This document shows positions 1 through 36,654 of a stretch of DNA of 36,654 nt, piece by piece (the stretch's first letter is position 1; each line of letters starts with the position of its first letter). The notes under the pieces are model-generated. The model had not been told where the DNA came from and made no database searches. It saw only the letters and a list, made by a program, of their open reading frames with translations. The stretch spans positions 1 through 36,654 of the forward strand of contig CALXSY010000018.1 of NCBI GenBank assembly GCA_944391285.1. The letters run 5' to 3'. The position numbers and the translations under genes were made by a program. The DNA is from an uncultured Clostridia bacterium (GTDB taxonomy: Bacteria; Bacillota; Peptococcia; Peptococcales; Peptococcaceae).

Positions 1-911
1 TTTTTCTCAGTGCGCTCTAATAATTCAAGCGCTTTTTCGATACGACTTATGATCTCTTTTGGTGTCATCTCTTTGGGGAAGCGCTTGGTTATCCATTTGC
101 CGTCTAAAACGAGCTTGCGCTCGATGGGCTTTTCCTCGCTCATGATGGTTTCAATGCGTTCAGCAGACAATCTGCCCTCTTGGCTGTATTGCTTGAGGCG
201 CAGGGCTTGAGCTAAGGACGGAGTACATTCGTTCACTTGGATAGAATCCAGCAAATATTCCTGTTCTTCTGTTGTAAGATAGGACACCTCCACCGCCGGA
301 CGGAAGGACATTAATTTTTCATCTACCATATCCAACAGCTTAGGGATAAGCTCAGTCAGGCGTATATAGCGGAAAATCTGGTTCTTACTTTCACCTACTT
401 GCTCTGCTAACTCTTGCGATGATTTTACACCTTTTAACTTGTTCCCCAATGGGGAACAAGTTAAATCTGTACGAGCGCCTTGTCTTTTCATGGCTTCAAG
501 CTTGAGCTTATATGCAAATGCCCTCTCACTGGGCAAGATTTCCTCTCTTTGCAAATTGGCATCCACCATCAAAATAATTGCCGCATCATCGTCCATTTCC
601 CGCACTATCACCGGCATAGTCTCCATCCCTGCCAGTTCCGATGCTCTTTTGCGCCGATTGCCGGAGACTAATTCATACCCGCCGTTCTCCAAGGGGCGAG
701 CAATGCCCGGAGTCATCACGCCGTATTTTTTTACACTCTCCACCATCTCCTGCATTTTCTCATCATCAACGATTTTGAAGGGGTGGATTTCCGGCGTATG
801 GAGTTCATTTAACGGGATTTGCAGGATCTTCTCCCCGTTTTCTTTAGCTATCTCCGGATTTAGCAATTCATCGTAGGAGGTCAGTTTTATGTTTTTTAAG
901 GGACTTTTCAT
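1..911 (-). CDS. parB: ParB/Spo0J-family partition protein (3' end cut by window edge)
   Basis: The minus strand is open from an ATG at 911 to the window edge, giving 303 visible codons with no stop. The product has a ParB N-terminal nuclease-like domain (residues about 30-110) with the motif GNRRKRASELAG, followed by a helix-turn-helix near SSQELAEQVGESKNQIFRYI. Proteins of this family bind centromere-like sites and work with a ParA ATPase to segregate plasmids or integrative elements. The start lies inside the 3' end of parA (44-bp overlap) and has a GGAGG about 9 bases upstream, so the two are translationally coupled. The coding sequence contains a perfect 15-bp inverted repeat (433-465), described separately. 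The family call is firm. Whether it serves partition or regulation in this element is inference. Confidence 0.85.
   Translation of the reverse strand, partial: MKSPLKNIKLTSYDELLNPEIAKENGEKILQIPLNELHTPEIHPFKIVDDEKMQEMVESVKKYGVMTPGIARPLENGGYELVSGNRRKRASELAGMETMPVIVREMDDDAAIILMVDANLQREEILPSERAFAYKLKLEAMKRQGARTDLTCSPLGNKLKGVKSSQELAEQVGESKNQIFRYIRLTELIPKLLDMVDEKLMSFRPAVEVSYLTTEEQEYLLDSIQVNECTPSLAQALRLKQYSQEGRLSAERIETIMSEEKPIERKLVLDGKWITKRFPKEMTPKEIISRIEKALELLERTEK
433..465. repeat. perfect 15-bp inverted repeat inside parB
   Basis: Positions 433-447 and 451-465 are exact reverse complements around the 3-base spacer AAT; the core is GTTCCCCAATGGGGAAC. It sits in the linker between the ParB domain and the HTH, in frame. 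It could be an operator, a parS-like site or an mRNA hairpin. Confidence 0.8.
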
Positions 912-1680
912 CCTCCAGCACCTCCTTGGTCAATTCACGATAGCTCTCTGCCACCTTGCTTTTTGGTTTATAGGCATAGATGCTTTTGCCCTCAATGCTC
1001 GTTTCTGACGCCTTAACAGAAGATGGTATTTCGCTTTTAAATATCCTAACTTGCTTTCCGTAATTCTCTCTCAATAGACTGCTGACATCTTTAGACAAAT
1101 TAGTGCGGCTGTCCGTCATGGTGAGCAGGATACCGTCAATCGCTAAATGAGGATTTAATTGCCGTTTTACTTTGCCGATGGTGCGCATCAGCTGTTCCAA
1201 GCCTTTCAAGGGCAGATATTGAGCTTGCGCCGGAATGATGACACTATCTGCTGCGGCTAAGGCATTAATAGTGAGCATACCCAAGGACGGCGTGCAGTCG
1301 ATAATGATATAGTCATAATCTTTCTTCACGTTACGGAGATAATCTTTTAATATCAGCTCTCTGCTCATGGTATTGACCAAAGTAACTTCCATGCCAGATA
1401 ATTCGATATTGGCAGGCACTAAATCCACGCCTTCCTCATGATGCAGGATACCCTCATAGGGCATAATCTTTCTTTCATTCATCGTCTTCTCCATCAGATC
1501 GGCAATAGTTGTTTCCAGTTCATCGGGAACATAGCCTAAGCTTTCTGTTAGGCTTCCTTGAGCATCAAAGTCAATTAACAATACTTTCTTGCCCTCTCGG
1601 GTTAAGCCGATACCTAAGTTGGCAGTGGTAGTGGTTTTGCCCACTCCGCCTTTTTGATTGGCAATAGCAATAGTTTTCAT
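868..1680 (-). CDS. parA: ParA-family ATPase
   Basis: This 270-residue protein begins with the deviant Walker A box KGGVGKTTTTANLG (residues about 10-23) and continues with LLIDFDAQGS and DYIIIDCTPSLG, the Walker A' and B regions of ParA/Soj/MinD ATPases. ParA forms ATP-dependent gradients on DNA that move ParB-bound cargo. An AGAGGAG motif precedes the ATG by about 7 bases. It lies 55 bp downstream of repA and overlaps parB, forming a repA-parA-parB cassette on one strand. This order is typical of RepA_N plasmids and of Tn1549-type conjugative elements in Clostridia. Chromosomal Soj is the alternative, but the adjacent RepA argues against it. Confidence 0.92.
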   Translation of the reverse strand: MKTIAIANQKGGVGKTTTTANLGIGLTREGKKVLLIDFDAQGSLTESLGYVPDELETTIADLMEKTMNERKIMPYEGILHHEEGVDLVPANIELSGMEVTLVNTMSRELILKDYLRNVKKDYDYIIIDCTPSLGMLTINALAAADSVIIPAQAQYLPLKGLEQLMRTIGKVKRQLNPHLAIDGILLTMTDSRTNLSKDVSSLLRENYGKQVRIFKSEIPSSVKASETSIEGKSIYAYKPKSKVAESYRELTKEVLEDEKSLKKHKTDLLR

Positions 1681-1735
1681 ATTTTTACTCCTCTCAAAGT
1701 TAGTTAAATAAAAATAGCAGAGCTTGTCTGCTCTG

Positions 1736-2632
1736 CTACATAAAGGCTAAATCATGTTTTACTTTTGCTCGGTAATAATTATACATAGTCGCTGAAGCGT
1801 TAAACAAGACTTCCATCAGATAGGCTTTGATATTTCTGATATTGCCCGGACTTGCCCTCAGGCACTCAAACACATACTCAATATGCAGCGAGTTTAACTG
1901 TCTGAATCTCTCCTGCACAAAGGGAACAGCTATTTTGCGCTCGCCGATTTTGATAAGACCATCGGCTGTTTGATACACTTCGGTGATTAAATCCACTATT
2001 TCCTCCAACTCTTCTTGCGGAAATTGCTCAGCTAAAATATCATACTCAATTTGCTCTTTGGCTTGGCGCTTGGGCTCATCTATCCTATCTATCTCTTTAT
2101 TAATTTCAGTCTTACTATACTCAGTATTATTACACTCGGTTTTTCCGAAGTCCGGACATCGGTTTTTCGAAATTCTTGACTTCGGTTTTTCCGAAGTCTT
2201 GACTTCTGATTTTCCGAAGTCTGGATTATTACCATAATTACGGTCTTTATTCTCTGCAATATAATCCTCTTGAATAAATTTCCTGACATAGATTTTGGTA
2301 GGTTTGCCTTGACCTTGCTTGATGCGTTCTATCAGACCGATACCTTTATTGGTGTCTAATTCTGCCAAGAGCTTCACTGCTTTGTCCGTTTTACAATTTA
2401 ACAGTTCGCAAATATCCTCTAAGGTAAAGTAGATATACACTCTGTTTCTTTCATCAATCCAATTATTTTTCATCGACAAACTCAATCTATCCAGCATCAG
2501 CCCATAAAGAAGTTTAGCATCGGTAGAAAGATGTTTAAAGTATGGATCGGTGATTAATGCTTTGGGTATTCGGTAAAAGGCATACTGCTCCCCTTCATTG
2601 CCGTAGTGATAGGTAAATATTCTTTCGTTCAT
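1736..2632 (-). CDS. repA: RepA_N-type replication initiator protein
   Basis: The N-terminal 120 residues match the winged-helix RepA_N type: YAFYRIPKALITDPYFKHLS, then LLYGLMLDRLSLS and YFTLEDICELLNCKTDKA. A low-complexity linker (about residues 130-180) of repeated FGKSE/TSEK/FGKTE units follows, then a C-terminal helical domain like DUF6017 that ends YNYYRAKVKHDLAFM. RepA_N proteins initiate theta replication of low-copy plasmids and are also carried by integrative conjugative elements. The start has AAGGAGG 7 bases upstream. The linker is encoded by tandem dyads (2134-2224) that probably form the origin. The family call is strong. That the element can still replicate on its own is not shown. 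Confidence 0.9.
   Translation of the reverse strand: MNERIFTYHYGNEGEQYAFYRIPKALITDPYFKHLSTDAKLLYGLMLDRLSLSMKNNWIDERNRVYIYFTLEDICELLNCKTDKAVKLLAELDTNKGIGLIERIKQGQGKPTKIYVRKFIQEDYIAENKDRNYGNNPDFGKSEVKTSEKPKSRISKNRCPDFGKTECNNTEYSKTEINKEIDRIDEPKRQAKEQIEYDILAEQFPQEELEEIVDLITEVYQTADGLIKIGERKIAVPFVQERFRQLNSLHIEYVFECLRASPGNIRNIKAYLMEVLFNASATMYNYYRAKVKHDLAFM
2134..2224. repeat. four tandem ~23-bp dyad repeats (candidate iterons/origin) inside repA
   Basis: Copies start near 2134, 2156, 2179 and 2202 and follow the pattern ACTTCGGTTTTTCCGAAGT. Each is an internal dyad with arms ACTTCGG and CCGAAGT; copies 1 and 3 are near perfect, 2 and 4 degenerate. The spacing is 22-24 bp, about two helical turns. 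The copies fall in two codon frames, so DNA rather than peptide is conserved. RepA_N plasmids are known to hold their origin inside the rep gene. Confidence 0.7.
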
Positions 2633-2659
2633 ACTGCTTCCTCCTTAATTTAGGGCATG

Positions 2660-2689
2660 AAAAAAGAACCATCAATGTGATGGTTCTTT
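2660..2689 (-). terminator. intrinsic terminator upstream of repA
   Basis: A perfect 12-bp stem (2663-2674 with 2678-2689, loop ATG) is followed on the minus strand by a run of T. It lies 28 bases before the repA start. It either ends transcription arriving from rlmD or acts as an attenuator in the repA leader. Confidence 0.75.
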
Positions 2690-2881
2690 GCTAATTTTTC
2701 ATACTTTATACATACTGATTTTGCTAATATTTTTTCTTAATTTATTCATTTCTTGTGTTCCCGGATACCACCTCAATAACTACAGACACGGTAATGTAGT
2801 TCTCAATTCGCTTACTTCGCTCTTTTTCCCCTTGAGGAGCAAAAACGACATGGGGCGAAAAATGCCTGAAACATAGGATTT
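2690..2881. other. junction between mobile-element module and chromosome (candidate attachment region)
   Basis: This 190-bp AT-rich stretch lies between the replication module and the rlmD stop. It holds a weak dyad (ACTACA...TGTAGT, about 2778-2799) but no convincing ORF. If the rep-par module belongs to an integrated element, its attachment core should lie here or in the last codons of rlmD. No direct repeat can be verified because the other end is outside the window. Confidence 0.35.
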
Positions 2882-4213
2882 CTACAAATTTTTTCTTTGT
2901 ATCAACATTATCGTCTCGACGTGACCTGTCTGGGGAAACATGTCAACAGGCTGAACTTTTAGCAGCTCATAGCCAAAATTCTTTAAATACGCCAAATCCC
3001 TTGCCAAGGTAGTAGGATTGCAGGACACATAAATTATCTTGGCGCAATTACTTTCACCCAGAACATCCAACAAAAACTGATGGCAGCCGTTTCTGGGCGG
3101 GTCAATTATTACCACCTCCGGCACCTGCCTTAGTTTATTTTTTTTCAGCCATTCCTCTGCCTTCGCTGCTGTAAATTGACAGTTAGTTAACCCATTTAAG
3201 GCGCAGTTTTCCTTGGCATCACGCACCGCCTGAGCAACGCTCTCTACGCCGTAAACACTTTTGGCGTCCTTTGCCAAATACATGCCAATAGTGCCAATGC
3301 CGCAGTATAAATCCAGCACCTGCTGCGTGCCGTCCAGAGCAGCATATTCCTTGACTAAATCATACAAAACCTTTGCCTGCGCATTATTGACCTGAAAAAA
3401 GGATTGGGGCGAAATGCGGAATTTTAACTCGCCGATAGTGTCTATGATAAATTCTCTGCCCGCCAGCAGTTTAAAATTTTTACCGCACAAAAGCTTGGGA
3501 TTGGTGTTAACATTATGATAAACCGAAGCCACGAGCGGAAAAGCTGCTGTCAATTGCTCTTCTAAACCTTTCAACCGCCAAGCATTGTCTTTGGTAATAA
3601 AAACCACCATCAACTCATCGTTATAACGGCTGTGGCGAATTAAAATCTTTTGCACATAGTCTACTCTTCCCTGACGCAGCAAGGCTTCCTCCAGCCAAGC
3701 AATCAGCTGATTGACCGTCGGCGCAAACAACCGGCACTTTTCTGCCGGCACTAATTGATGACTGCCTTGAGCAAAAAAGCCCAATTTCACCTTTCCGCCC
3801 TCATAGGAAACGTGAAATACGCCCTTATTGCGGTATCCCCAAGGCTCATTCATGCCTAAAGCCGGCGGCACCGAAACATCAAGATGCCCGATGCGCTTCA
3901 GCGCTTCCTGCACCATCATTCCTTTCATCTCCAGCTGAAAAGGATAGTTCACCGCCTGCAATGTACAGCCACCGCAAGCTTCTGCTACCGGGCAAATCGG
4001 TTCTCGGCGTTCAAAAGACGGCTCCAAAATTTCTACAGCTTTTCCTATCGCCATGCTGCTTTTTACCTGCGTGATCTCCGCCGCCACCAATTCGCCTAAA
4101 AGGGCATTTTCCACAAAAACAGCCAGATTATTTACTCTGCCCACGCCTACTCCCTGATGAGAAATGCCGTCTATTTTAACTTTTACCTTATCGCCAACTG
4201 TTAATTTCTCCAC
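2882..4213 (-). CDS. rlmD: 23S rRNA (uracil-5-)-methyltransferase, RlmD/RlmCD type
   Basis: The enzyme uses S-adenosylmethionine to methylate C5 of uridine in 23S rRNA. An N-terminal TRAM domain (residues 1-60) is followed by Fe-S cluster cysteines in CPVAEACGGC (C74, C80, C83, and C160 in AEKCRLF). The SAM motif is DLYCGIGTIG, then IIDPPRNGC, and SCNPTTLARDL carries the catalytic Cys (about 398). The start is GTG at 4213. The open frame runs back to a TTG at 4231, but that extension would translate the AGGAGG that lies 6 bases before the GTG. At 443 residues it has the usual family length. It follows the CPBP gene by 10 bp. The 3' end is a documented integration site of streptococcal conjugative elements, which matters for the neighbouring rep-par module. 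Confidence 0.93.
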   Translation of the reverse strand: MEKLTVGDKVKVKIDGISHQGVGVGRVNNLAVFVENALLGELVAAEITQVKSSMAIGKAVEILEPSFERREPICPVAEACGGCTLQAVNYPFQLEMKGMMVQEALKRIGHLDVSVPPALGMNEPWGYRNKGVFHVSYEGGKVKLGFFAQGSHQLVPAEKCRLFAPTVNQLIAWLEEALLRQGRVDYVQKILIRHSRYNDELMVVFITKDNAWRLKGLEEQLTAAFPLVASVYHNVNTNPKLLCGKNFKLLAGREFIIDTIGELKFRISPQSFFQVNNAQAKVLYDLVKEYAALDGTQQVLDLYCGIGTIGMYLAKDAKSVYGVESVAQAVRDAKENCALNGLTNCQFTAAKAEEWLKKNKLRQVPEVVIIDPPRNGCHQFLLDVLGESNCAKIIYVSCNPTTLARDLAYLKNFGYELLKVQPVDMFPQTGHVETIMLIQRKNL

Positions 4214-4223
4214 ACTTTTCCTC

Positions 4224-4931
4224 CTAAACAAAAAAAGCCAAACTAATCATCAAGGTATTCCAAACACTATGCGCAATCATTGAGCTGCAAATAGAATCAC
4301 ATTTCAGCCGCAAAATATTCAGCCACATTCCCGCCAGCCACAGCAGCACCAGCCGATACAGATCAAAATGCATAGCGGCAAAAATCAAAGAGGTGATCAC
4401 CAGCGCTTTTTTTACTCCCATTTTTTCCTGCAGGCTTTGGTATAAAGCCCCGCGGAAAAATATTTCTTCTCCGATAGGTGCCAAAATACTGCTGATTAAA
4501 TAAATAGCCGCTGCCTGCTGCCAAGAGTTTGCCAAAGCAGCCATCATTGACAAGGACTGCGGTTCTGCTTCTACAGGCAGCAAGCTGGCGTAAAGGCTTC
4601 CTAAAACAATCAAAAGCAAAAAAATCCCGCCGCCGCTTAAAATGCTTAGTGCAGTCTGCTGTCTGTTCAGCCGCTTAAAGCCAACTTGCGAATATTGCCA
4701 GCCTTTGATGACTTTTATCCACATTATGCTCCAAAATCCCAAAAACAGGCTGAAAAACATGTTTTTGTACAAGCCCTGATCCGCTTTATCCAGCAATTGT
4801 GCCAATAATCCCGACGCCCAGCCGCTCAAAAACATAATGCCGACTGCCAAAATTATCCCTTGCAGAACTGCCGATTTTTTTAAATATGTATTTATTCCTT
4901 TAAATTTATTTAAAATATCCTCATCATGCAT
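4224..4931 (-). CDS. CPBP family intramembrane metalloprotease/glutamic protease
   Basis: This is a polytopic membrane protein with about six hydrophobic segments and the CPBP (Abi/CAAX protease-like) signatures: EEIFFRG (E155, E156, R160), a histidine in AMHFDLYRL (H188) and SMIAHSVWN (H221, N225). Members cleave within or near the membrane; in bacteria many have no known substrate and some act in bacteriocin immunity or prenyl-protein processing. The ATG at 4931 with an upstream AAGAAGG is preferred over a GTG at 4976, which lacks a ribosome binding site. It sits directly upstream of rlmD and is probably cotranscribed. The fold call is firm and the substrate unknown. Confidence 0.85.
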   Translation of the reverse strand: MHDEDILNKFKGINTYLKKSAVLQGIILAVGIMFLSGWASGLLAQLLDKADQGLYKNMFFSLFLGFWSIMWIKVIKGWQYSQVGFKRLNRQQTALSILSGGGIFLLLIVLGSLYASLLPVEAEPQSLSMMAALANSWQQAAAIYLISSILAPIGEEIFFRGALYQSLQEKMGVKKALVITSLIFAAMHFDLYRLVLLWLAGMWLNILRLKCDSICSSMIAHSVWNTLMISLAFFV

Positions 4932-5007
4932 CTTATCAGCCTTCTTTATTTTCCCCGCTGCATAAATAGTTATCACTCACACATACTATAGCAAGGAGGC
5001 GAAAAAA

Positions 5008-5511
5008 ATGTGGTTTCTTATTTTCTTGATTTTCATAGCGGCGGCTTTTTTATTTATGCAATTCATCAGCCGCTTGCCAGGCGAAAAATTTCCCGGCTTA
5101 GGCAAAATTATCACCCCTGAACACAATGAAATCGTAAATGATGTTCAAGTAGATGATGCTTACGAAATTATTTCCGGACAAAATGCTCCGCTTTTTGACA
5201 CCATGCTTATTTTAAGTGTTAACTCACCCACGGAAATTTTATTTCAATGGAAAGTTTCCGGGGAAAATTATCAAAAATCCGTTATTCATCACAACGCCCC
5301 GGGCACCGATACCAGCAAAGCAGTTCTTAAGCTCAATTACCGCGGACGGCTTAATTTTAAAGAAGAGCATCCGGTGCGTTTGGCAGACAAACAGCTGAGC
5401 TTAAATATTGATGCTCCTGCCTGTGAGCTTTATGGTGAGTTAGGCTTTTACACCGACCAAGATAACTTTATTGTTTTGGCGCGCTCCAATACGGTTAAAA
5501 TTCCTCTTTAA
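5008..5511 (+). CDS. membrane-anchored protein of unknown function
   Basis: This 167-residue protein has an N-terminal hydrophobic anchor (WFLIFLIFIAAAFLFMQFI, residues 2-20) and then a polar, beta-rich domain with segments such as LILSVNSPTEILFQWKVSGE. No known motif is evident. The topology suggests a small extracytoplasmic domain, perhaps Ig-like or lipid-binding; this is a guess from composition only. AAGGAGG lies about 8 bases before the ATG. It is divergent from the CPBP gene and ends at a bidirectional terminator shared with scpB, so it is a single-gene unit. Confidence 0.75.
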   Translation: MWFLIFLIFIAAAFLFMQFISRLPGEKFPGLGKIITPEHNEIVNDVQVDDAYEIISGQNAPLFDTMLILSVNSPTEILFQWKVSGENYQKSVIHHNAPGTDTSKAVLKLNYRGRLNFKEEHPVRLADKQLSLNIDAPACELYGELGFYTDQDNFIVLARSNTVKIPL

Positions 5512-5520
5512 AAATTCCTT

Positions 5521-5558
5521 AAAAAATAACCTTAGCTTAAAGCTTTGGTTATTTTTTT
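5521..5558. terminator. bidirectional intrinsic terminator between the small membrane protein and scpB
   Basis: AAAAAATAACC at 5521-5531 pairs with GGTTATTTTTT from 5547, with a loop that can fold further (AGCTT/AAGCT). A and T runs flank both sides, so it can stop transcription from both convergent genes. It overlaps the scpB stop codon. Confidence 0.75.
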
Positions 5559-6115
5559 TCTTCCTCTGAATTTTTCGCGAAAATCTCTTCAGCAAAATAA
5601 TTTTCTTTTTCCTCATTTTTGGGCAAATCCTCTAAGCTGTTGAGTCCGAAAAACTGCAAAAATTGCTTGGTCGTGCCATACAAAAGGGGTCTGCCCACTA
5701 CCTCTTTGCGCCCTTTTTCCTCCACCAAGCCTTTGTTGACCAGAGTGCTCATCGCCCAGTCAACATTAACTCCTCTTAAAAGCTCCACCTCACCTTTAGT
5801 CACCGGCTGTTTATAGGCAACTATTGCCAAGGTTTCCAAGGCGGCATTGGATAAGGTGCTCATCTGAGGCTTGTACATTTTTTCGATATACTCCCGATAC
5901 TGGCTCTTGGTCGCATAAATATAGCCGCCGGCCAGCGCCACCACCTCAATGCCCCGATGAGGTTCCTGGCTTTCCTTTTGCAATATTTCTAAAGTTTCTT
6001 CAACCTCTTCAGGCTTAAATGACGTGATCTCCACAATATCCTTTACACTCAGCGGCGTATTGGTTATAAAAAGCAAGCTTTCAATAATCGCTCGGATCTC
6101 CTGATTAAAAAGCAT
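5549..6115 (-). CDS. scpB: segregation and condensation protein B
   Basis: The 188-residue product matches ScpB: two winged-helix domains, with EIRAIIESLLFITNTPLSV at the N-terminus and the conserved stretch LSNAALETLAIVAYKQPVTK (about residues 88-107), then GRPLLYGTTKQFLQFFGL. ScpB dimers bind ScpA and regulate the Smc condensin that organises and segregates the chromosome. Its ATG shares one base with the scpA stop codon, so translation is coupled. It is the last gene of a five-gene minus-strand operon that begins with the TorD-like gene. Confidence 0.95.
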   Translation of the reverse strand: MLFNQEIRAIIESLLFITNTPLSVKDIVEITSFKPEEVEETLEILQKESQEPHRGIEVVALAGGYIYATKSQYREYIEKMYKPQMSTLSNAALETLAIVAYKQPVTKGEVELLRGVNVDWAMSTLVNKGLVEEKGRKEVVGRPLLYGTTKQFLQFFGLNSLEDLPKNEEKENYFAEEIFAKNSEEEKK

Positions 6116-6858
6116 CAGCCTACTTCCTCCTCTGTCTTAGGCTTAACCAGCCACAAACTGCCGAAATTTTCATCCTGGCGCACTAAAATATGCCCCATTT
6201 TATACAGCTCTAATAATGCTAAAAATACCGCAATCACCTTTTTTTTGCTGTCCAGGGGCTTAAATAAAGCGCCAAACTCAACCGCACCTTGGCTGTCCAA
6301 TAAATCTATGAGCATATCCATCATAGCATCAACTTCATAGTTATCGTGAGTCAGGATAATTTGCGGTTTTTCCTCGGCAACATGGCGCAGCACTTTGTCA
6401 AATGCCTGCCACAGCTGCTCCAAAGAAATATTAGCCACCGGATTGCCGGCGGAAAAGTCTTTCCCCAACTCTTCGATATCTATTTCCTTAAAGACATGCT
6501 CCGCCGCTTTGTCGGCACAATCCTTTAACTCCAAGGAAACTTCCTTATAAAACTTATACTCCAGCAAGCGCTTAGTCAGTTCTTCCCGCGGGTCAGCCTC
6601 TTGCTCCGGCAAAACAGCCGGTTTCGGCAAGAGCATTTTGGCTTTAATGCTGATCAAGGTCGCCGCCATCAGCAAAAAATCACTGGCAATTTCCAGATTC
6701 ATCTCCTCGGCAGCGTTTAAATATGCCAAATACTGCTTAGTTATCTCGGCAATAGGTATATCGTAGATATCCATTTTATTTTTTTCCAGCAAATGCAGCA
6801 AGAGATCCAGCGGACCTTTGAAGTTATCTAAGCTGACACAATATTTTTCCTCTGCCAT
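6115..6858 (-). CDS. scpA: segregation and condensation protein A (kleisin)
   Basis: The 247-residue product shows the ScpA N-terminus FKGPLDLLLHLLEKNKMDIYD (residues 13-33, abridged here), then AEEMNLEIASDFLLMAATL and KAKMLLPKP, all family hallmarks. The C-terminal winged helix contains AVFLALLELYKMGHI. ScpA is the kleisin subunit that bridges the Smc ATPase heads. AGGAGG lies about 6 bases upstream of the ATG. The M50 protease gene stops 9 bp upstream and scpB starts at its stop codon. Pairing with scpB confirms the assignment. Confidence 0.95.
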   Translation of the reverse strand: MAEEKYCVSLDNFKGPLDLLLHLLEKNKMDIYDIPIAEITKQYLAYLNAAEEMNLEIASDFLLMAATLISIKAKMLLPKPAVLPEQEADPREELTKRLLEYKFYKEVSLELKDCADKAAEHVFKEIDIEELGKDFSAGNPVANISLEQLWQAFDKVLRHVAEEKPQIILTHDNYEVDAMMDMLIDLLDSQGAVEFGALFKPLDSKKKVIAVFLALLELYKMGHILVRQDENFGSLWLVKPKTEEEVG

Positions 6859-6867
6859 CTCTTCCTC

Positions 6868-7488
6868 CTACATCAGCATTAATGCCAGCTGCACAAACCA
6901 ATAATATATCTGCCCGGCAATAGGTGTAATGATCGTGCCAATGACATTGGCGATAACCAAAATCAACAAAATAATCATGCCATAGCGATCCATTACATCC
7001 AAATATTTATAAGCGGCTCCTTTGGGAATCAAGCCAGCCAATATCTTGGAACCATCTAAAGGTGGAATTGGAATCAAGTTAAACAGCGCCATGTAGATAT
7101 TTAAATAAATGCCACTGGTTGCTATCTGCACTGCGCTCATGCCTAAATTAACCGTTAACGGCAGGCATAATGCCAAAATTAAGGCTAAAAGCAGATTAGC
7201 CAAAGGACCGGCAAAAGATACCAGCATAATTCCCCTGGAACGATTGCCTTTAAAGAAAAAGGGATTGATCGGCACCGGTTTCGCCCAGCCAAATCCTGCC
7301 ACAAACAACAAAATCGCCCCCAATGGGTCTAAATGCACCAAGGGATTTAAGCTGAGCCTGCCGGCATTTTTCGCCGTCGGATCACCTAATAAATACGCTG
7401 CCAGACCGTGCGCCAGCTCATGCACCGTAATCGTTACCAAAACCAAAATCGCTCCGCTCAGCATGCTTGAGAGTGAATCTAAAAACAA
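6868..7488 (-). CDS. site-2 protease family (M50) membrane metalloprotease
   Basis: This 206-residue polytopic protein has the zinc-binding HELAH (H23, E24, H27) in the first membrane segment and NLIPIPPLDGSK (third ligand D145) in a later one. It lacks a PDZ domain, so it belongs to the short YwhC-like branch rather than RseP. The start is TTG at 7488, supported by AAAGGAG 9 bases upstream. In Firmicutes such genes commonly precede scpA, as here. The substrate is unknown. Confidence 0.9.
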   Translation of the reverse strand: MFLDSLSSMLSGAILVLVTITVHELAHGLAAYLLGDPTAKNAGRLSLNPLVHLDPLGAILLFVAGFGWAKPVPINPFFFKGNRSRGIMLVSFAGPLANLLLALILALCLPLTVNLGMSAVQIATSGIYLNIYMALFNLIPIPPLDGSKILAGLIPKGAAYKYLDVMDRYGMIILLILVIANVIGTIITPIAGQIYYWFVQLALMLM

Positions 7489-7505
7489 AATGCCACACTC
7501 CTTTA

Positions 7506-8279
7506 TTATTCACCGGTATTTTCAGCAAATATTGCTTGACCGGTTAAATTCTTTTCTCGTTCGAGCTCCAAATGCTCAATGTATTCTTCCAGGCACCAAT
7601 CATTGGCAGTAATTTTCTCTGCCACATTTTTCCCCACATAACGGTAATGCCAAGGTTCGTAAATGATGCCGGTAATATCCTGTTTCTCTTTAGGATAGCG
7701 CATGATAAATCCGTATTGGGTACAATTTTCCTTCAGCCATTGATAAGCCGCTGTCTCGGCAAAACCTTCGTCCAAGACCTGGTAGTCCACCGTAATTATA
7801 TCAGCCGCCAGCCCGGTATGATGCTCGCTGGTTCCCGGTATTGCCACAATAGTTTTGGCGATATTATAAGCATCCTCATAGCTGTAGCCGGCATTTTGAT
7901 ATTGCCGAATCTTGCGCTCAAAAAGCTCTGTTTGCTTAGCTATCGAACGATAAGCCGAGCAGATAAGCAGATTAATACCGTCATCCTTTGCCGCCTGCAT
8001 CATTGCCCTTAAATCATCTATAGCCCGGGCATCAAAGGTATAGCCGTTGATGGTGTCTTTAGGAAAATCCAATTCGCCGCTCAAAGGTCTTTCGGTATTA
8101 ACTAAAGTAAGCATCCATTGGGGGGTGATGTCCTCCTGAGGCACTTCAACCGGTTTTAAATTTTCATAGCTTCTCACCAAGGCTTTGCAGATAATAACCT
8201 GCCCAAAGCCGAATCCGCTTAAAGTAAGAAATGAAGCTATAAGCAGACCGCTTAAAATTAAGCGGCTTTTTCTAACCAT
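7506..8279 (-). CDS. D-alanyl-D-alanine carboxypeptidase, VanY/M15B type
   Basis: An N-terminal hydrophobic segment (LILSGLLIASFLTLSGFGFG, residues 7-26) directs export or membrane anchoring. The rest is an M15B peptidase: SAYRS (R111), the zinc motif SEHHTGLAAD (H153, D160) and EPWHYRY (E208, H211). Such enzymes remove the terminal D-Ala from peptidoglycan pentapeptides outside the membrane. AGGAG precedes the ATG. It lies within the TorD-like to scpB operon with gaps under 20 bp on both sides. No vanHAX-type genes are nearby, so it is a housekeeping carboxypeptidase rather than a vancomycin-resistance gene. Confidence 0.92.
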   Translation of the reverse strand: MVRKSRLILSGLLIASFLTLSGFGFGQVIICKALVRSYENLKPVEVPQEDITPQWMLTLVNTERPLSGELDFPKDTINGYTFDARAIDDLRAMMQAAKDDGINLLICSAYRSIAKQTELFERKIRQYQNAGYSYEDAYNIAKTIVAIPGTSEHHTGLAADIITVDYQVLDEGFAETAAYQWLKENCTQYGFIMRYPKEKQDITGIIYEPWHYRYVGKNVAEKITANDWCLEEYIEHLELEREKNLTGQAIFAENTGE

Positions 8280-8294
8280 TTTTATCTCCTCCAG

Positions 8295-8978
8295 TCACAC
8301 TATTTCCAACAAATCTTCCATCGCCATGCTGTCATAGCGCAGAAACTGCACTGTCAGAGCGGCTAAATGACGGAAAAAATCCGCTGCCTCACTTTGCTGC
8401 ATTTCTGCTTCCCATTTAGGCACCCATTGCAGCAAATGGTCATTCAAAAACCATTCCTGCTCCTCCAATAACTGCTGCGCCCGGCGGTCGATTCCCAGCT
8501 CTATTGCCTGCTGTGCCAAGCCGCATGCTCTGCCCATAAAGCTCAGCTCTACTGCCAAATAACTGTCAGCTTCGATGGAGCTGTCATTGTGCAAAGCTCC
8601 GTATCTTTCATAGGTTGCTCCAACCATCAGCATCTCTTCCCTGAGCTCGTCCTGAGGCAAATCCAAATATTTCACCGCAAAGGGAGCACTGAGATGAACT
8701 CCTACTGCCTGCATCATCTGATGATATTGAGCTTGAATATTTTTTAAATATTCCTCGTTAAACTCCTCATAATTAACCTGCATCTTTTCCAAATAAGAAC
8801 TCAATGGCACCATCTCATCCGGCGACAACAGTTCCAAGGTCACCTTAAGACTCGGGTCATACAATTCTTCCAGCTGTTTTTCTCCCGGCTCATTAATCCA
8901 AAAATCATGCAATAATTTATATACTTTTTTTCTTGAAGCAAAAATCAAAATCACGGCTTCTCTTTCTTCTGGTGTCAT
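8295..8978 (-). CDS. TorD/DmsD-family molecular chaperone-like protein
   Basis: The 227-residue, all-helical, acidic product resembles TorD/NarJ-type chaperones. It has a C-terminal pattern of the family: SYLAVELSFMGRACGLA followed by a Gln-rich helix and FLNDHLLQWVPKW (about residues 140-195), which corresponds to the usual E-(x)-H-x(2-4)-EL-FM ... FL-HL-W layout. TorD proteins bind twin-arginine leaders of molybdoenzymes during cofactor insertion. No molybdoenzyme or Tat gene is present in this window. The gene opens the operon with the VanY, M50, scpA and scpB genes, and has AGAGGAGG upstream of its ATG. Assignment is by pattern recognition and is moderately certain. Confidence 0.7.
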   Translation of the reverse strand: MTPEEREAVILIFASRKKVYKLLHDFWINEPGEKQLEELYDPSLKVTLELLSPDEMVPLSSYLEKMQVNYEEFNEEYLKNIQAQYHQMMQAVGVHLSAPFAVKYLDLPQDELREEMLMVGATYERYGALHNDSSIEADSYLAVELSFMGRACGLAQQAIELGIDRRAQQLLEEQEWFLNDHLLQWVPKWEAEMQQSEAADFFRHLAALTVQFLRYDSMAMEDLLEIV

Positions 8979-9109
8979 TTTTTAGCCTCCTCTTTTATTG
9001 CCTTGCTCTTTTATTTATTTCTACCTGATATTGGCTATATCCTCTTTTTAATGGTTTTATAATGTTTGATCTTTACAGTTTCGCTTAAAAATTATATAAT
9101 AATATTAGT

Positions 9110-10222
9110 TTATTTTTCTTTGGATTTCCCTTTTAAATAGCTTTTAAGGTCTACTATCTTGCTGTCATTGTGCTGTTTTGACTCTGTCAATTCCTGCGGC
9201 AGCATTTCTTGGCTCAAAGTTAAAACATAGTCTACCTCTTGCTTGACTTTTTCTTTTTCCAACAACCGCAAACGTATTCCGCTTTGGGCACAGAAACTCA
9301 GCAGCCATTGCCAAAGGTCATGATCAGCTGTTACCATATACTCAGGCTTAACTCCTTTATTGATGAAATCCAATGCTAAAGCATCCAGCATTCTTCTTTC
9401 TTTATCCTCATAATTATCCAAAACAGTGCTCCAAGCAACTTTACCATTAGAAATGTCGACTAAAGTCACATATAAAGGATAATAGCTGTTAAAATCTTCG
9501 CTCTGCATAACCGGAATAAAGGTCCAGCTTATTTCGTAAAAATTATTATCAGTGCGAATACTGTCGAGCCGTTTTAATAAAAAGGGATTGTCATACTGAG
9601 GAATCTCTAAGTCATTGTAGAGTTTATCAAGAAAAATCTTTTTCATCTCTTTATTATCTTCAGCCCAAATATCCCAAACAAAAATCCCTTTGGTAAAATC
9701 ACCATCGCTGAAATCCGCTATTTGCTTTAACGGTACCTTCTCCAGCAAGCTCTTTAATCCATCTAAAACTATTGCTGTCTTATCCATGACATCATGATTG
9801 CTCAAAATCTTTTCCGGCTCGCCACTGTTTCGCTGATAAAAAATCGGCCAACTGTCGTGCCATTTAAAACCAACCTGCCGGCATATTGCCCATTCTACAG
9901 CACCCAGCAATTCTTCTTTGATCATATACATTCCCCAATAACTTTGATCAATGCTGTTTTTGTGAAGATAAATTCCGGTTTTAGGATAGCCGTATTTGAT
10001 GCTTGCCATGTATTTCAAAAAATACTTTTCTTCAGAAAATATCCTGACCGACGATCCGATATCCGTAAACAAAACCAAGACATAATAATAGCGTTCTTCT
10101 TTGCTATCGTAAACAGCAATTGGCTTCGTGCCGGAAAGCTTTTGCCAGGGATTTTGGCGCAAAAGCTCGGCACAAGCACGATATAAATTTTCCAAGCGAA
10201 ATTTTCCGGTTTTTTCTTCCAT
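9110..10222 (-). CDS. uncharacterized protein, DUF7309/DUF6930-like
   Basis: This 370-residue protein has no signal peptide or membrane segment and is probably cytoplasmic. The N-terminal part (AVYDSKEERYYYVLVLFTDI, residues about 36-55) and the middle resemble the DUF7309 style of protein. The C-terminal section PEYMVTADHDLWQWLLSF followed by a Glu/Lys-rich tail resembles DUF6930, where a target-binding or nucleic-acid role has been suggested but not proven. No catalytic motif is evident. It is an isolated minus-strand gene, divergent from the PLP decarboxylase gene. The match is from memory and should be treated as tentative. Confidence 0.6.
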   Translation of the reverse strand: MEEKTGKFRLENLYRACAELLRQNPWQKLSGTKPIAVYDSKEERYYYVLVLFTDIGSSVRIFSEEKYFLKYMASIKYGYPKTGIYLHKNSIDQSYWGMYMIKEELLGAVEWAICRQVGFKWHDSWPIFYQRNSGEPEKILSNHDVMDKTAIVLDGLKSLLEKVPLKQIADFSDGDFTKGIFVWDIWAEDNKEMKKIFLDKLYNDLEIPQYDNPFLLKRLDSIRTDNNFYEISWTFIPVMQSEDFNSYYPLYVTLVDISNGKVAWSTVLDNYEDKERRMLDALALDFINKGVKPEYMVTADHDLWQWLLSFCAQSGIRLRLLEKEKVKQEVDYVLTLSQEMLPQELTESKQHNDSKIVDLKSYLKGKSKEK

Positions 10223-10376
10223 GATCTCACCTTTTATATTTTATTTTTACATACATTATTATAAACTATTTAGGCGAAAAAATAAACTTTTTTCTACTTT
10301 AATGACTCATTTTTTCGCTAATTTATCTAAAAAAGAAGCATATTAGTACATATTTCGACATTAAAGGAGCATAGTT

Positions 10377-11759
10377 ATGTATAAAAGTTATATTTTTTCC
10401 GCCCTTCATGCTCATGCCGCCCAAGATAATCTTTCAGCCCATATGCCGGGGCATAAAAACGGCACCTTATTGCCTGAAACATTAAAAACTGCCTGGGGGG
10501 AAAATGTGTTTCGCTATGATCTTACCGAGCTGCCCGGCTTGGATAATCTCCACGATCCCCAGGGCATTATCCAAAAAAGTCAGGAGCAGTCAGCCGCTAT
10601 TTTCGGCGCCCAAGCCGCCCACTATCTCATCAACGGCTCCAGTGGCGGGCTTCATGCCGCCCTCATGGCATTAGCAGCCGGAGAAGAAATCTTTGTGCCT
10701 CGCCATTGTCACCGCAGCATTTATCACGGGCTGATGCTGGCAGAGGCTAAAGCTATTTATCTGCCTGTCACTTTAGATGAAAAATGGGGCTTGCCTTTGG
10801 GTGTAGCCTTAACCGATTTAAAAAAAGCCATCTCCGCCCATCCTTCCTGCCGCAATCTCTTAATAGTTAACCCTACCTACCAGGGCTTAAGCTGGCAAAA
10901 TGCTCAGCTGATCACTTATGCTAAGGAAATAGGCTTAAATGTCATCGTCGATGAAGCCCACGGTGCCCATTTTCATTTCAATCCAGCTTTGCCGCCCTCC
11001 GCCATTGATCTTGGCGCTGACTTGGTGGTGCAAAGCTGGCACAAAACCTTACCGGCTTTAACCGGCAGCAGCTGTCTTTTAGTTGGTTCCGATTATCAGG
11101 GACGCAATCTTACCAAAGTTATTTCTATTTTGCAAAGCACTTCTCCTTCCTATCTCCTGCTTTCTTCTTTAGAAGCAGCGGCAATTTATCTGGCAGTGGA
11201 CGGCAAAGAGGATATTGCTCATTCATTAAAAGAAATTGCCCAGTTTAAACAAGACCTGGCTTTGCTTACAACTATCAGTTATCTGCATAACGATGCCTGG
11301 CAGGCAGACCCCTTTAAGCTCAACCTTTATTCTACCGTTTTAAACGGCGAACAACTGGCAGCAAAACTGCAAAATGAGCATATCTATGTGGAAATGAGCG
11401 AAGCCAACTCGTGCCTGCTGCTTCTGCCTTTAAAATTTACCGCCGCTTATCGCCAAAGATTATTCCAAGCCTTAGCGCAAATCGAACAAGCAACTAAAGC
11501 GTTGCCCCCCAGAGCGCTGACCAAACCCTTTTATCTGCCCACTATTCCGCAGACAAAATATCCGCTGAAGCAAGCCCTCTGGCAGGCTAAGGAAGCGGTT
11601 AATATTGAAGAGGCTTTAGGACGAGCCGCGGCAGAGTTTATGCTGCAATACCCCCCGGGAATCCCCCTTTTGCTTCCCGGAGAAATCATCTCCGCAGAGG
11701 CAATCGATTTACTGCGCACTTATCCCCAGTATCAGCGCCTTGCCGTTTTGCAGGAATAA
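10377..11759 (+). CDS. Orn/Lys/Arg decarboxylase-family PLP enzyme (short form)
   Basis: The 460-residue protein has the fold type I PLP decarboxylase signatures HMPGHKNG (residue about 25), DLTELPGLDNLHDPQG, VDEAHGAHF (Asp that contacts the cofactor) and the Schiff-base lysine K223 in SWHKTLPALTGSS. It lacks the N-terminal wing domain of the E. coli inducible enzymes, like Bacillus SpeA/YaaO. It probably decarboxylates arginine or lysine for polyamine synthesis; the substrate cannot be read from sequence. In Firmicutes this gene is commonly next to tmk/holB/ricT, and here it directly precedes holB. AAAGGAG lies before the ATG. Confidence 0.88.
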   Translation: MYKSYIFSALHAHAAQDNLSAHMPGHKNGTLLPETLKTAWGENVFRYDLTELPGLDNLHDPQGIIQKSQEQSAAIFGAQAAHYLINGSSGGLHAALMALAAGEEIFVPRHCHRSIYHGLMLAEAKAIYLPVTLDEKWGLPLGVALTDLKKAISAHPSCRNLLIVNPTYQGLSWQNAQLITYAKEIGLNVIVDEAHGAHFHFNPALPPSAIDLGADLVVQSWHKTLPALTGSSCLLVGSDYQGRNLTKVISILQSTSPSYLLLSSLEAAAIYLAVDGKEDIAHSLKEIAQFKQDLALLTTISYLHNDAWQADPFKLNLYSTVLNGEQLAAKLQNEHIYVEMSEANSCLLLLPLKFTAAYRQRLFQALAQIEQATKALPPRALTKPFYLPTIPQTKYPLKQALWQAKEAVNIEEALGRAAAEFMLQYPPGIPLLLPGEIISAEAIDLLRTYPQYQRLAVLQE

Positions 11760-11766
11760 TTGGCTC

Positions 11767-11795
11767 TTGATTTTAGCGATATTTTGCGTTATACT
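11767..11795 (+). promoter_or_regulatory. sigma-A promoter for the holB operon
   Basis: TTGATT (11767-11772) and TATACT (11790-11795) are separated by 17 bp, a near-consensus vegetative promoter. It sits directly after the stop of the decarboxylase gene and 28 bp before the holB TTG start. Confidence 0.7.
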
Positions 11796-11823
11796 TAATT
11801 TTAGTGAAAGGAGGCGGCGGCTT

Positions 11824-12783
11824 TTGAGTTTCGCACAAATCAAAGGTCAAGATGAGGCTTTAAATGTTTTGCGCTCGGTTTTGCAAAACCGGCCAACCCA
11901 TAGTTATTTATTCTGCGGACCGGAAGGAGTCGGCAAAAAAATGACAGCCTTAGCTGCTGCCCAATTTTTAAACTGTCCTTTTGCCGGCGATGATGCCTGC
12001 GGGCAATGCCCCTCATGCCGCAAAATCGCCTTAGGCGAGCATGCCGATGTTATTTTGCTGGAGCCGGACGGAGCGTCTATTAAAATTGAACAGGTTCGCC
12101 CCTTAAGCACCCTTACGGCTTTGCGCAGTTTTGAAGGCGGCTATCAGGTGATCATCTTAAATGAAGCTCATCTTTTAACGGAGCAAGCGGCAAACAGCCT
12201 GCTTAAAATCCTGGAAGAGCCTAAGGAAAAAACGGTTTTCATCCTCATCACCTCTAAGCCGGAAGCCATCTTAAGCACAATTCGCTCCCGCTGCACGGTG
12301 ATCAATTTCAAAGGGCTCTCTGCTACTGTTATTGTAGAAATTTTAGGCGAGCAAGCTGCACAAGCGGCTCTTTTAGCCAACGGCTCAGTAAAAACCGCTC
12401 AGGATATTTTAAATGATCCGGAGTTTTTCACCCTGCGCCAAGAGGTTCACGCATTTATTACTCGCCTGCCTTCTTTGTCCAACGCCCAAACCGTTGAACA
12501 ATGCGAGCTTTGGAAGCCCAATAAAGCTAAGGCGATCCGTATTTTATCCTTTGTCGAATTTTGGTTCCGGGATTTGTTAATTTACCGGTTAAGCCAAAAT
12601 GCTGAGCTTCTGCTCAATAAAGATTGTCTGGAAAGCTACCAAAGCTTTACCGCAGATTTAGACCTTTTATCCATCCTGGAAAAAATAGAACAAGCTATGA
12701 GCTATCTGAGACAAAATGTTTCACCTCAGCTGACTCTTGCCGTTTGTTTCTTTAAAATATCCCCTTTAAATAATTTTTCCTAA
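11824..12783 (+). CDS. holB: DNA polymerase III subunit delta'
   Basis: The product is a clamp-loader AAA+ subunit. It starts SFAQIKGQDEALNVLRS, then a P-loop-like GPEGVGKK (residues 32-39) with Lys in place of Ser/Thr. The zinc module has cysteines C51, C59, C62 and C65, followed by the sensor and SRC region (TIRSRCTVI). Delta' does not need to hydrolyse ATP, which fits the altered P-loop. The frame is open back to 11740, but the TTG at 11824 has AAAGGAGG 9 bases upstream and gives the normal family N-terminus; the longer form would read through the promoter and the ribosome binding site. At 319 residues it has normal length. It is followed after 17 bp by ricT. Confidence 0.93.
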   Translation: MSFAQIKGQDEALNVLRSVLQNRPTHSYLFCGPEGVGKKMTALAAAQFLNCPFAGDDACGQCPSCRKIALGEHADVILLEPDGASIKIEQVRPLSTLTALRSFEGGYQVIILNEAHLLTEQAANSLLKILEEPKEKTVFILITSKPEAILSTIRSRCTVINFKGLSATVIVEILGEQAAQAALLANGSVKTAQDILNDPEFFTLRQEVHAFITRLPSLSNAQTVEQCELWKPNKAKAIRILSFVEFWFRDLLIYRLSQNAELLLNKDCLESYQSFTADLDLLSILEKIEQAMSYLRQNVSPQLTLAVCFFKISPLNNFS

Positions 12784-12800
12784 CAGAAAGGAGTTTTTTT

Positions 12801-13544
12801 ATGCCAACAGTTATCGGCGTTCGCTTTAAGCCTGCCGGCAAAATATATTATTTTTCACCCGACGATTTAGCTATCACCACTGATGATTGCGTTATCGTTG
12901 AAACCTCCCGCGGAGTGGAGTACGGCGAGGTTGTTATTGCTCCCCGCGAAGTATCGGAGGAGGAAATTGTTCCGCCGTTAAAAAATGTTATCCGCATTGC
13001 TACAGCTGAGGATAAAGAAAAAATCCAGCTCAATCATCAAAAAGAGCAGGAAGCCTTCGACATCTGCTTAGGCAAAATTGCCGAGCACAATCTGCCGATG
13101 AAGCTGACCAATGTTGAATACACCTTTGACGGCAGTAAGATTATCTTCTTTTTTACCGCTGACGGACGGGTGGATTTCCGGGAATTAGTCAAGGATTTAG
13201 CCGCTATTTTCCGCACCCGCATCGAGCTCAGACAAATCGGTGTTCGTGACGAAGCCAAAATGCTGGGCGGCATCGGCATTTGCGGCAGACCGCTTTGCTG
13301 TCACACCTTTTTAGGCGATTTTGCCCCTGTTTCCATTAAAATGGCCAAGGAGCAAAATCTATCTTTAAATCCGGCCAAAATTTCCGGTATTTGCGGACGT
13401 TTGCTCTGCTGCTTGAAATACGAAAACGATGTCTACATCCAAAACCGCAAGGAATTGGATGCGCATCGAGTTAAAAATATTGCTGATTTAGATACTCCCG
13501 ATCCGGAGGATCAATTTGACTTACGCAAATTAGAGGACAAATAA
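12801..13544 (+). CDS. ricT: PSP1/RicT family regulatory protein
   Basis: The 247-residue PSP1-domain protein carries paired cysteine motifs CGRPLCC and CGRLLCC (residues about 158-203) and DFRELVKDLAAIFRTRIELRQ. B. subtilis RicT (YaaT) forms the RicAFT complex with Fe-S clusters, which directs RNase Y processing and promotes sporulation and competence. The cysteines are intact. AAAGGAG precedes the ATG. The order holB-ricT-trmN6-rsmI is the normal Firmicutes arrangement (yaaT-yabB-yazA-yabC region). The stop TAA shares a base with the next ATG. Confidence 0.94.
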   Translation: MPTVIGVRFKPAGKIYYFSPDDLAITTDDCVIVETSRGVEYGEVVIAPREVSEEEIVPPLKNVIRIATAEDKEKIQLNHQKEQEAFDICLGKIAEHNLPMKLTNVEYTFDGSKIIFFFTADGRVDFRELVKDLAAIFRTRIELRQIGVRDEAKMLGGIGICGRPLCCHTFLGDFAPVSIKMAKEQNLSLNPAKISGICGRLLCCLKYENDVYIQNRKELDAHRVKNIADLDTPDPEDQFDLRKLEDK

Positions 13545-14287
13545 TGAGCGAGTATATGCTGAATGCTGATGAAGATATTTGCGCTTTAACCAAAAACGGC
13601 TATCGGCTGATCCAAAAGAAAAAAGGCTTTCGCTTCTCCATTGACGCCGTCCTTTTAGCCCATTTTCCCGCCCTTAAAGCCGAGCTTGAGGTGCTGGATT
13701 TAGGCTGCGGCAACGGAGTATTGCCCCTTTTGCTCAAAGCCCGGGAGCCTTCGTTAAAGATCAGCGGCGTGGAAATTCAAGAAGCCAGCGCTCAGTTAGC
13801 ACGGCGCAATATGGTGTTGAATCAAGCCGAGGTGGAGATTTATAACCTTGATTTGCGCGCCTTGCCTAAAGACTGGGGCTCAAGCTTTGATTTAATCATC
13901 ACCAATCCGCCTTTTTTCCCGCTGGGCACCGGCAAAATCAATCCCCTTGACGAATGTGCCGCCGCTCGCCACGAGCTGTACTGCACCTTAGAGGAATTGC
14001 TCCAAAGCGCCAAGCGCTTGCTCAAGCCTCACGGCAGATTGGCAATGATTTACAAGCCCGAGCGCTTAAGTCAGCTCTGCTCGTTGTGTCAAGCTTATCA
14101 GCTGACACCTAAATTTTTGCAGTTTATCCACCCCTATTCCAACGCAAACGCTAACTTATTTTTGCTGGAAGCCATCAAAGGCGGACGCAATGCACTTGAA
14201 GTATTGCCGCCCTTGGTAGTTTACCAAAAGCCCGGCGTTTACACCCCGGAAATTTTAGCTATCTACGGAGGTATCGCTGATGAATAA
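13544..14287 (+). CDS. trmN6: tRNA1(Val) (adenine-N6)-methyltransferase-like SAM enzyme (YabB type)
   Basis: The 247-residue product has the Rossmann SAM motif VLDLGCGNGVLPLLL (residues about 49-63) and the N6-adenine methyltransferase motif NPPFFPLG (about 121). FSIDAVLLAHF upstream matches the family start. The E. coli homologue modifies A37 of tRNA1(Val). In Gram-positives the exact target is less certain. Translation is coupled to ricT by a one-base overlap, and the 3' end overlaps rsmI by 8 bp. Confidence 0.88.
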   Translation: MSEYMLNADEDICALTKNGYRLIQKKKGFRFSIDAVLLAHFPALKAELEVLDLGCGNGVLPLLLKAREPSLKISGVEIQEASAQLARRNMVLNQAEVEIYNLDLRALPKDWGSSFDLIITNPPFFPLGTGKINPLDECAAARHELYCTLEELLQSAKRLLKPHGRLAMIYKPERLSQLCSLCQAYQLTPKFLQFIHPYSNANANLFLLEAIKGGRNALEVLPPLVVYQKPGVYTPEILAIYGGIADE

Positions 14288-15134
14288 GCAATCCTGCGGC
14301 ACTTTATATATCTGTGCGACCCCAATCGGCAATTTAGGCGATATCACCTTAAGAGTGCTGGAAACTTTGCAAAATGTCGATTTAGTCGCCTGCGAAGACA
14401 CCCGCAAAACCTTGCAGCTGCTGAATCATTTTTCTATCAAGAAGCCTTTGACCAGCTATTACGAGCATAATAAAACTTTCAAAGGCTCGTATTTGATCAA
14501 CCGCCTTTTAAACGGTGAAAATATTGCCTTAGTTTCTGACGCCGGCATGCCCGGGATTTCCGACCCGGGATTTGAGCTGATTAACGAGTGTCTGGCGAAC
14601 AATATTCCCTACACCGTCCTGCCCGGCGCTTCAGCCGCCGCTACGGCGCTGGTGCTTTCCGGCTTAGCCAATGAACGCTATTGCTTTGAGGGATTCCTGC
14701 CTCGCAATAAAAAGGAACGCACTGCTATTTTAGAGCAGTTAGCCCAGGAAGAACGCACCATGATTCTTTACGAAGCGCCGCATCACCTTAACGCCGCTTT
14801 GCAGGATTTAGCCAATGCTCTTTCGCCGGAGCGCCCCATGGTCGCCTGCCGTGAATTGACCAAACGCTTTGAGGAAGCCGTAAGAGGTACTATTGCCGAA
14901 GTGCAGGCGCATTTTAGCCAAAATGAGCCCCGAGGCGAATTTGTTTTGGTTATCTCCGGGCTTGCTCCCCAAGATGAACCAAAAAAAGAGCTCCCCTGGG
15001 CGCTAAATCGCCTGGAAGAGCTGTTAAATGCTGATATGCGGGAAAAGGACGCCATCAAGCAAGCCGCCGCTGAAGCAGCATTGCCTAAAAGAGAGGTTTA
15101 CAATGCCTACATGGCGCTTAAAAATCAAAAGTAG
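14280..15134 (+). CDS. rsmI: 16S rRNA (cytidine1402-2'-O)-methyltransferase
   Basis: The 284-residue tetrapyrrole-methylase-fold enzyme has the diagnostic motifs YICATPIGNLGDIT, ACEDTRKT, SDAGMPGISDPG and LPGASAA (residues about 8-122). RsmI adds the 2'-O-methyl group at C1402 of 16S rRNA in the decoding centre. It is the last gene of the holB operon. Its 3' end overlaps the convergent ogt gene by 17 bp. Confidence 0.95.
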   Translation: MNKQSCGTLYICATPIGNLGDITLRVLETLQNVDLVACEDTRKTLQLLNHFSIKKPLTSYYEHNKTFKGSYLINRLLNGENIALVSDAGMPGISDPGFELINECLANNIPYTVLPGASAAATALVLSGLANERYCFEGFLPRNKKERTAILEQLAQEERTMILYEAPHHLNAALQDLANALSPERPMVACRELTKRFEEAVRGTIAEVQAHFSQNEPRGEFVLVISGLAPQDEPKKELPWALNRLEELLNADMREKDAIKQAAAEAALPKREVYNAYMALKNQK

Positions 15135-15579
15135 GATTCTCTAAGCTTAACAATATTTTTTTCGCTTCTAAGCCTAAGCCAAAACCGCCCAATCCACCCT
15201 TTGCCACTACCCGATGGCAGGGAATGATTAACGGCAGCGGATTGGCTCCGCAAGCACTGCCCACCGCCCTAACTGCTTTAGGACGGTTAATTTTTTGCGC
15301 TAATTGCCCGTAGCTCAGGACAGCGCCGTAAGCTATCTCCTGCATTGCCTGCCAAACGGCTAATTGAAAAGGTGTGCCGTCCAATTTTACGGGCAAGTCA
15401 AATTTCTGCCGTTTGCCGGCGAAATATTCCTCCGTCTGCTCTGCCCATAGGCCCAATAATGCCGTGCGCCGCTCCTCTGCCGGCAATTTGGCGGCATCAA
15501 GTAAAACTTTGACCATAAATCCATCCGCTTCTACTCCTGTCAGCTTGCCCAATGGTGTCGCAATAGTTAAACAATACAT
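15118..15579 (-). CDS. ogt: methylated-DNA--protein-cysteine S-methyltransferase
   Basis: The 153-residue protein contains the active-site motif PCHRVV and the preceding RAVGSACGANPLPLI, hallmarks of O6-alkylguanine DNA alkyltransferases. These repair alkylated guanine by irreversible transfer to the Cys. An upstream extension to 15621 exists in frame, but the ATG at 15579 has AAGGAGG 9 bases before it and gives the usual MYCLTIATPLGKL start. It is a single gene convergent with rsmI, overlapping its 3' end by 17 bp. Confidence 0.92.
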   Translation of the reverse strand: MYCLTIATPLGKLTGVEADGFMVKVLLDAAKLPAEERRTALLGLWAEQTEEYFAGKRQKFDLPVKLDGTPFQLAVWQAMQEIAYGAVLSYGQLAQKINRPKAVRAVGSACGANPLPLIIPCHRVVAKGGLGGFGLGLEAKKILLSLENPTFDF

Positions 15580-15640
15580 CGCCCAATCCCTCCTTGGCAC
15601 AATTATAGCAAAACGCCGCAAGCTTTGTCAATAAACGCCA

Positions 15641-15667
15641 AAAGCTCCCCTCAGGGAGCTTTTTTTA
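15641..15667. terminator. intrinsic terminator downstream of the 213-aa XRE gene
   Basis: A 9-bp stem AAAGCTCCC/GGGAGCTTT (15641-15649, 15654-15662) with loop CTCA is flanked by an A run on one side and a T run on the other. It can stop minus-strand transcription from the XRE gene. The stronger T tract is on the plus strand. Confidence 0.7.
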
Positions 15668-16306
15668 TTCGGCATTTTTCTCCAAAATATCCTCTATTCG
15701 GCAGCCCAAAGCCTGGGATAATTTATACAGCGTTTTCGCCTGGGCTTTGTTAATGTCCACCTGCCGCTGCTCATAAAGGCGAATAGAGCGAATATTGACC
15801 CCGGAGCAGTCAGCCAGCTGAGCTCGGGATAATTCCTTTTGTTCACGAAGTATTTTTAAATTAGTCCGATTTTGCGCCTCATCATACATTTTGTCTAAGG
15901 CTTGAAATAATGATTGATCGTCCATTTGGGCATATGCCGGGAAGCACTCCTGCAAATCATCGAGCAAAATATAAGTAAAAATATCTTTATATTTGCGCCC
16001 GCTTTTCTTTTGATACTGCGCCAATACCCTGCCGCACCAATAAGCAGAGGAATTTTCGTCAGCCTTTTTGGCTTTGGTAATGTATTTTTGCTGATTGGTC
16101 TTTTTAAATATTTCGTCGGCAATTTCCACGCCGGATTTATCATTTGCCGCATGATTTTTCTCCAGCTTGCTTGCCATGCCGGTGCGCACAAAAAGCTTGG
16201 CAAACCAATCACCGTTTGCTTTGCAATCATTGATGACATAGGCGAACATTTCTGCCAATATTTGCTCGGTGTTATGTGCCACGGTGGACTGCTCAACATT
16301 AGACAT
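15665..16306 (-). CDS. XRE-family HTH protein with an extra N-terminal domain
   Basis: The 213-residue protein has a C-terminal Cro/C1-type helix-turn-helix (ILREQKELSRAQLADCSGVN, then SIRLYEQRQVDINKAQ, residues about 143-195). The N-terminal 130 residues are unusual, with a segment WCGRVLAQYQKKSGRKYKDI and then ECFPAYAQMDDQSLFQALDK. That arrangement recalls HTH antitoxin-like regulators that pair with DUF3990/DUF3791-type genes in Clostridia, but no such partner lies next to it here. AAAGGAGG precedes the ATG. It ends at the terminator at 15641 and starts next to a repeat-rich gene-free region. DNA binding is secure; the partner and function are not known. Confidence 0.75.
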   Translation of the reverse strand: MSNVEQSTVAHNTEQILAEMFAYVINDCKANGDWFAKLFVRTGMASKLEKNHAANDKSGVEIADEIFKKTNQQKYITKAKKADENSSAYWCGRVLAQYQKKSGRKYKDIFTYILLDDLQECFPAYAQMDDQSLFQALDKMYDEAQNRTNLKILREQKELSRAQLADCSGVNIRSIRLYEQRQVDINKAQAKTLYKLSQALGCRIEDILEKNAE

Positions 16307-16352
16307 AGTTTTGCCTCCTTTTCATACTTTTTTATTTTTAAAATCTTTTTTT

Positions 16353-16504
16353 AAACAATTTCAAAATCCTTTTTTCTCTAAGAAAGGGAAGGGGCAAAAC
16401 GGCCTTTTTTCCCCTTCCCTCTCTTAAACTCTCCTTACCCCTTTCGTTAGGCTGTGCCTAACACTTTTGTTACGTTTCGTAAGTAACCTTAAAGCGCCCG
16501 CGGA
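16353..16504. repeat. dispersed repeat unit X, copy 1
   Basis: This 152-bp non-coding unit matches 20669-20819. The first 115 bases are identical; the rest differs by a few bases. It contains three successive hairpins: a G-rich stem AGGGAAGGGG/CCCCTTCCCT (16385-16394, 16411-16420), GTTAGGC-TGT-GCCTAAC (16446-16462) and GTTAC...GTAAC (16469-16487). It has no plausible ORF. Confidence 0.85.
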
Positions 16505-16522
16505 TTTAGGCTACTGCTATTA

Positions 16523-16722
16523 GCTTGGCAGCAAATCCCGCGCCCTACAGATGCGGCGTGCGTTTGCCTGCGCAAGCATCGACTTAAACACTACATTTGC
16601 AAATAGCACTGCCAAGCCCTGCGGCGTTTGAGCAGTCGGTTTAGGGGGTATGGGAGTTCCAAAGAGGGAAAGGGGGAAATATCGAAAATTGCCCCCGTTC
16701 CCTCTTTGAGAGAGAATTTTTT
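16523..16722. repeat. dispersed repeat unit Y, copy 1
   Basis: This 200-bp non-coding unit is related to 20397-20664. It is closed by a long-range stem GCTTGGCAG/CTGCCAAGC (16523-16531, 16609-16617), with an inner GCAAAT/ATTTGC pair. It ends in a strong hairpin, CAAAGAGGGAA + GGGGG pairing with CCCCC + TTCCCTCTTTG (16660-16708). Together with X and the terminator at 16761 it fills the gene-free stretch between 16307 and 16869. Confidence 0.75.
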
Positions 16723-16760
16723 TAAAAGCTTTTCTATGATTTCTCAGCAAGAAATTATAG

Positions 16761-16784
16761 AAAAACCCCCCGCCGAAGCGGGGG
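16761..16784 (-). terminator. intrinsic terminator of the surface protein gene
   Basis: On the minus strand a GC-rich hairpin CCCCCGC-TTCG-GCGGGGG (16767-16784) is followed by G and then a T run (16761-16765). It lies about 85 bp after the surface-protein stop codon. The UUCG tetraloop adds stability. Confidence 0.88.
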
Positions 16785-16869
16785 TAAAACCCAAAACCCT
16801 TTGGAAGAAGATAAAGGAATTTGATTTGTTCTTATTTGAGCTTAAATTTTTGTTCGGATAAGATTAATC

Positions 16870-19413
16870 TTATTTGAACATGGTTACTGCAGTAACAGCA
16901 CCGTTAGCACCGTAAGCGCATTCGAAGTCATAGCCGATAGCTTGGCCAGCGTAACGAACAGGCAATACGGTTCTGCCGTCTTTGATAGCAGCAGCGGTAT
17001 CCATAACAACAGTTTCACCATTTACGGTCAAGATGTTGGAGCCGATGGTCATTTGAGCATCGATGCCATCGCCAGCGATGGTAACTACTTGAGTAACAGC
17101 ATCGTATTCAACAGTTGCGCCGGTAGCTTCAACAAATGCACGTACAGGGATGAAGGTACGACCGTCAACGATGTAAGGAGCTACATCAGAAGAGATAGCT
17201 TTATCGTTAGCGATGAAGGTGTTGGTGCCGATGATGAAGGTTACAACATCGTCAGCGCCAGTAGCGTCAACTGCACCTTCGCCAAAGCCAACAGTAGCGA
17301 TACCAGTCAAATAGATAGTAGTTAAATCTTCGTTGATTGCTTTAGCAGCAGTGGTAGGAATTAATTCAACTACAACATTTGCTCTAACAGTACCTTCTTT
17401 GTTGGAAGTGATTACAACTTTACCGGTACCTTTTTTCAAGAAGGTTTCGCTGAAATCTTCAAAGTAATCAGCATCAACGCTTACGTTAGCACCAGCAGGT
17501 CTTTCGGTAACAACAGCAACTACTTCACCTACAGTATAGTAGCCAGAAGCTGCAGATACAGCAGTTGGGTTGCCATTAACGTCAACTACTTGAGCGTTAA
17601 CAGTTACTTCTTCGCCAACTTCGCCATTAACGGTGGTAAACTCTAAAGTAGCAGGAGCAGCACCGATGGTTAAAGTAGTGGAAGCAGCATATTTGCCGTT
17701 AGCAACTACGGATACAACGATTTCGTTACCAGAATATGCGCTATCATCTTTGAAGGTGATTTGACCATTTGTAGCATCGAAATCAGCAATTCCTAAACCA
17801 GTGTAAGAGAATTTCTTATTGGTTTTTACGGATTTCTTAACACCGTTTTGGTCATAGAGATAAACGGTAGCACCAGGAGTGTTAGCACCTAAAGAATAGG
17901 TAGCAGCAGGATAGCTAATGGTAGCATGGTCAATTACACCAAACTCATCAGCTTGGATAGTAGTGGTATCAGCTACACCAGTGGTGTTGTGATAACCTTT
18001 AATAGTGTAAGAACCTACAGCATCTGGCTCAAAGCTGATGTACATGTTGTCGCTAGTTGCAGGTTTGAATACAACAGGACCATCAAAACCAGCTACATTA
18101 GGAAGCTCGCTATCTTCTAAAGCAGAATCTTCAGGAGCATTAGTTACTTCAAATTTAAATGCACCATTGATTTGTTTTGCAACATCTACACTTGGAGCTA
18201 ATACGTTGCCGTTAGCATCGTAAGCACGTACTTGCATAGCTACAGTTTCTTCAACGCCAACAGCGATAGTGCCATCAACAGTGTAGGAGAACTCTACTTT
18301 GCTGATATTAGCAGCGCCAAAGGTGAATTCTAATTCTTCACTGTAAGTACCGCATTCAATAGTTACAGTGTAAGTACCAGGTTTGGAAGCAGATACTTTG
18401 AAATCGATTTTACCGGTAGCAGAAGTGGTAACTTCTTCTTTGTTTAAAAGACCGCCATTTTTGTCGATGGAGAGAGTAACATCTTCACCAACTAATTTAG
18501 CGCCGCCTTTAGTGAAAGCAACAGTAACATCATAGTAATCTACGCCATTGTTAGCATCAACAATGCCATTATCACCAGCTACCTCTTTAACAGTGATGGT
18601 AGCATCGATAACACTGCTGGTAGCATTGAATTTACCGGTTACACCGTTGCCAACGAAACCAGTTTTCAAGAAAGTGCTGCCGCTATTGTACAATTCAGCA
18701 ATATTTTGACTGCTAGTAGGATCGTCTAATGTATAGCCGCTAATTACATATGCTTTCAAGGTAACAGTGCCAGGAGTTTTAGAGTAAACATATAAGCTAT
18801 CGTCACCGCTAACAGAACCTTTAGAACCATCAATGATGAAGTATCCAGCATCACCCTTAGCTTGGTTAGTATTATTATCATCATCAGGTTCAGTAGTTTT
18901 GATGTAGTCTACATCAGACAATGCACCATTTCTTTCAGCAAAAACAATGATGAATTGCTTAGAATCGTTTAAAGCATCAGCTTCTTTTTGTGCAGCTTCT
19001 AAATCTTTTCTTAAATCATTCAACTTTTTCTGAGCTGCTAAAAGAGCTTCTTTTGCTTCTTTTGCTTTACTGCTTTCAGGTTCTTCTTTAACAGTAAATT
19101 CCATCTCTACAGTACTATCACCTTCGATAGTGTAATAAACTTCTGCAGCTGTTCTAGCAGTTCTGTACTCAGCTGTTGCTTTGTCTACTTTTCCACTAAT
19201 TTCGTCAACAATAGCATCAGCTGCAGTTCCGTCAGCTAATTCGCCATCAACATCGATGATGAATTCCAAGCCATCTACGCCGTCAGCTTTAGCAGATCCG
19301 TCTTCAACAGAGATGCTGGAGCCACTAGCAGTAGTAGCGAATGCCATCATAGGCATCATGGTGAGCATGAATGCAACCAAGGTGATGATTGCAAACAATT
19401 TTCTGTTTTTCAC
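16870..19413 (-). CDS. large secreted surface protein with copper amine oxidase-like stalk domain
   Basis: The 847-residue product has a Sec signal peptide (MKNRKLFAIITLVAFMLTMM..., cleavage near AFA-TT, residue 27). A short charged coiled coil follows (about 118-160: KAKEALLAAQKKLNDLRKDL), then several beta-rich Ig-like modules (DVTLSIDKNGG, GTYTVTIECG). The C-terminus holds paired copper-amine-oxidase N-terminal-like repeats (PYIVDGRTFIPVRAFVEATG and IKDGRTVLPVRYAGQAIG). It has no SLH domain or LPxTG motif. Codons are strongly restricted (GCA/GCT, GTA/GTT, ACA/ACT), unlike its neighbours, which suggests very high expression. An S-layer or major wall protein is the natural inference. The start is GTG at 19413 with GGAGGG upstream. 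It has its own terminator at 16761 and a long structured leader. Confidence 0.85.
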   Translation of the reverse strand: MKNRKLFAIITLVAFMLTMMPMMAFATTASGSSISVEDGSAKADGVDGLEFIIDVDGELADGTAADAIVDEISGKVDKATAEYRTARTAAEVYYTIEGDSTVEMEFTVKEEPESSKAKEAKEALLAAQKKLNDLRKDLEAAQKEADALNDSKQFIIVFAERNGALSDVDYIKTTEPDDDNNTNQAKGDAGYFIIDGSKGSVSGDDSLYVYSKTPGTVTLKAYVISGYTLDDPTSSQNIAELYNSGSTFLKTGFVGNGVTGKFNATSSVIDATITVKEVAGDNGIVDANNGVDYYDVTVAFTKGGAKLVGEDVTLSIDKNGGLLNKEEVTTSATGKIDFKVSASKPGTYTVTIECGTYSEELEFTFGAANISKVEFSYTVDGTIAVGVEETVAMQVRAYDANGNVLAPSVDVAKQINGAFKFEVTNAPEDSALEDSELPNVAGFDGPVVFKPATSDNMYISFEPDAVGSYTIKGYHNTTGVADTTTIQADEFGVIDHATISYPAATYSLGANTPGATVYLYDQNGVKKSVKTNKKFSYTGLGIADFDATNGQITFKDDSAYSGNEIVVSVVANGKYAASTTLTIGAAPATLEFTTVNGEVGEEVTVNAQVVDVNGNPTAVSAASGYYTVGEVVAVVTERPAGANVSVDADYFEDFSETFLKKGTGKVVITSNKEGTVRANVVVELIPTTAAKAINEDLTTIYLTGIATVGFGEGAVDATGADDVVTFIIGTNTFIANDKAISSDVAPYIVDGRTFIPVRAFVEATGATVEYDAVTQVVTIAGDGIDAQMTIGSNILTVNGETVVMDTAAAIKDGRTVLPVRYAGQAIGYDFECAYGANGAVTAVTMFK

Positions 19414-19600
19414 GTTAGTTCCCTCCTATAGGAATTTTTTATTTTTCGGCCGTTATTTGTCGCTCGGCAAACGACCACGCCGAGCAGCAAAAATAGTATA
19501 ATACTTAATAATATTTATAATATTTTTGCTGAATTAAGTTCGGTAGTGTGCTTTGCCCTTATAAGAAGGAAACTTGCCTCTTCTTCCCTACCGACCTTTG
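19414..19600 (-). promoter_or_regulatory. structured 5' leader of the surface protein gene
   Basis: Next to the start lies a stem GCTCGGC/GCCGAGC (19462-19468, 19479-19485). Farther upstream a 7-bp stem TCGGTAG/CTACCGA (19540-19546, 19588-19594) closes a domain with an inner AAGAA/TTCTT pair. A TATACT lies near 19495 on the minus strand. These features are typical of long stabilising leaders of abundant surface-protein mRNAs. No known riboswitch consensus was recognised. The transcription start is not determined. Confidence 0.45.
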
Positions 19601-19877
19601 GGTTTTCTTGTTCATTTCATCATAAACCCTCAAGGTTACCCTTGGTATTTTAAAGCTTGCGCTTTAAAACCATTGCTTTCAGCTTGCTCCTTCTTCTTCA
19701 CTTTTCCCCTGCTCCCTTATCGTTTTTTAGGAAAAGTGTCAAATTAGTTACAAACTGTATACTTAATATATCACAGACCTGTCCTTTGGGGAATACCATT
19801 GCGGCAATAATTAAAAATAGTTGTTTTGCCATTTATTTTATGTTCTGGCGATTAATTTGAATAGTTGTTGTAACCAT
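19600..19877. other. AT-rich gene-free region between divergent surface protein and XRE genes
   Basis: A perfect dyad TTTTAAAGC-TTGC-GCTTTAAAA (19652-19673) and a TTGACA on the minus strand near 19735 are the only notable signals. No credible ORF is present. Together with the leader it forms the 533-bp divergent control region. Confidence 0.4.
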
Positions 19878-19906
19878 TTGAAATTACCTAAAAAATGTAT
19901 TATCAT
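19878..19906 (+). promoter_or_regulatory. probable promoter of the 115-aa XRE regulator
   Basis: TTGAAA (19878-19883) and TATCAT (19901-19906) lie 17 bp apart. A better -10, TATAAT (19912-19917), has no good -35 at normal distance and may be the true hexamer instead. Confidence 0.5.
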
Positions 19907-19946
19907 ACTTATATAATCATGCGAGAACGATGTTGGAGGTGCGATT

Positions 19947-20294
19947 ATGCAAAGGATTATTCAAATTGGCGAAAATATTCGTAACATCCGTAAAGCTAAA
20001 AATATTTCTCAAGAAGATCTCGCTGAGCGTGCCTGTATCAATGCCCCCAACTATGGGCAAATTGAACGCGGTCAAAACGCTTCTATCGAGACTTTGATTA
20101 AAATTTCTGATGCTCTTGAGGTACCTATCACCGATTTTTTCTCCAATGTGCCTGCTTCGGTACGGGAAAATACCACTATTATCTCTCAAATCACCGATTA
20201 TCTGAAAAATATGACTCTCGAAGAGCAGGAAGCTATTTTAAGGATTATCAAAATATTTAACAAGTATAAATCTCATTCGCCAAGCAACCTTTAA
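19947..20294 (+). CDS. XRE-family transcriptional regulator
   Basis: The 115-residue protein is a compact Cro/C1 HTH (residues 6-62): IGENIRNIRKAKNISQEDLA, then NAPNYGQIERGQNASIETL and KISDALEVPITDFF. The C-terminal 45 residues (ITDYLKNMTLEEQEAILRII) look like a dimerising helical tail. GGAGG lies 7 bases upstream. It is divergent from the surface-protein gene and ends in a strong terminator, so it is a single gene. Regulation of the adjacent surface protein is a reasonable inference but no operator was identified. Confidence 0.9.
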   Translation: MQRIIQIGENIRNIRKAKNISQEDLAERACINAPNYGQIERGQNASIETLIKISDALEVPITDFFSNVPASVRENTTIISQITDYLKNMTLEEQEAILRIIKIFNKYKSHSPSNL

Positions 20295-20327
20295 TTTATT
20301 ACAACTATTTTTTCCCCATGTGACAAA

Positions 20328-20360
20328 AAAAGCCAAGCATTTCGATGCTTGGCTTTTATT
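20328..20360 (+). terminator. intrinsic terminator of the 115-aa XRE gene
   Basis: A 13-bp perfect stem AAAAGCCAAGCAT/ATGCTTGGCTTTT with a TTCG tetraloop (20328-20357) is followed by ATTT. It lies 34 bp after the stop codon. Confidence 0.9.
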
Positions 20361-20396
20361 TGGCAAGTATTTGGACAGTCGTGAACAACAGCAGAC

Positions 20397-20664
20397 CGGC
20401 AAATCCCGCGCCGTGCAGATGCGGCTTGCTTGTTTGCGTCGCTTAACGCAACTATCGCATTAGCACCAACAAGCCCTGCGGCGCTTGAGCAGTCGGTTTA
20501 GGGGGAGTGGGAGTTGCAAAGAGGGAGTACGACTCATGCCCACTATGGCGGGCATTCGCTTGCATTAGACCGCTCGCTATGCTCGCGACCGTCAGGGGGA
20601 AATATCGACATCGTGCCCTTTGGGTAAAATTGCCCCCGTTCCCTCTTTGAGAGAATATTTTTTT
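20397..20664. repeat. dispersed repeat unit Y, copy 2 (expanded)
   Basis: It shares blocks with 16523-16722: CAAATCCCGCGCC, CAAGCCCTGCGGCG, GAGCAGTCGGTTTAGGGGG, GGGGGAAATATCGA and GCCCCCGTTCCCTCTTTGAG. The terminal hairpin is enlarged here by about 65 bases after CAAAGAGGGA and by about 18 bases in the loop. The GCTTGGCAG outer stem of copy 1 is not kept; GCTTGTT/AACAAGC (20427-20433, 20468-20474) may replace it. Confidence 0.75.
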
Positions 20665-20668
20665 AATA

Positions 20669-20819
20669 AAACAATTTCAAAATCCTTTTTTCTCTAAGAA
20701 AGGGAAGGGGCAAAACGGCCTTTTTTCCCCTTCCCTCTCTTAAACTCTCCTTACCCCTTTCGTTAGGCTGTGCCTAACACTTTGTTACTTTTCGTAAGTA
20801 ACTTAAAAGCGCCCGCGGA
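20669..20819. repeat. dispersed repeat unit X, copy 2
   Basis: Bases 20669-20783 are identical to 16353-16467, and the remainder is near-identical. All three hairpins are kept. Here X follows Y, whereas in the first locus X precedes Y. Confidence 0.85.
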
Positions 20820-20838
20820 GTTACATAATGCATTTACA

Positions 20839-20886
20839 TTGGCAGTGCTTCCCGCGCCGTACATATGCGGCGGGCGCAAAATTTTG
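20839..20886. repeat. fragment of repeat unit Y after X copy 2
   Basis: TTGGCAGTGCTTCCCGCGCC followed by TATGCGGCG resembles the start of Y copy 1 (TTGGCAGCAAATCCCGCGCC, ATGCGGCG). The order at this locus is therefore Y-X-Y'. The fragment ends where the tRNA-Met duplicate begins. Confidence 0.6.
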
Positions 20887-20935
20887 CGCACAAAAAAAGC
20901 ACCTCTCACAGGTGCGCTATGGCTACACAGGGACT
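20887..20935 (-). repeat. 49-bp duplicate of tRNA-Met 3' end plus terminator
   Basis: It is identical over 49 bases to 21063-21111. That segment holds the last 16 bases of tRNA-Met (acceptor strand and part of the T arm) and its terminator hairpin. No tRNA body is attached to this copy, so it is a truncated duplicate and not a gene. Confidence 0.88.
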
Positions 20936-21062
20936 GCAGTCTTGCGCCTGCCGTCCTCGCTTATGCTCGGACTTCGCTCGGAGCAAGGATTATCAATCCT
21001 TGCTTTTTCCTCGCTCACCCTCTCGGGTTCAAGTCCCTTTTCTTTGGACTAATTTATTTTTA
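20936..21062. other. spacer between the two 49-bp repeats
   Basis: It contains a terminator-like hairpin on the plus strand, GCAAGGATT-ATC-AATCCTTGC plus TTTTT (20983-21008). It also holds GGGTTCAAGTCCC (21025-21037), which looks like a tRNA T arm on the plus strand, opposite to the real tRNAs. No complete tRNA or convincing gene is present. Confidence 0.5.
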
Positions 21063-21067
21063 CGCAC

Positions 21068-21092
21068 AAAAAAAGCACCTCTCACAGGTGCG
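21068..21092 (-). terminator. intrinsic terminator of the sigH-tRNA transcript
   Basis: The stem GCACCT/AGGTGC (21075-21080, 21086-21091) is followed on the minus strand by seven T. It lies directly after tRNA-Met. Confidence 0.88.
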
Positions 21093-21095
21093 CTA

Positions 21096-21169
21096 TGGCT
21101 ACACAGGGACTTGAACCCCGGACACTACGGGTATGAACCGTATGCTCTAGCCAACTGAGCTATGTAGCC
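21096..21169 (-). tRNA. tRNA-Met (CAT), elongator
   Basis: This 74-nt cloverleaf has acceptor GGCTACA/TGTAGCC, D arm AGCTCAGTTGGCTAGAGC, anticodon loop TTCATAC with anticodon CAT, and T arm GGGGTTCAAGTCCC. The discriminator is A. CCA is not encoded. The G1-C72 pair rules out an initiator. A CAU anticodon with later lysidine (Ile) is possible but the body looks like Met. Confidence 0.9.
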
Positions 21170-21175
21170 TCAAAA

Positions 21176-21248
<73 letters not shown>

Positions 21249-21255
21249 ATATAAA

Positions 21256-21328
<73 letters not shown>

Positions 21329-21334
21329 CCGGAT

Positions 21335-21416
21335 TGGAGGGAGAAGGATTCGAACCTTCGAAGGCGGAGCCGACGGATTTACAGTCCGTTCCCTTTGGCC
21401 ACTCGGGAATCCCTCC
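21335..21416 (-). tRNA. tRNA-Tyr (GTA)
   Basis: This 82-nt class II tRNA has a long variable arm, acceptor GGAGGGA/TCCCTCC and discriminator A. The anticodon arm is ACGGA-CTGTAAA-TCCGT with anticodon GTA. It is the first tRNA after sigH, 46 bp downstream of its stop. Confidence 0.94.
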
Positions 21417-21462
21417 GTGTTCGGCTTTTATGCCGTCAACATATGATATTCTACTACAATCT

Positions 21463-22092
21463 CTAGCATTTGTCAATACTTTTTTTTCGATTTTTTAAAT
21501 AAATTTCGAGCTTCTTTTTTACCCTTTGCAGCGCATTATCTACCGATTTCGTCTGTCTGCCCAATATTTCGCCGATCTCCACATACGACTTGCCTTCCAT
21601 ATACAAAAGCATTACTTTTTTCTCCAGCGGGCTTAACATTTCGTTCATTTTCTGCTCGATATCCTCGATATTTTCCTGATTAATAAACAATGCTTCCGGA
21701 TCGGTTACTTTATCCTGCAAAAACATTTCCTCCACCGTACGTTCTGATTCCTCATCAAACATTGGCTTATTAAGCGAAATATACGAATTAAGAGGAATAT
21801 GTTTCTGTCTGGTCGCCGTTTTGATGGCGGTGATGATTTGTCTGGTTATGCACAATTCAGCAAATCCCCGAAACGAGCTTCCTCTTTTATAGTCTCTTAC
21901 TGCTTTATAAAGCCCGATCATTCCTTCTTGAATGATATCTTCATGATCCGCTCCCACCAAAAAATAACTTCTGGCTTTGGAGCGCACAAAATATTTATAC
22001 CGCTCCAAGAGACTTTCCATAGCCATGCTGTCGCCGTCATGGCTCAAATCTACCAATTCCTCATCTGCTAATTCGCTGTAATTTATTTTCAT
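21463..22092 (-). CDS. sigH: RNA polymerase sigma-H factor
   Basis: The 209-residue sigma-70 family protein has region 2 with YKYFVRSKARSYFLVGADHE and DIIQEGMIGLYKAVRDYK, and region 4 LSPLEKKVMLLYMEGKSYVE. SigH drives early stationary-phase and sporulation genes, including spo0A and ftsZ promoters in Bacillus. Position confirms it: rlmB-yacP-sigH is the conserved order. The rpmG-secE-nusG genes that usually follow are absent; four tRNAs and the repeat/surface-protein block lie there instead. Confidence 0.94.
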   Translation of the reverse strand: MKINYSELADEELVDLSHDGDSMAMESLLERYKYFVRSKARSYFLVGADHEDIIQEGMIGLYKAVRDYKRGSSFRGFAELCITRQIITAIKTATRQKHIPLNSYISLNKPMFDEESERTVEEMFLQDKVTDPEALFINQENIEDIEQKMNEMLSPLEKKVMLLYMEGKSYVEIGEILGRQTKSVDNALQRVKKKLEIYLKNRKKSIDKC

Positions 22093-22108
22093 CGGCTATT
22101 ACCTCTAT

Positions 22109-22621
22109 TTATTTCTTTTTATGCATTTCTTCTAATTTAGCAAAAATTTCCGGAGAGATAATATCATCTAAACGATTAACGGTATATTTTTGCTTTTGGA
22201 AGGTGCGCTTATGGCTTTTTTCGGTCATATTCATTTCCCGTTTCAGCTCCTGCGCCGATATCCTCAGCGCTCCTTTGCTCCAAATAGTCTCCTGCTGCAA
22301 ACGATCCGAGGTAGCCACCGACACTTTCACATGTTTAGGCAGCTGCGCAGTTAGGCGTTCTATTGCCATATCGGCGGTTACGCCCTCTTTGGTGAATATT
22401 ACCTGCACCTTGCCAATCGTTTCGTTGGCTCCGCCGCCGCCTTTAACCAGATAAGCATCGAAGATTACGGTAATGATTTTGCCCGACAATGCTGCATGAA
22501 TGTTTAATTCATCAATCAGCTTATCCCGGGCATAAGCCATATCTTCTTCGTCTCTCAGCTTTGCCAGCTCCGGCCAAGCCCCGATGATATTATACCCATC
22601 AACAATCAAATATTCTTTCAT
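22109..22621 (-). CDS. yacP: NYN-domain endoribonuclease, YacP/Rae1 family
   Basis: The 170-residue protein begins EYLIVDGYNIIGAWPEL and includes ITVIFDAYLVKGG and VATSDRLQQ, the Asp-rich PIN-like NYN fold. The B. subtilis homologue Rae1 cleaves mRNA in the ribosomal A site. A Lys-rich C-terminus (SHKRTFQKQKYTVNRLDDII) suits RNA or ribosome binding. The gene lies 9 bp after rlmB and 16 bp before sigH. Confidence 0.92.
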   Translation of the reverse strand: MKEYLIVDGYNIIGAWPELAKLRDEEDMAYARDKLIDELNIHAALSGKIITVIFDAYLVKGGGGANETIGKVQVIFTKEGVTADMAIERLTAQLPKHVKVSVATSDRLQQETIWSKGALRISAQELKREMNMTEKSHKRTFQKQKYTVNRLDDIISPEIFAKLEEMHKKK

Positions 22622-22630
22622 AGCGCGCCT

Positions 22631-23362
22631 CTACTTACTGCTTCTTTGGCGCAAAACTTCATATAATATTACTCCGCAGGCTACTGAAGCATTGAGGGAA
22701 TTAATCTGCCCGTGCATAGGCAGAGAAATCAGAAAGTCACATTTCTCAGCTACCAATCTGCCCAAGCCTTTGCCCTCGCTGCCAATGACGATTGCCAAAG
22801 GACCGGTCATATCCTGCTTATAAATCTCTGTACCGCCCATAGCCGCGCCGGCAATCCACAGCCCCGCTTTTTTCATCGCCTCCATAGTTTGCCCCAAATT
22901 GCTGACTCTGGCCACCGGCACATAAGCCACCGCGCCGGCTGCCGCTTTGGCGACGCCGCTGGTTAAGGAAGCGGCTCTTCTTTTGGGAATTACTACACCG
23001 TGAGCGCCCACTGCATCGGCAGTACGCAAAATTGCACCTAAATTGTGGGGATCTTCCAGCTCGTCCAGCACGATAATCAGCGGATCTTCGTTCTTCCGGC
23101 GAGCAATCTCCACCATCTCCTGCCAATCCACATATTCGGCTTCGGCAATACTGGCTGCGACGCCTTGGTGATTTTCCTTGGGAAACATTTTATCCAGCTT
23201 AGCTCGCTCCACCTGCTGAATCTGCACGCCTTTTTCTTTCGCCAGAGCGATAATTTCCTTGATAGAGCCCTGCAAATCGCCTTTGGCTACATATATTTTA
23301 TTGATTTCGCTTTCGCTGCGCAGAGCCTCCAGCACCGGATTGCGCCCAAAAATTTCTGCCAT
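22631..23362 (-). CDS. rlmB: 23S rRNA (guanosine(2251)-2'-O)-methyltransferase
   Basis: The 243-residue SpoU-family protein has an N-terminal substrate-binding domain (IFGRNPVLEALRSESEINKI) and the SPOUT knot motifs LDELEDPHNLGAILRTADA, AIVIGSEGKGL and ISLPMHGQINSLNASVACG. RlmB methylates G2251 in the P loop of 23S rRNA. Its ATG shares a base with the dfrA stop codon. Confidence 0.95.
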   Translation of the reverse strand: MAEIFGRNPVLEALRSESEINKIYVAKGDLQGSIKEIIALAKEKGVQIQQVERAKLDKMFPKENHQGVAASIAEAEYVDWQEMVEIARRKNEDPLIIVLDELEDPHNLGAILRTADAVGAHGVVIPKRRAASLTSGVAKAAAGAVAYVPVARVSNLGQTMEAMKKAGLWIAGAAMGGTEIYKQDMTGPLAIVIGSEGKGLGRLVAEKCDFLISLPMHGQINSLNASVACGVILYEVLRQRSSK

Positions 23363-23871
23363 TATTCTAACTCCCCTAACGGTCTCACTTTTTTATTGAT
23401 ATAGCGATTAAAGGTGTACTTTACCTCGCCGTTATTATAAACTCCCGATTGTTCCTCAAGCTGCCAGTTTTCCGCTTCATCTAAATTAGGAAAGAATGCG
23501 TCCGCTTGCTTTTGCGCCTGTACCTTGGTCACTTCTGCCGCCGCACAAAAATCCAAAAGCTGCTTATAAATATTCTCTCCGCCGATGATGTAGATTTCCC
23601 CCGTTAATTGGGGAATAAGCTCTCTGAGCTCTCCCATATTGCGGCAGTGAATAACCTCTTGTGCCAACTCATTGCGGGAAAGCACGATGTTGTTTCTTTT
23701 GGGCAGCGGTGCGCCTTTGGGCATGGACTCCAATGTTTTTCTGCCCATCACCACATTTTGCCCTAAGGTCAATTTTTTAAACCGCATTAAATCTTCCTTT
23801 ATATGAAACAACAGTTCATTGTCCTTGCCTATCGCCCAGTTTTCGTCTACTGCTACTATTAATTTTAACAT
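23362..23871 (-). CDS. dfrA: dihydrofolate reductase
   Basis: The 169-residue protein starts LKLIVAVDENWAIGKDNELL and has MGRKTLESMP, IVLSRN and IYIIGGENIYKQLL, all DHFR signatures (catalytic acidic residue near position 28, FHIKEDLMRF). It reduces dihydrofolate to tetrahydrofolate, restoring the cofactor oxidised by ThyA. It follows thyA without a gap, so both are coexpressed. It is chromosomal type, not an obvious resistance cassette. Confidence 0.95.
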   Translation of the reverse strand: MLKLIVAVDENWAIGKDNELLFHIKEDLMRFKKLTLGQNVVMGRKTLESMPKGAPLPKRNNIVLSRNELAQEVIHCRNMGELRELIPQLTGEIYIIGGENIYKQLLDFCAAAEVTKVQAQKQADAFFPNLDEAENWQLEEQSGVYNNGEVKYTFNRYINKKVRPLGELE

Positions 23872-24702
23872 CTATATTGCCACCGGCACTTTCTGTCCTA
23901 ATTTGTGATATTCATAGCCCTCTAAGGTAAAATCCTCCACCTTAAATTGGTAGAAATCCTTCACTTCCGGATTGATTTTTAAAATCGGCGCCGGCAAAGG
24001 CTCTTTTTGGAGCATTTCCTCTACCAGCGGCACATGACGGTCGTAAATATGCGCATCAGCTATCACATGAACCAATTCGCCCGCTTTAAAGCCCGCAACC
24101 TGCGCCAGCATATGAATCAAAATAGCATACTGGCAGACATTCCAGTTATTAGCGGTCAGCATATCCTGCGAGCGCTGATTCAATATGCCGTTTAATTTAT
24201 CCCCCGTCACATTAAAGGTCATGCTGTAAGCGCAAGGATACAGATGCATTTTATGCAAATCAGTATGATTGTAAATATTAGTCATGATCCGGCGGCTGTT
24301 GGGGTTATGCTTTAAATCATAAATCACTCTGTCGACCTGGTCAAACATTCCTTCTTTATAATGATGTTTAACGCCCAGCTGATAGCCATAAGCCGCACCG
24401 ATGCTGCCCGTTTCGTCAGCCCATTCGTCCCAGATATGGCTGTGCAAATCGTGGATATTGTTGCTCTTTTTCTGCCAAATCCAAAGCAGCTCATCGATAG
24501 CATTAGCCAAATTGGTCTTGCGCAAGGTCATGATGGGAAATTCCCTGCTCAAATCATAGCGATTGACAACCGCAAAGCGCTTGATAGTGTGAGCCGGCGT
24601 GCCGTCAGACCAATGAGGGCGCACCTCATATTGCTCATCGCTAAATCCATTATCAATAATTTCCCGAGCGTTTCTTATAAAAATTTCATCGGCGTAACTC
24701 AT
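23872..24702 (-). CDS. thyA: thymidylate synthase (ThyA type, divergent active-site flank)
   Basis: The 276-residue ThyA-fold protein methylates dUMP using methylenetetrahydrofolate. The arginine pair that binds phosphate is at 137-138 (NSRRIM), and the catalytic Cys is C157 in HLYPCAYSM. QRSQD (176-180) and GELVHVIADAHIYDRH follow. Compared with the canonical LPPCH and GVPFN, this form has PCA after the Cys and ANNWN in the folate/dUMP pocket, a variant also seen in clostridial and phage ThyA proteins. Many Clostridia carry thyX at this locus instead. AAAGGAGG precedes the ATG. It is linked to dfrA. Confidence 0.9.
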   Translation of the reverse strand: MSYADEIFIRNAREIIDNGFSDEQYEVRPHWSDGTPAHTIKRFAVVNRYDLSREFPIMTLRKTNLANAIDELLWIWQKKSNNIHDLHSHIWDEWADETGSIGAAYGYQLGVKHHYKEGMFDQVDRVIYDLKHNPNSRRIMTNIYNHTDLHKMHLYPCAYSMTFNVTGDKLNGILNQRSQDMLTANNWNVCQYAILIHMLAQVAGFKAGELVHVIADAHIYDRHVPLVEEMLQKEPLPAPILKINPEVKDFYQFKVEDFTLEGYEYHKLGQKVPVAI

Positions 24703-24715
24703 AGCGTGTCCTCCT

Positions 24716-25129
24716 TTACTTGATAACTACATCTTCTATCTGGCTCAATAACCATTCCAAGCGTTCGTCCTGCCCGCTTAAATACAAATACCCCACCAAC
24801 GCCTCCAAGCCGCTGCTGCGGCGGTAGATTTGCGGAGAAGCATTTTTCGGCACCTGAGCGCCCTTAGCATTGCGCCCCCGGTGAACCACTGCCAGCTCTT
24901 CCTCGGTCAGTTCGCTCTCTACTTTAGCCAACAAATCGGACTGAGTGTTGTTATTAACCCGATTGATCGCCAAGCGGTGCAGGGTATGTACTTTGTGACT
25001 TTGCTTTAAGATGCTGTTGCGCACATAGAGCTCATAAACCGCATCGCCCACATATGCCAAGGTCAATGCCGGGAGCTGCTGCGGCGGTAGATTAATTTCT
25101 GCTCGCTTCAAAAACTTGCCCTCTTTCAT
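24716..25129 (-). CDS. mrnC: mini-ribonuclease III
   Basis: The 137-residue protein is an RNase III catalytic domain without the dsRNA-binding domain: TLAYVGDAVYELYVRN (signature, D29 in the active site), RGRNAKGAQVPKNASPQIYRR and GLEALVGYLYLSGQ. In Bacillus it matures 23S rRNA. The ATG at 25129 has no visible ribosome binding site, and a dyad abuts it. A TTG at 25111 preceded by AGAGGG is a plausible alternative start, removing only six residues. The next genes are thyA and dfrA. Confidence 0.93.
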   Translation of the reverse strand: MKEGKFLKRAEINLPPQQLPALTLAYVGDAVYELYVRNSILKQSHKVHTLHRLAINRVNNNTQSDLLAKVESELTEEELAVVHRGRNAKGAQVPKNASPQIYRRSSGLEALVGYLYLSGQDERLEWLLSQIEDVVIK

Positions 25130-25151
25130 AAAATGTAAATTTTTACATTTT
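25130..25151. promoter_or_regulatory. AT-rich dyad abutting the mrnC start
   Basis: AAAATGTAA (25130-25138) and TTACATTTT (25143-25151) form a perfect 9-bp dyad with a 4-base spacer directly before the annotated ATG. It could be an operator or part of a leader hairpin. No ribosome binding site is visible there. Confidence 0.4.
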
Positions 25152-25252
25152 TACTTTTCTTCTAAACCATTCTATTATTATACCTTTTCTTCACCCACTA
25201 AGCAAGAGCATTTCTTAAAATATTCTTTTTTCTCACTATTTTTTTCCGACAA

Positions 25253-25292
25253 AAAAACCTTTTGCTTCCAAATAAATAAGCAAAAGGTTTTT
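25253..25292 (-). terminator. intrinsic terminator of spoIVA
   Basis: A 15-bp stem AAAAACCTTTTGCTT/AAGCAAAAGGTTTTT (25253-25267, 25278-25292) lies 4 bp after the spoIVA stop and continues into a T run on the minus strand. It isolates spoIVA from mrnC. Confidence 0.85.
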
Positions 25293-25296
25293 CTCT

Positions 25297-26778
25297 TTAA
25301 ATGATAATGCAAATCAAGCCGCCACTGCCGTCGTTGGTGATTCTCCGTACGGTTTCCCGCAATTTCTTCTGCACGTTTTCCGGCATTTTTTGTAGCTTGG
25401 CTTCCATGTTTTCTCTGACCAATTCATGGAGCTGTTTACCAAAAATATCGTATTGCCAAATCTGCATGGGATCTTCTTCAAATTTGCTGCGCATATAGCT
25501 TGCCAAATCCTCACATTGCTTTTCCGAGCCCATCATCGGCACCAATTCGGTGGTAATATCACTGCGGATGATATGCAAGGTAGGCGCACTGGCTTTAAGC
25601 TTAACTCCGTAAATGCCGCTCTTCTTAGTAACTTCCGGCTCTTCTAATTCCATTTCCTCAATAGTCGGCACTACCATACCGTAGCCTTTTTCTCTGACTT
25701 CCTCCAAAGCATCTGCCAATTTGTCGTATTCCTTCTTCGCATGAGCAAATACTCTGGTAGCGGAAAGAATATCATGCAAGCCCTCGGCTTCGATGCCGCT
25801 GACTTCCCGGTAAACCTTGTAAAATAATTCATCCTCGGCACTCATTTCGATGCTGGCTACACCGCTGGATAAATCCATGCTTTCCAAAACGATATCCTTG
25901 ACAAAATCATAGGAAGACAATGTTTCAATGGACTGATCGATATCTCTTAAGCGTTTGACCTGACTGATAGCCGCATGGACAGCATCCTCAAATTTAGCTC
26001 GGAGCCAATGATCGTAATCCAACTCCTCAATCCAGCGGGGCAGACCGATATTAACCTCGGAAACCGGGAATTCAAACAAAATTTCTTCCAAAATACTCAT
26101 AATTCCCAATTCGTCCAATCCGGCTACGTCGGTAGGCATAACCGGCACTTGGTATTTTTCTTCTAATTCCCTGGCCAGCTCCACCGTTTCTTCCTCATCG
26201 GGATGGGTGCTGTTTAAAACTACGATAAAAGGCTTATTTAATTCCTGCAATTCATTTACGGCTCTTTCCTCTGCCGGCACATAAGCCTCTCTGGGCAAAT
26301 CGGTAATACTGCCGTCGGTGGTAATCAAGATTCCCATAGTCGAATGGTCGGTGATAACCTTTCTGGTGCCGATTTCTGCCGCTTCTTCAAAGGGAATGGG
26401 GTGATCATACCACGGGGTGCGCACCATCCGCGGTCCGTCTGCCTCTTTAAAGCCCAAGGCTCCTTCTACCGCATAGCCTACGCAGTCCACCAAACGGATT
26501 TTTGCCGTAATACCCTCTTTGACCTCAATCAAAATAGCATCATCGGGAACAAATTTGATTTCCGTAGTCATAATAGTTTTTCCGGCTCCGCTTTGGGGCA
26601 AAGCGTCAGTAGTGCGAGCACGGTCATATTCATCGCTGATGCGGGGCAGGACGATTAAGTCCATAAATTTCTTGATAAAAGTCGATTTGCCGGTTCTCAC
26701 CGGTCCGACTGCCGAAATATAAATATTGCCGCCGGTGCGATTAGTGATATCCTCAAAAATATTCATTTCTTCCACCAT
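25297..26778 (-). CDS. spoIVA: stage IV sporulation protein A
   Basis: The 493-residue spore-coat ATPase begins with IFEDITNRTGGNIYISAVG, has Walker A GPVRTGKS (residues 25-32), and GKTIMTTEIKFVPDDA, DCVGYAV and FIVVLNSTHPDE (guanine-like base region). SpoIVA polymerises on the forespore outer membrane with ATP hydrolysis and forms the coat basement layer. AGAGGAGG precedes the ATG. A candidate sigma-E promoter lies 33-61 bp upstream. It is monocistronic, bounded by the terminator at 25253. It is a reliable endospore marker. Confidence 0.96.
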   Translation of the reverse strand: MVEEMNIFEDITNRTGGNIYISAVGPVRTGKSTFIKKFMDLIVLPRISDEYDRARTTDALPQSGAGKTIMTTEIKFVPDDAILIEVKEGITAKIRLVDCVGYAVEGALGFKEADGPRMVRTPWYDHPIPFEEAAEIGTRKVITDHSTMGILITTDGSITDLPREAYVPAEERAVNELQELNKPFIVVLNSTHPDEEETVELARELEEKYQVPVMPTDVAGLDELGIMSILEEILFEFPVSEVNIGLPRWIEELDYDHWLRAKFEDAVHAAISQVKRLRDIDQSIETLSSYDFVKDIVLESMDLSSGVASIEMSAEDELFYKVYREVSGIEAEGLHDILSATRVFAHAKKEYDKLADALEEVREKGYGMVVPTIEEMELEEPEVTKKSGIYGVKLKASAPTLHIIRSDITTELVPMMGSEKQCEDLASYMRSKFEEDPMQIWQYDIFGKQLHELVRENMEAKLQKMPENVQKKLRETVRRITNDGSGGLICIII

Positions 26779-26810
26779 ATATTTTCCTCCTCTATATTAG
26801 TTGGCATTAT

Positions 26811-26839
26811 ACTTTATGCCTGTACCGCTTAATTTAGAC
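26811..26839 (-). promoter_or_regulatory. candidate sigma-E promoter for spoIVA
   Basis: On the minus strand GTCTAAA (26833-26839) and CATAAAGT (26811-26818) are 14 bp apart, close to the mother-cell sigma-E layout (-35 GTMATATT-like, -10 CATACANT-like). spoIVA is sigma-E controlled in Bacillus. The match is partial. Confidence 0.45.
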
Positions 26840-26848
26840 CATCTTTTT

Positions 26849-27625
26849 TTATAATGGCACATAGGCTTCGATCAAAAGAGGAGTTTGATTTTTGAGTTTG
26901 GCTTTAAACCAGCTGAATGGTATGTACATATATCCTTGATTGGTCGGAAGATTTTTGCCCCAGCTTTGCACGACGCGCACTTGCTCGGTATTGAAATTAT
27001 ACCCCAGCGCCACCATAGCATGACCGCCGATTTTTTGCCCTTTAATTTGCGAAGAAACCACACCTTGTTTGGCCTCCAAAAAATCAGTAAAGATAATCAG
27101 CGAAAAAACCACCGGCAAGCCGTTTGCCAAAGCCAAAAGGATATCGTCCAAGCTCTCTAAACGGGCAAAATTATTAATCGTAAAAGTTTTTGCTTCCTTT
27201 AATATAGCATCACACTTGCGCCCTGCGGCAAAAAAAGGTTTGCGCAGGGTATAATAATTGCTGTTATAGCTGTTTTCCCGGCACACTCCCCGGTTAACCA
27301 GAGTTTGCATAGTGGCTTTTAAGGTGCTGCCTTTGGTTTGCGCCGACAAACCGTCATAAAAGAGCCGGTTCATCTTATAAATGAACATTCCGGAAAAATT
27401 GATGATTTCCTGCTTCTCCTGATAATAAAGTATGGAACGCAGATAAGCCCCCGCCTCACCGGTGCAAATAGGCAGTTTGTACTGATGGCGGATAATTAGC
27501 GGAATTTCTCCCAAATCCGCCTTCTTGGGCAAATCTTGCCGGCGGGCGGCACAAATTTCTTTATATAAAAGTCCTTCCTCTTCCTTGATATTTAAAGCGC
27601 CGGGATAAATCTGTAAGGTATTCAA
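26849..27625 (-). CDS. papain-like (C1 family) cysteine peptidase, cytoplasmic
   Basis: The product of about 258 residues carries a papain-type layout: oxyanion-hole Gln Q48, catalytic Cys C54 in KLPICTGEA exactly six residues later, and catalytic His H202 in GGHAMVALGYN. In place of the usual NSWG the sequence is QSWG (Q220), so the catalytic Asn is replaced by Gln. The tail NQGYMYIPFSWF matches GY(F/M)-(I/M)P. No signal peptide is seen, so it acts inside the cell. The TTG start at 27625 has GGGAGAGG about 8 bases upstream; a GTG at 27634 is the alternative. It lies upstream of spoIVA on the same strand. A sporulation or germination role is speculation. Confidence 0.75.
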   Translation of the reverse strand: MNTLQIYPGALNIKEEEGLLYKEICAARRQDLPKKADLGEIPLIIRHQYKLPICTGEAGAYLRSILYYQEKQEIINFSGMFIYKMNRLFYDGLSAQTKGSTLKATMQTLVNRGVCRENSYNSNYYTLRKPFFAAGRKCDAILKEAKTFTINNFARLESLDDILLALANGLPVVFSLIIFTDFLEAKQGVVSSQIKGQKIGGHAMVALGYNFNTEQVRVVQSWGKNLPTNQGYMYIPFSWFKAKLKNQTPLLIEAYVPL

Positions 27626-27694
27626 TTTTTTCACCTCTCCCTATTTTCTTACAGTATTTTATGTCAATTTGCTTCATCCTGTGAGCGCTTTGGC

Positions 27695-27723
27695 TTGCGG
27701 TGAGAAAGAAGTTATTGTATAAT
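27695..27723 (+). promoter_or_regulatory. sigma-A promoter for sbcDC
   Basis: TTGCGG (27695-27700) and a perfect TATAAT (27718-27723) are separated by 17 bp. The sbcD start lies 31 bp downstream. Confidence 0.7.
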
Positions 27724-27754
27724 AAGCTTAAGATTACAAATGGGAGGAAATGCA

Positions 27755-28900
27755 ATGAAATTTATGCATCTTGCCGATCTGCATTTGGGACGAAGCCTAA
27801 ATGGTTTTTCCCTTTTGGCAGACCAAAAATATATCTTAGATGAAATTTTAACCATCTGCCAGGATGAGCAAATAGAAACTGTGCTGATCTCGGGCGATAT
27901 TTACGATAAAACTACCCCCATCGGGGAGGCGATGGTCTTATTTGATGACTTTTTAACTGCCCTCTGCGCCTTAAAAACTGAAATATTTATCATCAGCGGC
28001 AATCACGACTCGGGCAAGCGCCTGTCCTTCCTGCACCGCTTGGTTGATAAGCTGGGGATTCATCTGTCTCCGGTCTTTAACGGAGAGATAAGCCGCAATA
28101 TTCTAACAGACCAATTTGGCAAAATAAACATTTACTCTCTGCCTTTTCTCAAAGCCTCCAGCGTCAAGGAATTTTTCCCCCAGCGGGATATTAAAACTCA
28201 TCATGACGCTTTAGCCTGCGTTTTAGAGAGTATTGAGCTGAACCAAAACGAGCGCAATATTTTGCTATCTCACCAATTTGTCACCGGCGCTTTAGCCAGC
28301 GACCAGGAAAGCGCCGTCGGCGGAGCGGAAAATATCGGCATCGAAATCTTTGAGCCCTTTGATTATGTAGCCTTGGGACATCTCCATGCCCCGCAAAAAT
28401 TAAAATATGACTATATCCGCTATGCCGGCAGTCCGCTCAAATATTCCATGGCGGAAATCAAGCAGGAAAAATCGGTCACCATTGTTGATTTGGGAGCAAA
28501 GGGCGAGCTTAATATTAAAACTATTCCCCTCACCCCGCTGCATGATTTGCGGGAGCTGAAAGGCAGCTATGATGAACTTACTGCTTTAAGCAATTACGCC
28601 AACACGGCTACCGATGATTATCTAAAAATCATTTTGACCGACGAAGAAGAAATCATCAACGCCCTTGCCAAGCTGCGCACCATTTACCCCAATATCATGG
28701 AGTTAGCCTATGCCAATAAACGCAGTCAAAAAACGGAAGACAGCTTTAGCTTTTCCGAGCAGGTTTTGAGCCGTTCGCCTCTGGAATTATTTGGCGATCT
28801 CTACCAAAAGCAGAATAATCAGCCTCTTTCCCAAGAGCAGGAGCAATACCTCAGCCAAGTCATCGAAAAATTATGGGAGGTGGATTTATGCGGCCGTTAA
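27755..28900 (+). CDS. sbcD: exonuclease SbcCD nuclease subunit SbcD
   Basis: The 381-residue metallophosphoesterase has the Mre11-type motifs HLADLHLGR, SGDIYDK, SGNHDSG and ALGHLHAP. With SbcC it cleaves hairpins and processes double-strand ends and protein-blocked ends. The ATG at 27755 has GGGAGG upstream; the in-frame ATG at 27740 would place that site inside the coding sequence. It is the first gene of the sbcDC operon and overlaps sbcC by 13 bp. Confidence 0.94.
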   Translation: MKFMHLADLHLGRSLNGFSLLADQKYILDEILTICQDEQIETVLISGDIYDKTTPIGEAMVLFDDFLTALCALKTEIFIISGNHDSGKRLSFLHRLVDKLGIHLSPVFNGEISRNILTDQFGKINIYSLPFLKASSVKEFFPQRDIKTHHDALACVLESIELNQNERNILLSHQFVTGALASDQESAVGGAENIGIEIFEPFDYVALGHLHAPQKLKYDYIRYAGSPLKYSMAEIKQEKSVTIVDLGAKGELNIKTIPLTPLHDLRELKGSYDELTALSNYANTATDDYLKIILTDEEEIINALAKLRTIYPNIMELAYANKRSQKTEDSFSFSEQVLSRSPLELFGDLYQKQNNQPLSQEQEQYLSQVIEKLWEVDLCGR

Positions 28901-31662
28901 CCTTGCGTCTTTGCGCCTTTGGTCCTTATGCTAAAGAAACCGTCATCGATTTTTCCCAATTAGGCGAAAAAGGGCTTTATCTCATCTGCGGCGATACCGG
29001 CAGCGGCAAAACAACTATTTTTGACGCCATCACCTTTGCCCTTTACGGCGAAGCCAGCGGCTACAACCGTAACTCCTCCATGCTGCGCAGTAAATACGCT
29101 TCCTTAGACACGCCCACTTTTGTGGAGCTCACCTTCAGCTACCGCGAGCAAACTTACACCATCAAGCGCAATCCTTCCTATCTGCGCGCCAAGCGCAACG
29201 GCACCGGCACCACCATGCAGACAGCGGAGGCGGAAATTTATCACAACTCCCAATGCCTTGCCGCCAAAGATAACGAAGTCACCAAATATGTCACCAACCT
29301 CTTAGGGCTCAACCGCGATCAGTTTACCCAAATCACCATGATTGCCCAAGGAGATTTCTTAAAACTGCTCTTTGCTAAAACCTCCGAGCGGGAAGAAGTA
29401 CTGCGCAATATTTTTGCTACCCGCCCTTATCAGGAGCTGCAAAAATATTTGCGGGCAGATTCCGAGCAGGCAAAAAAGGATTATGAATCCTCTGCCCGGG
29501 AGTTAAACTTCCAGCTTGACCGCTTTATTATCGAGCCTAACCATGCGCTTTATGAGCAATACTGCCAGCTAAAAGACGGACTGCCCTCACTGGAAGCGGC
29601 AGAAAATATTTTTTCTGCCGTCGGCAAAGAGGACGAGCAAAAGCTGGAGCAAATTAAAACCGCTTTAGAGCAGATTCAAGCCAAGCAGGATTTATTGCAG
29701 CAAAAGCTCGGTCAGGCAAAAGATTATTATAATCTGCAAGCCAAGCTAACCGCCGCTTTAAAAAATAAAGCCGCTTTAGAAGCTAAAAAAACACCTTTAG
29801 AATCTGAGTTAGCCTCAGCGCAGGAAAAGTTTGCCCAAAGCAGCGCTATAAATCAGCAAATCGCCCTCTTGGAGCAGTCTTTGCCTAATTATGAAAATTT
29901 AGCTTCCTTAAATAATGCTCTCAAAGAGAAAGAAAGCTTATTAAAGGAAGAAAGAGAGAAAAATGAGCAGACTGCCCGCAGTTTATCCGCCGCCAAAGAC
30001 GAATTATCCCGGCTGGAAGATGAGCAAAACAGCTTAAAAGATGCTTCTGCCAAACAGATTTATTGGCAAAACGAGCAGGAAAAACTGCAAAATCGCCAAA
30101 GCGAATTAACCACCCTTGCCTCTAAGCTGAAAAGCTATTTTTCGCTTCATAACGAAGCCAAGGAGCAAAAGGAAGATTATAAGCAAAAGGCGGACAGCTA
30201 TCAAGCCCAAAACGAGCATTACAATCTCTTAGAGCGCCAATTTTTAGATGCGCAAGCCGGCATCTTAGCTCAAAGCTTGCGCCCGCAAGCTCCTTGCCCG
30301 GTCTGTGGTTCTCTCACTCATCCCAAGCCGGCACAGCTGAGCGAGCAAACTCCCTCCGAAAACGAAGTGCAAAAGGCAAAAAATGAGTTAGCCCAAGCCG
30401 AAAACCTGCGCAATGACTCTCACAGCGCCTTGGTTAAGCTTTCTGCCGAACTGCAAGCTTTGGAAAAGCAAATCACCGAGCAGGGACAGGCTTTATTGGC
30501 AGTTGAATCCACTAAGGATATCAAGCCCCGTTTAAAGGAGGAATTAGCCGTCTTAGCGGACAAGCTTGCGCAGGCAGAAAATAATTTGTCGCTTTGCCAA
30601 AAGCAAAGCGCCCGCTATGCTGATTTAGCCAAATCCCTGCCCCAAAAGCGGCAGAAAATTGATAATTTGCAAACCGCCCTGGCTCAAGCGGCGAATAATA
30701 TCGTTAAATACACCGCCGAAAGCAAAAACCTGCAAACATCGATCAGCACTCTGCAAGCTTCCTTGGCTTATCCCTCCTTGCCCGCTGCCCAATCTGCCTT
30801 GGCAGCTTTGCGCCGCGAGCTTGAAAGGCTCACTGCCGATTATACCTCTGCCCAAAAGGCTTGGAGTGATTTCAATCAAGACTATGCCTCTGCCAATGCC
30901 GCTGTTAAAACATTGGAAGAACAGCTGGCGCAAAAGGAAAAACCGCAAAGCCAGGCTTTAGACGAGCAAATAGCTCAGCTTAATGCCGAAAATGAGAGTA
31001 TTCAGCAGAAGAAAGATATCATCTTCGCCCGCTTTACTGCAAATCAAGCCATCGCCGAAAAATTTCCTGCCTATTACCAAGCTTGCCAAAAAGCCTCCGC
31101 CCACTACAGTATGCTTAAATCCTTAGCCGATACTGCCGGCGGCAGTTTAAGCGGCAAGGACGGCATCAAGCTGGAAACCTATATTCAAATGGCTTACTTT
31201 GACGATATCATCAAGCAAGCCAATGTACGGCTGATGCAGATGAGCTCGGGCAAATATGAGCTCAAACGCCGCAGTGAAAGCGAGCGCAAAATTTACGGCT
31301 TAGAGCTTGACGTCGTCGACCATTACTGCACCGACAGCGCCAATCGCCTGCGGGATGTCAAAACCCTTTCCGGCGGTGAATCATTCCAAGCGGCGTTGTC
31401 TTTAGCTTTGGGCTTGGCCGATGTAGTACAGCACTATGCCGGCGGCATCCGCCTGGACAGCATGTTTATCGACGAAGGCTTCGGCTCCTTAGATGAACGC
31501 TCATTAAGCCAAGCCATGGACACCTTAAGCGATCTTTCCAACGGCGGCAATAAGCTTATCGGCATCATCTCCCACGTCAGCGAGTTAAAAGAACGCATCG
31601 AGCGCCAAATCAAAGTAAAAAAAGCCCCTGACGGCACCAGCTCGGTCACATTAGACCTTTAA
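28888..31662 (+). CDS. sbcC: exonuclease SbcCD ATPase subunit SbcC
   Basis: The 924-residue Rad50-like SMC ATPase has Walker A GDTGSGKTT near residue 32, then a long Gln/Glu/Ala-rich coiled coil. The zinc hook CPVC (C470, C473) sits in the middle. After the return coil come the signature LSGGESFQAALSLALGL (about 828) and Walker B FIDEGFGSLDE (about 860). It bridges DNA ends and powers SbcD. The ATG at 28888 has GGGAGG upstream. The reading overlaps the sbcD stop. Confidence 0.95.
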   Translation: MRPLTLRLCAFGPYAKETVIDFSQLGEKGLYLICGDTGSGKTTIFDAITFALYGEASGYNRNSSMLRSKYASLDTPTFVELTFSYREQTYTIKRNPSYLRAKRNGTGTTMQTAEAEIYHNSQCLAAKDNEVTKYVTNLLGLNRDQFTQITMIAQGDFLKLLFAKTSEREEVLRNIFATRPYQELQKYLRADSEQAKKDYESSARELNFQLDRFIIEPNHALYEQYCQLKDGLPSLEAAENIFSAVGKEDEQKLEQIKTALEQIQAKQDLLQQKLGQAKDYYNLQAKLTAALKNKAALEAKKTPLESELASAQEKFAQSSAINQQIALLEQSLPNYENLASLNNALKEKESLLKEEREKNEQTARSLSAAKDELSRLEDEQNSLKDASAKQIYWQNEQEKLQNRQSELTTLASKLKSYFSLHNEAKEQKEDYKQKADSYQAQNEHYNLLERQFLDAQAGILAQSLRPQAPCPVCGSLTHPKPAQLSEQTPSENEVQKAKNELAQAENLRNDSHSALVKLSAELQALEKQITEQGQALLAVESTKDIKPRLKEELAVLADKLAQAENNLSLCQKQSARYADLAKSLPQKRQKIDNLQTALAQAANNIVKYTAESKNLQTSISTLQASLAYPSLPAAQSALAALRRELERLTADYTSAQKAWSDFNQDYASANAAVKTLEEQLAQKEKPQSQALDEQIAQLNAENESIQQKKDIIFARFTANQAIAEKFPAYYQACQKASAHYSMLKSLADTAGGSLSGKDGIKLETYIQMAYFDDIIKQANVRLMQMSSGKYELKRRSESERKIYGLELDVVDHYCTDSANRLRDVKTLSGGESFQAALSLALGLADVVQHYAGGIRLDSMFIDEGFGSLDERSLSQAMDTLSDLSNGGNKLIGIISHVSELKERIERQIKVKKAPDGTSSVTLDL

Positions 31663-31671
31663 TGCCGCTAA

Positions 31672-31704
31672 AAAAGAGGAAGTCCTTTTGGGATTTCCTC
31701 TTTT
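31672..31704. terminator. bidirectional terminator between sbcC and the anti-sigma gene
   Basis: AAAAGAGGAAGTCC (31672-31685) pairs with GGATTTCCTCTTTT (31691-31704) over about 14 bp. A and T runs flank it. It ends 10-20 bp after the sbcC stop and overlaps the stop of the convergent anti-sigma gene. Confidence 0.85.
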
Positions 31705-32728
31705 AGTTTAGTAAATCATAGAGTATTTGCAAATCTTTTGCCGAATCAGCATAGTCCTTGACTGATTCATAAGCTTTAAGGTCGCTGTTATAGCGTTTAT
31801 TATAATCCTCCACCAATGCCGGTAAAGTTTGGTTCAACTCTTCTACTGTAATCATTTGCTCTTTCTCATCGCCATTAGTATCGACATAACTCCAACGCAC
31901 AGCGCTTAGATTATCAATCAGCGCAATCAAAAAATAACTGTTTTTCATCATGCGTCTATTGAGCTCTTCTTCACTCCAATCATCTTTTAAGGCTTCAATA
32001 AAATTAAATTTCCAGCCATAAGGTTCAGCTGAAGTATTGAGCTCCGAAGTATAGTTTCCGCATTGCTCACTAATTCTTAACTCTTCAGCAACCATACCTA
32101 TTCCCGTAGGACTGCCTAAATAAGGCGTTTTGTACTCCCAAAGCTCGCTTATCTCACGGTCGATAATCATGCCGTCCTGCCAGATGAGCATACCGCACAA
32201 ATAAACCCGTTCCACCCCTTCTAAAGGGACATTATCCTGATAATATCCATCGCTTAAAAAAGAACTGGTTACCTGACGCCCGCTGATCTCAATAATTTTC
32301 CCTTTATTTCCCTCTCTGCTATCCCATTGCCAGCCACAGTAACTTTGCGCTGAGTAGGTAGAATAAGCTTCTATGCTCAATACATTATCTTCCTCCACAC
32401 AGCTCCAAGCTAAAGTATATTGATCAATAGGTCCTCCCCAGATAAATGTTTTTATGCCTAGTAGACCTATTAAAACAAGCACAGCAGCTAAAACAGCAGT
32501 AACTATTTTCTTATGATTGCGCTTTTTAACCTTTTTCAGATAGTCGATTTCCTCTTTTTGCTCATTCTTTACCGGCACTAAGGCTTTGGTCATCTCATTT
32601 AATACCTTGCGGCAGTCTTCGCAGTCTTTTAAATGCTCCTCTATCGCCGTACTGGTTTCCACCGAAGTCAATCCGTCCACATAAAGGGGCAATAAATCCC
32701 GGACTATCTCACATTTCAGCTCGCTCAT
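31703..32728 (-). CDS. anti-sigma factor with zf-HC2 domain
   Basis: The 341-residue protein has an N-terminal zinc-binding anti-sigma domain: C-x(n)-VRDLLPLYVDGLTS followed by HLKDCEDCR (about residues 6-42). One membrane span follows (VTAVLAAVLVLIGLLGI, about 78-95), then a 240-residue extracytoplasmic domain without a recognised family. Such proteins hold an ECF sigma factor inactive until an envelope signal releases it. The ATG at 32728 shares a base with the sigma factor stop; another ATG at 32731 overlaps it by 4 bp. GGAGG within the sigma gene's 3' end serves as its ribosome binding site. Confidence 0.85.
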   Translation of the reverse strand: MSELKCEIVRDLLPLYVDGLTSVETSTAIEEHLKDCEDCRKVLNEMTKALVPVKNEQKEEIDYLKKVKKRNHKKIVTAVLAAVLVLIGLLGIKTFIWGGPIDQYTLAWSCVEEDNVLSIEAYSTYSAQSYCGWQWDSREGNKGKIIEISGRQVTSSFLSDGYYQDNVPLEGVERVYLCGMLIWQDGMIIDREISELWEYKTPYLGSPTGIGMVAEELRISEQCGNYTSELNTSAEPYGWKFNFIEALKDDWSEEELNRRMMKNSYFLIALIDNLSAVRWSYVDTNGDEKEQMITVEELNQTLPALVEDYNKRYNSDLKAYESVKDYADSAKDLQILYDLLN

Positions 32729-33216
32729 CATTTCTCCTCCTTCAACAGTTTTTCTTTGCCCCGATAAAAGGTCACTCTTGCCCAAATTTCTGTTTTATTC
32801 ATAATTTCCCCTATTTGCTTAAAGGATAAATCGGCAGCCAAGCGCAGATAGATGACCTCCTTCATCTCCTGAGGCAATTGGTGAATTTTAGCCATCAGCT
32901 CCACCTTGTTTTCCTCTGCCAAAAATATTTCTTCCACACTCGCATCTTCTGCCAAAATGATTTGCTCATCATCTAAAGCCACGACAGGCACTTTATTTTT
33001 CTGCCAATATTTCAGCAAAACATTTTTAGCGATGGCACAAAGCCAAGTTGATACCTTGCAGGAGCCGTCAAATTTCTCCACGCTGCGCAAGGATTGATAA
33101 AATGTTTCCTGCGTTAATTCCTCCGCCAGCTGGCTGTCATGGGTGCGCAAAAGCAAAAAACCATAGACACTTTGGGCGTGCTCTTGATAAACCTTTTCCA
33201 TCTCATCTTTTTGCAC
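32728..33216 (-). CDS. ECF-type RNA polymerase sigma factor
   Basis: The 162-residue sigma-70 has region 2 (YGFLLLRTHDSQLAEELTQETF, abbreviated as YGFLLL...QLAEELTQE, then KVSTWLCAIAKNVLLKYW) and region 4 (LPQEMKEVIYLRLAADLSFK). It belongs to the ECF group paired with zf-HC2 anti-sigma factors; the partner is the next gene. The start is GTG at 33216, preceded by GGAGGTGA. A candidate self-activated promoter lies just upstream. The signal is unknown. Confidence 0.92.
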   Translation of the reverse strand: MQKDEMEKVYQEHAQSVYGFLLLRTHDSQLAEELTQETFYQSLRSVEKFDGSCKVSTWLCAIAKNVLLKYWQKNKVPVVALDDEQIILAEDASVEEIFLAEENKVELMAKIHQLPQEMKEVIYLRLAADLSFKQIGEIMNKTEIWARVTFYRGKEKLLKEEK

Positions 33217-33238
33217 CGGCTCACCTCCTTTGATATCA

Positions 33239-33268
33239 ATTAATCCCCAAAATCCCCTTTTCGTTACA
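33239..33268 (-). promoter_or_regulatory. candidate autoregulated ECF promoter
   Basis: On the minus strand TGTAAC (33263-33268), an ECF-type -35 AAC motif, is followed after 16 bp by GGATTAAT. It lies 23 bp upstream of the sigma factor start. The -10 is a weak match. Confidence 0.4.
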
Positions 33269-33310
33269 AAAATTTTGCATTTTTTTCATTATAGCATATT
33301 TTTGCCAAAA

Positions 33311-33334
33311 GAAAAACGGCTGAATTTCAGCCGT
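33311..33334 (-). terminator. intrinsic terminator of spoIIE
   Basis: A stem ACGGCTGA/TCAGCCGT (33316-33323, 33327-33334) overlaps the spoIIE stop codon. It is followed on the minus strand by five T. Confidence 0.8.
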
Positions 33335-35567
33335 CTTGTCTAATGCTCCAAATATCAATTAAAACTGCGCTTTGGTCATCCGGCGCTTCTCGGGCATAGC
33401 CGAACAATTCCTTGAGTGCTAAATCTCCCTGAGGAGATAATTTAGGCAAAACCTCTGCCCAGGCAATCTCTGCCTCGCTCAAACCATCGGTTAAAAGCAA
33501 AAGCCGGTCGCCTATTTTCAGTCTAAACGTACTGCGGGCGCTTTCAATGCCGTTTAAAATGCCCAAAGGCAAAGACTGCCCGGCGATTTTTTCCAGATAA
33601 TCATCCCTAAATAGATAGCTCACACTGCCTGCCGCCTTATAAAGCTCCGCTTCCAAGCTTAAGGTGTCAATTAAAAGCAATTCCAAAGTGATGAAGCTTT
33701 CGCTCTCATTGTGCAAAAGCAGATGGTTGTTGGTTAACTCCAGCGCTTCTTTGGGGGCAAACCCACCTCTGAGCATTTGCTCTAAGGTTTCGCAGGCCTC
33801 TAAGCTTTGCTGGTAAGCCTTGGCACCGACACCCATGCCGTCAATCAGCATCACGCACTCGCGGCTCTCATCCAGCTTGAAATGCCGCCACAAATCGCCG
33901 CAGATTTTTTCGCCCTTGGCTTTTCTCTGCCAAGCATTGACCGCCACAAAGATGCGCTCCCGCGGCTTAAAGTACAGCCGGCAATATTTATCCTGCCAGT
34001 TGCATTCCTTTTTAGCCAAAATATATTCCCGATTTAACCCTTGTGTCAATAAATCTTCGCACACCTTCTGACAGTCGGCAATACATTCCTTTAAAACCAT
34101 ATTGACCGTCATATTGCCGTTTTTTACTTCCATTTCCACATACTGCACCGGCAAGCCGTTGTTGCTCAGATACTGCCTTAAGTACTGCTCCTTTTGGCTT
34201 TGCGGCTTCAGCTGGAGATTGCGCAGGGCTTGGCTGATTAATTTCAGCTCCGAGGCGCATATTTGGCGGTATTCCTCTAAGCTGTGCTTATAATTTTCCC
34301 GATGCCGGTCCAGCATGATTTGGGCGATAATAGCTTCGTTGACCGCTTCGGCATGGCGGCAGGCTTGAGTGAATTCCTCGCTGAGCAAATTGCCCTGCAC
34401 ACCGTACTGCAAGCCTTGCTGATAAGCTTGCTCGATTTGGGAGATAGTTTTTTCCTCATTGTGCTGCCAGCAATAATCCCTATTGCGGCAGTTTTGGCAC
34501 AATAAAACATAGATTTTGCTGTACGCCTGCAGTAAATTTTGCTCCCGCTCGGCTATCATTGGCTTTGCCATGCTCTGCCCCAGAGCTCCTACCGCCTGGG
34601 AAATCTTGCTGAAATTATCCCCGTTTTTCTGCCAGCGGCTTGCCTTGCTGCCGCTTGAGCTTGCGTTAATCTCCGGCAGGCTCAAAAAAAGTGCCGCTGC
34701 CAAAATATTTTCCGCAGTAAGGATTAAAATGCCGGCAAAATCCGTCATAACCCATCCCAGCAAAAATCCCGCTAAAATGAAGCCTACGCTGATGCCTGCT
34801 TTGCCGTAGCCTGCCCCCAATGAACTTGCCAAGGCGCACACTCCCACATAGCCGATAATCACCGGGGCTTGTCCCATGCTCAAAACGCAGATTAAGCTAA
34901 AAAACAACCCTGCGCCTACTCCCACGGCACTGCCGAGGCAAAATTGCAGCCAAAGCACCGCCAGAACCAAAATCACCCGCTGAAGCATAATGCCGCCGAT
35001 ATTTATGCCGTTTAAGCAGACCAAAAAAGCGATTAAAATAAATGCCGGGTAAATCAGCCGATCCTTAGCCGGCATTTCGTTTCTTTTAGCTGAACTTTCG
35101 CCGTCAATAATCAGCTGGCAAAAGGCATAATAGATAAAGCCGGTCAATACTGCGTTTATAAAGACCATTTCTATACCGGAGTGCTCCCACAGCAAAAATC
35201 TGATTAAATTCCCTGCCAGCACTAAGCAGCCTAAAATTATGCTCTGCTGCCACAAAAGCCATTTGCGCCGGCTGAATTGATTGACGGCGGCAAATATCGC
35301 AATTGCTGCTATTCCCACTGCCAGCAGCCATAAATTATTCTGCCAAATCACCAGCGCCAGCATAGCGCCCACCAGCGCAGCTACTATCTCCTCCCTGCTC
35401 CTACTCAAGCAAGCCGCCCCAAAGGCGATGATTAACGGCGCCAATCCTGCATACGCCATCGCCGCTGCACAAAAAAAGCCGCCAAGAGCATATATGTATG
35501 GTTTGCGCCAATTTTTAATTTTTTTAAAATTAATTGTCTTTTCATTTAACTGCAAATTGTCCCCCAT
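33327..35567 (-). CDS. spoIIE: stage II sporulation protein E (PP2C phosphatase)
   Basis: The 746-residue protein begins with a short cytoplasmic tail, then about ten membrane segments (residues about 25-300). A linker follows, and a C-terminal PP2C-type phosphatase has IDGMGVGAKA (about 575), LLLTDGLSEAE and DDQSAVLIDI. SpoIIE dephosphorylates SpoIIAA-P to activate sigma-F in the forespore and helps place the polar septum. Cysteine clusters (LLCQNCRNRDYCW) lie in the linker. The ATG at 35567 has GAGGTGG before it; a TTG directly in front is less likely. The promoter has 21-bp spacing and a Spo0A box. Confidence 0.95.
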   Translation of the reverse strand: MGDNLQLNEKTINFKKIKNWRKPYIYALGGFFCAAAMAYAGLAPLIIAFGAACLSRSREEIVAALVGAMLALVIWQNNLWLLAVGIAAIAIFAAVNQFSRRKWLLWQQSIILGCLVLAGNLIRFLLWEHSGIEMVFINAVLTGFIYYAFCQLIIDGESSAKRNEMPAKDRLIYPAFILIAFLVCLNGINIGGIMLQRVILVLAVLWLQFCLGSAVGVGAGLFFSLICVLSMGQAPVIIGYVGVCALASSLGAGYGKAGISVGFILAGFLLGWVMTDFAGILILTAENILAAALFLSLPEINASSSGSKASRWQKNGDNFSKISQAVGALGQSMAKPMIAEREQNLLQAYSKIYVLLCQNCRNRDYCWQHNEEKTISQIEQAYQQGLQYGVQGNLLSEEFTQACRHAEAVNEAIIAQIMLDRHRENYKHSLEEYRQICASELKLISQALRNLQLKPQSQKEQYLRQYLSNNGLPVQYVEMEVKNGNMTVNMVLKECIADCQKVCEDLLTQGLNREYILAKKECNWQDKYCRLYFKPRERIFVAVNAWQRKAKGEKICGDLWRHFKLDESRECVMLIDGMGVGAKAYQQSLEACETLEQMLRGGFAPKEALELTNNHLLLHNESESFITLELLLIDTLSLEAELYKAAGSVSYLFRDDYLEKIAGQSLPLGILNGIESARSTFRLKIGDRLLLLTDGLSEAEIAWAEVLPKLSPQGDLALKELFGYAREAPDDQSAVLIDIWSIRQDG

Positions 35568-35599
35568 CAAACCACCTCATTTGACATTTATTTCCTTTT

Positions 35600-35632
35600 A
35601 TTGTAACCTAAAGACTGCGGGAAATCTGTCAG
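35600..35632 (-). promoter_or_regulatory. spoIIE promoter with 21-bp spacer
   Basis: On the minus strand CTGACA (35627-35632) and TACAAT (35600-35605) are separated by 21 bp instead of 17. The B. subtilis spoIIE promoter has the same unusual spacing and needs phosphorylated Spo0A with sigma-A. Confidence 0.7.
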
Positions 35633-35658
35633 TTTAAGAGAGGATATGCCCCATATTT

Positions 35659-35665
35659 TTCGCCA
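35659..35665 (-). promoter_or_regulatory. Spo0A box upstream of spoIIE
   Basis: TGGCGAA on the minus strand matches the 0A box TGNCGAA exactly, 27 bp upstream of the -35. A second near-match, TGTCAAA (35579-35585), lies downstream of the -10. Confidence 0.6.
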
Positions 35666-35674
35666 TTTTCACAC

Positions 35675-35698
35675 AAAAAACTCTCGCCGAAGCGAGAG
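35675..35698 (-). terminator. intrinsic terminator of thiT
   Basis: The stem CTCTCGC/GCGAGAG (35681-35687, 35692-35698) with loop CGAA is followed on the minus strand by six T. It lies 5 bp after the thiT stop. Confidence 0.88.
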
Positions 35699-35702
35699 CT
35701 TT

Positions 35703-36290
35703 TTAGGTAGTCATATATTTTTTCAACCGAGCCAAAGGCAATACGCTTAAAACAATGATTGCCAATAATGATTCCACGCCGTTGGTACTCATGTTGTAAA
35801 TAATAGAGTAGATCCACGGATTCATATCACCGGCATAGGAAGCAAAGAAGACTACGCCCGATAAAATATTGCAGCCGACAACCATAAAGGAAGTGATAAA
35901 GCCGGCTAAAACTACCAAAAGCCGGTTATTGCTGCCAAACATACCGCATAAGCCGTATGCCATATAGGGCATAAAGTAGTCCAGCATTAACTGCGCCGGG
36001 TGAATGACATTAAAATCGGTCAACAGATTCAGCGCTCCGGCTATCACGCCAACCGTCATGCCCACTGCCGGACCATAAAACACGCCGCAAACCATGATCG
36101 GCAGCATGCACACTAAGGAAAGGGAGCCTCCTTGCGGCAGCTTGTACAAAGTAACCAAGCTTAAAACAAAATACATTGCCGCAAACATAGCCATGCGGGC
36201 GATCAATGAGGCACTCCATTTGATTTTGCGCACTTCGTAGAGATAGAGCACAATCCAAAGCAATGCCAAAATAATTACAAACAACGTCAT
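35703..36290 (-). CDS. thiT: ECF thiamine transporter S component ThiT
   Basis: The 195-residue protein has six hydrophobic segments and the ThiT stretch LVTLYKLPQGGSLSLVCMLP, then GPAVGMTVGVIAGALNLL and HPAQLMLDYFMPY. ThiT is the substrate-binding subunit that works with a shared EcfAA'T module to import thiamine. The ATG at 36290 has AAGGAGG 7 bases upstream; the frame extends to 36317 but only through that site. A TPP riboswitch precedes it, which confirms the substrate. The Ecf energising module is not in this window. Confidence 0.93.
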   Translation of the reverse strand: MTLFVIILALLWIVLYLYEVRKIKWSASLIARMAMFAAMYFVLSLVTLYKLPQGGSLSLVCMLPIMVCGVFYGPAVGMTVGVIAGALNLLTDFNVIHPAQLMLDYFMPYMAYGLCGMFGSNNRLLVVLAGFITSFMVVGCNILSGVVFFASYAGDMNPWIYSIIYNMSTNGVESLLAIIVLSVLPLARLKKYMTT

Positions 36291-36315
36291 ACAAATTCCT
36301 CCTTTTTTTGCAAAC

Positions 36316-36354
36316 AAAAAAGCCCTCTGCCATCGACTGAATCACATGGACAGA
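36316..36354 (-). terminator. riboswitch-controlled terminator in the thiT leader
   Basis: On the minus strand TCTGTCCAT pairs with ATGGCAGA (36346-36354 with 36326-36333, one bulge), followed by GGGC and six T. The upstream arm can instead pair as ACAGA-GCG-TTCTGT, giving an antiterminator. It lies between the aptamer and thiT. Confidence 0.65.
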
Positions 36355-36378
36355 ACGCTCTGTGAGTATCTGTATGCT

Positions 36379-36470
36379 TACCTCAGCCTCCGCCGGCATT
36401 ATCCGGATCAGGTTAACGGGTCGAAATCACACAATTTCCTCTCAGCCGATTTTTCAGCTCCCCTTGGTAC
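36379..36470 (-). ncRNA. TPP riboswitch (THI element)
   Basis: The minus strand has the conserved aptamer blocks in order: GGGGAGC, GGCTGAGAGG, GACCCG, ACCTGATCCGGATAATGCC and GGCGGAGG. TACC/GGTA close the P1 stem. It binds thiamine pyrophosphate and turns thiT off when cofactor is abundant, through the terminator at 36316. Confidence 0.95.
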
Positions 36471-36485
36471 TTTTTTGTTTTTTTG

Positions 36486-36514
36486 ATTATAGCACTTTTT
36501 AGCTATTAAGACAA
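36486..36514 (-). promoter_or_regulatory. sigma-A promoter of thiT
   Basis: On the minus strand TTGTCT (36509-36514) and perfect TATAAT (36486-36491) are separated by 17 bp, just upstream of the riboswitch. Confidence 0.75.
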
Positions 36515-36530
36515 GCCGATATGCATAAAA

Positions 36531-36566
36531 AATAATCAGCGTTTTTTATTTTGCTGATATTTTTTT
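36531..36566. terminator. terminator upstream of the thiT promoter
   Basis: ATCAGC (36535-36540) pairs with GCTGAT (36553-36558), with A/T runs on both sides. It probably ends transcription from a gene beyond the right edge. A second GC-rich hairpin, AACCGCGCC/GGCGCGGTT (36587-36609), lies just before it on the minus strand. Confidence 0.6.
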
Positions 36567-36633
36567 ACCTTAAAAAGATAATAAGCAACCGCGCCTTCAA
36601 GGCGCGGTTTTGCATAAGCCCTATAAGGGCATG

Positions 36634-36654
36634 TTACTTGCTGAGCCTAAAGGC
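36634..36654 (-). CDS. possible 3' tip of a minus-strand gene running off the right edge
   Basis: Reading the minus strand from the edge gives six codons (AFRLSK) and a TAA stop at 36634-36636. Two hairpins follow within 50 bp, as expected after a gene end. The length is far too short to identify a product, so this is a context-only call. Confidence 0.25.
   Translation of the reverse strand, partial: AFRLSK

Follow-up and report, generated by a model that had tools for sequence, protein, structure and literature searches.

Hairpin-bearing direct repeats on either side of a surface-protein gene and an XRE regulator gene in an uncultured Clostridia bacterium

Genes, repeats and hairpins at the locus

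The window analyzed here, 36,654 nucleotides in length, is the entire contig C18, one of the 36 contigs that make up a 1.70-Mb draft genome, from an organism judged to be a spore-former from its gene content (spoIVA, spoIIE). In the region of interest the contig carries rsmI, an ogt-like gene and an HTH gene (15665-16306, minus strand), followed by two non-coding units, X and Y, and a surface-protein gene on the minus strand. Beyond these lie an XRE gene on the plus strand, the units Y-X-Y', four tRNA genes (Met, Thr, Met, Tyr; minus strand), a sigma-factor gene, a yacP-like gene and rlmB (Table 1). Gene-order comparison revealed that relatives have different genes following the sigH-tRNA cluster. 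At the left end of this otherwise chromosomal contig (868-2632, minus strand) there are ParA-like and RepA_N/DUF6017 genes of a plasmid-replication type, for which the best plasmid match was 38% identical, in Monoglobus pectinilyticus.

Table 1. Features of the repeat-flanked locus (positions in the window)
Feature	Position	Strand	Remarks
X, left copy	16353..16510	+	perfect 115-nt run 16353-16467 and 91%-identical tail; hairpins 16379-16426 and 16446-16462 (small)
Y, left copy	16512..16737	+	terminal hairpin 16660-16708
Intrinsic terminator of surface-protein gene	16755..16787	-	16767-16784 within; between gene and Y; also in the C27 paralogue
Surface-protein gene	16870..19413	-	signal peptide, weak Big_1, C-terminal PF07833; between the repeats
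Structured 5' leader of surface-protein gene	19529..19690	-	also at the C32/C27-junction gene
XRE-family regulator gene (HTH_3)	19947..20294	+	between the repeats
Y, right copy	20380..20666	+	terminal hairpin larger by ~66 nt and ~18 nt
X, right copy	20669..20825	+	perfect 115-nt run 20669-20783 and tail
Y'	20826..20876	+	truncated; corresponds to the beginning of Y only

The initial annotation described X as 115 identical bases and Y as blockwise similar, arranged as X-Y to the left of the surface-protein gene and as Y-X-Y' to the right of the XRE gene, with all copies in one orientation. Our alignments bear this out, and with it the description of the units as direct repeats that flank a surface-protein/XRE cassette. 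The longest run common to both X copies is exactly 115 nt, starting at 16353 and 20669, and it belongs to an alignment of 16353-16562 with 20669-20876 (210 columns, 90% identical) whose BLAST E value of ~1e-76 means that the repeat is not there by chance. Y aligns in two blocks, 16531-16669 with 20399-20526 at 79% identity and 16685-16725 with 20626-20666 at 95%. The X copies start about 4,316 bp apart, and the Y blocks lie 3,857-3,941 bp apart.

An inverted-repeat scan placed the largest tight hairpins of the window in X and in the left Y. The stem TAAGAAAGGGAAGGGG...CCCCTTCCCTCTCTTA is present in both X copies and the stem CAAAGAGGGAAAGGGGG...CCCCCGTTCCCTCTTTG in the left Y. Folding was significantly more stable than in shuffled sequences for X (z = -4.5 and -4.1 on the plus and minus strands) and for the hairpin of the left Y (z = -3.4 and -4.4, respectively). 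The body of Y was unstructured (z = -1.0 to +0.8), and the right, enlarged Y hairpin folded weakly (z = -1.3). The Y hairpin was also said to have grown in the second copy. It is indeed larger there, with ~66 more bases in the 5' arm and ~18 more in the loop, a difference that cannot be polarized as a gain on the right versus a loss on the left. Where two or three copies could be compared the stem arms were unchanged, with no base pair varying on both sides.

The two X copies have diverged unevenly. The 210-column alignment contains 20 differences (18 mismatches and two gaps), every one of them after column 115, and the 95 columns adjoining the identical run are ~21% diverged. The longest run obtained in 20,000 permutations was 93, and the probability is bounded at ~4e-6. 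Stems and unpaired parts of X are equally identical, which base pairing by itself would not account for. Judged from the alignment, the identity of X against its diverged neighborhood points to either recent conversion between the copies or constraint, and this unevenness is the best hint in the sequence that the copies may have interacted.

The DNA next to Y' has a small duplication of its own. A 54-nt segment comprising a tRNA-Met 3' end and its terminator occurs at 20882-20935, adjoining Y', and again at 21058-21111, with an inverted T-arm-like fragment in the 122 bp between the copies. We considered a tRNA attachment-site island here and rejected it; the tRNA-Met 3' ends are only 176 bp apart and no integrase was seen, and the copies are for these reasons attributed to local duplication.

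Distribution of X and Y and the loci of the surface-gene paralogues

A sequence search of the draft genome found X at the C18 locus only. Y was found at that locus and as one decayed core on C24 (L006 1466-1540), between pnp and another XRE gene, where ~60-85 bp match at E = 3e-8 with ~17 extra bases inside. Uniqueness to the locus, which the initial annotation had listed among the findings that would refute its reading, thus holds for X and nearly so for Y, and the C24 core indicates that some dispersal of Y has occurred.

Searches outside the genome gave no convincing copy of either unit. The left X-Y unit had no match in the 12 other genomes of the family, and the Y core pattern had none among the order and class genomes searched. 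A 398-genome sample of the phylum yielded nine short, weak matches, each of which proved on reading to be coding or AT-rich, and there was no match in collections of plasmids, phages or viral contigs. Short patterns searched against a collection of species genomes matched twice, in Trueperaceae and Methanosarcinales MAGs; by eye there was nothing alike beyond the pattern itself, and both matches look like chance.

The surface-protein gene itself has relatives within the genome. The full-length paralogue on C27 is 63% identical and the two on C5 are about 50% identical, and no relatives of the surface protein or the XRE protein were found in viral contigs. Nucleotide homology between C18 and C27 starts at 16745, just outside Y, and extends across the terminator into coding sequence; it is found again at the start of the gene. 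X/Y therefore lie outside the duplicated module, and we rejected the idea that they carried the surface gene. The search of the genome did not find X/Y at the C27, C32 or C5 paralogue loci, which have in common only coding, leader and terminator sequence.

The C27 paralogue has repeats of a different kind. Between its terminator and a cluster of five tRNA genes lies a GC-rich direct-repeat array (L094 2250-2660), in which 82 nt are repeated at 95% identity and 47 nt are present in three copies. This array is unrelated to X/Y and private to the C27 locus. Thus, at both C18 and C27, repeats peculiar to the locus lie next to the surface gene, and a tRNA cluster lies farther on. A single repeat family serving all surface-gene loci was rejected, as the C27 array differs and the C5 flanks have no array. 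Since C27 carries an unrelated array of its own, spacer repeats confined to a single locus have originated at least twice in this genome.

A second copy of the structured 5' leader was found at the end of C32 (L031 1630-1794, plus strand), with a mean column identity of 87%. The two leaders form stable folds (z = -4.95 and -5.4), conserve the stem TCGGTAG...CTACCGA, and have hairpins with GNRA-type loops, one of which is GUAA in one copy and GCAA in the other on an unchanged stem. The leader matched nothing in Rfam. In 13 genomes of the family, this one included, a covariance model found no convincing copy beyond these two; its good matches were the two training sequences, with two others at E ~0.4.

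The end of C32 is also informative about the assembly. C32:15481-15557 and C27:21230-21306 are an exact 77-nt overlap, at contig ends and inside the start of another surface gene. The two ends are probably one gene (in the order purA, leader, paralogue) that was split at an assembly branch, possibly as a result of population heterogeneity, and the overlap looks like a cut of the assembly graph at a word length of 77. This is relevant to C18, where X is longer than 77 nt and the order through both X copies must therefore come from read pairs or longer reads; the linear order X-Y ... Y-X-Y' depends on assembly across repeats longer than 77 nt.

Origin and possible function of the repeats

Our preferred explanation, which we hold with some confidence, is that X/Y are a spacer that was duplicated locally and came to bracket the cassette as direct repeats, with hairpins that matter mainly at the DNA level. 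The spacer would have been a hairpin-rich, non-coding stretch private to this lineage, situated between the HTH gene and the tRNA cluster. Its duplication would have been local, either through a tandem X-Y-X-Y stage or in several steps, leaving the surface-protein/XRE cassette enclosed by direct copies. The initial annotation had proposed a tandem ancestor, and the alternation seen here is compatible with a former X-Y-X-Y spacer. The hairpins, acting as DNA, may have favored slippage, and the long identical tract of X could serve as a RecA-type recombination substrate, whereby gene conversion would homogenize X. In principle, the same substrate would permit loop-out of the 4,316-bp interval between the X copies or of ~3.9 kb between the Y copies. 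Recombination between direct repeats can remove what lies between them, and an X-X loop-out would take away both genes of the cassette at once; recombination between the copies, as the initial annotation proposed, is plausible, and by inference it could delete 3.9-4.3 kb or amplify the cassette. Two points speak against local duplication with conversion, namely the decayed Y core at the second locus and the possibility that constraint, rather than conversion, could account for the identity of X. The genus is represented in this analysis by one genome.

A much less likely explanation is that X-Y is a structured non-coding or cis-acting RNA present in two copies, with the identity of X maintained by selection on the RNA. 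In its favor, folding of X and of the hairpin in the left Y goes well beyond shuffles on either strand, and X is identical next to a neighborhood that has diverged. Against this, the same stems show no pair changed on both sides and the unpaired parts of X are as well kept as its stems; the body of Y is unstructured, its right hairpin is weak, and promoter-like sites are not enriched over shuffles. No Rfam covariance model matched X/Y at the gathering score, which agrees, for RNA, with the earlier view that they belong to no described family. Palindromic DNA can fold well without being RNA, and folding, the sole positive evidence here, leaves some room for an RNA role.

We consider it unlikely that X, Y or both are remnants of a MITE- or IS200-like element that inserted several times here and once near pnp. 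The Y-core relative at a second intergenic site and the palindromes within the units are what such an element might leave behind. However, X occurs nowhere else in the genome and Y only as that single decayed core, inverted-repeat scans detected neither target duplications nor inverted repeats at the unit ends, no transposase or integrase was present among the window proteins scanned, and phages, plasmids and viral contigs contained no relatives. The earlier suggestion of a mobile structured element is not supported by these searches.

It is also rather doubtful that the hairpins are bidirectional transcription barriers or stabilizers of 3' ends, shielding the tRNA genes and a highly expressed surface gene from their neighbors. 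Their positions would be suitable, as X/Y lie outside the terminator of the surface gene and between the converging XRE and tRNA units, and at the C27 paralogue a different array of repeats occupies the same position. However, the large X/Y hairpins have no T-run directly after them, and true terminators exist separately from them, on the minus strand for the surface gene, at 20325-20360, and at tRNA-Met.

We think it highly improbable that a lineage-specific system of surface-protein variation uses X/Y as its dedicated recombination sites, in which the cassette would be excised or amplified between X or Y copies and the common structured 5' leader and signal-peptide region would enable exchange between paralogues.

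If local duplication is all that happened, the locus is an ordinary case of an unstable spacer next to a surface-protein gene and tRNA genes. Recombination between the copies in populations, if it takes place, would provide a simple route by which a little-studied spore-forming lineage could lose a surface protein along with the neighboring regulator gene, or amplify the two.

Comparison with known systems

Surface-layer gene switching systems are known in bacteria, for example the sap system of Campylobacter fetus. The present locus is similar in having paralogues with common 5' sequence and repeats near one of them. It differs in that no invertible promoter or recombinase was seen and X/Y are not at the paralogue loci.

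MITEs and other insertion-sequence derivatives are, like X/Y, short non-coding units with palindromes. The hairpins of X/Y are internal only, unaccompanied by terminal inverted repeats or a target duplication, and in this genome and the family genomes searched X/Y have no dispersed set of copies; nor did we find a related transposase. X/Y are also similar to REPs and BIMEs in being intergenic, palindromic, non-coding and hairpin-forming. REPs are described, in one account of these elements, as usually numbering >100 copies per genome, with BIMEs holding them in alternating orientations (PMC2817692), whereas X/Y have two to four copies, essentially at one locus and in one orientation.

The closest likeness is to local segmental or tandem duplication of intergenic DNA, with which X/Y share direct orientation, confinement to one locus (the Y core on C24 aside), uneven divergence and a mosaic order, and for which the C27 array supplies a separate case within this genome. 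X/Y depart from such duplications in their unusually long perfect tract, their strong hairpins and the surface-protein cassette that they bracket.
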